A stretch of DNA of 64,000 nucleotides from Ceratorhiza oryzae-sativae (lineage: Eukaryota; Basidiomycota; Agaricomycetes; Cantharellales; Ceratobasidiaceae). Shown piece after piece: positions 1-64,000 of this stretch; positions within the stretch are counted from its first letter, which is position 1; every line of letters starts with the position of its first letter. A program made the position numbers and the translations under genes. The stretch lies in the NCBI GenBank assembly GCA_030998015.1, contig JARWMV010000026.1, positions 62,001 to 126,000 of the forward strand, in the 5' to 3' direction. The notes under the pieces are model-generated. The model saw nothing but the letters and a program-made list of their open reading frames with translations, made no database searches and was not told the DNA's origin.

Positions 1-66
1 GTAGGGTTGGAACCTTGAAAACCTGTATGTATGCATTAAAGTGATACATGCAAACTATAGGAGCAA

Positions 67-2103
67 CACTCACCTCAAGTGCTTCATTTAACTTGTTGGC
101 AAGCAGCCACTGCTCTTCCTTCAAGCAAAATCGCTGGAGCTTCAAGTCAGGCTGGGCAGTAAGCCACTGAACTGGCTGTCAAAGGTGAATATGGTCATCC
201 AATGCATGTTGATCAGAGCTCCACCATGTCAGTACACATTGGGAGAGTGATTTTTGTCCTGATTCCTTGAGTGCCAGGAAAAGTGAGATCACTTCATGGA
301 AGCTGATTGTGAGTGATGTTGACTCATCAACATGGTGAGCTAGACCAGCAACCTATCATGGAAGTCATTTATGGACTCAAGGTGACAACCAAAAAACCTG
401 CCTTTGGCATGATATCCTGTGCACTCTGCAGCTGTGGTTTGGTTGGAGCAATCCCATAGCAAGCATACAATCGCTCAATTGCCTTTACTACACTTTCCTG
501 GGCTACTAGAGTATCATGTTCAAATTCTGACTTGTCAACTTCCACTGAGGTTGGCAAATCTAGTTCTTCATTCTTGGTACCAATCTCAGTCTGTTGTAAC
601 TGTAAAAACTCTTGTATTGGTCACATGGGCAATTTAGGTGGCCCTTCCATCTTGTTGCAATTGAGTACCTGTTTTGTCCACTTAGATGGCTGTGAAAACT
701 GGAGCATGAATGCCTGAAGAAGTTAGAAATCAATATATATCATTTTTGAATGTATTAACTATACAGTATGGCTTACCTTGGCCATCAGATTGATTATATG
801 CACAAGGCACTGCACATGTGATTGCTCCCCCAAGAATCCCTTGATCTTATTTTCAAGATAGTGGACCATGGTGAGGTTATTGCTGGCATTGTCAAGTGCT
901 GCTGCAAGAATCTGATTGTTGTTAATATGCTGATCCATTGTCACTACATAGTTATTTACATACCTTGCCCTTGAGTCCATATTGACAAAGGCATGAAGCA
1001 AGCTCAGTGGCTAGGTATTCACCAGTATGAGCAGATGTTAACCTAACAACAGTGAGTAAGTCATTTGAATCCATATATGCACACATCTTATGAGCAGTTA
1101 CCTGATAAACTCAAGGATGCATCAATGCATCTTCATTTCATCAAACCAGACAACTACCACACCCAGGTAAGACTCCAAAATAGGGTTTGTCCATCTGTCG
1201 ATTGCTAGATGAACTGCAGACTGTATGCTCTATCAACAATATTGGTAAATAAGCTAATAGCTGCATGGAGGATGAAATTCATACCTGAAAATATGTTTGA
1301 ATATGTGGGGCATAACTGGCATGCACAAGCTGGACATCTTGAGACAAGGTAGACAATGAAGGTAAGGTGGTTCCTGGGTGCAAGTAGTCAACTTCCATGC
1401 AGTGAAACTTGTTGGTGAGTGACTCAAATGAATGGTGGGAGCTTGTGCTCCATAGTGCAAGTATTGCTCTATGCTTTGCCTTGGAATATGGCAAGGGAGA
1501 GGTCTTGGATAAACTCAAGTTGGTTGTTGATGTAGCCAAGCATTTTGAATTGCACTTTTCAAGGCCCTCATGCAGTGGCATAGTACCATCACCTGTCCTA
1601 GTCTGAGCCTGATAGTGAGGCTTATGGTTGGGGTTGTTGTATTTACACATAAACCTGAACCACATTTGCTGAGGCACCAGCAGATCAACTTGATTGTTAT
1701 ATATGCAGCACAGTTTGACTCTGTAGTGACTGTAAGCTACAGATCTCCAGGTCTCCTCTGCTGCTTCTACAACACATAAAGCCATGAGTAAAGCTGCAGT
1801 GCTAATGACATCAAGGTTGTTTGCATACATACCTATTATTTCTTGGTCAGAATAGTTCCAAGCAGCCAAATCAGACAGGGAGTTCAAGCCTCTATGCTTC
1901 TTATAGGACAGCCATTCTCCAGGAGGTATGACAGGTTTTGAGAGGACGGTTGGCATTGAAAGCTCAATCATGCAAGTAATAGGGGTAGTTAGGAGCTGAT
2001 TCCATCTGCAATTACACGCCTTATCTACACTGAGAGAGGGCAACACAGCTGTACAAATGTCCCAGAATTCTGTAGATTCACTTACTGAACTCAAGGCCAA
2101 CAT
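67..2103 (-). pseudogene. hAT-superfamily transposase, degenerate, runs off left edge
   Basis: On the minus strand, pieces in several frames follow the order of a fungal hAT DDE transposase. From 2103 to 1279 there is an N-terminal region ending in a conserved stretch (HPGTTLPS, then SYAPHIQTYF). Around 1200-1150 is a VHLAIDRWTNP segment like the first catalytic-Asp strand. At 1001-759 is the LDNASNN...HVQCLVHIINLMAK block typical of hAT catalytic cores. At 557-369 and 200-67 are C-terminal helical fragments including KEEQWLLANKLNEALE. Frames change and stops separate the blocks, so it is a pseudogene. The C-terminal dimerisation part would lie left of position 1. Superfamily is confident; no terminal repeats were found for this copy. 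Confidence 0.8.
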
Positions 2104-2969
2104 GCTTGCCCTCAGGTTTTAGCTATCCACAAATAATGTGCACCAGCGCTTATATGAGTCAGCACTGCAGCTTGGCCTGGTATAACCACATGGTTCACAG
2201 TACAGTATGGTGAATTTCAAATGGCCTCTGGAATATTCCAGCACCATACCACTTTGGCACTGCACAGAGCCACCATGAACTACCAGATCTTCATCTACCA
2301 TGCTGATCCCTAATATCATCCTAAGACACTTGCTGAGTTACTAAATTTTCACTTTCAAGCTATTCTCTTCAGTGCTCCCACACAGGTGTGTGGTAGACCT
2401 TGTTGCTCAATGATGGGCACCTGCAATTTTGAGACCTTCAGATGTGAAGTAGGAGAAGTGATTTGTTTTAGTGTGATTTTTTGACATATTTGCAGCCAAG
2501 ACCCCTGTGGGCTATTGGTCCATATTTGTAAAGGGACTTTGAGGGATAAGTGTGGCATGTACCCTGGTGCAGGGTTTGTTGCAAACAAATAAACAATCCA
2601 GATGATTGATTGTGTTATGATAAATGTGGTGTCTATATCCTGGGTTGCAAATTAGCTAACTTCTACATCTCTCCCACCCTCTGCCACCACACTGCCTGCC
2701 TGCTGTCCTAAGGATGTGATGCTTATATTCTGGCATTCTGGCATCACATCCTTATGCCATCCACCCAAGCCATCTGCCAACTGGCTAAGCTGCTAGCTGG
2801 CCAATCAACTGTCCAAGAACTGACTGGTTGGTTTACTGGTGAGCCTACCAGCATTGTTCTTTCATTTTGCTGCATACATGCCTATACACATCCAATTGTC
2901 TAGTTAATTACAGTGCTGCCCCCACTGCCCCTTGCCTGTTGCCCATTGCCTGTCTTGTGTCCCTTGCTT
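2104..2969. other. no gene recognised
   Basis: Only short ORFs without recognisable motifs. The left part may be upstream sequence of the degenerate hAT element. AT-rich and CpG-poor like the surrounding transposon DNA. Confidence 0.5.
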
Positions 2970-3175
2970 CTCAACTAAAGATGTCACGCTGGAATTTTGC
3001 CAGAATCCGGCACTGGCATGCCAGAACTTGTTCTGGTTCCAAGCTTCTGGCTCCAGCTCCAGCTCTGGCGCGTGGGAGCGCTGGATTCCTGCAGCATGCT
3101 GGCACTTGTGGGAATGCTGGAAAGCAGGAGTGTGGGAACGTGGAAGGGCAGGAAGGCAAGTGTGCTGGCGCATTG
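2970..3175. repeat. GC-rich inverted-repeat block of the TGCCAGAATTCTGGC type
   Basis: Dense short inverted repeats built from TGCCAG/CTGGCA, TTCTGG and CTCCAGCTCC words. The same word set forms the subterminal parts of the 1.44-kb element at 8002-9441. The left edge (TAAAGATGTCACGC) resembles the terminus of the element at 51445. Probably a deletion remnant of that non-autonomous family; the right boundary is unclear. Confidence 0.45.
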
Positions 3176-3519
3176 AATATAACAAATATCATGTTGGAAG
3201 CGCAGATTTTAGTTCATGCCATGTAAAGACTTATCGCACATATTTGAGGGATCAGATGATGTATTATATTACTCGGGCATCAATACCAAGTACTTGACAT
3301 TGGCAGTAATCAACAAAACACAAAAAAGAAGTGCATTCAGAGGCGCAACAAGGTGGGCAGTACCTAGGCCCAAGTAGCTACAACGCTTGACGACTAGTCT
3401 GTAGAGCAATTAAGAGAATATAAATGGCCAGGTAACAGACATGCAACAAGCAGACAACATGATTCTAAACTGAAAAAGACTTGACCATTGCTGGGTGCAA
3501 TGAATGCAAACGGCTGACT
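3176..3519. other. no gene recognised
   Basis: No motif, repeat or convincing ORF seen. Lies just past the stop codon of the cyclin-like gene on the minus strand and could hold its 3' region. Confidence 0.4.
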
Positions 3520-4824
3520 TCACTTGATGGGTCTAGTGACCTTTGTTGGTTCCTCGACCGGTCTACCTACCAACAGTGGTGCTTGGTGTGTCAAAGAGAC
3601 GGCCAAGGTAGAGTCAAAGTGGAAGAGCAAGGGTGGAGTGGAGAGCTGGAAGAAATCCGCGTTGCCACTTGTCATGGCCTAGACCATGAGCATGATTTTA
3701 TTATGAATTTTCTATATTTTATAAACTCCTTTTTTACGATGTTTTGGACAAGTCCTGTTTATTCAGATATATGCGGTTTACTTACCTTCATGTCACATGA
3801 CCTTGTTGTTGTTGACTCAATGTTTGGTGTTACCGGAATGTTCTGTAGTGACATGGCACTGTTAGCTTCTTATTGGTCCTGGTATTTGATTTGTACTGCC
3901 TCGGCCATGAATATATAAGGGAGAGTCTGAGAGCCTTAAGCCTCAGAACTCGACCTCCTGTCGTATCCCCTCTACTACCTGTGTGACTTACCAGTCCATA
4001 GTCCCTGCCCAGTCCTCTTAAGGACAAGCGCACTTACTACCCTACCTCCTTGTGTCTTATCGCACCCTCACTGCACGTCCCACCTTAGACGTTGTCAGTA
4101 AAGCCTCCGGCACTGCTGCCCATAGGCTTGTCATCACCACTTAGGTGTTTGACATTACTGTTCAGGTCGTAGCTCTGACACCACTGGTGTAGTCAGCAGA
4201 CAACCGCTTCCTGGGCTCGACCAGCCATCTTGGGACAGTGGCAGGAGCAGGAGTGACTGGGGTGGAGCTGTACTCCTGCTGAGCCACAGCCATGAAGTTG
4301 CAGAGATCCTCAGGCTTGATGTTGAGGACCCAGTTGGGGTAGCTGTACATCTTGCGCTCCATCTGGTTGATCTTGCTGAGAGTGAACATCCCTTGGCTGG
4401 CAACACAATGGGACTTGTTCAAGTAGGTGTCATCACAGGTCACCTTGGAGGTGACCATAAAAGCAGAGATGTAGAGGTGGTGGCCTGACAAGCTACAGAC
4501 TGCTGAGAATCGGTTCTTCAAGTGCGAGAGCAAGTAGAGTGCGCACCAGGTGACCGACGAATGCAATTGGGCCTGGTGGAGGGCATAGGCAACAAAGTGA
4601 GAGTCCAGCGTTACTGCAGGTGAAGTTATTGTTGGAGGGATGTTGAGGCACAAGCAGAGATGTGTTGGTTTGTTGGCTGTGTCTCTAGTCGTGTTGTGGA
4701 GGGCGTTGGAGAGTTGGCTCTGTACATGTGTATTGGAGTGGAGGCACCAAGCTGGAAACCACTGGCCCCATCTAGTGAGAGAGCGGGAACGACACGGCTT
4801 GAGGGGATTGCCATGCCAGTGCAT
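3520..4824 (-). pseudogene. cyclin-like (PCL/PHO80-type) gene, interrupted by a solo LTR
   Basis: The minus-strand reading between about 4610 and 4260 has the shape of a fungal cyclin box: SHFVAYALHQAQLHSSVTW, then ALYLLSHLKNRF, GHHLYISAFMVTSKVTCDDTY, and NKSHCVASQGMF followed by INQMERKMYSYPNW. Cyclins of this type bind and direct a cyclin-dependent kinase. A 511-bp solo LTR (3670-4180) with a CCACT duplication sits in the C-terminal part. Joining the two flanks keeps the frame through TSGNADFFQLSTPP to a stop at 3520-3522, so the LTR entered an open reading frame. With the LTR, translation stops at 4162. The N-terminal section around 4814-4630 (starting MAIPSSRVVPALSLDGAS) is in another frame, so there is an intron or a frameshift near 4630. 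Cyclin assignment is from memory of the family. Confidence 0.65.
3670..4180 (+). mobile_element. solo LTR (511 bp) with 5-bp TSD CCACT
   Basis: Starts TGTCATGGCC and ends GCTCTGACA, flanked by perfect direct repeats CCACT at 3665-3669 and 4181-4185. A TATA-like box (TATATAAG, about 3912) gives the orientation. A fragment of the 3' end of a relative lies at 44058-44177. Confidence 0.9.
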
Positions 4825-5367
4825 CAGTTGGCAATGCTATTTTTTAGATTTGGGAACGTCAACCAGTGGTCAAGTAACAGCAGGGGTGTACTCACCATGG
4901 AACGCTTTATTGGGGGCGTTGTTTCCTCAGCTTGAAAAACGCAATTAGCAGTCCCACAACCCCAAACTGGTGATGCAAGCGGTGGCCTTATGGCCCAGCC
5001 CGTAACCTGGTCCATGACCTCTACAACACAAAGCTCTACAAAGAAAGTAAGTGTCGTATGCTCACAGGTGCGTGCAGATGCTCACCTTGTGAAGCACCTG
5101 CGAATGGGCAACGACACGACTCGGCAGTGGTGGCCAAGCTCAGATATGCCACAAAGCGCCAGCCATTCCTAACCAGAAACAGCCAAACAAACGTGTTGCA
5201 CCCCTGCATGTACATATCAATGCGAATATAAAGCTTCGATATTGCATTGGGGCAAATATAGAAGGCTTGGGCGGTTTGTATGCACCATGCATATTACCTC
5301 ACAATCAAACACACCCCCTACGCATACTTTTTTCGTTTCTCTTCCTGTCCCACTAACAACATACAAA
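4825..5367. other. no gene recognised
   Basis: Sequence between the cyclin-like gene (-) and the hAT fragment (+), both of which point away from it. It may hold upstream sequence of either. No motif recognised. Confidence 0.4.
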
Positions 5368-7016
5368 ATGCAGCTCCCGAACCTAGATACTCTATCAGAG
5401 CCTGCTCGCAACAGCTCAATCATTGACTGGATCAACACCGTCTCCCAGCACCCCCCTTGGTCGACAGCTTTGATGCCAACATCAATGCCTGCCAACTCCG
5501 ATTCCAAAGAACCTGTTATTGTCGAAACACAAAAGAAATCAGCCATATCCAGGCCACAACCAAACAAACATTCAAGAGCCAAGAGTGTACTCAGCGGGCC
5601 CCTTGTTGGTAAGTCTGTTATATTTAGTTGAGCTGCTATCACTAATATATATCGACAGAGCGAGTGAGGGTGTCATCGTCTTGTCATCAAAAGGACATTG
5701 CTAACAAGGATGATGCAAGTAGTCACGCCTCCACTCTGACACAAACAGAGTCCGTCGCACCCTCACAAAGCAACATAACCAGTAAGAGCAAGAATAACCA
5801 GCAGGACCAGACACACCTGAACTGCAAGAAGAATCCAGCTGAAATAGAACTGGGTGAGTATCTATTTTATCATGTCAAAAGTTGAATGCTCACATTACTT
5901 TGGAAGTGGCATGCATTGCATGATTCCATAAGACGGAATCGTTGGCCTACAAGGGTTACAAGCCGCCTATTATTGTGTATAATAAGGATGGCACCATCAA
6001 GGGCCACAGGTACAAATGCGTAAAGTAAGCATATGCGATGCTCCATTTGTGATATGCTCACTAAATTCCATTTATAGGTGCAATGTCAGCTACATTGCCC
6101 ACCAGCGCATTGGTGCCTCAGACACTGGATCGTTGGTTTTGCACAACACCCAATGTCCTGGCACAAAGGTACAATCCAAACAACTTGGTGATTTTGGCAT
6201 TACTGGCAGTACAGGCCAGCTCACCCATGAGCAGGTTCATGAATTGTTTGCGCTCTGGGTAGCGGAGAGCAGCTGCCCGTTCCTCATGATAAATGATCGC
6301 CATGTGTGTATTGATTGAGTTATGCCGTTAGTCAATTAATATTTGATTCCCTTGTAGTTGCAGCCCCTTCTGAATGCTGATGCAAAGAAACACAAGCCAA
6401 GCCGAGATACATTATCCAAAGATGTACGACACCTCTACGAAGTGATGCAGAAAGAGATAGCCAAAGTACTTAAGGTGAATTCCATCACGCGCATAGTTTA
6501 TATTCATTGAATTCACGATATACTGGGTAGGATCATATTGGTGTGTTCCACATTGCGCTCGATTTGTTCCAAAGCAGCAATGGGTTCAACTTCTTAGGGC
6601 TTGTACTGTTCAAGTTTAAGGCAAGTACTCCCAATATGCCTGTCGAAATTGAACAATTTGTTCTTGAGTGTCTCAGGTACGTGTTTGTACCCCTTCTGAT
6701 GCATGACGCCGATGTTTTTTTTTCAGCTTTGCCAAGGCTCACACTGGTGTCCATCTTGCTCAAGCAGTATACACTGTGCTATGCAAGTTTGGTATCGAGC
6801 ATAGGGTGAGTGGGCCCTATGTATGAGATTTACAAATAGGATTACTACAATCTATGTGCAACAGGTGTGGGGTGCCATCAGTGATAATGCTTCTAATCAT
6901 AAAACTATGATGGAACAGTTGGCAAAATATGGTCTTGCACAACTGACTGGGCCGACTTGTTGTGTATTTTGTATATTGCATGTTTATAATCTTGTTGCTC
7001 AGGTGCATATGTCTGT
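5368..7016 (+). pseudogene. hAT transposase, N-terminal part, truncated by Gypsy copy 1
   Basis: An ATG at 5368 opens a Ser/Gln-rich N terminus. A clean intron follows (5609-5658, GTAAGT...ACAG) that joins in frame. Exon material then carries a degenerate BED-like finger region, a TGSTGQLTHEQVHELFALWVAES segment (about 6210-6270), a core strand near 6540-6600 (IALDLFQSSNGFNFLGLVLFKF), and GAISDNASNH...CVFCILHVYNLVAQ at about 6870-7003. This is the usual order of fungal hAT proteins. Some later splice joints no longer keep the frame. The element is cut at 7017 by the LTR of Gypsy copy 1, and the C-terminal half is not found on the far side at 14729, so part was lost. It differs from the hAT at the left edge. 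Confidence 0.75.
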
Positions 7017-7390
7017 TGTCACGAACTGACACGCATATATCCACTCTATAATATTTTCTCAATTTACTACATTTTATGAGATCATCTTCAAAACATACTT
7101 GCCTTTTATGGTATATCTGTGTCATGTGACTCATGGAATGTTCCGGACTGGTAACCGAGATGTATTTCAACTCCAATGTGAAATTCCACAGTTCCGCAGT
7201 CGCTTCTACTGCTTCTATCTCTTATCTTTCATGACTCACTGTACGGACATGTTTGTTATGATGTGGCTTGTACTATGTATATAAACTGGGTCAAGTTTGC
7301 AGAGGACTCCTCAAGAACTTGACCTCTTGTCAAATACAAGTTCTTTTATTTTTACTATTTTCCTCGTTGCCTGACTTGTTGTCGTCGACA
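7017..7390 (+). repeat. 5' LTR of Gypsy copy 1
   Basis: TGTCACGAACTGACACG...GTCGTCGACA, 374 bp, matching the 3' LTR at 14361-14728. TATATAA at about 7279-7285. An internal hairpin (GGTCAAGTT...AACTTGACC) lies around the predicted transcription start. Confidence 0.92.
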
Positions 7391-7410
7391 TCAGGTCAAG
7401 TTCTTGACAA
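7391..7410 (+). promoter_or_regulatory. candidate primer-binding site of self-priming type
   Basis: AGGTCAAGTTCTTGA (7393-7407), 2 nt after the LTR, is a perfect 15-nt complement of TCAAGAACTTGACCT (7311-7325). That LTR segment begins about 30 nt after the TATA box, where the RNA 5' end would be. The site does not begin with TGG as tRNA-primed sites usually do. This fits Tf1/sushi-type self-priming. Confidence 0.6.
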
Positions 7411-7711
7411 TTGTAAGTCTCAGTGTTGCCTGGGATACTTCTGGAACGCCGTTGGCGTTGTCTCTGGATAACTCCCTGTTGCCTTCCCCAATCCTACTCC
7501 ACCTATCCACAGCCACAAGATATCGTTGCCCTATACGCGCCTCTGTGAAACCTTGCATAGCCAGGTCCCTCACATGTTGTAACAAGCTTTGGTTCTCCAA
7601 TCTCTTTCGTCAACAAGAGGTGGGGTTGCTCATTGCCCTTAAGTAGCTGAGCAACGGAGGTCACCTTCCTATTCCAATAGACTTGGGAAAGGGTCTATTC
7701 TTCCTTTTATC

Positions 7712-8001
7712 TTGCTCTCGTTTGAGTACGTCTCTGATGGAACGCACAGCCCTCAAGTGGCACAACCTTTTACAGAAGATCAGCACTGCCGTCTGTGTGG
7801 GTGGTTTGGACACCTGTCGATCCACTGCTTCACCCTCAACTTGGTCAAAAGTATCCTTGAAGAAGCGGGGCACATTGATTTCAACCGAGTAGTAATTATC
7901 AAAGTCCGCCCCCAGAAAGTCGGACACGCCCAACAAGCCTTTGTCACCAAGCCAGGTGCCCCTGAGTGCAAAATCTGCTGTCAGCCAAACGGAGCCACCT
8001 C
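7712..8001 (+). pseudogene. upstream ORF (ORF0) with CCHC zinc knuckle, truncated
   Basis: The protein read from about 7712 contains CRLCGWFGHLSIHC, a CX2CX4HX4C zinc knuckle, and a second Cys cluster CKICC near its end. The same two motifs occur at the same place in Gypsy copy 2, so this is a conserved part of the element lying between the 5' LTR and gag. It is cut at 8002 by the non-autonomous hAT-type insertion. Its role is unknown; the knuckles suggest nucleic-acid binding. Confidence 0.6.
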
Positions 8002-9441
8002 TAGAGAAGCTGTGCCAGAATTTTGCAGGACTCCGGCACCTGCAGCAGGACTCCTGCGCTTTTTGGCCATTCTGGCACTGGCACTGGCACTGGCTCGCCA
8101 GTTGCCAGAGTCCGTGCCAGAATTCTGGCAGGTGCAGGAGCATGCCAGAATCCCGGGACTCCTGCAACTGGCTATGGTCAGAACTCACCACATCAAGTTG
8201 TGTAATAGCTCATTAGATGCGCAGAAGAGAGAGCATTCCAATGATATAGAGCACGTTTCATACGAAATTCATTCTGGCAAATTTTACGCAGTTCTTTTGT
8301 TCGGGTCTTTGTGGCCAACATTTCCAGGGCCATAAACCTCACCACGATCTCTCGCAAAGTAGCTCATTAAATGCGCAAAAATCAGGAGATCACAGATATG
8401 TCATTTGCTCCGCGCAAAAAATTCGATAACGCATAGTTCGCTCCAAATTGATGCTCAGGAAATATTCTGGGAAATGCGCACATGCTATTTCACCACAAAG
8501 AAAGCTGTTTGAAGCTTATCCGACCAGCTAGCCTTTCTCCTGAGCTTGAAAAACCCCTACTGACATTATATCTAGTAAATACATTGACTGGATAACTATG
8601 AACCGGGGTGTGTGCAGGCAACCTCACTGTCAACCCAGCAGAATCACTGCACATGGTCGGAAATTTATGTTATAAGCTTGTTCCAGATGTTTCAGGTACC
8701 TGAGATAGGGCAATAAGCATCCCTGAATCTGTCTGTGATACTAAGAAAGCCAGAATAGCACTGTGTGGGTGTCCATGGCGCATTTCAGGGGTTTTCAGCA
8801 TCAGGGGCGCTGTTCCCCCAGTTTCACCAGCTAAAACACCTTCAATCAGGCTGGTTTTTGGTATATAGAGTCCTTATGATAATGCGCATCGACTCCGCGC
8901 AAGGGAGCGAGGTTTGCACGGCTGGTTTCACTAGCGCTTGTGGCGCTGTTCAGGGGTTTCCCCCTTTATATCGCTGATAACTTTCGATAAAAGCGTTCGT
9001 TTATTATGAAAATATGTGCATTCGATTCCTCTCAGTGAGACGAGTCGATTGGTATGTATATCGCCCCAATTAGAGCTCAGGATAGCGAGCTTGAACATCT
9101 GCGCATCCCCCTGAATATTTTTCTTAGACGATTCTGCGCCGATACTGCTCATTTCTTAACCGTTTGTAATCAAGTAAAGTACAATTTGATCCGCTGAATT
9201 TTGCGCATTTTATGAGTGCTTAATATATGCAATCCGTGGTGGTCATGTACAGGTGACAATGTGCCAGTATTCAGGTATGCAGGTATGCAGGTATGCCAGT
9301 ACTGCAGGACTCCGCCTAGGACTCCGGCACCCTTGAGGCTATTCTGGCACCTGCACTGGCAACTGGCACGCCGGAATTCGCTGGAATTTTAGCCAGAATT
9401 CTGGCAAGTTCTGGCTGCAGGAGCCTGGCACAGCACCTCTA
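8002..9441. mobile_element. non-autonomous hAT-type element, 1.44 kb
   Basis: Left end TAGAGAAGCTGTGCCAG and right end (reverse complement) TAGAGGTGCTGTGCCAG are imperfect terminal inverted repeats with the TAGAG start common in hAT elements. Inside are GC-rich TGCCAGAATTCTGGC-type repeats at both ends (8013-8165, 9265-9430) and an AT-richer core with inverted CTCATTAAATGCGC / GCGCATTTTATGAG words (about 8362, 9205). No coding capacity seen. Flanks correspond to gag-region positions about 1.45 kb apart in copy 2, so host sequence was deleted and no TSD is expected. Related to the element at 51445-52854. Confidence 0.7.
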
Positions 9442-10855
9442 CAATGCAGCCATGCACAACCAATTCTACAATGGCTTATCATCCAACATAACAGACAGCA
9501 TGGTGGCCCAAAACTATGACCCCTGCACTAAGACCTTTGCCCAGCTCACCCAGCAGGCCCTAGAAATCGACTGTCACCTCATCTCATTTGGTAGCAAAAG
9601 GACATCTCATGGGAGTAACAAGTCTAGCAGCAACAATGCCTTGTCCAGTAGGCCAACAACAACCTTCCAAAGCAATCCCCCAAGGGAAAAATTCAAGAAT
9701 GGGGAGCAACTATATAAGATCAAGGATGGCAAGGCAGTAAAAGGTCAAATCATGGCCATTGGGCCCAATGTGTTATGACCTGTCAAACGGACATAACAAA
9801 ACAACCAAATATTTCTACAGATTTATGGCATTTTTCCTAAGTGGAACAAGCCATAAACAAGGTCACGTGTCCTCGGCGCTTAACCGGCGCTTACGGTGGT
9901 TACCCTGAACTCGCTCCAGCATTTCTCTCCATTGTTACTTGGAGCAAGGAGCAAGTTGTCACGTGATCTTGGCGCTTATGGCCGGATCACGTGACCCCAG
10001 CGCCTACAGTGGTTACCCTGAACTCGCTCCAGCATTTCTCTCCCTTGTTACTTGGAGCGAGGAGCAAGTTGTCACGTGATCTTGGCGCTTACAGAAGGGT
10101 CACGTGACCTCAGCGCTTACGGTGGTTACCCTGAACTCGCTCCAGCATTTCTCTCCCATGTTACTTGGAGCAAGGAGCGAGTTGTCACGTGATCTCGGCG
10201 CTTACGGCAGGATCACGTGACCTCAGTGCCTACCCCTCGGACCTTGTGCGGCTCTATAAGATTCGGAGCTGCACAAACTTAAGACAAACAATTACCTAAC
10301 CCATAGGACTGTACATAACCTACACCTACTGCGGAGTGTGCTTAGATAATACGTCCGCAGCCGCCGCAGCCACAGGTATATATAAGGAGGATAAAACAAG
10401 ACTGGACGCCTCAGCTTGCTTTATCTCATCAACCACCATAGACCATAGCAAACACTGTAACTAGAACGCTCAATACATCCTGCATAAAAACCAAACCGTC
10501 AACGCAGCCACTACTTAAGTGCTCCACAAGGGAGCCTCCAGAGGGTCACGACACAATGCCAAGGGCTTCATGGTCCCTACTGTTTGCTATGATGGTAGCA
10601 GCTCTAATGTACAAGAATCCTTCAAGGACATAAAGAAAGACAATCACCCACCAGCAGCCCCCAAGGCAAAAGACCCAGATGCAATGGACCTGGACAGTGC
10701 AGGAAAAGGGAAGGGGACAAATACCTGCTACAACTGTGGAGGGCATGGTCATATCACTGCCAAATGCCCCTCAGCAAAGATGTCAGGGTACAAGGTGGTG
10801 GTTGAGGATGTAGAAACGACCAATGATGAGTTGGTAAAAGAATGAGCTCAAACTG
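9442..10855 (+). pseudogene. gag of Gypsy copy 1, split by a solo LTR
   Basis: The C-terminal half of a retroviral-type Gag: LTSNITDSMV-like and KTFAQLTQQALEI segments (9450-9590), a low-complexity Ser/Asn linker, then after the solo LTR (9771-10553) the sequence NAKGFMVPTVCYDG and an intact CCHC knuckle CYNCGGHGHITAKC (about 10729-10770). Gag forms the particle and packages RNA. The N-terminal half, present in copy 2, was lost with the hAT-type insertion. The stop overlaps the pol start as ATGA at 10842-10845, an arrangement also present in copy 2. Confidence 0.85.
9771..10553 (+). mobile_element. solo LTR (783 bp) of the 17.5-28.0 kb element family, TSD CAATG
   Basis: TGTTATGACC...GTCACGACA with perfect CAATG at 9766-9770 and 10554-10558. 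Contains about three tandem copies of a ~115-bp unit (from about 9895, 10009, 10124) with CACGTG-centred palindromes, and a TATATAAGG box near 10380. Retains many CpGs, unlike the surrounding gag. Confidence 0.95.
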
Positions 10856-13800
10856 TGCCAGGGGGGCAGTCTTGGGTGCTATGTTACAAAGTGTGCAGAA
10901 CAAAAATAGAAATACAGAAATGGAATGTATGTTGTTAGGAAACCAATCACAACTTCAGTTCTTCTTTCATGCATTCCCTCTGCACACAACCCCTGAACAC
11001 AAGTCTGCATACAATATGAAAAAGTTCAATGGATGGGCCATGATTGATTCAGGGGCTACATCAGTATTTATACATGAAGACCTTGTCAAGCAATATCATA
11101 TCCCTATTGTCACCCTAAAAACACCAAAGAAACTATGAGTAATTGATGGAAGAGAGATTGACTCTGGGTCTGTGACCCATTATTGCACCTTCAAGTTGTG
11201 CCTTCAGGAGCACCAAGAAATTCTCAGTGCTTACATTGTGAATGTTGGCAAAAATGATTTAGTCCTGGGCATGTCATGGCTCAAATTCCATAATCCTGAC
11301 ATTGATTGGGATGCAAAGGACATGAAGTTCAACTTGCCAATATGCTTGAAACATTGCATTGCAAAACCCTTACATGTGCAAGCAAATGAACCCAAGGAGC
11401 TCCAGTTGGACTCTTTAGACTTGCTTCCAGCAAAATATAAAGACTTCAAGAAAATATTTGCTGAAGAAGACAATGTCCAACCATTACCACCCCATAGGAA
11501 GTGGGACATGGAAATAGATCTAAAACTGGATGCTAAGCCAAGGCATGGCCCCATATATAGTGTGGGTGTCAAGGAAGATGCAGAATTGCACAAGACCCTA
11601 GACTGCCAGTTGAAAGCAGGGCATATTAGACCCTTGAGGTCACCTATGGCATCCCCCATTATATTTGTCAAAAAGAAGAATGGGAAGCTGCACATGTGCA
11701 TTGACTACCAGCGCCTAAATGAGATGACTGTCTCTAATGTATACGCACTCCCACACATCAATGATGTTGTGGAAACCCTGCATGGGGCAAAGATATTCAC
11801 CAAGTTTGATCTAAAGTGGGGTTTCAACCTTATATGAATTCAGGAAGGAGATGAATGGAAGGCTGCTTTTAAGACCAAATACAGGCTGTATGAGCCCTTA
11901 GTCATGCAATACAGCCAGAAGAATGCACCAGGAACCTTCATGGCTATGATCCAGGAGGAATTCCAGGACATTGAGGGAATTTATGTTGTAATTTACATGG
12001 ACAACATACTAGTGTTCTCCAAAAACCAAGAAGAACATGATGAACATGTCAGAGAAGTCTTGCATTGTCTTCAAAAGGCTGGCCTATACTGTGCCCTGGA
12101 GAAATGTGTTTTTGATGTCACTGAAGTTGATTACCTGGGAATAGTAGTGACTCCCCAGGGAATTAAAGTAGACCCAGCCAAGGTTGAAAAAGCTGTTGAG
12201 TGGCCAACCCCTACCAACCCAACTGAAGTCCTGGAAGGGCTGGGGTTTGCAAACTGGTTAAGGCACTTCATAAAGGAATTTTCAAAAATTACAAAATGTC
12301 TTTATGAACAAGTCAAGAAGGATGTAAAGTGGGAATGGATGGAGGAGAGGGACCAGGCATGGAACTTACTGAAGCAGAAATTAAAGGAGGCCCCCCTCCT
12401 AATTCAGCCAGAACCCAGCAAACCATTTATTCTGGAAACAGACACCTCAGGTTATGCCACAGGTGCTGTACTACTGCAATATGGAGAAGATGGAATGCTG
12501 CACCCAATCTCCTATTACTCCAAAGCTATGGTTCTGGCAGAAAGGAACTATGATATCTACAACAAGGAAATGCTGGCAATTATAAAGGCCCTCAAACACT
12601 GGCATCACTTGCTAGAAGGGGCTGAATACCCAGTAAACATTGTCTGTGATCACAAAAATTTAGAGTACTGGAAGACAAATCAGCCACTGAATGGCCAAGT
12701 AACACAATGGCATGAGTTCCTATCCAGATTTGAATTCAAGATTCTGTACATTGAAGGGGCAAAGAACAGCTGGGCAGACATACTCTCTAGACTGTCAAGG
12801 CACATCCCTAAAGAGGGGGGTGAGAGCCAAGCTCTGCTTGTGCAAAACCAATTTTTGGAGCTGAAATTGCTGTGCCTACAAGCAATCACGCCAGACCACA
12901 ACCTGGAACAACTCATTAGGGATGCTATCCCAGGGGACCAGCACCTATAAAAAGTGCTAAAAGCCCTAGATGACAATGAGAAAGTCAAAAATTGGGAATG
13001 TGACAAAGGACTATTATGACACAAGGGCCAAATCTATGTCCTGAATAACAAAGAACTTTGCAAACTGGTCATTGAAAGTCATCATGATAACCCAGCAGCA
13101 GGACACCCAGGGCAGTTCAGAACATATGAATTGTTGAACTGCAAATACACATGGTCATCAATGAAAAAATCAGTCAACAAATATATCACACATTGCAAAT
13201 CATGTATCAGGAACAAGCACAGCAACCAAGTTCCCCCAGGGCTTTTAAACCCAATACCAGCACCAGAAAAACCTTGGTAGGAAATCACCTACAACCTGAT
13301 CACTGGGTTACCCCTATCAGAAGGGATTTGATGCCATATTTACAGTTGTCAACTGCCTGACAAAAATGGTCCACTATATTCCATGTCAATCAGAAGCCAG
13401 TGCCATGGATTGCACAAACCTGTTCCTAACTTATGTATGTAAACTTCACAGGTTACCACAGAAAACCATTTCAGACTGTGGCCCCAACTTTGCATCTAAA
13501 TTCCTAAGACACCTGTACAAACAGCTGGATATAAAACCCTCCTACTCTACAACATATCACCCTCAAACAGATGGCCAGTCCAAAAGGGCTAACCAAGTAG
13601 TAGAAGGGTACATCAGACACTATGTACCAGATTGGCAGGATGATTGGGTCTCACTCTTACCCTTGGCTCAATTTGCCTACAATAATGGTGTCAATGCCTC
13701 AACTGGCAAGTCACCATTTTTTGCAAACTATGGTTTCCATCCAAGGTTGCCAGTTGGGGACAAAGAGGAGCAAGAACTTCCATTAGCAGACAACCATGCA

Positions 13801-14358
13801 GAATGGCTTCAAAAGGGTCATGACAAACTTAAGGCTGCTCTGGAAATATCAAACCAGAGGATCAAAGAATATTATGACCAGAAACACCAGACCCCAGAAG
13901 CTATTAAGGTTGGAGACAAAGTCTGGCTTGACACCAAGAACATACAGACACAACAGGCTTCCAGGAAACAGGCCCACAAGGGAGTTGGACCATTCAAGGT
14001 GGTAGCACAACATGGCATGCATGCCTTCAAACTGGACTTGCTGATAACCATGAAAATACACCCAGTATTTCATGTTTCACTCTTGACCAAATATAAAGAT
14101 GACCCCTATGGACGTCAGGTTCCCCCACCACCACCTGTGGTAACTCCTGAAGGGGAAGAAGAATTTGAAGTGGAACAGATCATAAAGTCACAATACAACA
14201 AAAGGACTAACATCTTTGAATACTATATCAAATGGCTCAGTTATGATGAGCAACAATGGTTAACTTACGATGACCTGGTAAACGCACCAGAACTCTTGGC
14301 TGACTATGTCAAGTCACATCCAAAGGCACCCCATGACCCCCATGCCTTGAAGGGGGGA
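10842..14358 (+). pseudogene. pol of Gypsy copy 1: protease, RT, RNase H, integrase, chromodomain
   Basis: Order seen: aspartic protease (MIDSGATSVFIHE, about 11040), RT, RNase H (LETDTSGYATGAVL, about 12435), integrase HHCC region (about 13080-13200), integrase core (13340-13650) and C-terminal chromodomain (FEVEQIIKS...YYIKWLSYDEQQWLTYDDL, about 14165-14275). Stops lie at about 11136, 11835 (TGA), 12948, 13016 (TGA) and 13279, with a 1-bp insertion near 13325. The RT active site reads YMDN instead of YMDD (Asn codon 12003-12005). The first integrase Asp is Asn (13351-13353) and the Glu is Lys (13582-13584). All three changes follow a C, as expected of CpG to CpA decay. It is enzymatically dead as read. 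Confidence 0.93.
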
Positions 14359-14360
14359 AG
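14351..14360 (+). promoter_or_regulatory. polypurine tract of Gypsy copy 1
   Basis: AGGGGGGAAG directly before the 3' LTR, the usual plus-strand primer position. Confidence 0.85.
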
Positions 14361-14728
14361 TGTCATGAACTGACATGCATATATCCATTCTATAATATTT
14401 TCTCAATTTATTATATTTTACAAGACCATTTTCAAACATACTTGCCTTTTATGGTATATCTGTGTCATGTGATTCAGGGGGTGTTCTGGACTGATAACCA
14501 AGATTTATTTCAACTATGATGTGAAATTCCACAGTTCTGCAGTTGCTTCTATTGCTTCTATCTCTTATCAGTCATGACTCACTGTACAGACTTGTTTGTT
14601 ATGATGTAGCTTGTACCATGTATATAAACCAGGTCAAGTTCTTGAGGAGTCCTCGGCAAACTTGACCTCTTGTTGAATACAAGTTCTTTTCTACTATTTT
14701 CTCATTGCCTGACTTGTTGTTGTCAACA
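14361..14728 (+). repeat. 3' LTR of Gypsy copy 1
   Basis: TGTCATGAACTGACATG...TTGTCAACA, 368 bp, aligned end to end with 7017-7390. Most differences replace CG with TG or CA. No duplicated flank follows. Confidence 0.92.
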
Positions 14729-15641
14729 GCACCAAGGTCATGTGACAGTGATAAGCACCAGGGTTACATGACAACTTGCTCCTCACTCCAAGTTACAATG
14801 GAGAGAATTGCAGGAGCAAGTTAGATAACCACTGTAAGTGATGGGATAAGCACCAAGGTCACATGACCTTGTTTATAGCTTGTTTGACTTAGGGGAAAAT
14901 GTTATGACCTGCACAAACAGCCATAATGTAACAAGAGAATTAGCCTATAATTTATAGCATTTTCTCCTAAGTCAAACAAGCTATAAACAAGGTCATGTGA
15001 CCTTGGTGCTTAGCCTAGTGCTTATGGTGGTTATCTAACTTGCTCCTGCAATTCTCTCCATTGTAACTTGGAGCAAGGAGCAAGTTGTCATGTGATCTGG
15101 GTGCTTACAACAGTCACATGACCTCAGCACTTATCATGGTTATCTAACTTGCTCCTGCAATTCTCTCCATTGTAACTTGGAGCAAGGAGCAAGTTATCCT
15201 GTGACCTCAGCAATTAAATCATGTGACCCTGGGACCTTGTGCAGCTCTATAAGATTTGGAGCTGCAACAAACCCTAAGAGCAACTTACACAAGGGTTATA
15301 GACAATCATGTGAGGTATCCACACCATTTACTCATGACCAGACCACTCATGTGACCTGTAAACACTGTGGACTGCAGAAGGGTATGACTCATGCCTTATG
15401 GAATATATAAGAAATAGGGAGCAAGCTGGAGGACCTCAGCTTGCTTTATCTTGTCCACCACAGGGACCTTGACCATACACTGTAGAATAGAGACACACAA
15501 TAGATAGAAATAGACAACACAACCAACATAGCCACTACTTGAGGAAGACCAAAGGATAGTAATGGGGGGTCTGAACAGAAATGCTATAAACTATAGGCTA
15601 ATTCCCTTGTTACATTATGGCTGTCTGTGCAGGTCATAACA
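14729..15641. mobile_element. nested LTRs: minus-strand LTR fragment split by a plus-strand LTR
   Basis: A plus-oriented LTR (14900-15577, TGTTATGACCTGCAC...TCTGAACA) has near-identical flanks GAAAA/GAAAT. It sits inside a minus-oriented relative made of 14729-14899 and 15578-15641, which ends in GTCATAACA. Both share GCTCCTGCAATTCTCTCC and the GCTCTATAAGATTTGGAGC hairpin with the LTR family at 44197 and, more distantly, that at 17513. Confidence 0.8.
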
Positions 15642-16004
15642 TTAGAGGAAATCTCAGTACCTGTAGCTGAGGAAGTACATGCATTAGGCAGCCCACCATC
15701 TATCCTATAAGCTTTTGCTTAAGTCTAGTATTAAGATTAGTATCAGTTAGTCCAAGCAACTAGGGCTGAACTACATTTAAGATATCTAAGGGAACCTGAT
15801 CATAGTAGTCTTGCTCTTTATACCTATAAATTATTCAGTTTACACTGTGAAAGATTAAGACTGCCTTGAGTGTTACTTGATTGCATTGCAACTACTTTGA
15901 GCCATCTTACTCTAGTCTAAGAAGTATTGAGTATGATTAGTGTATACTAAAATATCTACATTTACTTAAGCTTTAGATATTTAAGTGTACCCTGACCTGT
16001 AACA
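15642..16004 (+). mobile_element. fragment (3' end) of the 1.3-kb LTR family
   Basis: Matches the last ~360 bp of the LTRs at 42742, 46701 and 53592, from TTAGAGGAAATCT to GTACCCTGACCTGTAACA. Truncated on the left at the junction with the preceding LTR. Confidence 0.88.
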
Positions 16005-16751
16005 GAATGTACCCCACTACTGAAACCTAGCATTTCATGGGGTATAGAGACCTAGCTCTTCCCCTGAACACCTCACCTTTGGATCTCTCTTTGCAGGACC
16101 TAGGCATTGCTAAGAAGTGCCCAATGTGTGCCATTTTGACTGTGGTATGGACTCACAACTAACTCAGCAACTATTGTGTAGACACATGAGATATTAAGTA
16201 CATCAATGCAGGTGACAATATTGCTCTCTTGTAACCCCACTGAGAAAGAAGACTGATACCCCTTGACCTTATTTATCATGACAATTAGAGCTCTGTAATA
16301 GCAAGGTACCACAGCCATACCAGTTGGCACTTCCAGTGGAAATGTTACAAAAATCAAAGATGTTTTAGTTTCCTCTGCAAATCAAATATATGAAATCTGA
16401 GAATGAAAAAGAGCTTTGGATGAATTGTACCAAAAGCAAGCCATATAAAAATACTAACTCTGAAGGTTTGATGGCCTCTGCTTGGGATGATCTGTTTGGT
16501 CAATCTTATTGTGCCAGCTTTTGGTATGTTTTGTATGAACTAGTAGCTTATTTCACACCAAAATCCAAGGTCTGATTTGTATTGTTCTTCAACACACTTG
16601 GTTCATAAAGAGTTCTGGGACATGCACATATCTCAATCGACTCAAGATCCAACCAGACAGAAGATCTTGTAAAAACCAACTACATTAGCCCATGAATTCT
16701 GAGCTTTGTTTGATTTCTGCATATAGTCAACAAAAGATTAATACTGTCCCA
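16005..16751. other. no gene recognised
   Basis: Only short ORFs of unknown meaning (minus 16100-16357, plus 16390-16575). No domain or repeat recognised. Confidence 0.4.
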
Positions 16752-17066
16752 GGGATCAATACTATGTCATCAGGCCAAATACTATTGCCCCATGGGTCAA
16801 ATATTATATCCCCCCAGGTCAAATACTACTTCCCCCTGGGTTAAATAATAATTCCCCCAGGTCAAATATTATCTCTCCCTGGATCAAATACCCTCTCCCC
16901 CTGGGTCAAGTAATCTCTCCCCCTGGATCAAATACTATACTCCCTGGGTCAAATACAGCCTTCTTTGGGTCAAATATAATACATCTTGGGTCAAATACAT
17001 TGCACCTTGGGTAAAATACCCTGCACCTCAGGTCAAATACAGTGTACCATGGGCCAAACACTATGT
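16752..17066. repeat. minisatellite, about 15 units of 20-22 bp
   Basis: Diverged tandem copies of GGGTCAAATACTATCTCCCCCT. Units keep the GGTCAAATA core while the C-rich part varies. Non-coding. Confidence 0.88.
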
Positions 17067-17512
17067 AGTTCAGGTACTATTAGGTTTCTTAGCCAAGGCA
17101 GCAGCAAGGGAAAAACAAAGAAAAGGAAGCAGTAAAGCACATCCAAGCACTGCCTTGAGCCTGTGTTGCTAGGCTGTAAGAGGGTGGCTTGGAAGGAATG
17201 CTGGTCCTAATAATAGACCAAAGTCTGGCCAAGAAGGAAAGAGGGGGAAGGGGAATTGAGGGTGACTCTTGACATAACCCAATCCCAGAAGACAACATTA
17301 ATTCAGTGTGCATTGTCAGTGATGCCCAAGCCAGTAAGTAACCATACTGTCATGACTCATAACTGCTAACAGACCCAACTGCTAGAGGAGATCTGTCTCC
17401 TCAAGATCATGGCTGCACACTCCTGCACTGACCATGAGGTGTTGATTTGGCAACTTGATTGCATGACTGATGCAACTCCCAATGCCTTGGGGTTGGGGTT
17501 GGGGTTGGGCAT
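17067..17512. other. no gene recognised; short (GGGGTT)n tract at the end
   Basis: The tract GGGGTT x3 (about 17488-17506) lies just left of the retrotransposon insertion point. The same G/T-rich sequence continues at 28002 on the far side, as expected for one interrupted locus. Confidence 0.5.
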
Positions 17513-18090
17513 TGTCATGACCCTCTGGAGGCTCCCTTGTGGAGCACTTAAGTAGTGGCTGCGTTGACAGTTTGGTGCTATGCAGTATGTATTGAGTGTT
17601 CTAGTTACAGTGTTTGCTATGGTCTATGGTGGTTGACAAGATAAAGCAAGCTGAGGCGTTCAGTCTTGCTTTACTCCCCTTATATACCTGTGACTGTGGT
17701 TGCTGTGGTGGCCCCCCTTTCCTAAGCACTGTCTATAGCAGTTATAGGTTCTATATAGTACTAGGTCTTAGGTAATCGTTTATCCTAAGTTTGTGTGGCT
17801 CCGAATCTTATAGAGCCACGCAAGGTCCGAGGGTCATGTGACTTTTGGACTTAAGCACCCGGCGCTTAATCGCTGGATAAGCGCCAAGGTCATGTGACAA
17901 CTCGCTCCTTGCTCCAAGTAACATGGGAGAGAAACGCTGGAGCAAGTTCAGGGTAACCACCAGCGCTTGATCGTTGGGTAAGCGCCGAGATCACGTGATC
18001 TTGTTTATGGTTTGTTCTGCTTCAGGAAAAATGCCATAAATCTGTACAATATTCGGTTGTTAGGTTATGTCTGCTAGGGGGGTCATAACA
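17513..18090 (-). repeat. 3' LTR of the Rep-carrying element
   Basis: 578 bp. Read on the minus strand it starts TGTTATGACC and ends GGGTCATGACA. One copy of the ~101-bp tandem unit with a CACGTG-type palindrome; the partner LTR has two. Confidence 0.95.
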
Positions 18091-18106
18091 TTATCCCCCC
18101 CTTTGG
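18091..18106 (-). promoter_or_regulatory. polypurine tract of the Rep-carrying element
   Basis: On the minus strand CCAAAGGGGGGGATAA directly abuts the 3' LTR. It places the accessory cassette inside the retrotransposon's replicated unit. Confidence 0.88.
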
Positions 18107-18159
18107 ACATGTCTTGGGGGATCTCGAGGCATGTTTCTTTTCTGGGTTCTAAAAGTTTC

Positions 18160-18290
18160 TAAAAGGTATCTCATATATCAAGGAGGTTAAAGGCACTGGA
18201 CTCGAACCAACAACCTTCTGTTCAATGTGTAATTGCTCAGCTAGGAGATGATGAGTCAGGCTAGACCCCTTAACCTCTACGCTACATGAG
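18160..18290 (-). ncRNA. tRNA-like Pol III unit (A box and B box), SINE-like or tRNA pseudogene
   Basis: The minus strand has TAGCGTAGAGG (18284-18274), an A-box match, and GGTTCGAGTCC (18208-18198), a B-box match, about 65 nt apart, with a T-run near 18155. A GAGGTTAAGG segment can pair with CCTTTAACCTC about 90 nt later. The acceptor stem of a normal tRNA does not form well, so a tRNA-derived SINE or decayed tRNA is more likely than a working tRNA. It lies between the Rep-like gene and the polypurine tract. Confidence 0.5.
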
Positions 18291-18387
18291 ATTACTATCT
18301 CCTTGCTTATTTCCTTGTTTAAGCTTACTTCTTGACACATGGTCTGTGAATAAAACAGCTTATACAAAGATAATTTATTTTTATTTT

Positions 18388-19674
18388 TTAAGGAAAAACA
18401 AAAAATGGCTTCCCTCCTGAGTATACCCAGTCTACGTTTTTGGATACCCATAAGTCCCCTTCTTCCCCCTCTATGTCTGTCCAACACTTCATTATGGCCG
18501 ACCAGCTATTCCCCAGGATCACCGTTGGCCGTACCTTCATTGACTTCACATGAGCATATCTGCCTGTGAAGTCTGCCTTGTAATGGCTCAGGGCTTTGAG
18601 CAAGTACTTCCTGTTTGACTGGACCATGTCATCCAGGATCCAGATGTCGGCGTCCTCCAACAGATTCCCCACGTTCCAGACATTGCACATCCAGCTATGG
18701 GAGCCCTTGGATTGCGCATACGCCATCTTCCCAGTTCCTGTTTCACCTTCGATCACCAGGATGCGATGGCGCATGCCCCTCCCTCTCTTCTCAGCCTCTT
18801 CTGCAAACCATCGGTCTGCCCTGTCGATGTGCGCCCGGTCTTCTGGGACTTCCAACTCCACTGGGATTGCAGGCATGCATCCCCGGTCCTCCTTATATGT
18901 GTACTCAGCATATGCTTGTACCAAGTTCCACGTTGTCACCATCTGGAGGGGGCGCAGGCACTTGAATGCCTGGTAGTATTCTTTTTTTGTCGCCAAGGCA
19001 ACAATCTCCGCCCCATCCTCCAGGTCCACCTCCGCCCTCGACCTTTTCCTGCCCTTCCCCTTCACCAGGATTTCCTCCAACCTTTCCAAGGTCAGGTCCC
19101 CTGCCATCAGCTCCTCTACCTCCTTGCCGTTAGCTCCGACATCCTTCCAGAGGTAGTTGAAAGCCTCCCTTGCAGGGTTGCCTCCTGGTCTGTCCTTGAG
19201 GTCCTTCGGCAGGATGTTGGGGTGTTGCCCTTCAAAGTCCCAGAACCGGGTGTTCTGGGTGTTCCAGCTGCCCTTCTGCTCCTGACTGATGGAGAGGGCG
19301 TGGACATGGAGGGGCCGGGCCGGGTTGTAGTTCAGTTCCTCGGGGTTGTGGCGTTCCACCACTGCCAAAGTTGCCCAATGATTTGGCTGTTGGCGGCAGA
19401 ACGCCTCGTATCGGGTGACGAGCCCACTTGAGGGCTGATCGCGTAGCTTCAACCAGGTTAGCAGCACCACCCTGGTCTGGACGCAGAACCAAGGGGCCGG
19501 CGCAGTTTCGGTCAGCTCTTCAGACCCTTGATCTGTCGGCATAGGCTGCATAGAAGCGAGCAAGGGGGCTCGGCTTGATACCGAGGGCGCTGGCAATGGC
19601 GATGCCGACCTCTGCCCTTCGCTTGATCCGCTTGGCTGGGGTGTTGCCGCGTTCGATCCATTTCTGCTTAGCAT
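18388..19674 (-). CDS. CRESS-DNA-type Rep-like protein (HUH endonuclease + SF3 helicase), 428 aa
   Basis: Open from an ATG at 19674. Residues 1-60 are Ser/Pro-rich. Rolling-circle motifs follow: VVLLTW (69-74, motif I), LHVHAL (122-127, His-hydrophobic-His metal site), RFWDFEGQHPNI (143-154, resembling the extra GRS element of the geminivirus/genomovirus branch) and FNYLWKD (172-178, Tyr174/Lys177 as motif III). KGKGRKRSR (205-213) could be a nuclear signal. The helicase part has GETGTGKM (310-317, Walker A), WILDDM (345-350, Walker B) and ILGNSW (386-391, motif C). Such proteins nick an origin and unwind DNA in rolling-circle replication. Met317 replaces the usual Ser/Thr after GK, so ATPase function is doubtful. 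The gene lies between pol and the 3' LTR of a retrotransposon. It is an endogenous homologue, not evidence of an active virus. Confidence 0.88.
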   Translation of the reverse strand: MLSRNGSNAATPQPSGSSEGQRSASPLPAPSVSSRAPLLASMQPMPTDQGSEELTETAPAPWFCVQTRVVLLTWLKLRDQPSSGLVTRYEAFCRQQPNHWATLAVVERHNPEELNYNPARPLHVHALSISQEQKGSWNTQNTRFWDFEGQHPNILPKDLKDRPGGNPAREAFNYLWKDVGANGKEVEELMAGDLTLERLEEILVKGKGRKRSRAEVDLEDGAEIVALATKKEYYQAFKCLRPLQMVTTWNLVQAYAEYTYKEDRGCMPAIPVELEVPEDRAHIDRADRWFAEEAEKRGRGMRHRILVIEGETGTGKMAYAQSKGSHSWMCNVWNVGNLLEDADIWILDDMVQSNRKYLLKALSHYKADFTGRYAHVKSMKVRPTVILGNSWSAIMKCWTDIEGEEGDLWVSKNVDWVYSGGKPFFVFP

Positions 19675-20416
19675 CGTTTACAGTTTTAGAGGTATTTGGG
19701 GACTGGGAAGAGAGCATGAGAGTGTGGGTTATCTTGGGCCTTGTGCTTGTCTATATAAGCTGCAAGGTCTGTTTTGATTGTCACATGACTCCGTCTTGCA
19801 TTTGTTGTGATCACATGACCTTATTTTGGTGATGACGCATCTCTGAGGGGTGCCCTTCCATCCGTTCCCCTGCGTCAGCCTTAAACCTTGCTGCGCTCGG
19901 GGCCTCTGCTCCTCCACTCCGGTCGGTGCCCCCTCTCCGACCCCTCCAGTAGTTCAGGGGATAGCAGCCATATCATGTGACATTGTCTGGGTCACGTGAC
20001 CTTGTTGTTTTTCTTTGTCTGCTTGGGACACATGTTCACTTCGTGTCACGTGACTTGTTTGTTTTCTTGCTTGTCCTTGTATGTCTTTCCCTTGTGACGC
20101 ATCTCCGAGGGGTGCCCTCCCATCCGTTCCTCCGCGTCAGCCTTGATCCTCGCTACGCTCGGGGCCTCTGCTCCCCCACTTCGGTTGGTGCCCCCTCTCC
20201 GACCCCTCCGGTAGTTAGGGGATAGCGTATATTCACGTGACTAGGCTAGGTCATGTGATTCCTATGCTTTGTTGTTTGTTTTCTGGCAGATGGTCACATG
20301 TCTGTTGGTGTCACCTGACCAGACCTTGTTTTGATGTTTGTGCAAGTTATTGTGTTGCACCGTGATTTTTTAATGTTTGTGGTTTTGTTGTTTTCCTTCC
20401 TCATCCCGTCTTTACT
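19675..20416. promoter_or_regulatory. divergent intergenic region with duplicated hairpin block and CACGTG-type palindromes
   Basis: Separates the Rep-like gene (-) from a spliced gene (+). A 132-bp block (19833-19964) is repeated at 20095-20225. Each copy can fold: TGACGCA...TGCGTCA with an inner GGGG/CCCC stem in the first, TGACGC...GCGTCA with GAGG/CCTC in the second, plus a GGGGC...GCCCC hairpin. Around and between them are about nine GTCACRTGAC-like palindromes (for example 19780, 19990, 20045). A TATATA lies near 19752. No canonical nonanucleotide nick site was found. It could be a shared promoter; an origin role is speculative. Confidence 0.6.
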
Positions 20417-20958
20417 ATGCGTGTTATTTCCCTTAACTACAATCCACTTGACTGCACCTGCTGGTCTCTCCCTGAGGGGGAGTACTGCGCCTACTGTGAT
20501 GCCATGTGCAACACCTCCCTTGAAGACTTCTATCGAGGTGTTGGGGACTGGTTCTTCTGTGGGGTGCCAGGTATGTGTGTTCGTTCTTCATTGTTCTCAC
20601 ATAGCTAACTTGTTCTGTAGAAGAGCACATCCTCCTTGATGGTCGGGCCCATGAGGCCACCCTTGAGCGTGTCTGGGCACTCGTTGATCAGGACTACAAG
20701 TCCTTTGAGGAGCGGTCTCACCAGGCCGCTCTTGCCAAATTCTTCAAGGAGGGCTCTGCTCCCTTGTTTGATGAGGCTTCGCCCTTTGCAGCGTCTGGTT
20801 CTGGGTGTTTCCAGAACTACATGGCCGACTTCCCAGGGGGGGAGGCTCCTTGGCTGCAGCCCACTACCCAGTCAGTTGTTCAGACCAATAAGAAGGATAA
20901 AAGGGGCAAGAAGCCCTATACCCGGCCCCTCAAGGGCAAACGTAAAAATAGAGAGTAA
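20417..20958 (+). CDS. small spliced Cys-rich protein with basic tail, unknown function
   Basis: Two exons, 20417-20570 and 20621-20958, joined across a 50-nt intron with GTATGT donor and TTCTGTAG acceptor. The spliced frame is open for 163 codons. The N terminus has clustered cysteines (CTC, then CAYC and C at residues 13, 15, 24, 27, 31, with another at 48) that could bind zinc. The C terminus is strongly basic (KKDKRGKKPYTRPLKGKRK). An AATAAA-like signal (AAATAAAAC, about 20991) follows. It is divergent from the Rep-like gene and converges on the 273-codon ORF, inside the retrotransposon but on the opposite strand to gag/pol. No family recognised. Confidence 0.65.
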
Positions 20959-21039
20959 AAGGAAATGTATTAAGTTTGGTGTGTAGAAGAAAATAAAACT
21001 CTTATACATTCGGGAGACAATTTGTGGGAGGCAAAGTGG

Positions 21040-21861
21040 TCATATGGGGGTTGGTTCCAACAGTGGCACCTCCTCCAGAGCTTTGACAAGCTCGTTTTCC
21101 CACCGGTCCCAGTCCTGTTTGGCTTCCTCCGCAGCTGGGTCCAGGGTGGGTTCCTTTATTTCTGGCTTAGCTTCTTCTTCAGCCACAACCAGTGATTCTA
21201 GGCTTGATGTAAGGCTTGTCATATCAGTGTCGTAATTGGTGTTTTTGTTTGGGTGCACCTTCACCCAATTTTGGAAGTCACTCATGTTTGCCTGCTTCGT
21301 CCTGATAGCAGTAAACATCTCATCAGTGGTAGTTGCTTCGAGCAGTCCCACATACGGTGCAGCTGGTGTCAACTTCCATTCTTCCAGCAATGCCTTTGCC
21401 CGGCGCTCCACCTCCCAGTCCCCTCCGTCTGCCATTTGGCCTGTGGCCCTCCTCTGTTGTCTTGCTGCCTTGGTCACCATGTCGACTGTTGGTCCCACGA
21501 TATTGTCGATGACATACATCGGTGTTCTTAACAAGGCGTTTCTCGTTGTTGGCTTCTGGCTTCCATGCCATGTCAGGACCCCTAACCTGGGATCCAGGTA
21601 CTTGTCATTGTCGATCCAGTTCCTTTCATCCCTTAACTTCTTTGGGATGTACACTAGGTTAGCCCCTGGCAACAGTCGTTCGGCGTACCTCTGGGCGTCT
21701 TCCACACTGGAGCAGTACATCCCTGGTTTAGGACAATTTTCCCTGCCAGGGTAGGGTGCTGGCCGCCTGGTGGTGGGTGGCTGCCAAAGTGGGGCCACCT
21801 GATTTTCAGCAAGTGGGGTGTAACGGTTGGGATGTGCGACTGGGTGAGTGACGAAAGGCAT
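21040..21861 (-). CDS. uncharacterised accessory ORF downstream of pol, 273 aa
   Basis: First ATG at 21861; the frame is open further upstream to near the pol stop (21948), so a frameshifted or spliced extension is possible. Visible features: Pro-rich N terminus, a mixed middle part (CSSVEDAQRYAERLLPGANL, then IPKKLRDERNWIDNDKYLDP and RLGVLTWHG) and an acidic, charged C terminus with likely helices. No recognised domain, signal peptide or membrane segment. Extra ORFs between pol and the 3' LTR occur in some Ty3/Gypsy elements, but I do not recognise this one. It is uninterrupted although gag and pol nearby are broken. Confidence 0.6.
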   Translation of the reverse strand: MPFVTHPVAHPNRYTPLAENQVAPLWQPPTTRRPAPYPGRENCPKPGMYCSSVEDAQRYAERLLPGANLVYIPKKLRDERNWIDNDKYLDPRLGVLTWHGSQKPTTRNALLRTPMYVIDNIVGPTVDMVTKAARQQRRATGQMADGGDWEVERRAKALLEEWKLTPAAPYVGLLEATTTDEMFTAIRTKQANMSDFQNWVKVHPNKNTNYDTDMTSLTSSLESLVVAEEEAKPEIKEPTLDPAAEEAKQDWDRWENELVKALEEVPLLEPTPI

Positions 21862-21947
21862 GTTTTGGGGTTTCGCAGGTGTGTTGTGGTGCAAGTGAGG
21901 TGGTAGAGCGGGCTCTGGCCTTTCTTGGGTATCCTGGATGGCTCTTT

Positions 21948-24900
21948 TTAAAGCTTTCCAGATCCTCGTTTGGTTCTCTTTGGCCTGCCTTTCGAGTCAC
22001 CTGAGTGCTGACTTGTCTTGACTGGCATTGGTGCGTCTGGTAAGCGCCTTTGCAAGTCATTTAGAACCTCTTTCATGTCAGCAAACTTGCTGGCACGTTC
22101 CATTGTGTCTTCTATTGGGTCGTAGCCCTTCCATCTGATTTGGTAAAACAGCTCGCCATTCCATTCATAATTTGCAATGTGGTCCACCTTGTATTCCTCC
22201 TCTCCTTTTTCCGTTATGATTGGTGGTGGTTTGGCCTGCCTTCTTTGGAAGTCTTTATCTTCTGTGAATGGCAAGAGGAGATTTACATGGAATACATTGT
22301 GTACACGTATGGTTTTAGGTAGGTCCAGGCGATATGCATGGGATGAGATCTTTTCTGTGATTTCAAAGGGCCCCCCTTTTCGGTTGTCCAGTTTCTTGGA
22401 GGGTCTCTTGGAAAGGTTTGTTAGGAGCAGCCAAACCTTGTCTCCTACCTTGAATTCCCTCCCTTTCTTTTCCATTTGTTGGTGTAATTCCATTGAGGCT
22501 CTTGCCTCATCCCATACCTTTTCCATTTGATTACGCATGTTGTCTGCAGCGGGTGCCTCAGATGGTTCTTCTCCCTCTCAGACAACCCATCTTGGGTTTT
22601 TTCCATACACTGTTTGAAATGGGGTTTGTCCTGTTGTAGCATTTACGTGGTTGTTGTGGCAGAATTCGGCAATGGGTAACCATTTTACCCAATCATCTTG
22701 TCTATAATTGCAGAAGGTTCTTAAGAACCCTTCTACCCATTGATTTGTCCTTTCCGACAGACCATCTGTTTCTGGATGGAAAGCAGTGGAGAATCTGGGC
22801 TTTGTCCCAATTCCTTTGTATAGGGCTTTTAGGAATTGGCTGTTAAAGGTTGGCCCTCGGTCTGAGACAGTGGTTTCTGGGGTCCTGTGATGTCTCCATA
22901 CTTCCCTTATGAATATTTCTGCCAGTTCTTCTGCATTGGTGCTCTCCAGACATGGTACAAAATGGCCCTGCCGGAGAAGCGATCTACAACTGTCAAGATA
23001 CTGTCGTACCCTTTGAGACAGGTAATTTGACGATGAAATCATATGCGACATCTGCCCATGGTTTCCATGGGATTGGTAAGGACTTCAGGGGAGTGCCTTG
23101 TTTGTGTCCTTTGCTTCTTTGACATGTTTCACAAGATTCCACGTATCGGTTTACTTGGGCCTTCATTCCTGGCCAATAGTAATCCCTTGATAGTAATTCT
23201 AGTGTTCGGGCTTGTCCCTGATGACCTGCCACTGGGGCGTCATGGCACTCCTCAAGGAGACTCAACCTCAAGTCCTTGTCATCCGGGATGTAGAGCCTAT
23301 CGTCATACCTTAATAGGCCCTCCTTCATTTCATACTGTCTAAATTCCTTCTGTACTGAGGGCGGTAGTTGTTCTTTATTTGCCACGCTCAGCCTTAAGGA
23401 TCTGATAGATTTGTCTTCTTCCTGAGCTTCTTTAAGCTCTTCCCAGAAATTCCCCTGTACTTCTGCCATGAAACCTATGAACCTTTCTTCTGGAATCATG
23501 ATCTGTGGTTCCATAGGGGTATCCCCATGGTCGCTCCTTCTGGAAAGGGCATCTGGCTTCTGTGAGAGTTTCCCTGGTCTATACACAATCTGAAAATTGA
23601 AGGGTGCCAGAGTGAGATACCATCTGGCATGCCTTCTATTCCACATCTGGGCATTTTGCCAGTACTGGAGGTTCCTATGGTCAGTGTATATCACAATAGG
23701 TTCCTCTGTCCCTTCTAAGTATAACCTCCAGTGCTCTAAGGACCTAACAATTGCAAGCAACTCCTTGTTGTAGGTGTCATAATTTTTCTCTGGTGGGGTG
23801 AAGCTCTTCAATAGGAAGGCAATTGGATGCAATCGGTTGTCATCACCCTTTTGGCTTAGTACTGCCCCCATGGCCACTCCTGAGGCATCTGTTTCCAGTA
23901 TGTATGGCCTGTTTGGGTTTGGGTGGATCAGGACTGGTTCTCTTGCTACTGCTTCTTTGATAGCTTCAAATGCTTCCTGTTGTTTTCTTTCCCACAGGAA
24001 TTTGACATCTTTTTGGGTGAGATCTGTGAGGGGTTTGGCTAAGGTACTAAACTTCTCTATCCACCTTCTATAGAACCCCACAAGCCTAGGAAGGCTTGGA
24101 CTTCTTTTACTGTGTTAGGTTCTGGCCATTCTAGAACTGCCTTTACCTTTTCCTTTTCCATCGATATCCCTTCTGGGGATATGACAATTCCAATGAAGCT
24201 TACCTCCTTCACAAAGAACTGACACTTGTGTGGTTTGAGGAAGAGGTGGTTTTCCCTCATTCTTCTTAACACTTCCCTGACATGTTGTATGTGTTCTTCC
24301 CTGTTTCTGGAAAACACTAGTACATCGTCCATGTAGATTACCACATAATTCTATTATATCACGGAACTTTTCCATCATGAACCTGGTAAAGGTTCTTGGT
24401 CCTTCTTTTACTCCGAATGGCATGACCAAGCATTCAAACTGGCCTTCTCCTGTCCTGAAAGCTGTTTTCCATTCGTCTCCCTCTTTTACCCTGATGTTGT
24501 TGAACCCCCATCGAACATCCATTTTTGAATAGATGGTTGCATCCTTCAGTCTCTCAATCAATTCTATTTGGATTGGAAGTGGAAACCTGTCTGGCTTGGT
24601 GATGTCATTCATCTTACGGTAGTCGACTACCAACCTAAGCCCTCCATCTGCTTTGTTCACATAGAAACAGGGTGCAGCTACAACTGACTGGCTGGGCCTT
24701 ATTTTCCCATTTCTTAGTTCCTCCTCTAGGTACTCCCTGAGCGCCTTTGTTTCTGCTGGCGACATACTGTACCTCTTTGCAGGCTTTGGCAGCTCTGCTC
24801 CCTTGATCAGGTCCATTTTGAAGTCTAGGTTACCTTGGTGGGGTGGAAGTTCTCGGAAACCTTCTTCCCCAAATAGGTCTTCAAAATCCCTAAATTCTTC

Positions 24901-25380
24901 TGGGATTTGTAGGCTTTCACTTGCTGCCCTTGCCTTGATTTCATCTGGGTATGAGATGGTAAGGTCTTTCCAATCTATGATAGGTTCTGCTTCTTCAAGC
25001 CATTCTTTCCCTAGGACTATGTCTGTGTCACCTAGGGTCATTACATAAAGGGAGCATTTTAGTGTCTTCCCTTCCACTTCAATGTTTAGTTCTGCCCTTT
25101 CTTCTATGGCATCCTTGATTTCATTTCCATCAATGGCCACAATTGATTTCTTGTGTTTGAGGGGAGTGGTTGGAATCCCTTTTTCCCTTGAATAGGCCTT
25201 ATCGATGAAGTTGGTTGAAGATCCTGAGTCAATCAGCGTCTTAGCTGGTTCCATGATTCCCTCTACCGTAGTGTATATTATTGATTGATTACTAGACTTC
25301 TTGAGGTAACATACATCTGCGGTAGGGGTTATATTGGGGTCCTCCAACATGGAAGTGGTAGGACCAATTAGTTTTCCGAC
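21948..25380 (-). pseudogene. pol of the Rep-carrying element, frameshifted
   Basis: Order on the minus strand: protease (TLIDSGSSTNFID, about 25240), RT (KMDVRWGFNNIRVKEGDEW, about 24520; YMDDVLVFSRN, about 24330), RNase H (LETDASGVAMGAVLSQK, about 23900), integrase zinc region, integrase core (SDRGPTFNSQF about 22860; HPETDGLSERTNQ about 22770) and chromodomain (EYKVDHIANYEW...QIRWKGYDPIEDTME, about 22190-22090). Frame breaks lie near 24345, 24080 and twice near 22970-23040, plus a TGA at 22578. The breaks are mostly single-base indels, which could be decay or assembly errors. RT and RNase H catalytic residues are kept. This is the Tf1/sushi-like, chromodomain-bearing type of Ty3/Gypsy. Confidence 0.93.
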
Positions 25381-27201
25381 TCAGAGCTGCTTTCTTCCTC
25401 AACTTGTCTGCTGGCCTTCCCTTGTATCTTAGCTTTGTGTAGGTCCACTGGCCTCGGCACTCCTTCAGGACATGCCCTGATTTACCGCATTTGATACAGA
25501 GTCCTTCTTTCCTTCGCCTGTCCTTTTCACTGTTTGGTATCCTTACCATGTTGTTGGTTTGGGTATTCCCCTGTTTGCCGCTGGTCCCTAAAGGCTTGTT
25601 CCCCCCTTGTTTGTATTTCGCTGGTGCCCAGGTTGAATTTGATGAGTTGCTGGTCCTTGTATTCATTTTCTGGTTTGCAAACTGCATGTTGTCCATTTTG
25701 CAGGCAAAGTCAATTAATTGATCTAAGGTATATGATGGACCTTCAGCCTCATTTGCCAGTACTTCAATCCTTAAAATCTCTTGTCGTACTTCGGGTTTTA
25801 ACCCTTCCCTGAATTGGTCCTTGAGGGCTTCCTGGTTCCAGTCTACCTCTTGGATCAGGATCCGGAATTGGGTAGCATAATCCAATGCACTCTTGGTCTG
25901 TGTTAATTTCCTTAGTTTCCGGATGGTCTTTTCCTTTATGACTGGGTCATTAAAAGCATCCAGGAATCCCTTCCTGAAATCCTTCCAGGATGCAAGAATA
26001 CCTGTGTGTTCGCCTGCTAGTAGTTTCCGGCGGTAAGGTTGTGCCCAGTTTGCTGCTTCCCCATCCTCCATGTTCATTAGCACAGCAGATATCTTTTTTC
26101 GGTCATCAAAGGCTGATTCGTCATAGTCAGCAAAGAAAAGTTCCATGCTGATTATGAAGTTCTCTGCTTCCTTCCCCTTTTTCCCATTAAATTTGCTGGG
26201 TCTCCCTAGTCTCGCCTCCTTAGGAGTGTGGTTTGCAGCAAGGGTAGGTTGGTTTGCTTGGGATGGAGGTTCTGTTCGGGTCTTATTGTGGACTCAGCCT
26301 GGAAGGTTCTTCCCAGAAAGGGTGTTCGTACTGGGGAGGCTGAGGGGGATCGTGAGGGGCTTCCTATGACCACCCTAGTTCTTCCCCTGGTTTCTTCTGT
26401 CCTTTCCCTTGGCCTTCCTGCTTCAGTTGTTTTCCGGAGCTCATTTCCTAGATCGGTTACCTGTTGTTCTAGTGCGATTAGGATCTCCCCTGTGTTTTCG
26501 GTTTTCTTCTCTAAGCTTTCGAGCTTTCGCTCTTGCATTCCCAGTACCTGGTTTATTTCCATGGAGATGTCCTTTAATTCTTTTATCAGGTTCCCCATTT
26601 CTGCTTTTAGGTCGTCCTGGTTCTTTGCCACATAGAGGACATTTTTGTTGGATGTTTCCATTGACCTTACCATCCAGTCCACGTTTCCTTCTTGTCGGGT
26701 TAGTGATATTTGACACTGATTTATACCTGTGATTGCCTTTTCTAGTTCCCTATGATTATTGTCTCTAAGTTCCTTGAGCCCCGCCCTGATGGCCGTGGCA
26801 ATGGTGTGAATAGGGTTGGCAGTGGCTATGGCTCCGGGACCTGGCTGGGGTTGTGTCCTTGCCTCTTCCGCCAAGGCCGTGCCTTGTTCGTATATGGTTC
26901 AGGTCATATCTTCTACCTCATCCCTCTCTGGATTTGAGATATCTTCTGGGTCTGGATTTATCAGGTGAATTGGCGGTTGAGGGCTGCAGAGTGGTATTCC
27001 CCCTATTTCCCCTCCCAGGATGGGGGCCCAAGTGGGGTTGGGTTGAGCCACTGGTCGTGGGTTTTGTGGCAACCCCCCTGGCATTCCTTGGAGGGTCTCA
27101 TCTGGGTTACCTTCAGCCTCTGGGGAAGCAATGGGTTTGGGTGATTGTGGCCTACTATTTGCCACTCTGCTTTGAGATCGAGTTTGTGGTCTCTGTGACA
27201 T
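25292..27201 (-). pseudogene. gag of the Rep-carrying element
   Basis: ATG at 27201. A Pro-rich start, a TGA at 26899-26901 in an otherwise open frame (ACC TGA ACC, likely from CGA), a coiled-coil region (about 26740-26420: KNQDDLKAEMGNLIKELKD, QERKLESLEKK), a single-base frame change near 26230-26260, then the retrotransposon Gag core (FNGKKGKEAENF...YDESAFDDRKK, 26180-25700) and a CCHC knuckle CIKCGKSGHVLKEC (about 25505-25464). The pol frame overlaps its end. It builds the virus-like particle. Two lesions make it non-functional as read. Confidence 0.9.
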
Positions 27202-27308
27202 AGTTTCTTTATGTTCTCTTATGTATCACAGGAGTTAGCTGGTTTTCTCGTGTACTCAGCCCTTAGTATCTGTGTAGTATACTTATGTTCGCCACTAGTT
27301 AAGTTAAG

Positions 27309-27320
27309 AGCTTGCTTTAT
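27309..27320 (-). promoter_or_regulatory. candidate self-priming primer-binding site
   Basis: On the minus strand ATAAAGCAAGCT begins 2 nt after the 5' LTR and is the exact complement of AGCTTGCTTTAT in the LTR (27462-27451). That segment starts about 34 nt after TATATAAG (from 27496), near the expected RNA 5' end. Same geometry as Gypsy copy 1. Confidence 0.55.
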
Positions 27321-27322
27321 AA

Positions 27323-28001
27323 TGTTGTGACCCTCTGGAGGCTCCCTTGTGGAGCACTTAAGTAGTGGCTGCGTTGACAGTTTGGTGCTATGCAGTATGT
27401 ATTGAGCGTTCTAGTTACAGTGTTTGCTATGGTCTATGGTGGTTGACAAGATAAAGCAAGCTGAGGCGTTCAGTCTTGCTTTACTCCCCTTATATACCTG
27501 TGACTGCAGTTGCTGCAGTGGCCCCCCTTTCCTAAGTGCTGTCTATAGCAGTTATAGGTTCTATATAGTACTAGGTCTTAGGTAATTGTTTATCCTAAGT
27601 TTGTGCGGCTCTGAATCTTATAGAGCCGCACAAGGTCCGAGGGTCATGTGACTTTTGGACTTAAGCACCCGGCGCTTAATCGCTGGATAAGCGCCAAGGT
27701 CACGTGACAACTCGCTCCTTGCTCCAAGTAACATGGGAGAGAAACGCTGGAGCAAGTTCAGGGTAACCACCGGCGCTTAATCGTTGTGTAAGCGCCGAGG
27801 TCACGTGACAACTTGCTCCTCGCTCCAAGTAACATGGGAGAGAAACGCTGGAGCAAGTTCAGGGTAACCACCGGCGCTTGATCGTTGGGTAAGCGCCGAG
27901 ATCACGTGATCTTGTTTATGGTTTGTTCTGCTTCGGGAAAAATGCCATAAATCTGTACAATATTCGGTTGTTAGGTTATGTCTGCTAGGCAGGTCATTAC
28001 A
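27323..28001 (-). repeat. 5' LTR of the Rep-carrying element
   Basis: 679 bp. Minus-strand start TGTAATGACC, end GGGTCACAACA. Two tandem copies of a ~101-bp unit (about 27690-27905) with CACGTG-centred palindromes, against one copy in the 3' LTR. Confidence 0.95.
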
Positions 28002-28849
28002 GGCATGGTTGGGGTCAAGCAACTGCAGCTCCATCATGTCTCACCCTTTCAGCACTGCTTGCCCCACTGACATTGCTTGCCCTGCCAAAGCTCCCATTGT
28101 CAACACCACTTGGCCTGTGACCAACAACTCCCACTTGATTGGCACTCCCTGTCCCACTGTTGCTTCCTGTTCCACTGGTGCTCCCACTGGCACCCCTTGC
28201 CTAGCTGGTCCTCCACACCCTTCCCATGCACTATGCCCTGCCAATGTTCCTTGCCCTCCTGGTGTTCCTCATCTCAACAACATTGCCAATTTGCCCCATA
28301 CCTCAGATTGTGCCACAAATGGGGAAGAGCTGCTGCCCATTTTGGGCAAGAAGATGCTTCAGTGGATTGCATACCCAGAAAAGGATACCAAGTGCACAAT
28401 TGCTTGGATCTGCCATGGACTTGGTGCAAAAATGTGAGAGACATGGCTTGATATGCAGGTACATCTGACTGTTAGTTAATCCTGTATCTCTACTTACTTA
28501 AACTAACACAGGATGCAGTGTGGCAATTCACTGGCTGTTGTGGGTTTGACTTCTGCAAGCTCTGGAAGCAACAAAGTGGGGACAGCCTAGCCCTTGCATC
28601 TCATATAGTAAGTCATCTTATGTGTTATTTACTCTTCTACCTCTACTCATTATCTCATTCTAGTGAGAGAGACATATCCCAGGTCTCTTGAACTTTGAGC
28701 ACTGTTGGGCTACCACATGGTTGCTACAAACCAAGTTCAACCACCAACACAGCCATTGACTACAAACAGAAGAAGAGGTGAGAGAGCAAGAGCTTGCTCC
28801 ACAACTGGGTGCTGCAGATTTAGGTGAGTTTTCATAGCAATCCTACATG
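28002..28849. other. interrupted host sequence, Pro/Thr/Cys-rich ORF, not recognised
   Basis: A plus ORF at about 28009-28437 encodes repeated Pro/Cys/His-rich text followed by GEELLPILGKKMLQWIAYPE. A further fragment WQFTGCCGFDFCKLWKQQ lies near 28520. Looks like decayed coding DNA with introns, but no family is recognised. Confidence 0.35.
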
Positions 28850-29406
28850 TGTTTGACCCTCTGGATGCTTCCCTGCAAAGCACTTAAGTAGTGGATGTGT
28901 TGACAGTTTTGGTGTTATGCAGTGTGTATTGAGTGTTCTAGTTACAGTGTTTGCTATGGTCTATGGTGGTTGACAAGATAAAGCAAGCTGAGGTGTCCAG
29001 TCTTGCTTTATCCTTCTTATATACACCTGTGGCTGCAGTGGCTGCAGATGTATTATTTAAGCACAATCCACAGTAGGTACAGGTTATATACAGCACTATG
29101 GGTTAGGTAATTGTTTGTCTTAAGTTTGTGCAGCTCTGAATCTTATAGAGCCATGCAAGGTCTGAGGGGTAAGTGCTGAGGTCATGTGATCCTACCATAA
29201 GCACCAAGATCATGTGACAACTTGCTCCTTGCTCCAAGTAACAAGGGAGAGAAATGCTGGAGTGAGTTCAGGGTAACCACTGTAAGCACCAGTTAAGCGC
29301 CAAGGTCATGTGACCTTGTTTATGGCTTGTTCCACTTAGGAAAAAAATGCCATAAATCTGTAAAATATTTGGTTACTCTGTTATGTCTGTTTGATGGGTC
29401 ATAACA
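28850..29406 (-). mobile_element. solo LTR (557 bp), TSD ACATG
   Basis: Same family as the LTRs of the Rep-carrying element, minus orientation, with perfect ACATG at 28845-28849 and 29407-29411. Heavily CpG-depleted compared with 17513-18090, so it is an older copy. Confidence 0.93.
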
Positions 29407-29411
29407 ACATG

Positions 29412-30589
29412 CATTTACTAATATTTATTTCAGATTACAGTGGCCTGATGCAGTTCAATTCAACTGAGCCAGGCAGTGTAGCACCAGACATTGATTATGT
29501 CAAGCCTGAACAACCTCCACCTAAACCCAAGGCTCACCCAAACCTCTGGTCCCTTTGCTCAATGTCAAGATCTTTGAACATTGAGTTCCTGGTCCACTTG
29601 CAACAGACTCAGCCAGTGGCTACTGGCACCCAGCTGACATCTCTGTAGCCTTGCATGCACCATCCCCAGCCAAGTCTCAACCCCCTGTCAACTCCCTTCC
29701 TTGGTCTGAGAGGCCCATGCAGCTAACTTACTGCCTGCACCTGGGTGGGGTGAGGAGCCCAAACCCAAACCTGAACCCAAGTTTGAGCTTGAACCAGAAC
29801 CTATGCCCACACCATGGCCTAAGCCACACCCTTGTAGAAATGCAGATGCTGCCTTGCCCAAGAGAACCCCCAAGGGGAAGGGGACAAGGAATCACCAACA
29901 ACCCAGGAACTCCACCAAGCATGGACCCACTCTGTCCAAGCTGTGCACAACACATACAGTCAATAACCCCACTCCCAATGCTACTAGCTCCTCAGTTGCT
30001 CACTCTGCCAGTACTCTGGCAAGGCCTTTGGTTGAGTAAGGCTGGCCTTGTAGCTATAGAACAAACCACCATTGCCCTTAGAAAGCCTGCTGCTGCCCAA
30101 GTGCTCAGCATCAAAAGGCAGGAAAGCTGCAAAGCGGACACCCTCAGTGTCTACAAGCAAGCCACTGGAACAGGAACAGCCCAATGATGCCTGCAAGAGT
30201 GATAACGGCTTTCACAAGGCAGAGGGTGGCAGTGATGGCGATGGTGATGCTGATGCGAACTGTGATGACAAAGGTGTGTGAGTGATACAAAGTTTTCTCA
30301 GTCCCAATTGTTTGCTTGAATTATTATGACTTTTCTGCTCTACATGACTTTTCTGTGTTATCCCTTGGCCAAGTCTCTATTATCTGCAAGTTTATCTTAA
30401 AATGACCTGGGCTGATACATGATTTTGTATCTGCTTGTACATACTGGCCTCCAAATAGGTTGTGCATGATATATTCAGCATTTTGTACTACTTACCTGCA
30501 TGAGACCAATTGTTTGCACAATGCTGATTACCCACATGATTTCATTTGAGTGTTAAACATACTGCTTTATGGCTGACCAGCTTTGCTGT
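29412..30589. other. Pro-rich coding-like fragments, no recognised gene
   Basis: Plus-strand ORFs at 29391-29648 and 29651-30187 are rich in Pro/Ser/Lys and then Asp/Gly (SDGDGDADANCDDK). Probably the continuation of the unidentified fragment before the solo LTR. 30285-30589 holds nothing recognisable. Confidence 0.35.
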
Positions 30590-30895
30590 AACCTCCAGTT
30601 TCTGGTAAAGTAGATCACAAGTGAAGTCATCCAACACCAGTCAGGGTGAGAATCAAGGGTTTTGTTGTGGGTTATTTGGTGACAAACATGCATGTAACTC
30701 CTGAACAGCATTGAATATTGAAAAACAGCTTGCAACATTTTGTAGATAATTTGTAAAAGAATTGTATTATCATACTGTAGCTACTGTATCTAGCACATCT
30801 AGAGGCAAGTTTCCAAAATACGGCCTTGAGGGGGTGACAGCTGCTTGACAGACAGCAGTGGGACCAACCAGCTGCAGGTACCCGGGGTCCTGATC
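30590..30895. repeat. left inverted repeat, CpG-depleted
   Basis: Reverse complement of 33645-33960. Over the ~140-bp segment compared by eye, about 14 CpG sites of the right copy appear here as TpG or CpA. Confidence 0.8.
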
Positions 30896-31214
30896 ACAAT
30901 AGTGTGGGCCAGTGAGTTGTTGGAAGACAAATTTGTTGAATATGGCACTTGGTCTGAGACGCCACAATTGAGACACCTAACATATACTGCATATATCAGC
31001 ACATACTTCCATATCTTCACACACTTGTCCTATGTTTCCCTGTATATTGCCTAGGAGTCCCTTGTGACTTTAATTCCACATGGTCTCACTGGTTCAACTT
31101 CTTAGAGGGGGACTCTATACTTAGCATATACAGTGACAATACTAACAATTTATCTATTATCTGTACCCCCCTCTTTTCCAGTCTCTTGTAATCTGTGTGT
31201 AAGGCCAAGCACAT

Positions 31215-33559
31215 TTGTTTGAAATGCCACAAAAGAAAAATTCTGCACTTCAACAGACACAGAACTTCATGCCAAAACAGGTTAATAGCAGGGCATCATT
31301 ATCAGTTGATTTCAATTATGCTAATATCAAACAGGGAGTGCAAAAGCAAGCAGAACAAGAGCTAAACTCTGACTTAGAAGAGGATGTCTCAGTTGCTTCA
31401 TCAAGCAAACTCACATTGGACAACAAGGCACCAATCGAACATACACAAATGCAATTGAACCAGGCTGTAGAATCTCTAAAAGACCTTGCGCTTGATGCAC
31501 CACTAGAACACAATATTGTGCTAGAGGACCTGCCCAATGATGAGGAAGACCCAATAGATAACTGGAACCCCCCAAGCCTCGCAGAGCCAGAGGGGGATGA
31601 GACATCAGCCCTTCCTCCTGTAGACACCCAAGAGTTTCAGGATGATGATAATCCAGCTAATTCTAGTGGGTTGATCATCCTCTTTATCAATATAAACTTG
31701 AATTGACTCACTGCTGTATAGGAGAACAAACAAATCAGAAACCAATTCCCCAGAACAAAGCTAAAGTAATGGTTAGCACGCTCAATGAAATAATTGAGTC
31801 ATTGTTACATGGGCACAGAACACAGTGTGTATCTACACTTGGCAATGTAGTGCTTAGACAACTATGGTTCATGACTGGGACACTGAATCTAATCACCCTA
31901 AAGGGGATGAAATTGATTGATGCCTCTCAAATGCAGTGGCTGTATTTGGCCAAGGGAATTGGGCAGCACAACATGTTTGTTCATGGATTTGGGCATACCA
32001 AAAAGATTCCAAACTTCCAACAAACATATACAGCACCTGGGCAAGTCTGTCATAGAAGACAAAGATCTATCAGCAGCAATACAGTATTGGCTAGAGACCA
32101 AGGAAAATACATACAAGCTTGTGATAATATTGACTTTTTTGAACAGATGGGGCAGTGAGATTCTCATGCCTTATTGATGGGCCTCTGTCACTGCACACTG
32201 CCCAGTGGTGGATGCACTGAATGGGATATATCTGGATGAAAGAGTGTCATGGTCAGTTTGCTGACAGACACAAACAGGATGACATGAAAGACTATCAAAC
32301 AAGTTACTATGTTCCTGAGTGGATTGAGCTTGAGTGGCAAATGCAAAGCTGGGACTCTGAAGGTATGAAATACCTCCAAAGCTTGCTGGGGGAGTGAGTT
32401 GTTGTGGTATGGTTTCACAATGAGTCAACATTTTATGCACACGATCGGTGACTTACACAATGGGTTCATGAGAGTGAAACAGCCAGAATATACAAAAAAG
32501 GGGAGGGCGTGTTGTTAATGGTAGCTGATTTCATTTCTGCTGATTATGGCTGGCTGCGATTGAGACTGGAGTCTCCCAGTGCTGCTCTGACAGCATCACC
32601 TGGAACTGGAACAGAACGAGGAAGTTCTAAGTACATACTATCTATCCAGTCAAGCAATGTTATCTCATGATGAGTAGTGATGTGAGGGTTATATTTCGAG
32701 CAGGGAAACAGTGCAATGGTTGGTTTGGGACCACCGATGTTGTTGATCAACTGTTGCATGTGATGTCAATCGTAAAGGAACAGTACCCAGACAAAGACCA
32801 TGTCTTTGTCTTCAACAACGCGACTATCCATACAAAACTACCTGAAAGTGCCCCAAATGTCAACAGAATGACCCTTGGTCCATCTCAAAAGGTTAAGGGA
32901 GAAGAGATAGGGCCACTAGGAGACAAAATTAAGATTGACTACACACCTGCAATCCTGCCAGACAGAACAGTCCAGCAGCTTTATTACCCCATGAATCATC
33001 CGGTTACAAAGCTTCAAGGCACATTTAAGGGCATGGCATCAATCTTAGAGGAGAGGGGGTTCCTAATGCTCGAAAAACTCAAGCTTGTATGCACATCGAC
33101 AAACGCAAACAAGCAGGGTGTCTGCCCAACTTGACCAGCTGTTGTGCCTGTTGTACAATGATGAACCAGCCAGATATCCTTGCGCAAAAATCAATCCTTC
33201 AGATGCAAGCCGCAGCCGAAGGGTTTTCAGTTATTTACCTGCCAAAATATCACTGCGAACTCAACCCAATCAAACAATGCTGGGGCGCTGCAAAGCATGT
33301 GTACTGAGACTTGCCCTCATCAAGCTCAGAGGCTGATCTCAGACAAAATATGCTCAGGGCACTGGATTCAGTCAAGTTGGAATTGATCCGAAGGTATGTT
33401 TTATCACAGTCTGCCCAATTTGTATCTAAACACACCCAAGATTTGCTGCTCGCTCTCAGTGATTTGTTCATGCATATGGTCATGGCCTCTTGGGTAGCCA
33501 AGCCGCCTGGGCAGCAAAGAAATACCGTGGCCATAGAATCATACCAGATGCATTATTAG
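31215..33559 (+). pseudogene. Tc1/mariner-superfamily DDE transposase, all three acidic residues substituted
   Basis: Pieces in order: acidic N-terminal ORF (31215-31706); helix-turn-helix-like part near 31960-32180 (FGHTKKIP, SVIEDKDLSAAIQYWLE); HNESTFYAHD (32416-32445); MVADFISADYGWL (about 32518-32556); HVFVFNNATIH (32799-32831); FKGMASILEERGF; ELNPIKQCWGAAK (about 33258-33296). In this basidiomycete family the matching residues are Asp, Asp and Glu, with NPIExxW the Tc1/mariner hallmark. Here they are Asn (32419-32421), Asn (32814-32816) and Lys (33272-33274), each in a codon preceded by C, as CpG to CpA decay would give. Frame changes near 33089 and a stop near 33306 add to this. Not functional. 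Confidence 0.8.
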
Positions 33560-33644
33560 GGGACCTGGATGACTTGTATTGAGTCTATCTCCTCCCTGCC
33601 TTGCAGAGCTGCTCTGGTTGCGCTAGACATGCCTCATCCCAGTT

Positions 33645-33960
33645 AAGGACCCCGGGTACCTGCGGCTGGTCGGTCCCGCCGCTGTCTGTCAAGCAGCTGT
33701 CGCCCCCTCAAGGCCGTATTTTGGAAACTAACCTCTAGATGTGCTAGATAAAGTAGCTACTGTATGATAATATGATTCTTTTACAAAATTATCTACAAAA
33801 TGTTGCGAGCCGTTCCTCGATATTCGACGCCGTTCGGGAGTTACACGCGTGTTTGTCGCCGAATAACCCACAACAAAACCCTTGATTCTCACCCTGACTG
33901 GCGTTGGATGACTTCGCTTGTCGTCTACTTTAGCCAAAGGCAAGTCCCAGGTGGTAGATT
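33645..33960. repeat. right inverted repeat, CpG-retaining
   Basis: Partner of 30590-30895. Keeps CpGs, for example GCGAGCCGTTCCTCG and ACACGCGTG, where the left copy has TG/CA. Confidence 0.8.
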
Positions 33961-34525
33961 TGGTAGTAATCAGGCTAAAAAGCATTTACATTACATACCG
34001 AATAAGAGTGTCGTTATTATACTTAAATACCCTCAACGCAAGCCGAATGAATCACATGGGGAGTAAGCCCGTATGGAACGTACCAGAGTCGATCAAAAGT
34101 GACACATGCAACCCAGCAAATACCGTACCGAAAACGGTCTATATATTCGTACCAACATATCATCCTTTAATATTGTACATTGCACACCGGATAACCCACA
34201 CACTTAGTTAGAAGCTAGTAATAATACTAACTCTATTTCATCCGAGGTTTTAGGAGGCTTTTTTTATACAGAGATATACACAACCACTCTTGTATCGCTC
34301 CTATACTACTATAATCTACTCTTACATCTTACCTTCCTAAGCGCTTTGAAGCATTATTACATTGAGTGGCGATCGGTCTACTATTACCGAATCGCATAAT
34401 TCTCAATAGCATAAAGTGAGGAGATCTTTCGTGTAGATTAGATTTCAATTGGGCACTTGGCCAGCCATTGCGAACAAAATGAGCAGCGGAATATTGGAAA
34501 AGATTCTTGCGAAATGAAAGATTTC
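33961..34525. other. 3' flank of the NACHT-WD40 gene, no gene
   Basis: AT-rich sequence with short T runs; no ORF or repeat recognised. Probably holds the gene's 3' UTR and poly(A) site on the minus strand. Confidence 0.5.
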
Positions 34526-37500
34526 CTATTGTGCACTAATTCCCTCAGTAGCCACGTACACGTTGCCCCATCCAATACCATGTTTGAATTGCGACATATC
34601 GAGCCACACAAGATGATCTGCAGCGTTAGAAGAAATGACAAGCACTGAATCATCATGTATGGGTCGTTGATACTCGGGGGGTAACCAGAAAAGAAGTTTG
34701 CCAGGTGATACGGAGACCCATCCATCTGATCGGAAAAGTTGACTCAAGTGAGAAACATTTTGATGAAGGGGGACTACGGAGATTGTATTATGGTAAATTG
34801 TAGTCAAAGGGGCTGAGATGCCTTGGGTAATGTTGTGTCCAGCCGAAACAGCATCTGTGGGAGGACTATGATAAACATATTGCCTGGTAGGAGAACCATG
34901 CAAGAGGCTGATATCCTGTACTCGGATTGTGTTGTCATCTGAACCAGGGACAGTGTGACAACCATCAGGCGAGTCTGCAACAGAGTTGACCCAGCCTGAG
35001 TGACCAGCAAGTGATTGACCAACTGCAGCACCTGTATGCGCATCCCACACTCGCACTGTCTTGTCAAATGAGCCAGAGACGATGTGACGACCATCAGGCG
35101 AGTATGCGACAGAGTTGACCCAGTCTGAGTGACCAGCAAGTGGTTGACCAACTGCAGCACCTGTATGCGCATCCCACACTCGCACTGTCTTGTCAAATGA
35201 GCCAGAGACGATGTGACGACCATCAGGCGAGTATGCGACAGAGTTGACCGAGCCTGAGTGACCAGCAAGTGGTTGACCAACTGCAGCACCTGTATGCGCA
35301 TCCCACACTCGCACTGTCTTGTCATCCGAGCCAGAGACGATGTGACGACCATCAGGCGAGTATGCGACAGAGTTGACCGAGGATGAGTGACCAGCAAGTG
35401 GTTGACCAACTGCAGCACCTGTATGCGCATCCCACACTCGCACTGTCTTGTCATCCGAGCCAGAGACGATGTGACGACCATCAGGCGAGTATGCGACAGA
35501 GTTGACCGAGGATGAGTGACCAGCAAGTGGTTGACCAACTGCAGCACCTGTATGCGCATCCCACACTCGCACTGTCTTGTCATCCGAGCCAGAGACGATG
35601 TGACGACCATCAGGCGAGTATGCGACAGAGTTGACCCAGTCTGAGTGACCAGCAAGTGGTTGACCAACTGCAGCACCTGTATGCGCATCCCACACTCGCA
35701 CTGTGTTGTCTCTTGAGCCAGAGACGATGTGACGACCATCAGGCGAGTATGCGACAGAGTTGACCCAGCCTGAGTGACCAGCAAGTGGTTGACCAACTGC
35801 AGCACCTGTATGCGCATCCCACACTCGCACTGTGTTGTCTCTTGAGCCAGAGACGATGTGACGACCATCAGGCGAGTATGCGACAGAGTTGACCCAGTCT
35901 GAGTGACCAGCAAGTGGTTGACCAACTGCAGCACCTGTATGCGCATCCCACACTCGCACTGTCTTGTCAAATGAGCCAGAGACGATGTGACGACCATCGG
36001 GCGAGTATGCGACAGAGTTGACCCAGCCTGAGTGACCAGCAAGTGGTTGACCAACTGCAGCACCTGTATGCGCATCCCACACTCGCACTGTGTTGTCTCT
36101 TGAGCCAGAGACGATGTGACGACCATCAGGCGAGTATGCGACAGAGTTGACCCAGCCTGAGTGACCAGCAAGTGGTTGACCAACTGCAGCACCTGTATGC
36201 GCATCCCACACTCGCACTGTGTTGTCTCTTGAGCCAGAGACGATGTGACGACCATCAGGCGAGTATGCGACAGAGTTGACCGAGGATGAGTGACCAGCAA
36301 GTGGTTGACCAACTGCAGCACCTGTATGCGCATCCCACACTCGCACTGTGTTGTCTCTTGAGCCAGAGACGATGTGACGACCATCAGGCGAGTATGCGAC
36401 AGAGTTGACCGAGCCTGAGTGACCAGCAAGTGGTTGACCAACTGCAGCACCTGTATGCGCATCCCACACTCGCACTGTCTTGTCATCCGAGCCAGAGACG
36501 ATGTGACGACCATCAGGCGAGTATGCGACAGAGTTGACCGAGGATGAGTGACCAGCAAGTGGTTGACCAACTGCAGCACCTGTATGCGCATCCCACACTC
36601 GCACTGTCTTGTCAAATGAGCCAGAGACGATGTGACGACCATCAGGCGAGTATGCGACAGAGTTGACCCAGTCTGAGTGACCAGCAAGTGGTTGACCAAC
36701 TGCAGCACCTGTATGCGCATCCCACACTCGCACTGTCTTGTCAAATGAGCCAGAGACGATGTGACGACCATCAGGCGAGTATGCCACACACAGAACCCAG
36801 ATTCCATGAGGTATAAGTTGCGACCATGGCGCCCACTGCTGTGACATGCCTCTTATCACCCGGATCGTGTTTAAGAACTGCTTCTCTTTCACAACCCCGA
36901 GCAAGGAATCGGATGGTAAAAAGGCCAGCGCTGATGTGTACAAGTGCGGTGTACTTTCTCTGATAGGAATAGAGAATGCTTGTACGAAGCGCTCAACATC
37001 CTTCAATAGCTTGTAAATCTCTGTATCTTTGTCCTACAGAGGAATGAACTCATCAGTATCGTATCAATTCTCTGGGGCCTCTATAGGCTCCATGCATGTT
37101 CGCGCACCGTAAGGTAGGATTGCAAGGTTTGTATACTTGGTGACACGACATTCAGCCGCATGAGCAAACTCAGGACCTCTATCCAGTACAGCACAGTAGC
37201 CCCAGAAAAGAATCTCTTTATTCCTTCACGAAGCCCCCTGTTTTGATCCTCCACGCAACTAGCTAGGTGGTCTGTCCAATACGTGCAGGAGTATCCCAAG
37301 TGAGGTTGGATGTTTTCATCTATGCGTTGCTTCAGATCCCCCACCTCATCGTTGCGCTTGTACGATGTTTCAAGTCCGCAGATATTAAACTTGAGCTCAT
37401 TCATCATAATAGACAAACCGCGAGCCGCGAAGTGCAAGTTTAGCTCGCTTTGGTCTACAGCATACTCCCCGGATCTCGCCGGATCCAGCATATAATCTGC

Positions 37501-39986
37501 AAAAGAGGCATGATACACACGAATGGCATCCCCTAAACCGTGGTCGACGTAGAGTACGGAACCTAAACGATCGACTACCGATTGCAAGACGTTCTCGCTC
37601 ATTTGGTGCCCGTAGAGCTTGCTCAACGCCTTGATGGACAGGGGTGTACGAGTGGAGCATACAATGATAGCTCCCAAGCATTTTCGCACGGCTTCCGTTG
37701 CCTTATCCGCCCTTTGTCTCCGATCTTTGCTTGCCTTGATAGCCATCGTGTATAAGTCGTCAAGCGCTTGGGACGACTGCCCAGTCATCGTGCTATTCAA
37801 GACGTCGTCCAAGGCTTTGGGCGGGTCGTCATCATATAGTACCAGCTCGCACGCAGTGCGGGCCCAAATGAAAAGCCCCGAGGACTTTGTAACAATGCTT
37901 TGAGCTGCGTTTTTTGGTAGTAGCTTTGATCGAGATGGTTTTTGGTCGAGCTCGTGCTTGACATACACCCGGATATCATCGGAGGCGTTGTGTTCAAACA
38001 CATTGCAAATCGTGAAGTTTTTTCCGTGGCCACTCTCGAAGAATCCCTTGATATCGGAGTCGGGTCGGCTAGTAACAATGATCTTCAGCCAGGATAACAT
38101 TCCCGATAGGACCTCTAGATATTCCAGGAGCTGTCGACGCTCGTCGGTAGATTCGACTTCGTCGAATGCATCCACTACGATAACTTTTTGGGGACCCGCG
38201 TATACTAGCTCCTGCGATTCAATTACCCCTTGGACCAATTTTTCGAACTGCATCTGCATTGGTGAGTCGGAGAGTATCAGGTCTGCCTCTAGCGCCTTCT
38301 GGAGAGCAACTCCATATGTAGGGTGAACGATAGCCAAGCTGTATATTATGGTTGCGAGAATTCGCTCAGGGCTGCGGCGTTTTGGGTCGTCACGCTTACA
38401 GAAGTAACTAGCTGCAAGAGAGCCGGAGTTGTCTAGAATTTGACAGACAGAGATCGCAATAGCACTTTTTCCGAGGCCAGCCTGGCCATGCACCCACATC
38501 AATCTGCTTTCTCCCACGTTATTGGACTCTGTGGGACGTCCAGCCCAGGTAATTATCTCTTGAATTATCCCTGTGCGAGTACCAGACAGGCAGGCGCGTT
38601 TTGAGTCGTACCGCGCCTTGCCTATGGGTTTCAGCTTCTCGAGCAATACGCTTCGAACTTTATTGTGTGGGTGAGTAACGTAGCAGGCAATGCGATCTTA
38701 CGCTGTACTCACCACCCTCGTCCAAAATCAAGAGTGCTTGGACGCTCACACCTCGGTCGAATTTCTCCTTTAGGTCCCGTAACCTGTTCAGCATCTGATC
38801 GACATTATCTTGTGCAGTAAAGCCAGTAAATGTTCTCCACGTGGAAACTGTCGAGGAGGCCTTCAGCACTAACGGAGAAGTGAAGCAAGCATTTCTCACT
38901 GGGTCCGCCTGTAGACTTGTACTCAATTACGAACTCCGAGGCATCCTCGATGATTTTCCATAGATCTTCAATGGTTTGACGAAGCTGGGGCAGCCTTGCA
39001 GCTTCCTTCACAGCATTGGCGGTGGGGAGGATACCGGTAAGTGCGTTGACCAGGGTCGCTACGCATTCGTCACACTTTTCTTGCTCCTCTAGTTTCTATA
39101 CTCGATGTATGATTGTCAATCCGAGAGTTATTGTGACAGCAGTCAAAACGGATCACATACCCCCCACGCCATATTAAACGCAGCGAATATAGCCTTTGCA
39201 CGAGGATCGAGCTGATGGACGCTCAGCGCTTGTTCGTGTTCTCGGCCGTGGTATGGACTCACTTCAGCCACTGCACCTCCAAACTCTAGAACGGCTTTTA
39301 TGACGTTCCTGGCTGGGCCGAGATTCTGCAGTAGGCGTTTCTGGCGGTCTATTGCAGCCGCATTTGATAATACCCTTGCCGCGATATCTTCGTTCTGCGA
39401 TTCAATTGCGAGTGAGTATGGTCGCCATCGATGATGCACCACTCACGGGTTCAGGAACAGGGTGGATGATCATTATTGAGGCGCCTTGTTGACCACAATC
39501 TACCGAGCCAACATCAACTCACGAGCGACCGAGGCAATCGAAGGAGCCAGTAACAACACCTACCGCGATTAATGACGAGAGACGCGTCGAGTTCCGTGAC
39601 GTGATACATTACAGACCAGATGCGCGACTTGCGACCCAAAGAATGATGCTCGTATGCGCGAATTTCGATTTGGGAAGCGACGTGAACGTCACTGCGAATC
39701 GAGAACGAGCGTCAGCGCGATATAACGAGATATGAATTGCGGGTTCACATATGGATGGGGCTGCTCCAGTGTAGTACACTTCCCGATGCTATTATAGACG
39801 AAAGGTGCTTCTGGCTGCCATCAGCCAGGATCTTGAGGCTCATGTCGTATTTGGAAAGCGTCGGTTGTAGTTTGATGTCTAGACGAGGAGGGTGAGCTGG
39901 GCAGGGAGCAAAGACAAGGACCAGTGAATACCTTGAATGCGATATCTCAAGGCCTCTGGAGGCCTGTTGGAATTCTGAGTTGTCAT
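34526..39986 (-). CDS. STAND (NLR-like) protein: C2-like, helical domain, NACHT, WD40 x15
   Basis: Eight minus-strand exons keep frame: 39986-39932, 39878-39749, 39691-39564, 39499-39447, 39394-39161, 39095-38713, 38657-37108, 37033-34526, with introns of 52-74 nt. Only the sixth exon needs a -1 correction or a 31-nt GTGAGA...TTAG intron (38869-38899). About 1670 aa. The N terminus (KLQPTLSKYDMSLKILADG, ASGSVLHW) looks C2-like. A helical region follows (LDPRAKAIFAAFNMAW). NACHT has GQAGLGKS (Walker A) and VIVVDAFDEV (Walker B). Then 14 near-identical 43-residue WD40 repeats plus one degenerate. Such proteins act in fungal heterokaryon incompatibility and are proposed immune-type sensors: the repeats bind a ligand and NACHT oligomerises. 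Role here is inferred. Confidence 0.88.
34960..36830 (-). repeat. tandem array of 129-bp WD40-encoding units
   Basis: Units are almost identical in DNA except at two short codon blocks. The blade-start pair is DW, GW, SS or GS, and the triplet before TVRVWD is FDK, DDK or RDN. The last unit (34910-35030) has diverged (NSVADSPDGCHTVPGS). Homogeneous units with a few hypervariable positions are characteristic of HET-E/HNWD-type genes. Confidence 0.95.
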
Positions 39987-40654
39987 GTTGGGGGCAAATG
40001 TGCGATAGCAAGTGGTTAGGGTGTGGTGGTCCAGCTGAATGCAACGAGGCGCTGTCTCTTGGGTGTGCTGACAAATATCGATGAGCGTTGCCTCTTGCAT
40101 GAACACAGCCCCGTCTCGACATGGTGGACGTTGCTTCTGCAATTGGAGCACTTTAGGAAGACGGGCCAGCACTGACGAGCGCTCGAGAGCTGGCCGAGCG
40201 CACCGAAATCAAAGTCCCCATCGCGAGGGCTCGCGAGTGCTCGTGAGAGCTCGACCGGCACCAGGTGAATTCGGCCGCTAGGCTCGTAATTTGCCACACC
40301 CGAGCTCCTATCCCGACCCGGGGACGGACGTTCCGGCCTGATCGCAGTCCGGCGCAGCATGCTTGCCGGGCTCCCAAATCGTCACAGGCCGGGCTCCGCA
40401 AGCCTGCCACCCGACTCAGGCAGCTCGTCGTGATGAAGAGTACTCCACGTGCGCGAGGGCCCTTGGCGTCGATTATGTCGATCGACGATCGGGGCGCCCG
40501 CTCCTCGTTTCATTTCGCGGTGCTCGCTTCATTTCGTAGCGTTCTCGCTTTCCCCCGCCTGCGCTTGCATGCGCCCGACTCTCGCTAGGCAGTTAGAACA
40601 TATCAATAGATAACAATGAGGGCCAGCATATTACACGTGCACAAGAAAAACCGC
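39987..40654. other. CpG-rich intergenic region, likely promoter of the NACHT-WD40 gene
   Basis: Very GC- and CpG-rich (about 40180-40560, with GCTCGCGAGTGCTCG-type inverted words). Short ORFs in several frames show no motif. In contrast with the CpG-poor transposon DNA on both sides. Confidence 0.5.
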
Positions 40655-41557
40655 TCAAACACGGCGTGCAGACTCGAAAAAGGATATCTGAAACCTATAG
40701 GCAGTCGGAGAACATAAAGATAAGATCGTCGATATTGCGATACTTATTGAGATAAAAAGTAGAAAAATGGTCCAATACGCTGTTGCGGTCGACGTCTCGT
40801 GGGGCGTTTCCCGGTACAACCTGCGCCAAGGGGCGTAAACGCATGACATCTGACGCTGGCATGAGTCTGTGTCGTCTACGACCGTGATATTTTTAACAGT
40901 CAAGAGACCCTTGGTCTTGCAGGCGGAACGAGTGATTTTGTCGAACAACCGCACGTAGACCATTAGTGGAGGTTCTGTGATTAGGATAGTGGGGGTTAGT
41001 CGGAAGATAAGCTGAACCTGGCCGACCGCGCAATCTAGAACATTCCGATTGTGGCTCAAGCGGTGTTTATTATGCATCAACCATGATCACTCACCATACA
41101 GTTTCATGGGCCGTGCAGTTTTTCCTTCTGCGTTAATGAATAGCACGGGGTCGTGCTTGACAGTGCCGTCGGGGCCAGCCGGTTTAGATCGAATACGCTG
41201 CATCCTCGTGCCCGAGGCGTGTGCAGCTGAGTGCAAGCGAGCCTGAAGGGCATACCAGACGTCCATTTCGGCATGTTTGTCGACGACAGTTAGGAGGTTT
41301 GTGAGTTGAGGGCATTGGTTGATTTGTTGCATCAACTCCCCAAGCTCCAGGTCATGGTTGCGGTGTATCTGTTGGATCAAGGTTCGACGTACGTCCGGCT
41401 TGAGTTTGACTTTTTGGGGATCGGATATCTTGCGCGTGGCTTGGAGCGCTGCGAGGCGTGGGCGTGCTGTCGACCTTGGGCTCGCATCATGGCCCGAATC
41501 AGACCGACACTTACGCTTCCGGCTCCTGCTCTCGGCCATAACGCCTGCTTGCTGCAT
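40655..41557 (-). CDS. two-exon gene of unknown function
   Basis: Exon 1 41557-41095 (a second ATG at 41539 gives MAESRSRKRK), intron 41035-41094 (GTGAGT...TTCTAG, 60 nt), exon 2 41034-40655. The joined frame is open for 279 codons. The N terminus is basic (SRSRKRKCRSD) and may be nuclear. The middle is helical (LIQQIHRNHDLELGELMQQI). Exon 2 has QVQLIFRLTPTILITEPPLMV and ends in a hydrophobic stretch (AYWTIFLLFISISIAIS) that may be a membrane segment or readthrough past an unrecognised intron. Lies upstream of the NACHT-WD40 gene in the same orientation and CpG-rich DNA. No family recognised. Confidence 0.5.
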
Positions 41558-42741
41558 TAACCGCTACCCACCTGTCAGATACACACTATGCAAAGTTATG
41601 GTTATCATAGGCCACATATGATAACTACACCATCTTTGACAGACTTGCATTGGGGCACTCAGCCAATCCCTGAAAATCTACTGTTTTGTCAATAAATGGC
41701 GGAGTTAAATGTGAAACAGTGCATGAGGATCACCTGAAAGGGTTTGTCCCCTGCATCAGGACCCCGTTGCATGGATGACAGTAGGCCATAGATGGAATCA
41801 GCACTGATAAGGCTACATAGCACATATGGTCTGTGCAGGAATGAAATATCATTACTGCTTGATGATATTCTGTCCCATGGCTGGTAGATTTGCTGTGGCA
41901 TGGCTTAACTGCCAAGACCAATCATGTCCCACATGTCATGCCTGCATGTCAAGATCATTGTGCATTACACTGATCATATGCTTGTTTGGCTTAATGTGTC
42001 AGTTGGTTGACTGTCAGCCTAAATGTCTTGGCCAGCCACTTGTTAGGTGCATTGGGCTGAGAACATGACTGTTTAGCTCATCCAGCAGGTGTTATGTCAA
42101 ACTCAAGGCTAAGCTTCATGGTGCTAACAACACAATTGAATTTGTGTCTCTCATGACAGAACATTGTCATTTTCCATTGCAAGTATAATACTTACCATAT
42201 TGAACAGGTCAGCTTAATATGTTGATTAGATTCTAGCCTGTATGTGCTCACCTATTGTACATAAAATTTTGGCTATAGTTTCCTGAGCACACTTGTACTT
42301 ATCATATTCTTGTGCTACCCAATGTATGCATAGTATATGAAAGCAACATTGTGGTGAATAGCATTAGTCTCCTAACTTGGTTGCTTGCTTTGTTTCAATA
42401 ATCCTTGTCCATTTCTTATGCTATGTTGAGAGCTTGTTGAAATATATAAATGTAAATTAACATAGCAGATATGATATATACAAAGAACAATTAAAGAATG
42501 GTGAGCCAAGTGTATCTAGTAGCTGTGAAACAAACAACCCAAGTTGACAGACCTGTAAGCTAGAGTTAATTGGCTTCAGCCTCACTGGTATCACTCAGAC
42601 CAGGATCCTTGCCTGCTTCCAACACAGCATCCAATGCCACATGTGTGCCTCCACATTCTGTGTGATCCCCAGTTGCCTTGCAAAATTTGAAGCAAGTAAA
42701 TAGTTTTCTGAATACCACACATTATTAGTATGTTGTTGATC
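41558..42741. other. no gene recognised
   Basis: CpG-poor, AT-rich DNA with only short ORFs. Composition changes abruptly from the CpG-rich gene island to the left. Probably old transposon sequence. Confidence 0.4.
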
Positions 42742-44046
42742 TGTTATGGATCACTAACATTTTTCTATTATTGTAGTCTGCTCTGCCAACCTCAAGTGAT
42801 GCCTCTGTAATTTTCTTGAAATTAAATGAATTTGTATGCATCTGAAGTTGTAGTATTTGTGTTCCATTAAATAGTACAAAATCTCCTGTTTCCAACACAT
42901 ATTTTATTGTGATTTTATCTTAAGAACTCAGAGAGATATAGAGGTTGCAATATTTCCTCTTATCAGGAGATATTGATTACAACATTGCACTGCTCATATC
43001 TTGGCAACCACTTACACTATCAAAGCAATCTCATGCTCTATCGATAGCTAATCTTCAGTGGTATCTGCTGCCTGAAGATCGTCGTGATCCACCAGATCCT
43101 TGCACCAGAATGGCCCAAAGATCATTAGAATCTTACTGAACCATCAATCAAGATCTAATGACTCCAGTGAGTCAGGAGAGCCTTCCAAATTGATCCAGAA
43201 GCTTCTCTAACTCACTTTATGACTCACTGAGATGTAGCCTCTGTTCATTACATGTATATACTATGATAATATGATCTACAAGCCAATAGCAGGTCTCAGA
43301 TGCATCAATGCCTTTGATCCACACCCTGTCTTTACTCTCTTATCCTATACTGGGCTAGGGTGTACCCCAAGTATAGCAGTACCCTCTTTTGATGATCGCA
43401 CTGGCATGCATGTATCTATTTGGCTCTGGAATGCCCTCCTCAGGGTATAAAAGGACCTCATCTGAGGCCCTTCCAGACCACCTCCCCCTCTACTCAACCC
43501 AGACCGGTTATTGGTTTCTTTTCTCTTTCTATTTCTTTTGTCTGTGTGTGATTTCTTATATAACTGGTACTGAGGAATATATTGCCATATTAGTTATATA
43601 CTGTCTGATTCATTGTATCTTATATACAGAGATATATAAGGATACAATATTGCCTGATTGAGTGTGGCATTATGTACCAGCTATTAGAGGAAATCTAAGT
43701 ACCTGTAGCTGAGGAAGTACATGCATTAGGCAGCCCACCATCTATCCTATAAGCTATTGCTTAAGCCTAGTATTAAGATTAGTATCAGTTAGTCCAAGCA
43801 ACTAGGGCTTAACTACATTTAAGATATCTAAGGGAACCTGACCATAGTAGTCTTGCTCTTTATACCTATAAATTAGTCAGTTTACACTGTGAAAGATTAA
43901 GACTACCTCAAGTGTTACTTGATTGCATTGCAACTATGTTGAGCCTTCCTACTCTAGTCTAAGAAGTATATAGTACAATTAGTGTATACTAACATATCTA
44001 TATTTGCTTAAGCTCTAGATATTCAAGTGTACCCTGACCTGTAACA
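42742..44046 (+). mobile_element. 1.3-kb LTR family, copy B (CpG-depleted)
   Basis: TGTTATGGATCACTAACA...CCTGACCTGTAACA, 1305 bp, with TATAAAAGG near 43447. No matching 5-bp flanks, so the locus was rearranged. Compared with copies D and E, nearly all CpGs are TG/CA. Confidence 0.9.
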
Positions 44047-44057
44047 TGTCACAACCC

Positions 44058-44177
44058 CTTCCCTTGCTGCACATCCACCCCTAGATGTTGTGGCCTTGAC
44101 CCTCAGCATCATAGCCCTTGGGTTTGTCTTTTCCTCACAAGCATTAGGTGTTACTGTTCAGGTTGTTGGCTCTCACA
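44058..44177 (+). mobile_element. 3' fragment of the LTR family seen at 3670-4180
   Basis: Shares CTTGCTGCACATCCACC-like sequence, GCATTAGGTGTTACTGTTCAGG and the end GGCTCTCACA with 4066-4180. Confidence 0.65.
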
Positions 44178-44196
44178 ATAAGCAATGAAAGGTGTT

Positions 44197-46154
44197 TGTC
44201 ATGACCTTCTCAGCAGTCATAATGAAACTAGGGAGTCAATCTACTATGAGTAGTATTACCTCCCAAGGCAAACAGGTGGTAAACAAGATCACATGACCTT
44301 GGTGCTTAACCTGGTGCTTACCAAGTTGCTCCTCTTAAATCTCTCCCTTGTAATGAGGAGCAAGGAGCAAGTTGTCATGTGACCTTGGCACTTATCTCAG
44401 TGCTTACCAAGCTGCTCCCCTTAAATCTCTCCTTTGTAATGAGGAGCAAGGAGCAAGTTATCATGTGACCTCAATGCTTAAATCACATGACCCTGGGACC
44501 TTGTGCAGCTCTATAAGATTCAGAGCTGCAACAACCCTAAGAGTGACTTACATAAGGGTTAGACTATTATGTGAGGCATCAACACTGTTTATTCATGGTC
44601 AAGCCACTTGTTACGGGTCAGGGTACACTTGAATATCTAGAGCTTAAGCAAATGTAGATATGTTAGTATACACTAATTGTACTCAATACTTCTTAGACTA
44701 GAGTAAGAAGGCTCAAAGTAGTTGCAATGCGATCAAGTAACACTCAAGGTAGTCTTAATCTTTCACAGTGTAAACTGACTAATTTATAGGTATAAAGAGC
44801 AAGACTACTATGGTCAGGTTCCCTTAGATATCTTAAATGTAGTTCAGCCCTAGTCGCTTGGACTAACTGATACTAATCTTAATACTAGGCTTAAGTGATA
44901 GCTTATAGGATAGATGGTGGGCTGCCTAATGCGTGTACTTCCTCAGCTACAGGTACTTAGATTTCCTCTAATAGCTGGTACTTAATGTCATGCTCAATCA
45001 GGCAATATTGTATCCTTATATATCTCTGTATATAAGATACAATGACTCAGACAGTATATAACTAATATGGTACTTTATTCCTCAGTACTAGTTATATAAG
45101 AAATCACACACAGACAAGAGAAAATAGAAAGAGAAAAGAAACCAATAACCGGTCTGGGTTGAGTAGAGGAGGGAAGGTGGTCTGGAAGGGCCTCAGAGGA
45201 GGTCCTTTTATACCCTGAGGAGGGCATTCCAGAGCCAAATAGATACATGCATGCCAGTGCAATCATCAAAAGAGGGTACTGCTATACTTGGGGTACACCC
45301 TAGCCCAGTATAGGATAAAAGAGTAAAGACAGGGTGTGGATCAAAGGCATTGATGAATCTGAGACCTGCTATTGGCTTGTAGATCATATTATCATAGTAT
45401 ATACATGTAATGAATGGAGGCTACATCTCAGTGAGTCATAAAGTGAGTCAGAGAAGCTTCTGGATCAACTTGGGAAGCTCTCCTGACTCACTGGAGTCAT
45501 TAGATCTTGATTGATGGTCCAGTAAGATTCTAATGATCTTTGGGCCATTCTGGCACGAGGATCCAGTGGATCGCGACGATCTTCAGGCAGCAGATACTGC
45601 CCGAAGATTAGCTATTGATAGAGCATAAGATCGCTTTGTTAGTGTAAGCGGTTGCCGAGATATGAGCAGTGCAATGTTGTAATCAATATCTCTTGATAAG
45701 AGGAAATATCGCAACCTCTGTATCTCTCTGAGATCTTATCGTAAAAACTTAATAAAATATGCGTTGGAGAGCGGGAATTTTTTACTATTTAATGGCACAG
45801 TAAATAGTACAATTCAGAGTGCATACAAATTCAAGTATTTCACAAATTAATTACAGAGGCATTGCTTGAGGTTGGCAGAGCAGACTAAAATAATAGAAAA
45901 TGTTAGTGATCCATAACACCACTCACATGACCTGTAAACACTGTGGACTGCAGAAAAGTCTGACTCACACCTTGTGGAGTATATATGAAATAGGAAGCAA
46001 GCTGGAGGACTGCAGCTTGCTTTATCTCATCCACCACAGGGACCTTGACCATACACTGTAGAATAGAGACACACAATAGATAGAAATAGACAACACAACT
46101 GACATAGCCACTACTTAAGGAAGACTAAAGGATAGTAAACAGGGGGTCTCAACA
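44197..46154 (+). mobile_element. solo LTR (about 643 bp) interrupted by a 1.3-kb LTR, TSD GTGTT
   Basis: Starts TGTCATGACC, ends GGGGTCTCAACA; perfect GTGTT at 44192-44196 and 46155-46159. The sequence is continuous across the nested insertion 44609-45918. Related to the LTRs at 14729-15641 (GCTCTATAAGATTCAGAGC hairpin, AGCTTGCTTTATC). Confidence 0.92.
44609..45918 (-). mobile_element. 1.3-kb LTR family, copy C, TSD CCACT
   Basis: Reverse orientation, 1310 bp, with perfect CCACT at 44604-44608 and 45919-45923. Partly CpG-depleted. Younger than the LTR it entered. Confidence 0.95.
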
Positions 46155-46159
46155 GTGTT

Positions 46160-46695
46160 GTGACTTTGGTCATTTTGTACCATTTTGCAAGCCCAATCAG
46201 GCCCCTGTGGGATTTTGCAGAACAGTGATGGCCATGTGAGCTGTGAACTGCAATAGCTCCTGCTGTCTCACCTTTGGAGGAGGCAGGCAAAAATATGATT
46301 GAACTGGTGCCCTGCAGTGAAAATGAGTTATATGACACACTAATTGGGAATGTTAAGCATAGCTTGATCAGTAGCTCACCACAAAATACTCCTACCCATG
46401 TTTTTGACTCATCACCCTTGCATCCTGGATAGCAGAGGCAAGGGAAATTGAACTCTGAGATGTCTATTTCACTGTTAATGAATTTTCAGCACTCACTATG
46501 ATACTTCAGTTGAGTGACTGGAATTATGTGTAAGAGCTTCATACATGTACTCAAGATCTTCCCATGCTATGTTGAGTGGTGCAAGGCAGTGAGCAGTTTA
46601 TGGGTTGTGTAACCCTCAGGTCAAATGGTCATCTGCATCTGGTTGCTGGGCCCAGGTACACCATAAAGGAAGCAGCAATCACACCTTTCTCATGT
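46160..46695. other. no gene recognised
   Basis: Short minus ORF (46111-46338) without motif; otherwise nothing seen. Confidence 0.4.
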
Positions 46696-46700
46696 CCTCT

Positions 46701-48008
46701 TGTTATGGATCACTAATACTTTCTATTATTTTAGTCTGCTCTGCCAACCTCAAGTGATGCCTCTGTAATTAAATTGTGAAATACTCGAATTTGTATGCGC
46801 TCTGAATTGTACTATTTTCCGTTACATTAAATAGTACAAATTTCCCGCTCTCCAACGCATATTTTATTAAGTTTTTACGATAAGATCTCAGAGAGATACA
46901 GAGGTTGCGATATTTCCTCTTATCAGGAGATATTGATTACAACATCGCACCGCTCATATCTCGGCAACCGCTTACGCTATCAAAGCGATCTTGTGCTCTA
47001 TCGATAGCCAATCTTCGGCGGTATCTGCTGCCCGAAGATCGTCGCGATCCACCGGATCCTCGCGCCGGAATGGCCCGAAGATCATTAGAATCTTACTGGA
47101 CCATCAATCAAGATCTAATGACTCCAGTGAGTCAGGAGAGCTTCCCAAATTGATCCAGAAGCTTCTCTGACTCACTTTATGACTCACTGAGATGTAGCCT
47201 CCATTCATTACATGTATATACTATGATAATATGATCTACAAGCCAATAGCAGGTCTCAGATGCATCAATGCCTTCAATCCACACCCTGTCTTTACTCTTT
47301 TATCCTATACTGGGCTAGGGTGTACCCCAAGTATAGCAGTACCCTCTTTTGATGATCGCACTGGCATGCATGTATCTATTTGGCTCTGGAATGCCCTCCT
47401 CAGGGTATAAAAGGACCTCCTCTGAGGCCCTTCCAGACCACCTCCCTTCACTACTCAACCCAGACCGGTTATTGGTTTCTTTTTCTCTTTCTATTTCTCT
47501 TGTCTGTGTGTGATTTCTTATATAACTAGTACTGAGGAATAAAGTACCATATTAGTTATATACTGTCTGATTCATTGTATCTTATATACAGAGATATATA
47601 AGGATACAATATTGCCTGATTGAGCGTGACATTAAGTACCAGCTATTAGAGGAAATCTAAGTACCTGTAGCTGAGGAAGTACACGCATTAGGCAGCCCAC
47701 CATCTATCCTATAAGCTATCGCTTAAGTCTAGTATTAAGATTAGTATCAGTTAGTCCAAGCAACTAGGGCTGAACTACATTTAAGATATCTAAGGGAACC
47801 TGACCATAGTAGTCTTGCTCTTTATACCTATAAATTAGTCAGTTTACACTGTGAAAGATTAAGACTACCTTGAGTGTTACTTGATCGCATTGCAACTACT
47901 TTGAGCCTTCTTACTCTAGTCTAAGAAGTATTGAGTACAATTAGTGTATACTAACATATCTACATTTGCTTAAGCTCTAGATATTCAAGTGTACCCTGAC
48001 CCGTAACA
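46701..48008 (+). mobile_element. 1.3-kb LTR family, copy D (CpG-rich), solo, TSD CCTCT
   Basis: 1308 bp with perfect CCTCT at 46696-46700 and 48009-48013. Retains CpGs (GTCGCGATCCACCGGATCC), hence a recent copy. TATAAAAGG near 47407. Confidence 0.95.
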
Positions 48009-48013
48009 CCTCT

Positions 48014-49104
48014 GCCTTTGCACTACTCTGACCTCTTCCTAGCTGGGGAACTGTTAACAGCACTAATGTGGTAGAGAGAGACTGCTTACCTGATACTTGG
48101 TGAGTTCTGTGAGTGCACAAGCTCCATGTCCACCATGTGCAAGCTCTACCACTACATCAGGCTCAAGGCTCACAAAGAGTTTTACCAGCACATAAATGGG
48201 TTTGTCACTACAAAACAAATGTTTTATGAATGCATGCAAACCTGTCTGCATTTGTGGCTTGCCCCTGGCTAGCTGAGGTCTCAAGTGCTTTGCACCCAGC
48301 TTTGTCCTTGTGCAGTCATGCTTTGGCAAGCTTTACAAGCATTGTAGAGCACCAAAACATAGATATCAGACATGTTGTTTGATGACTGCTGACCATCAGT
48401 GTTTTAGTGCTACAACTGGAGTTGTCACTACCAGAGTGGGTGTAAGTATATATGCTAAGCAATAACTAGAACTGGAACATACTCATCATGATTGTGCGCA
48501 GGAGGCATATTAGGGCACAGAGTTAAACAAGTACTGAGATGCAGGGCAAAGATGAACAGCAAAGGGGGAGGTGAAGTTTCCACTCTTGCTTGTGATTCTG
48601 TCAGTTTATACCTTGATTTCTATGGTAGCCATTTCAAAAATTTAGTTGTTTTACTGAACAACTTTGTGACAGCTGAACATGGCACATCACTTTGCCATTT
48701 GGAGCAATTTGTTATTTGGTGCAGGCAACTGAAACTATTTCTTCCTCCTGTTTACCTGCCCTAACCACCTCTTACCTGCTTTTTCTCTGACACTTGTCTT
48801 CTTCCCACCTTAAAAATGACCTTCTTTTGTGTTCCCCCTTGCACAAAAACATTTACTAGGCAAGCTGGATGTACAGTGCACCAGCACTCATGAGTCCACT
48901 TTCAAAATGTGGCTGATGGAGAGAGCAGGTCTGACTTAAGTGATTTGGAATAGCTGTCAAAGTGACATTGCACTAGTGTGTCTGAAGACCTGATTGACAG
49001 TGTAAGTTATATCATATTGTGTAGATGCTAACTAACAGATGCTCACATAGAACCCACCAGACCTGGTTGCACTGCCTGGTTCTTCAGCTCCTTCATCTAC
49101 CCCT
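48014..49104. other. no gene recognised; may hold 5' part of the KDZ element
   Basis: Short ORFs (minus 48063-48329, plus 48492-48764) with no recognised domain. Position suggests upstream exons of the KDZ transposase, but I cannot support it by motif. Confidence 0.35.
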
Positions 49105-50046
49105 TTGACCTCCCACCCACACACCCATGAACAAACCCAACTCATCAACAGTGGGACACAGTCTACACACAATCATTTACCAGAGGGACCAGGCCCAGTT
49201 ATTCTGGAACACCCTGCCACAACAACCTTGGCTAGTGCAGGTGTGGACTGGCATGCCACAGGTGCCCTGAACACCAATTTGGAATCCCTGTACATATTTG
49301 AGGAACAATTTCTCACCAAGCTGAACATTTTTGGCCTGTATCAGAAATATACCACTTGTCCACTGTCCATTCAAGACACTAATGGCGTCAATAGCACAAT
49401 TCTTCCTGCCATGTGCCATCATCCAATACATCACCCTATATGCTCTGTGTCAGATATTGTTGCACCATGCCCAAATATATCAACATTCTACTGGCTGCAT
49501 CACCACTGGACCCATTGCAGCAGTTTGGTCTCATGTGAAAGCCACAACAGCTTTCAGGATGATGTCCTCCAGAAACCAGATTTTGTCCTTGGGGATGTTC
49601 AGTTTGAAGACCTTGATGTTCTTGACAAGGCCCTTGCTGCCTTGGGTAGCACATACAATCCACTTTGTCCACAATTGCAGGGCTGGAAGAATGTCAATCT
49701 CAAAATTCAAATCCCTCCACCACACCAAACTTGGGCTGCAGAAACAAAAAACCCCAACCCACAGCCAATATTTGTCACTGTTCCTGGCCTGCACTCATTG
49801 AAGCTCACTGATGTTGTAATGCAGGGGTTTACTACCAATAACCCAGCATCCTTCCACTACACAACATTTGAGCAGCTATGGAACCTGCCAGGATCAAAAG
49901 GGCAACCAGTCAAGACCTCAGGTGAAATGTTTTGTTCACCAGCAATAATCAAGGTGCATTGCAAGGTCCAGACTCTGAAAATCAAGGATGTCAACTGCAA
50001 TCTTCCACAATGTGTTGCTGGGCTGATGTTTGCTTCTGATGGACTT

Positions 50047-50734
50047 TGTCACAACCTCTGAAAGTGGTTGTTGGAGTTGCTTAACAAGTGGCTAATGCCC
50101 TTAATGGGTCTGGATGACATCCTGACTACTGCTGATGCATGGCTTGTCTTGGCTTGATGTTTTGTGTGTGTCTAGTGTCTTGTGGCTTGACACCATATGC
50201 ACCTATGTGCTTGTGGCTGATGGACACCTGTTACTGAGCAAGCAACTGTGGAGAATAGCTAATTCAGGTACTTAGGGCTGGGGCATGCAACATGGACTTG
50301 ACTCAAGGCCCTTCTAGCTGTTACTTAAGCTAATAAGTCAGCTAGGGACAGTTCTTCACTCTGGATGCTTTAGAGGGGAATTGACAAGGTAGAGCAAGCT
50401 GGGGTGGACTGGCTTGCTCTCCTTGCTTTTATACTATTCTAACCAAGGGAGTGACTAAGCATACATGCAGGATGAGTAAGAACAAATGGCAGTGATCAGT
50501 CAGCCTGTTACTAATAATAGTATGTCCATCAGTCAGCAAGTAACTAACAATAGTAGGATGAGTAAGATGAATGGCTGTAGATCAGTAAGTAAGTGGCTAA
50601 TAATAGGATGTGGCTCAGTAAGCCAATGGAGGTGCTTACTCATGGGGGGAAGAGTGGTCAAGACATGAAACAGAAAAAGTCAACAAAGGAAAAAATGATG
50701 GTTAGCCACAAGACCTTGATTGTGGCTCATGACA
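50047..50734 (-). mobile_element. solo LTR (688 bp) in the KDZ gene, TSD GACTT
   Basis: On the minus strand starts TGTCATGAGCC and ends GGTTGTGACA, with TATAAAAG near 50430. Perfect GACTT at 50042-50046 and 50735-50739. Same termini as the solo LTR at 50880. Confidence 0.93.
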
Positions 50735-50879
50735 GACTTCAGTTTGGCCACTTTGCCAATCTGAAGGGCTAGCCAATTTTTCTTTACTTTGGAAATGAGA
50801 GCAAGTATGAGCAGTGCAAACCATTCACAAATGCATGCTACATTGTTGCCCATATCCCATTGGTATGTTCCTCCACATA

Positions 50880-51286
50880 TGTCATGAGCCACCTTGGCTC
50901 ATGACTGGAACTGGTGGCTATGACTATAAATCTTACTAATATTGTATTTTGGATGAGTAATGGGGCTGACTGATGTGATCAGTCAGCCACTAATGGTGCA
51001 TTAGTCATGTGGCTAGAGGGATTAGTAACTGCCAATCACCTGCTTACTGATCCACCATTCATGCTGACTCACTCCCTCCACTTTGCTTACTGATCTGCCA
51101 TTCATGCTGACTGATACTAAATCATGTACATAGAGGAGTATAAATACAGCCATGAAGCTGCTCTGGGTCCCCCAGATTGCTTCATCTTGACATCCCCCCC
51201 ACTGTACTAGGGGGCAGGCTGGTGAAACCAGCCTGTCCCCATCACCCTTACTACACACACACCCAGGCAAGCAGTGGGTTGTGACA
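50880..51286 (+). mobile_element. solo LTR (407 bp) in the KDZ gene, TSD ACATA
   Basis: TGTCATGAGCC...GGTTGTGACA, TATAAATA near 51142. Perfect ACATA at 50875-50879 and 51287-51291. Opposite orientation to, but same family ends as, 50047-50734. Confidence 0.93.
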
Positions 51287-51444
51287 ACATAGTCTTCAGA
51301 CCTTATGTAATCATTTGATTTATAGTTATCTGACAAGGTGCATGAAGAGATTGCTAAGATACATAATGGCAAACCACCATCTGAAGCTCTGTTGACCCAT
51401 CTACACTGTGAGCTGATGCACAAGGTATGGAAACACCTTGTTGA

Positions 51445-52854
51445 TAGAGATGTCACCCCAGTACCCACACCCAGGTAACCTGGAGCATTCCCTGCCTGCT
51501 TCTCTCCCTTCCTACAGTCCCAGAAGGGGCAGGGAAGAGGGAAGAGCCTTCTAGACATCCAGGGCAGCAGGTACCTTGCAGGTTCCTGGGGCAGGGGAGG
51601 ATTTTGGGGGAAGGGGGAAGGCATGCATATGGTCAAACATTCAACCTGCTTGGATTCTCATAGTTAAGATCTCATTAAATGCGCAAAATCTATTACATTC
51701 CAGCGATATATATATAATTTATATAGCTACAATCCATACCAAGATCGCAATCAAAATAGTGCTCAGAAATATTCAGGGGAAAGTGCTGCACATGCCTCCT
51801 TCAAATTCCTACAGATTCCTACACATATATATACCATTCAATGCGCCTCAGTGAGTTGAATCGAATGGGCGTACTCTCAAAGCCTTAGCCTCAGTATCTG
51901 CAGAGATATAAGCAATATAGGGGGTGCTTACCCCTGTTCAGATCAAAATCCACTAGTGAATCCAGCCATGCAAATGTCTCTCCCTGTGCGCAGTAGATGT
52001 GCATTACCTATAATATATCATATACAAAAAATCAGCTCATCAAGAGCAGTAGTAATGGGTGAAATACCAGGGGAAACCCCCCTGAGTGAGTAAAATCAGC
52101 AAAATCATTGCCTACAGCCTCAGCCATTGCTCCAGGAGTTTCTCTGATTGCTCCAATGAGTTCAGAGACCTCAAAGCCCCACATCTAGGGGGCTGGAGGT
52201 GTGTGCTAACCTGCTAGAATGTTCAAACTTGTGTGCAGACACTGTTTCAACTGAGGAAATGCAAAGTCCCCCCTATCCAGCAGTTGGTTCACACCAATGC
52301 AGGACATGTCTGGAGTAGACAACAGGTATATATGGGTTTTCAGGCACTGGGAATCCATTTGCATGCATAGAAATGGCCAGAAATGAGTGCTTGAGGGTGA
52401 ACTAGGGGTTGCGCACTTAGGGGGAATATTTTTGAGTAAAGATTGGGCTGTGATGTATGCTAATTGAATTTTCCTGGAGACATGAAATATAACGTTGAGA
52501 TGCTGGGAATTCTACGCATTTTATGAGGTACTAAGCAAGTATTTGTGGTGATTTTTGAACATTGTCAATTCTGAGGGGTATTTTGTCTGAACAAAGAATT
52601 GAGTGCGAAGCCGTCAATACCTAAGCTACAGAATGCTGCTGTATATCGCTAGAAAGTGCTGGATTTTGCGCATTTAATAATGTATATATGTAATAGATTG
52701 GATGGGTTCACACTTTTTGCTTGTAAAGTCCCAGGAACCCAGGGGTACCCTCTTCCCAGGCCTAGGAAGGGGCAGGGAAGCAGGCAAAGCCAAATCTCCT
52801 GGGTACCCTAGCCCAAGAAGGGGTACCAGGGTTTCTTCCCAGGTCACATCACTA
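51445..52854. mobile_element. non-autonomous hAT-type element, 1.41 kb, 8-bp TSD
   Basis: Ends TAGAGATGTCACC and (reverse complement) TAGTGATGTGACC. Flanks CTTGTTGA (51437-51444) and CTTGTTCA (52855-52862) form an 8-bp duplication with one mismatch, as for hAT elements. Subterminal GC-rich CCAGGTACC/GGGGCAGGGAAG-type inverted words and a core bounded by inverted CTCATTAAATGCGCAAAATC (51665, 52660) match the layout of 8002-9441. No coding capacity. Confidence 0.85.
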
Positions 52855-53591
52855 CTTGTTCATGAGGATTTTATTAATGCATGGCATAACAGAATGGTCA
52901 TCAACTGTGCTGATGAGATTAAATGCCAAGTTTTTCCACAAATCCTAACATACTCAGCTCATTATCCTGAAAAGTAAGTATTTGACTCCTTACATGCCAT
53001 TGCATTCTCATTTTGTTATTAATTAGAGTACTTCTGGCTATCATTCATAATGGCAGAAAGTGTCTGTGTCCCAGATGTACAATGCAAACCACATCTGTTT
53101 GCTGCATGGGTCAACTCAGCAACAGGCAACTTCAAGTGCAAAAGTGCTGAGTTGATGACAAAAGGTGGCACACAAAAATACAAAGTGCTTGGAAGCTCAT
53201 ATATGAACTTGGGATGGCTATTCAATACAAGGGGGTTGAGGTAATACTGGCTGGCAAATCCTACATTCCAACAGTGGTAAGCTAGTACTATTTGATTGTA
53301 TGGATCTCCTTCCATTACTAACAAGATTGTTTACAATTCAGAACATGTTTTCATCTAAACTAGGTAACACCAAATTCAACATTTTTGCTGCATTGGTTGT
53401 GGACCAGCTACACAAGATTGAGCTTGGTATTTTCAAGTTGCTGTTTCAACATCTTGTGCAAATGCTTCACTTGTGTGGAAACTCTTCAGCTGTAAATGAG
53501 CTTGATTTTTTGGTACAGTGGTACCTGTGATGATGCGTAGTGTCAGTGGAATTCTTATTCACAGGTGATGCATCATCATGGGTTTGGCTAA

Positions 53592-54897
53592 TGTTAAGGA
53601 TCACTAACATTTTCTATTATTTTAGTCTGCTCTGCCAACCTCAAGCAATGCCTCTGTAATTAATTTGTGAAATACTTGAATTTGTATGCACTCCAAATTG
53701 TACTATTTTCCATTCCATTAAATAGTACAGATTTTCCGCTCTCCAACGCATATTTTATTAAGTTTTTACGATAAGATCTCAGAGAGATACAGAGGTTGTG
53801 ATATTTCCTCTTATCAGGAGATATTGATTACAACATCGCACCGCTCATATCTCAGCAACCGCTTACGCTATCAAAGCGATCTTGTGCTCTATCGATAGCC
53901 AATCTTCGGCGGTATCTGCTGCCCGAAGATCGTCGCGATCCACCGGATCCTCGCGCCGGAATGGCCCGAAGATCATTAGAATCTTACTGGACCATCAATC
54001 AAGATCTAATGACTCCAGTGAGTCAGGAGAGCTTCCCAAATTGACCCAGAAGCTTCTCCGACTCACCTTATGACTCACTGAGATGTAGCCTCCGTTCATT
54101 ACATGTTTATACTATGATAATATGATCTACAAGCCAATAGCAGGTCTCAGATGCATCAATGCCTTTGATCCACACCCTGTCTTTACTCTTTTATCCTATA
54201 CTGGGCTAGGGTGTACCCCAAGTATAGCAGTACCCTCTTTTGATGATTGCACTGGCATGCATGTATCTATTTGGCTCTGGAATGCCCTCCTCAGGGTATA
54301 AAAGGACCTCCTCTGAGGCCCTTCCAGACCACCTCCTCTACTCAACCCAGACTGGTTATTGGTTTCTTTTTCTCTTTCTATTTTTCTATTGTCTGTGTGT
54401 GATTTCTTATATAACTAGTACTGAGGAATAAAGTACCATATTAGTTATATACTGTCTGAGTCATTGTATCTTATATACAGAGATATATAAGGATACAATA
54501 TTGCCTGATTGAGCATGACATTAAGTACTGGCTATTAGAGGAAATCTAAGTACCTGTAGCTGAGGAAGTACATGCGTTAGGCAGCCCTCCATCTATCCTA
54601 TAAGCTATTGCTTAAGCCTAGTATTAAGATTAGTATCAGTTAGTCCAAGCAACTAGGGCTGAACTACATTTAAGATATCTAAGGGAACCTGACCATAGTA
54701 GTCTTGGTCTTTATACCTATAAATTAGTCAGTTTACACTGTGAAAGATTAAGACTACCTTGAGTGTTACTTGATTGCATTGCAACTGCTTTGAGCCTTCT
54801 TACTCTAGTCTAAGAAGTATTGAGTACGATTAGAGTATACTAACATATCTACATTTGCTTAAGTTCTAGATATTCAAGTGTACCCTGACCCGTAACA
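53592..54897 (+). mobile_element. 1.3-kb LTR family, copy E (CpG-rich)
   Basis: TGTTAAGGATCACTAACA...CCTGACCCGTAACA, 1306 bp. No matching TSD: left flank GCTAA belongs to the KDZ locus and right flank CATAG to another LTR, so the two sides were joined by recombination, perhaps between two copies of this family. Confidence 0.9.
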
Positions 54898-55013
54898 CAT
54901 AGACCATAGCAGACACTGTAACTAGAACACTCAATACATACTGCCTAACACCAAACTGTCAATGTAGCCACTACTTAAGTGCTTCACAAGGAAGCATCCA
55001 GAGGGTCACAACA
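54898..55013 (+). mobile_element. 3' end of an LTR of the Rep-element family
   Basis: Matches about 10437-10553 (CATAGACCATAGC...GAGGGTCACAACA). Its 5' part is replaced by copy E. It ends directly in a pol sequence, so it was inserted in that pol. Confidence 0.88.
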
Positions 55014-57061
55014 CAAGTGGGTACAAGCCTTCTTAGGACTTGCAGGATTTTACAGGAGATGGGTGGAATTTTTCAGTGAGAAAGTGAAGCCACTAACAGA
55101 ACTAACCAAGAAGGATGCCAAATTCCAGTGTACAGAAAAAGAAGAAGAAGCATTCAACAAAATCAAGGATTCAATCACAAAGGAACCAGTACTTATACAC
55201 CCAAATCCAGAGGAACCATATATTCTAGAAGCAGATGCATCTGGAGTGGCACTTGGGGCAGTACTGAGCCAGAAAGGAAAGGATCAGAGATTAAATCCCA
55301 TAGCCTACCTATCAGAAAGCTTCACACCACCTCAAAGAAACTATGACACATATGACAAGGAACTACTTGCAATTGTACAAGCCCTGGAGCATTGGAGGTT
55401 ATTACTAGAAGGGACCAAAATCCCAATTACTTACAATGACCACCAGAACCTCCAGTACTGGCAGGAAGCTAAGGTATGGAATAGAAGGCATGCCTGGTGG
55501 TACCTTCTGCTAGCCTCATTTAACTTCCAAATAGTTTACCCACCAGGCAAGACGTCACAGAAACCAGATGGATTGTCATGGTGACATGATCATGGGGAGT
55601 TTCCATTAGAACCACAAATCATGATCCAACCAGACAGGTTCATAGGGTTCAAGGCCAAATTTAGAGGCAGTTTCCTGGATGAGGTGCATGAAGCACAAAA
55701 AGAAGATGAAACCATCCAGATCCTATGGGAGAGTGTAGAAAACAAAGAACAACTACCCCAATCTGTAAGGAAGGAGTTCAGGAGATATGAAATCAATGAA
55801 AAGATACTGATGTATGATTGGAAGATATATATCCCAGATGATAAAGGGCTCAGACTGGAGCTGCTAAGCAGATTCCATGACTAAGCCATTGCAGGACATC
55901 AGGGGCATCCAAGAACTCTACAACTAGTATCAAGGGAATACTATTGGCCAGGTATGAAAGCCCAGGTTAACAGATATGTGGATACAAGTGAGGTGTGCCA
56001 GAGAAGCAAGGGACACAAGCAGACAGCCCCACACAAACCACTACCAATCCTGGAAAAGCCATGGAAAGATATAGCATATGACTTCATTGTAAAATTACCA
56101 AAGTCAAATGGATATGACAACATATTAACAGTAATAGACTGATTCTCTAGGCAAGCCCACTTTATTCCATGCCTGGAATCTACAAATGCAGAAGAGTTAG
56201 CAGAGATCTTCATCAAAGAAATATGGAGGTTGCATGGAACCCCCAAGACAACAGTATCAGACAGGGGCCCAACCTTCAACAGCCAATTCCTCTGTGCACT
56301 GTACAAAGCATTAAAGATAGAACCCAGATACTCTACTGTGTTTCACCCAGAAACAGATGGCATATCAGAAAGGACAAACCAATGGGTAGAAGGGTTTTTA
56401 AGAACTTTCTGCAATTACAGGCAAGACAACCAGACAAAGTGGCTACCAATTGCAGAATTTTGTCATAACAACCATGAAAATTCAGCAACAGGGCAAGCAG
56501 CCTTCAAAACTGTTTATGGAAGATCACCAGCATGGGATATGCTGAAAGAGGCCCAGAGTGATGAAACAGTCCCAGCAGTGCAATCAATGCAGGAAAGGAT
56601 GCATAAAATATGGGATGAAGCATGAGCCTCCATGGAAATACAAAGATCATTGGAAAAGCAAGGGAAGGAGTTTAAAGTAGGAGACAAGGTATGGCTCCTG
56701 CTAACAAACCTCTCCTCCAGATGACCAGCAAAGAAACTGGATATCAGGAAGGGGGGACCCTTCACAATCTCAGAAAAAATCTCATCCCATGCTTACAATC
56801 ATAACAGAAGAAGGGGAGGAGGAATACAAAGTTGACCATGTGGTAGACTGGGAATGGTGGAATGGCACACTGTACTACCAAATAAGGTGGAAGGGGTATG
56901 ACCCAATTGAGGACACAATGGAGTGGGCAGAGAAGTTTGCCAAAATGAGTGAGGTTCTGAATGACTTGCACAGGCACTTACCTGACACACCAATGCCTGG
57001 CTGGTTGAGTCATAAAAACAATGACTTGAGAACAAAAGCAAAGAAGAACAAGCAAAGGAGG
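55014..57061 (+). pseudogene. chromoviral pol fragment (RT tail, RNase H, integrase, chromodomain)
   Basis: Close relative of the pol at 21948-25380. Begins at the RT connection (VQAFLGLAGFYRRW, about 55022), then RNase H (LEADASGVALGAVLSQK), integrase zinc region (YYWPGMKAQVNRYVDTSEVCQ), integrase core (SDRGPTFNSQF about 56257; HPETDGISERTNQ about 56345) and chromodomain (EYKVDHVVDWEWWNG...YYQIRWKGYDPIEDTME, about 56820-56920). Stops at 55582, 55882, about 56140 and 56623 and a frame break near 56780. No protease or gag; the 5' side is an LTR end and the 3' side a truncated inverted LTR. No Rep-like cassette is present after its chromodomain, but the copy is truncated there. Confidence 0.92.
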
Positions 57062-57372
57062 TGTTACAGGTCAGGGTACACTTGAATATCTAGAGCTTAA
57101 GCAAACGTAGATATGTTAGTATACACTAATCATACTCAATACTTCTTAGACTAGAGTAAGAAGGCTCAAAGTAGTTGCAATGCAATCAAGTAACACTCAA
57201 GGTAGTCTTAATCTTTCACAGTGTAAACTGACTAATTTATAGGTATAAAGAGCAAGACTACTGTGGTCAAGTTCCCTTAGATATCTTAAATGTAGTTCAG
57301 CCCTAGTTGCTTGGACTAACTGATACTAATCTCAATACTAGACTTAAGCAATAGCTTATAGGATAGATGGTC
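57062..57372 (-). mobile_element. 1.3-kb LTR family, copy F, fragment (inverted)
   Basis: Starts TGTTACAGGTCAGGGTACAC and matches the first ~310 bp of copy C, ending in AGGATAGATGG. Inverted relative to copy E on the other side of the pol fragment. Confidence 0.9.
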
Positions 57373-57848
57373 TCTGGGATAACAAGAGATGCATAAATTC
57401 TACATGAAATGTTATGTTGTGTGAGTGGCTAATTAAGAGAGGGAATTTGGTCATTTAAGTACTGTTCAGGGTACATTTATGGGTGCTGAAAACCAACTAA
57501 TTCTTTGCACATTTTCAGACACTTTCGGAGATGGTTTTTAAGTGGTTTTGGTACTACAATGTTAAGGCTCATTCCTATACTTATTTTGAGACTCTTTGTC
57601 TTACTTCAGGGGGGTATTTGGATGTTCTTTTGTTCTGTATTTAAATGTGGTTCATAGTACAATGACGCAGCAAGGGAAACTCCTGAGTTCAAAGTTCATT
57701 TGTGAATTTGCCCAATGTCCTCAACATTAGAATCGCTGCGCCTCAAATATACAACGAAAGCATTGTATAAGGTAGTCTGCATTGGCTGGCATCACTTGAA
57801 ATAAGGATGCATCATACTAACATTCAGGCTATTTCATTGTATATACAG
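57373..57848. other. no gene recognised
   Basis: Nothing recognisable; AT-rich unique-looking sequence up to the LTR of Gypsy copy 2. Confidence 0.4.
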
Positions 57849-58226
57849 TGTCAGGAACTGACACGCATATATCCACTCTATAATATTTTCTCAATTTATT
57901 ACATTTTATGAGATCATCTTCAAAAACATACTTGCCTTTTATGGTATATCTGTGTCATGTGATTCAGGGGATGTTCCAGGCTGATAACTGAGATGTATTT
58001 CAACTCTGATGTGAAATTCCACAGTTCCGCAGTCGCTTCTACTGCTTCTATCTCTTATCAGTTGTGACTCACTTTATGGACTAGTTTGTTATGATGTGGC
58101 TTGTACTATGTATATAAACCAGGTCAAGTTTGCAGAGGACTCCTCAAGAACTTGACCTCTCATTGAATACAAGTTCTTTTACTTTCTTGCTATTTTCCCT
58201 CGTTGCCTGACTTGTCGTTGTTGACA
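57849..58226 (+). repeat. 5' LTR of Gypsy copy 2
   Basis: TGTCAGGAACTGACACG...GTTGTTGACA, 378 bp, matching 7017-7390. The following AGGTCAAGTTCTTGA (58229-58243) again complements TCAAGAACTTGACCT inside the LTR. Confidence 0.92.
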
Positions 58227-58481
58227 TCAGGTCAAGTTCTTGACAATCATAAGTCTCAGTGTCATCGGGATACATCTGGAACACTGTTGGCATTGTCTCA
58301 AGATAACTCCCCGTTGCCTTCCCCAATCCCACTCCACCTATCCACAGTCATGAGACATTGTTGCCCTATATGCACCTCTGTGAAACCTTGCATAGTCAGG
58401 TCCCTCACATGTTGTAACAAGCTTTGGTTCTCTAATCTCTTTCATCGACAAGAGGTGGGGTCACTCATTGCCCTTAAGTAG

Positions 58482-59305
58482 TTGAGCAATGGAGGTCACC
58501 TTCCTATTCCAATAGACTCAGGAAAGGGTCTATTTTTCCTTTTTATCTTGCTCTTGCTTGAGTACGTCTCTGACGGAATGCATGGCCCTCAAGTGGCACA
58601 ACCTTTTACAGAAGACCAGTGCTGCTGTTTGTGTGGGTGGTTTGGACACCTGTCTATCCACTGCTTCACCCTCAACTCAGTCGAAAGTATCCTTGAAGAA
58701 GCTGGGCACATCAATTTTAACTGAGTAGTAATTGGCAAAGTCCACCCCCAGAGAGTCAGACAAGCCCAACAAGCCTTTGTCACCAAGCCAGGTGCCCCTG
58801 AGTGCAAAATTTGCTGCCAAGCAAATGGAGCCACCTTCGCTGCATGCTGCCCCTACTGTCCTAAAAAGGACAAATTTCTATACTACTACACCATCCCCTG
58901 CAACCAGCTATAAGCTGGAGAACCTTGGTCAACAACTTCTTTGTCACCTGTTAAACACTATTGAAAATTTCCAAGACAGGTACCACTATTACTGAAATAA
59001 GTACAAAGAAACTTGTGAAAAACTTCATGAGGCCAAGGCCTGTTGCACATATTAACCAAGCGTTTGTGCGAACACCAGGAGGACTACTTATCCCTCCTCC
59101 AAGACCATCTCAGACTAGAAGCCATAGTCCAAGAAACAATTGCACCCCACAAGTACACCTTCCCCGTCTTCTCAACACTGTCAGACCTTCCTCATCCTAC
59201 CTTTTTAAGTGGCACAGGCTTGCCAATTCAGGAAACAACACCCCTTCCGGCAGCCCAAGTCAATCCTCCCCAAGGAAGCCCTCCTTCAGGACCAAATTAA
59301 ACTGA
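58482..59305 (+). pseudogene. ORF0 of Gypsy copy 2 (two Cys-rich knuckle motifs)
   Basis: Protein segments between 58482 and 59305 contain a CX2CX4HX4C knuckle (CLCGWFGHLSIHC region, about 58623-58665) and a second cluster CKICCQANGATFAACCPYC (about 58801-58860). Downstream fragments are Leu-rich and likely coiled (LGQQLLCHLLNTIENFQDR; HQEDYLSLLQDHLRLE) and then Pro-rich. The frame changes several times, so it is decayed. The equivalent in copy 1 is at 7712-8001. A separate coding unit upstream of gag is not standard for Ty3/Gypsy elements. Confidence 0.6.
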
Positions 59306-59511
59306 AAAAGGTGGAACACCCATATCATTGTCAGGACACCAAAAGTTGGGATCTGGATGACATGTGGTTGAGGTTTGGAGGAGTCAAAAACTTTGAAATT
59401 TATAGACTTGTGCAAGGGACAGAAATCTTCTACTATCAAAATAACTCTCAATTTCCTGTACTTCCCTATTGCCTCTGCTGCCTCTAAAATCTAACTCACA
59501 TCCTTTCTGAA

Positions 59512-60903
59512 ATGGCATCACCAGCCCCTGCCCCTGCTTGGGCAAATATGTCTGATGGAGACAAAGTGATTTATATGCTTCAGTCTATGGATGAGCTGCA
59601 AGAACAAACCAACAACCTCCAAAATGACATTGGGGATGTCAAGCACAACAATAAAACATACACAGACTTGCTTGAAGCAAAACTCACCACCAACCAAACA
59701 AAGATAGACGCCAATGTGGCTGGGTTGGCCACCAATGTCAACAACCTAGTTGGGATGCTTGCAATACTCCAAACTACAATCACGCGCATTGAAGTGCAAA
59801 TCAACACTTCCTCAGGAGGCCCTAGCGCCACCCAAGTACAACCAACCTCCAGTGTGACCCAACCACAACCAGCAGCAACTACCACTGCCAGTGGATCAAC
59901 TGCAAAAGTTAAGATGGCAGCTCCACAAAAATTTGATGGCACAAAGCGTGAAGACACCATCTCATTCAGGATTGCATGCATGTGCTATATCAATACAAAC
60001 ATGAGTGGGCATTCTGCCAACCAGGTGGTTGCCATCATTACATCCTACCTCAAGGGATCTGCAGCTGAATGGGTTAACTCATACAAAGAATTTGAAATCT
60101 TAAACCCCAGAACAGCGATCCCATGGCTTCATGACGCCAACCTCTTTTGGCAAGAATTCACAACCTGTTATGGGGATTTGAACTGCACTGAAAATAACCA
60201 TGACAAGTGGTGGAAATTGAAACAAAACAAGATGGTCCAAGACTACCTCACCCTGTTCAATCTATATTCCACAGGGCTCAACTACAACAATGTGGCCATG
60301 CAGGACCAGTTATACAATGGGCTGTCCTCAGATGTAACAGACAGCATGGTGGCCCAAAACTATGACCCCTGCACTAAAACCTTTGCCCAGCTCACTCAGC
60401 AAGCCTTGGAAATCAACCGCCACCTCATATTGTTTGGTAGCAAAAGGACGTCTCACAGGGGTAGCAAGTCCAGCAGCAACAACACCTCATCCAGCAGGCC
60501 AACAGCTACCCCCCAAGGCAACCCCCAAAAGGAGAAATTCAAGAGTGGGGAATGGATATACAAGATCAAGGATGGTAGGGTGGTTAAAGGTCAAATTGTG
60601 GCCATCAGACCCAACGCCAAGGGGTTCACAGTCCCTACTGTTTGCTACAATGGTAGTAACACCAATGTACAGGAGTCCTTCAAGGATATCAAGAAGGATA
60701 ATCACCCCCCTGTAGCCCCTAAGGCAAAGGACCCAGATGCAATGGATCTGGATAGTGCAGGAAAGGGGAAGGGGACAAACACCTGCTACAACTCTGGAGG
60801 GTGGGGTCATATTGCTGCCAAATGCCCCTCAGCCAAAATGTCAGGATATGAGGCAGTGGTTGAGGATGTAGAAAAAACTGATGATGAATCAGTAAAAGAA
60901 TGA
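59512..60903 (+). CDS. gag of Gypsy copy 2, 463 aa, intact frame
   Basis: Open from ATG 59512. Residues 20-100 form a coiled coil (MLQSMDELQEQTNNLQNDI). The Gag core follows (APQKFDGTKREDTISFRI, SYLKGSAAEWVNSY, WWKLKQNKMVQDYLTLF), then a Ser/Asn linker and a knuckle CYNSGGWGHIAAKC in which the second Cys is Ser, so zinc binding is probably lost. Copy 1 keeps CYNCGGHGHITAKC at this place. The TGA stop overlaps the pol ATG as ATGA. Particle-forming protein of the retrotransposon. Confidence 0.88.
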   Translation: MASPAPAPAWANMSDGDKVIYMLQSMDELQEQTNNLQNDIGDVKHNNKTYTDLLEAKLTTNQTKIDANVAGLATNVNNLVGMLAILQTTITRIEVQINTSSGGPSATQVQPTSSVTQPQPAATTTASGSTAKVKMAAPQKFDGTKREDTISFRIACMCYINTNMSGHSANQVVAIITSYLKGSAAEWVNSYKEFEILNPRTAIPWLHDANLFWQEFTTCYGDLNCTENNHDKWWKLKQNKMVQDYLTLFNLYSTGLNYNNVAMQDQLYNGLSSDVTDSMVAQNYDPCTKTFAQLTQQALEINRHLILFGSKRTSHRGSKSSSNNTSSSRPTATPQGNPQKEKFKSGEWIYKIKDGRVVKGQIVAIRPNAKGFTVPTVCYNGSNTNVQESFKDIKKDNHPPVAPKAKDPDAMDLDSAGKGKGTNTCYNSGGWGHIAAKCPSAKMSGYEAVVEDVEKTDDESVKE

Positions 60904-63900
60904 GCTCAAACCATGCCAGGGGGGCAGTCTTGAGCGCTATGTTACAAAATGTGCAGAGTGAAAATGAAAATATGGAAATGGAGTGTATGTTGTTAGGAAA
61001 CCAATCACAACTTCAGTTTTTCTTTCATGCATTCCCACTGTGCACAACCCCTGAACATAAGTCTGCATATAATATGAAAAATTTCAACAGATGGGCCATG
61101 ATTGACTCAAGGGCCACATCAGTATTTATCCATGAAGATCTTGTTAAACAATACCATATCCCTATTGTCTCCCTAAAAACGCCAAAAAAACTACAAGTAA
61201 TCAATGGAAGGGAGATCAACTCAGGGTCTGTGACCCACTCTTGCACCTTTGAGTTGTGCATTCAGTAGCATTGAGAAATCCTCAGTGCTTATGTTGTGAA
61301 TGTTGGCAAGAATGATCTAGTCCTGGGCATGTCATGGCTCAAATTCCATAATCCTGACATTGATTGGGATGGAAAGGACATGAGATTCAACTTGCCAATA
61401 TGCCTGAAGCATTGCATTGCAAAGCCCCTACACGTGCAGGCAAATGAACCTAGGGAGCTTCAATTGGATTCCCTAGACTTGCTTCCAGCAAAATACAGGG
61501 AATTCCAGAAAATATTTGCTGGAGAGGACAATGTCCAGCCACTACCACCCCACAGGAAGTAGGACATGGAAATAGACCTAAAACCAGATGCAAAGCCAAG
61601 GCATGGCCCCATATATAGTGTGGGTGTCAAGGAAGATGCGGAGCTACACAAGACCTTGGATCACCAATTGAAAGCAGGGCATATTAGACCCTCCAGGTTG
61701 CCAATGGCATCCCCTGTTATATTTGTCAAGAAAAAGAATGGAAAGCTGTGCATGTGTGTCAACTACCAGCAGCTAAATGAGATGACTGTTGCCAATGTGT
61801 ACCCACTCCCATGCATCAACAATATTGTGGAAACCCTGCATGGGGCAAAAATATTCACCAAGTTTGATCTAAAGTGGGGTTTCAACCTCATATGAATTCG
61901 GGAAGGAGACAAATGGAAGGCTGCTTTTAAGACCAAATATGGGTTGTATGAGCCCTTAGTCATGCAATTCAGCCAAAAGAATGCACCAGGGACCTTCATG
62001 TCCATGATCTGGGAAGAATTCCAAGACATTGAGGGCATTTATATTGTAATCTATATGGATGACATTTTAGTGTTCTCCAAGAACCAAGAAGAACATGATG
62101 AACATGTCAAAGAATTCTTGCGTTGTCTTCAAAAAGCTGGCCTATACTGTGCCCTGGAGAAATGTGTTTTTGATGTCACCAAAGTTGATTACTTGGGAAT
62201 AGTAGTGACTCCCCAGGGAATTAAGGTAGACCCAGCCAAGGTGGAAAAGGCCATTGAATGGCCAACCCCTACCAACCCAACAGAAATCCTGGAAGGGCTG
62301 GGGTTCACAAATTGGTTAAGACACTTTATAAAAGACTTTTCAAAAATCACAAAATGCCTTTACAAACTTGTCAAGAAGGATGTAAAGTGGGAATGGACAA
62401 AAGAGAGGGATCAGGCATGGAACCTGCTGAAGCAGAAGTTAAAGGAAGCCCCCCTCCTAATTCAGCCAGAACCCAGCAAACTGTTTATTCTAGAAACAGA
62501 TGCCTCAGGCTATGCCACAGGTGCTGTATTACTGCAATATGGAGAAGATGGAATGCTTCACCCAATCTCCTACTACTCCAAGGCAATGGTCCTGGCAGAA
62601 AGAAACTACAACATCTACAACAAGGAAATGCTGGCAATTATAAAAGCCCTCAAACACTGGTGTCACTTACTAGAAGGGGCTGAACACCCTGTAAACATTG
62701 TTTGTGACCACAAGAATCTGGAATATTGGAAGACAAACCAGCCACTGAATGGCCAAGTCACACGATGGCACAAGTTCCTTTCCAGGTTTGAATTCAAGAT
62801 CTTAAACAATGAAGGGGCAAAGAACGGCCAGGCAGACATACTCTCTAGGTTGTCAAGGCACATCCCTAAAGAGGGGGGTGAGAGCCAAGCTCTGCTTGCA
62901 CAAAACCAATTTTTGGAATTAAAATCATTGTTGCTACAAGCAATCACATCAGACCATGACCTGGAACAACTCATTAGGGATGCAATCCCAGGGGACGAAC
63001 ACTTATTGAAAGTGCTAAAAGCCCTAGATGACAATGAGAAGGTCAAAAATTGGGAATGGGATGAAGGACTTCTATGATACAAGGGCTGAATCTATGTTCC
63101 AAATAACAAAGAACTTCACAAGTTGATTATTGAAAGTTGTCATGATAACCCAGTGGCAGGACACCCAGGACAGTTCAGAACATATGAATTGTTAAACCAC
63201 AAATATATATGGTCATCTATGAAGAAGTCAGTCAACAAATATGTCACACATTGGGAATCTTGCATCAGGAACAAGCACAGCAACCAGGTTCCCCCAGGAC
63301 TCTTAAACCCAATACCAGCACTGGAAAAACCTTGGGAGGAAATCACCTATGATCTGATCACTGGGCTACCCCTGTCAGAAGGGTTTGACACCATATTTAC
63401 AATTGTGGACCACCTGACAAAAATGGTCCACTTTATTCCATGTCAGTCAGAAGCCAGTGCCATGGATTGCACAAACCTGTTCCTAACCTATGTATGGAAA
63501 CTTCATGGGTTACCACAAAAAACCATCTCAGACTGGGGCCCCAACTTTGCATCCAAATTCCTAAGGCACCTGTACAAACGGCTGGATATAAAACCATCCT
63601 ACTCCACAGCATATCACCCTCAAACAGATGGCCAGTCCAAAAGGGCTAACCAAGTAGTAGAAGGGTACCTGAGACACTACATATCAGATTGGCAGGACAA
63701 CTGGGTCTCACTCTTACCTTTGGCTGAATTTGCCTACAACAATGGTGTCAATGCCTCAACTGCCAGATCACTGTTCTTTGCAAACTATGGTTTCCATCCA
63801 AGGCTGGCAGTTGGGGACAAGGAGGAACAAGAATTTCCTGTAGCAGACAATCATGCAGAATGGCTTCAAAAGGGCCATGACAAACTCAGGGCCACTCTGG

Positions 63901-64000
63901 AATTATCAAACCAGAGGACCAAAGAATACTATGATTGGAAGCATTGGACCCCAGAAGTCATCAAGGTGGGAGACAAAGTCTGGCTTGACACCAAGAACAT
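60900..64000 (+). pseudogene. pol of Gypsy copy 2, several stops, incomplete at window edge
   Basis: Protease motif reads MIDSRATSVF (Gly to Arg in the usual DSGA). RT keeps YMDDILVFSKN (about 62054). RNase H LETDASGYATGAVL (about 62492). Integrase keeps the first Asp (IVDHLTKMVHF, about 63400) but has Lys for the catalytic Glu (63639-63641). Stops include TAG 61266-61268 and TGA 61272-61274, TAG at 61560, TGA 61893-61895 and TGA 63075-63077. The last two coincide with stops in copy 1. The chromodomain would lie past 64000. Confidence 0.92.

What the first reader, a model, noticed from the sequence alone, without database searches (positions are those of the whole stretch)
17513..28001. LTR retrotransposon that carries a CRESS-type Rep-like replication gene
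A complete minus-strand Ty3/Gypsy chromovirus, bounded by two LTRs and a perfect GGCAT duplication, has between its chromodomain and polypurine tract an open gene with all rolling-circle Rep motifs (HUH metal site, GRS-like element, Tyr/Lys motif III) and SF3 helicase motifs. The TSD and polypurine tract show that the Rep-like gene lies inside the unit that is copied by reverse transcription. Rep-like genes of single-stranded DNA virus origin are known as endogenous copies in fungal genomes. I know of no described retrotransposon that has one as cargo. A virus- or plasmid-derived gene spread by a retroelement, or a hybrid using both replication modes, would be new.
Basis: partly seen in the sequence, partly recalled or inferred. 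Interest (0 to 1): 0.95.

Follow-up and report, generated by a model that had tools for sequence, protein, structure and literature searches.

The report
Retrotransposon carrying a virus-type replication module
A fungal jumping gene that copies itself through RNA also carries, in copy after copy, a small set of genes resembling the DNA-replication kit of single-stranded DNA viruses, and natural selection appears to have kept those genes working.

Summary
Confirmed and extended. The window holds a structurally complete minus-strand Ty3/Gypsy chromovirus (17513-28001) with a perfect 5-bp TSD and, between pol and the 3' LTR, an ORF with rolling-circle Rep motifs. It is not a chance nested insertion: the genome has at least 118 Rep places; 21 of 21 copies examined have the 3' LTR just downstream, 18 of 21 have integrase/chromodomain-ORF3-ORF2 upstream, and 8 of 9 further elements have perfect, different TSDs. 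Rep belongs to a module: ORF3 (sense), ORF2 (antisense, spliced, 163 aa), an intergenic region with a conserved ~135-bp unit, and a second frame overlapping the Rep start. dN/dS indicates purifying selection on all. Over the first ~55 Rep codons the second frame, not the Rep frame, is constrained. Rep identity rests on motif order and weak Gemini_AL1_M matches; structure prediction failed; no canonical CRESS origin motif and no capsid gene were found. Relatives among the scored candidates came only from Ceratobasidium and unnamed proteins. Additional ORFs in LTR elements are known, and Rep cargo is reported for Penelope-like Terminons, so this is a new variant, not a new kind. Rolling-circle copying of the element's circular DNA is my preferred, untested mechanism.

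The parts
27323..28001 (-). 5' LTR (TG...CA), with a ~101-bp tandem duplication inside
17513..18090 (-). 3' LTR
17508..17512 (+). target-site duplication GGCAT, one side
   Evidence: sequence; further elements
28002..28006 (+). target-site duplication GGCAT, other side
   Evidence: sequence
18093..18103 (-). polypurine tract before the 3' LTR
   Evidence: read
25292..26146 (-). gag (Retrotrans_gag, CCHC knuckle)
24115..25350 (-). pol: protease and reverse transcriptase; frame broken in this copy
22578..23871 (-). pol: RNase H, H2C2, integrase (core match weak), spread over two overlapping ORFs in this copy
21948..22538 (-). integrase C-terminal part with a weak chromodomain match
21040..21861 (-). 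ORF3 (273 aa), sense accessory gene; no relative at E 0.001 among 1080 candidates; dN/dS median 0.25
20621..20958 (+). ORF2 exon 2 (antisense gene; basic C-terminus)
20571..20620 (+). ORF2 intron, 50 bp, GT..AG; 50-52 bp in 19 of 19 copies with an ORF2 alignment
20417..20570 (+). ORF2 exon 1 (Cys-rich N-terminus)
19718..20416 (.). intergenic region between ORF2 and the Rep unit (bidirectional promoter inferred); dense in TCACRTGA sites, as are the LTRs; TATA-like TTATATA at 19752-19758
20095..20221 (-). conserved GC-rich unit, copy 1 (candidate Rep target, inferred)
19833..19959 (-). conserved GC-rich unit, copy 2
19520..19717 (-). ORF4: overlapping frame starting 43 nt before the Rep ATG; 65 aa here (ends in TGA), 103-195 aa in 14 of the 20 other copies; the more constrained frame in the overlap
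18388..19674 (-). Rep-like ORF (428 aa): HUH endonuclease motifs and SF3 helicase motifs
18140..18300 (-). tRNA-like stretch (A-box and B-box-like sequences, consensus recalled) between Rep and the 3' LTR, present in 21 of 21 copies examined
   Evidence: no tRNA by ARAGORN, no Rfam match

Best explanation
A Ty3/Gypsy chromovirus family of a Ceratobasidium-like fungus has incorporated, between pol and the 3' LTR, a compact module of single-stranded-DNA-virus type: Rep, an overlapping frame at its start, a divergent antisense spliced gene, a shared intergenic region, and a further sense gene. SHOWN: the module is copied and inserted as part of the LTR element, and dN/dS of its reading frames indicates purifying selection. 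INFERRED: Rep and ORF2 are transcribed from the intergenic region, which shares TCACRTGA sites with the LTRs. INFERRED, and my choice of mechanism (probability about 0.35): Rep nicks the intergenic region on extrachromosomal circles of the element, such as LTR circles left by reverse transcription, and drives rolling-circle copying. That would give the element a DNA amplification step besides reverse transcription. The confidence below is for the module being a selected, functional part of the retrotransposon and of CRESS Rep type.
For: 3' LTR adjacency in 21 of 21 copies and integrase/chromodomain-ORF3-ORF2 order in 18 of 21. 36 of the 40 best integrase matches have a module part downstream: 35 ORF3 and 27 Rep, plus one with the intergenic unit only. 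TSDs in 8 of 9 further elements and in the window. The 801-bp Rep-end-to-LTR span is unbroken in the 40 places scored of 576 candidates. Median dN/dS over pairs with dS above 0.03: Rep 0.28 (0.15 for window against L040), ORF3 0.25, ORF2 0.21, against gag 0.32 and RT 0.25. Rep windows from nt 300 on are at 0.05-0.35, with one at 0.81. The ORF2 intron lies on the strand opposite to the retroelement RNA and is conserved. HUH and YLWK are kept in 21 of 21 copies. Gemini_AL1_M matches 9 of 25 members of the alignment, best E 0.001, over profile positions 11-106 of 107, running into Walker A. For the mechanism: nuclease and helicase motifs are both kept; the GC-rich unit is present in 21 of 21 copies, and 36 of its 40 best matches in the genome have a Rep place within 3 kb downstream.
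Against: The window Rep itself has no Pfam, NCBIfam or PDB match of note, and no model clears a curated cut-off. A P-loop family, nSTAND3, matched more members (16 of 25, best E 0.043) than Gemini_AL1_M. AlphaFold2 gave pLDDT 33 and 54.5, with uninformative fold matches. The recalled CRESS nonanucleotide NANTATTAC is absent. The GC-rich unit does not fold better than shuffles. No capsid gene was recognised. No transcript or circular DNA was examined. In 13 of 40 integrase matches no Rep was found; the Rep searches scored 98 of 252 and 98 of 245 candidates, so this is unresolved.
Confidence: 0.8

Rival explanations
1. Rep and its companions do not replicate the element. They are accessory proteins that change the host cell (S-phase entry and nucleotide supply, DNA repair, or silencing), as geminivirus proteins are known to do (recalled), and so help the retrotransposon indirectly.
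For: Selection is on the whole module, ORF2 and ORF3 included. No canonical origin motif. Accessory ORFs between pol and the 3' LTR, sense and antisense, are known and some may be regulatory (PMC7264820, passages).
Against: Host manipulation alone would not need both nuclease and helicase motifs to stay, yet HUH and the motif III Tyr are kept in 21 of 21 copies examined.
Confidence: 0.35
2. Rep acts on linear or genomic DNA of the element, as a nickase or helicase that helps integration or recombination, without rolling-circle copying.
For: The copies are mosaics: blocks of about 60-71% identity in ORF3-ORF2 inside otherwise closely similar copies, and a switch in the intergenic region in L040.
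Against: Template switching during reverse transcription makes mosaics without a Rep.
Confidence: 0.12
3. The cassette is a chance nested insertion or passenger with no role.
For: 65 of 98 Rep matches carry an internal stop, mostly TGA, and nested insertions occur here (L021, L022).
Against: Same place in the copies examined, perfect outer TSDs, purifying selection on the module genes.
Confidence: 0.03
4. The protein is not a CRESS-type Rep but another P-loop protein with chance motif matches.
For: No family match above cut-off; nSTAND3 matched 16 of 25 members weakly; fold searches uninformative.
Against: Seven motifs in the recalled CRESS order, largely conserved in homologs at 45-75% identity. 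The weak Pfam match is to the geminivirus Rep central domain, at the right place. A pattern of the motif order hit 0 of 409 unrelated ORFs and 0 of 20000 shuffles; but it was drawn up after seeing the protein, and only 12 of 68 homologs (11 of 28 of 380 aa or more) match it in full, many being partial or broken gene models.
Confidence: 0.1

Closest known systems
Terminons (giant Penelope-like retroelements of bdelloid rotifers; PMC6431247 section 8)
   Same: Retroelement with a rolling-circle Rep protein among its accessory ORFs; the review suggests circular intermediates.
   Different: Penelope-like RT, telomere-attached, animal; absence of LTRs and integrase is recalled. Here a Ty3 chromovirus with LTRs and TSDs in a fungus, and a compact ambisense module.
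LTR retrotransposons with additional ORFs between pol and 3' LTR (PMC7264820 and PMC9289625, passages; PMC5408684, abstract and passages; Botrytis Boty antisense gene brtn, title in a reference list only)
   Same: Conserved accessory genes at the same place, sense or antisense, in most copies.
   Different: The PMC7264820 passages say antisense ORFs have no clear similarity to known proteins or viruses; no passage that I saw names a Rep.
Geminivirus-like Rep transposon of Tuber melanosporum (PMC3198968 section 8)
   Same: Multi-copy Rep-like gene in a fungal mobile element; 42 Rep genes or remnants.
   Different: A DNA transposon with 37-bp TIRs, transposase ORFs and no obvious TSD.
Geminiviruses and other CRESS-DNA viruses (recalled)
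   Same: Rep motif order, divergent genes around one intergenic region, a frame overlapping the Rep start.
   Different: No capsid gene recognised, no nonanucleotide, carried inside an LTR element.

Membership tests
Ty3/Gypsy chromovirus | LTRs TG..CA with a short TSD made on integration | tested here: met
Ty3/Gypsy chromovirus | gag and pol order PR-RT-RH-IN, chromodomain after integrase | tested here: met
   the chromodomain match (21 bits) is under the cut-off of 25.1 and the integrase core is weak
Ty3/Gypsy chromovirus | RT phylogeny within chromoviruses | not tested
   no RT tree was made
CRESS-type Rep | HUH motif, motif I, GRS-like element and YxxK motif III in order | tested here: met
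   motif names recalled
CRESS-type Rep | SF3 helicase Walker A, Walker B and motif C | tested here: met
   the window copy itself has GKM for GKT, and a few other copies deviate
CRESS-type Rep | Profile match to a known Rep domain | tested here: inconclusive
   Gemini_AL1_M in 9 of 25 members, best E 0.001, below cut-off; PF08283 and PF00799 found nothing in the genome search, controls silent
CRESS-type Rep | HUH fold | tested here: inconclusive
   low-confidence models
CRESS-DNA virus genome | Nonanucleotide in a stem-loop origin | tested here: not met
   no NANTATTAC in 17513-28001 on either strand; motif recalled
CRESS-DNA virus genome | Capsid gene | tested here: inconclusive
   ORF2 and ORF3 have no Pfam match; their folds were not predicted
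[quoted passage not shown]
Terminon | Penelope-like RT, no LTRs | tested here: not met
   Ty3-type pol with LTRs

The most novel reading that the evidence does not exclude
The element is a true hybrid: it spreads by reverse transcription and integration, and between integrations its Rep amplifies the element's own circular DNA by rolling-circle replication from an origin in the intergenic region. An LTR retrotransposon would thus have fused with a geminivirus-like replicon.
Probability: 0.3. Interest if true: 0.95.

Novelty: new variant of a known kind. Interest (0 to 1): 0.83.

Why it matters
It shows an LTR retrotransposon that carries a whole replication module of ssDNA-virus type under selection. 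That offers a way for virus-type genes to persist and spread in fungal genomes, and a system in which the meeting of reverse transcription and rolling-circle replication can be tested. If the hybrid mode is real, LTR circles, usually seen as dead ends, would be replicating intermediates.

Tried and rejected
Chance nested insertion: rejected. Misassembly: very unlikely with 118 places; reads were not available. Copies that do not show the full order among the 20 stretches: L022 is interrupted by a nested insertion (8-nt overlap at its ends), L028 loses similarity inside ORF2, and the focal copy of L024 has an LTR joined directly to part of ORF3. Structure of Rep: whole protein pLDDT 33.4, catalytic domain 54.5; fold searches gave nothing. 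Viral relatives in viral contigs: none confirmed with the Rep alignment; pattern scans gave only contigs of 4 kb and more, not examined further except as background, so no Rep phylogeny could be built. Phage and plasmid records: only chance-level matches, E 2 or worse. ORF3: no relative at E 0.001 among 1080 candidates. No Rfam or tRNA match. Hairpin origin in the GC-rich unit: z -0.01 and -0.38. Whether the Rep of Ceratobasidium AG-Ba also lies in LTR elements: not testable, as no DNA of it was within reach. Scripts that ended in errors: (partial output); one search missed ORF2 exon 2. Searches replaced them. Dropped before counts: in the ORF2 dN/dS seven of 21 copies (L022 and L028 without the ORF2 start, L035 missed by the start pattern though 163 aa, L023 and L031 truncated, L025 and L030 with a shifted end); L024 in the sliding windows. 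The row named L024 in the Rep alignment is the second Rep of that stretch (C143:14525), not the copy that led to it. In one search the 5' LTR of L025 was wrongly delimited (2802 bp).
Full report
WHAT IS THERE. The minus strand of 17513-28001 is an LTR retrotransposon: 5' LTR 27323-28001, gag, a broken pol, chromodomain region, then about 3.8 kb with extra genes, a polypurine tract and the 3' LTR 17513-18090, between GGCAT duplications.

IT IS A FAMILY FEATURE. The genome (48.8 Mb, 253 contigs) gave 98 scored Rep matches out of 252 candidates. With there are 118 distinct places after merging overlaps. 33 of the 98 have no internal stop; the stops are mostly TGA. All 20 loci have the 3' LTR just after Rep, and so does the further copy L040: 21 of 21. 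Of 20 ten-kb stretches, 17 show integrase or chromodomain, ORF3, ORF2, intergenic region, Rep, tRNA-like stretch and LTR in that order for the copy sought; with the window this is 18 of 21. The exceptions are L022 (nested insertion), L028 (similarity ends in ORF2) and L024, where an LTR is joined to part of ORF3, while a second Rep in the same stretch does have the full order. Of nine further elements with both ends read, eight have perfect 5-bp duplications, all different; L026 has none. Of the 40 best integrase matches (179 candidates), 35 have ORF3 and 27 have Rep downstream, and one more has the intergenic unit (C11). Four of the 40 show no module part in these lists. Since searches score only the best candidates, these are lower bounds.

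THE MODULE. ORF3 (21040-21861, sense) has 142 matches in the genome, some of them pieces of one copy, and no relative at E 0.001 among 1080 candidates elsewhere. ORF2 (20417-20958, opposite strand) has a 50-bp GT-AG intron and codes for 163 aa. The intron (50-52 bp) is seen in 19 of 19 copies with an ORF2 alignment, and 14 of 21 copies gave an ORF2 of at least 145 aa for dN/dS. An intron on this strand is not removed when the retroelement RNA is spliced, which fits its survival (inference). Between ORF2 and Rep lies a region with a TATA-like box and one or two copies of a conserved GC-rich unit (26 units from 21 copies, one of them cut off by the end of its stretch). Of the unit's 40 best matches in the genome, 36 have a Rep place within 3 kb downstream; one of the other four (C16) is the L022 copy, split by its nested insertion. 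TCACRTGA sites occur at 9.4 per kb there and 5.2-5.9 per kb in the LTRs, against 0-1 per kb elsewhere in the window, which suggests shared regulation.

SELECTION. Median pairwise dN/dS, over pairs with dS above 0.03, is 0.28 for Rep (21 copies, 207 of 210 pairs), 0.25 for ORF3 (19 copies, 149 of 171), 0.21 for ORF2 (14 copies, 87 pairs), 0.32 for gag (13 copies, 36 of 78) and 0.25 for RT (14 copies, 35 of 91). The window Rep against L040 gives 0.15 at dS 0.67. Codons with stops were skipped.

AN OVERLAPPING FRAME. A second frame starts 43 nt before the Rep ATG. At nt 120-180 its pN/pS is 0.15 while the Rep frame has 1.29. From about nt 300 on the Rep frame is at 0.05-0.35 with one window at 0.81, and the other frame is mostly unconstrained, with two lower late windows (0.60 and 0.30 at nt 780-900). 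Over the overlap with the first ~55 Rep codons the pooled ratios are 0.27 (second frame) and 0.90 (Rep frame), with 6 and 0 in-frame stops in 21 copies. The frame is 65 aa in the window and 103-195 aa in 14 of the 20 other copies; it runs on into Rep in the C143:14525 copy (row L024), and is shorter or lacks its ATG in the remaining five. That 13-nt-deletion copy and one Ceratobasidium AG-Ba protein (P0007) read through from this frame into the Rep core. Either a separate overlapping protein is made, or the true Rep N-terminus comes from this frame by a +1 shift or an unseen splice. The layout recalls the nested C4 frame of geminiviruses (recalled).

MOSAICS. gag, RT and integrase differ by a median of 1.0-1.2% between copies, whereas ORF3 differs by up to 33%, the ORF2 region by up to 15.5% and Rep by up to 17.5%. 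Profiles of the window against ten copies show blocks: ORF3 3' half to ORF2 at about 65-70% against eight of ten, the ORF3 5' part at 60-71% against L034 and L035, and against L040 a switch in the intergenic region from 94-99% to 66-88%. Copies thus exchange module blocks. LTR pairs within elements differ by 1.2-4.4% (11 elements, one with a badly delimited LTR), mostly more than pol differs between copies; mutation seems uneven along the element, and I have not explained this fully.

WHAT THE REP IS. Homologs come from Ceratobasidium AG-Ba, 395, 428, 414 and UAMH 11750 and from unnamed proteins: 47 at E 0.001 of 7997 scored, 67 below E 1e-40 of 7996 scored with the alignment, the next at E 0.55. 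Nine of 25 alignment members match Gemini_AL1_M, best E 0.001, over nearly the whole profile and running into Walker A; no match clears the cut-off, and nSTAND3 matches 16 of 25 more weakly. Structure prediction and fold searches were uninformative. I hold CRESS type at about 0.9. The host is most likely a Ceratobasidium or close relative (inference).

MECHANISM. Shown: mobilisation with the LTR element; indicated by dN/dS: selection on the genes. Inferred: expression from the intergenic region. Most likely mechanism, at about 0.35: rolling-circle copying of element circles. Against it: no nonanucleotide and no special folding of the conserved unit. Host manipulation by the module is about as likely (0.35).

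AGAINST WHAT IS KNOWN. Additional ORFs at this place are a known feature of LTR elements (PMC7264820, passages; PMC5408684, abstract and passages; PMC9289625, passages). Rep proteins are named among the accessory ORFs of Terminons (PMC6431247, passages and section 8); the primary paper is not held. A Rep-bearing DNA transposon is known from Tuber (PMC3198968, passages and section 8). A Rep module in an LTR retrotransposon did not turn up in ten searches of the open PMC library, of which I saw the listings and, of five papers, the parts named here; closed literature was not searched. Hence new variant of a known kind.

Noticed in passing
28854-29000: A further stretch 86-96% like parts of the LTR, under 1 kb from the element's 5' end; probably a remnant or neighbouring copy.
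   Followed up: no
16751-17058: Array of ~21-22-bp units (GGTCAAATA-type) next to the element.
   Followed up: no
18140-18300: tRNA-like stretch with a B-box-like sequence (consensus recalled) between Rep and the 3' LTR, in 21 of 21 copies examined, not recognised by ARAGORN or Rfam.
   Followed up: partly
L024 (second unit), L025: Copies in which the 5' part of the element is joined to integrase at the same junction, so gag and RT are deleted while the Rep module is kept; apparently a non-autonomous derivative.
   Followed up: partly
LTRs of many copies: A ~101-bp repeat inside the LTR varies in copy number between elements.
   Followed up: no
window 18391-19674 and own-genome copies: In-frame stops in Rep copies are mostly TGA and differences between copies are mostly transitions, suggesting C-to-T decay after insertion.
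   Followed up: partly
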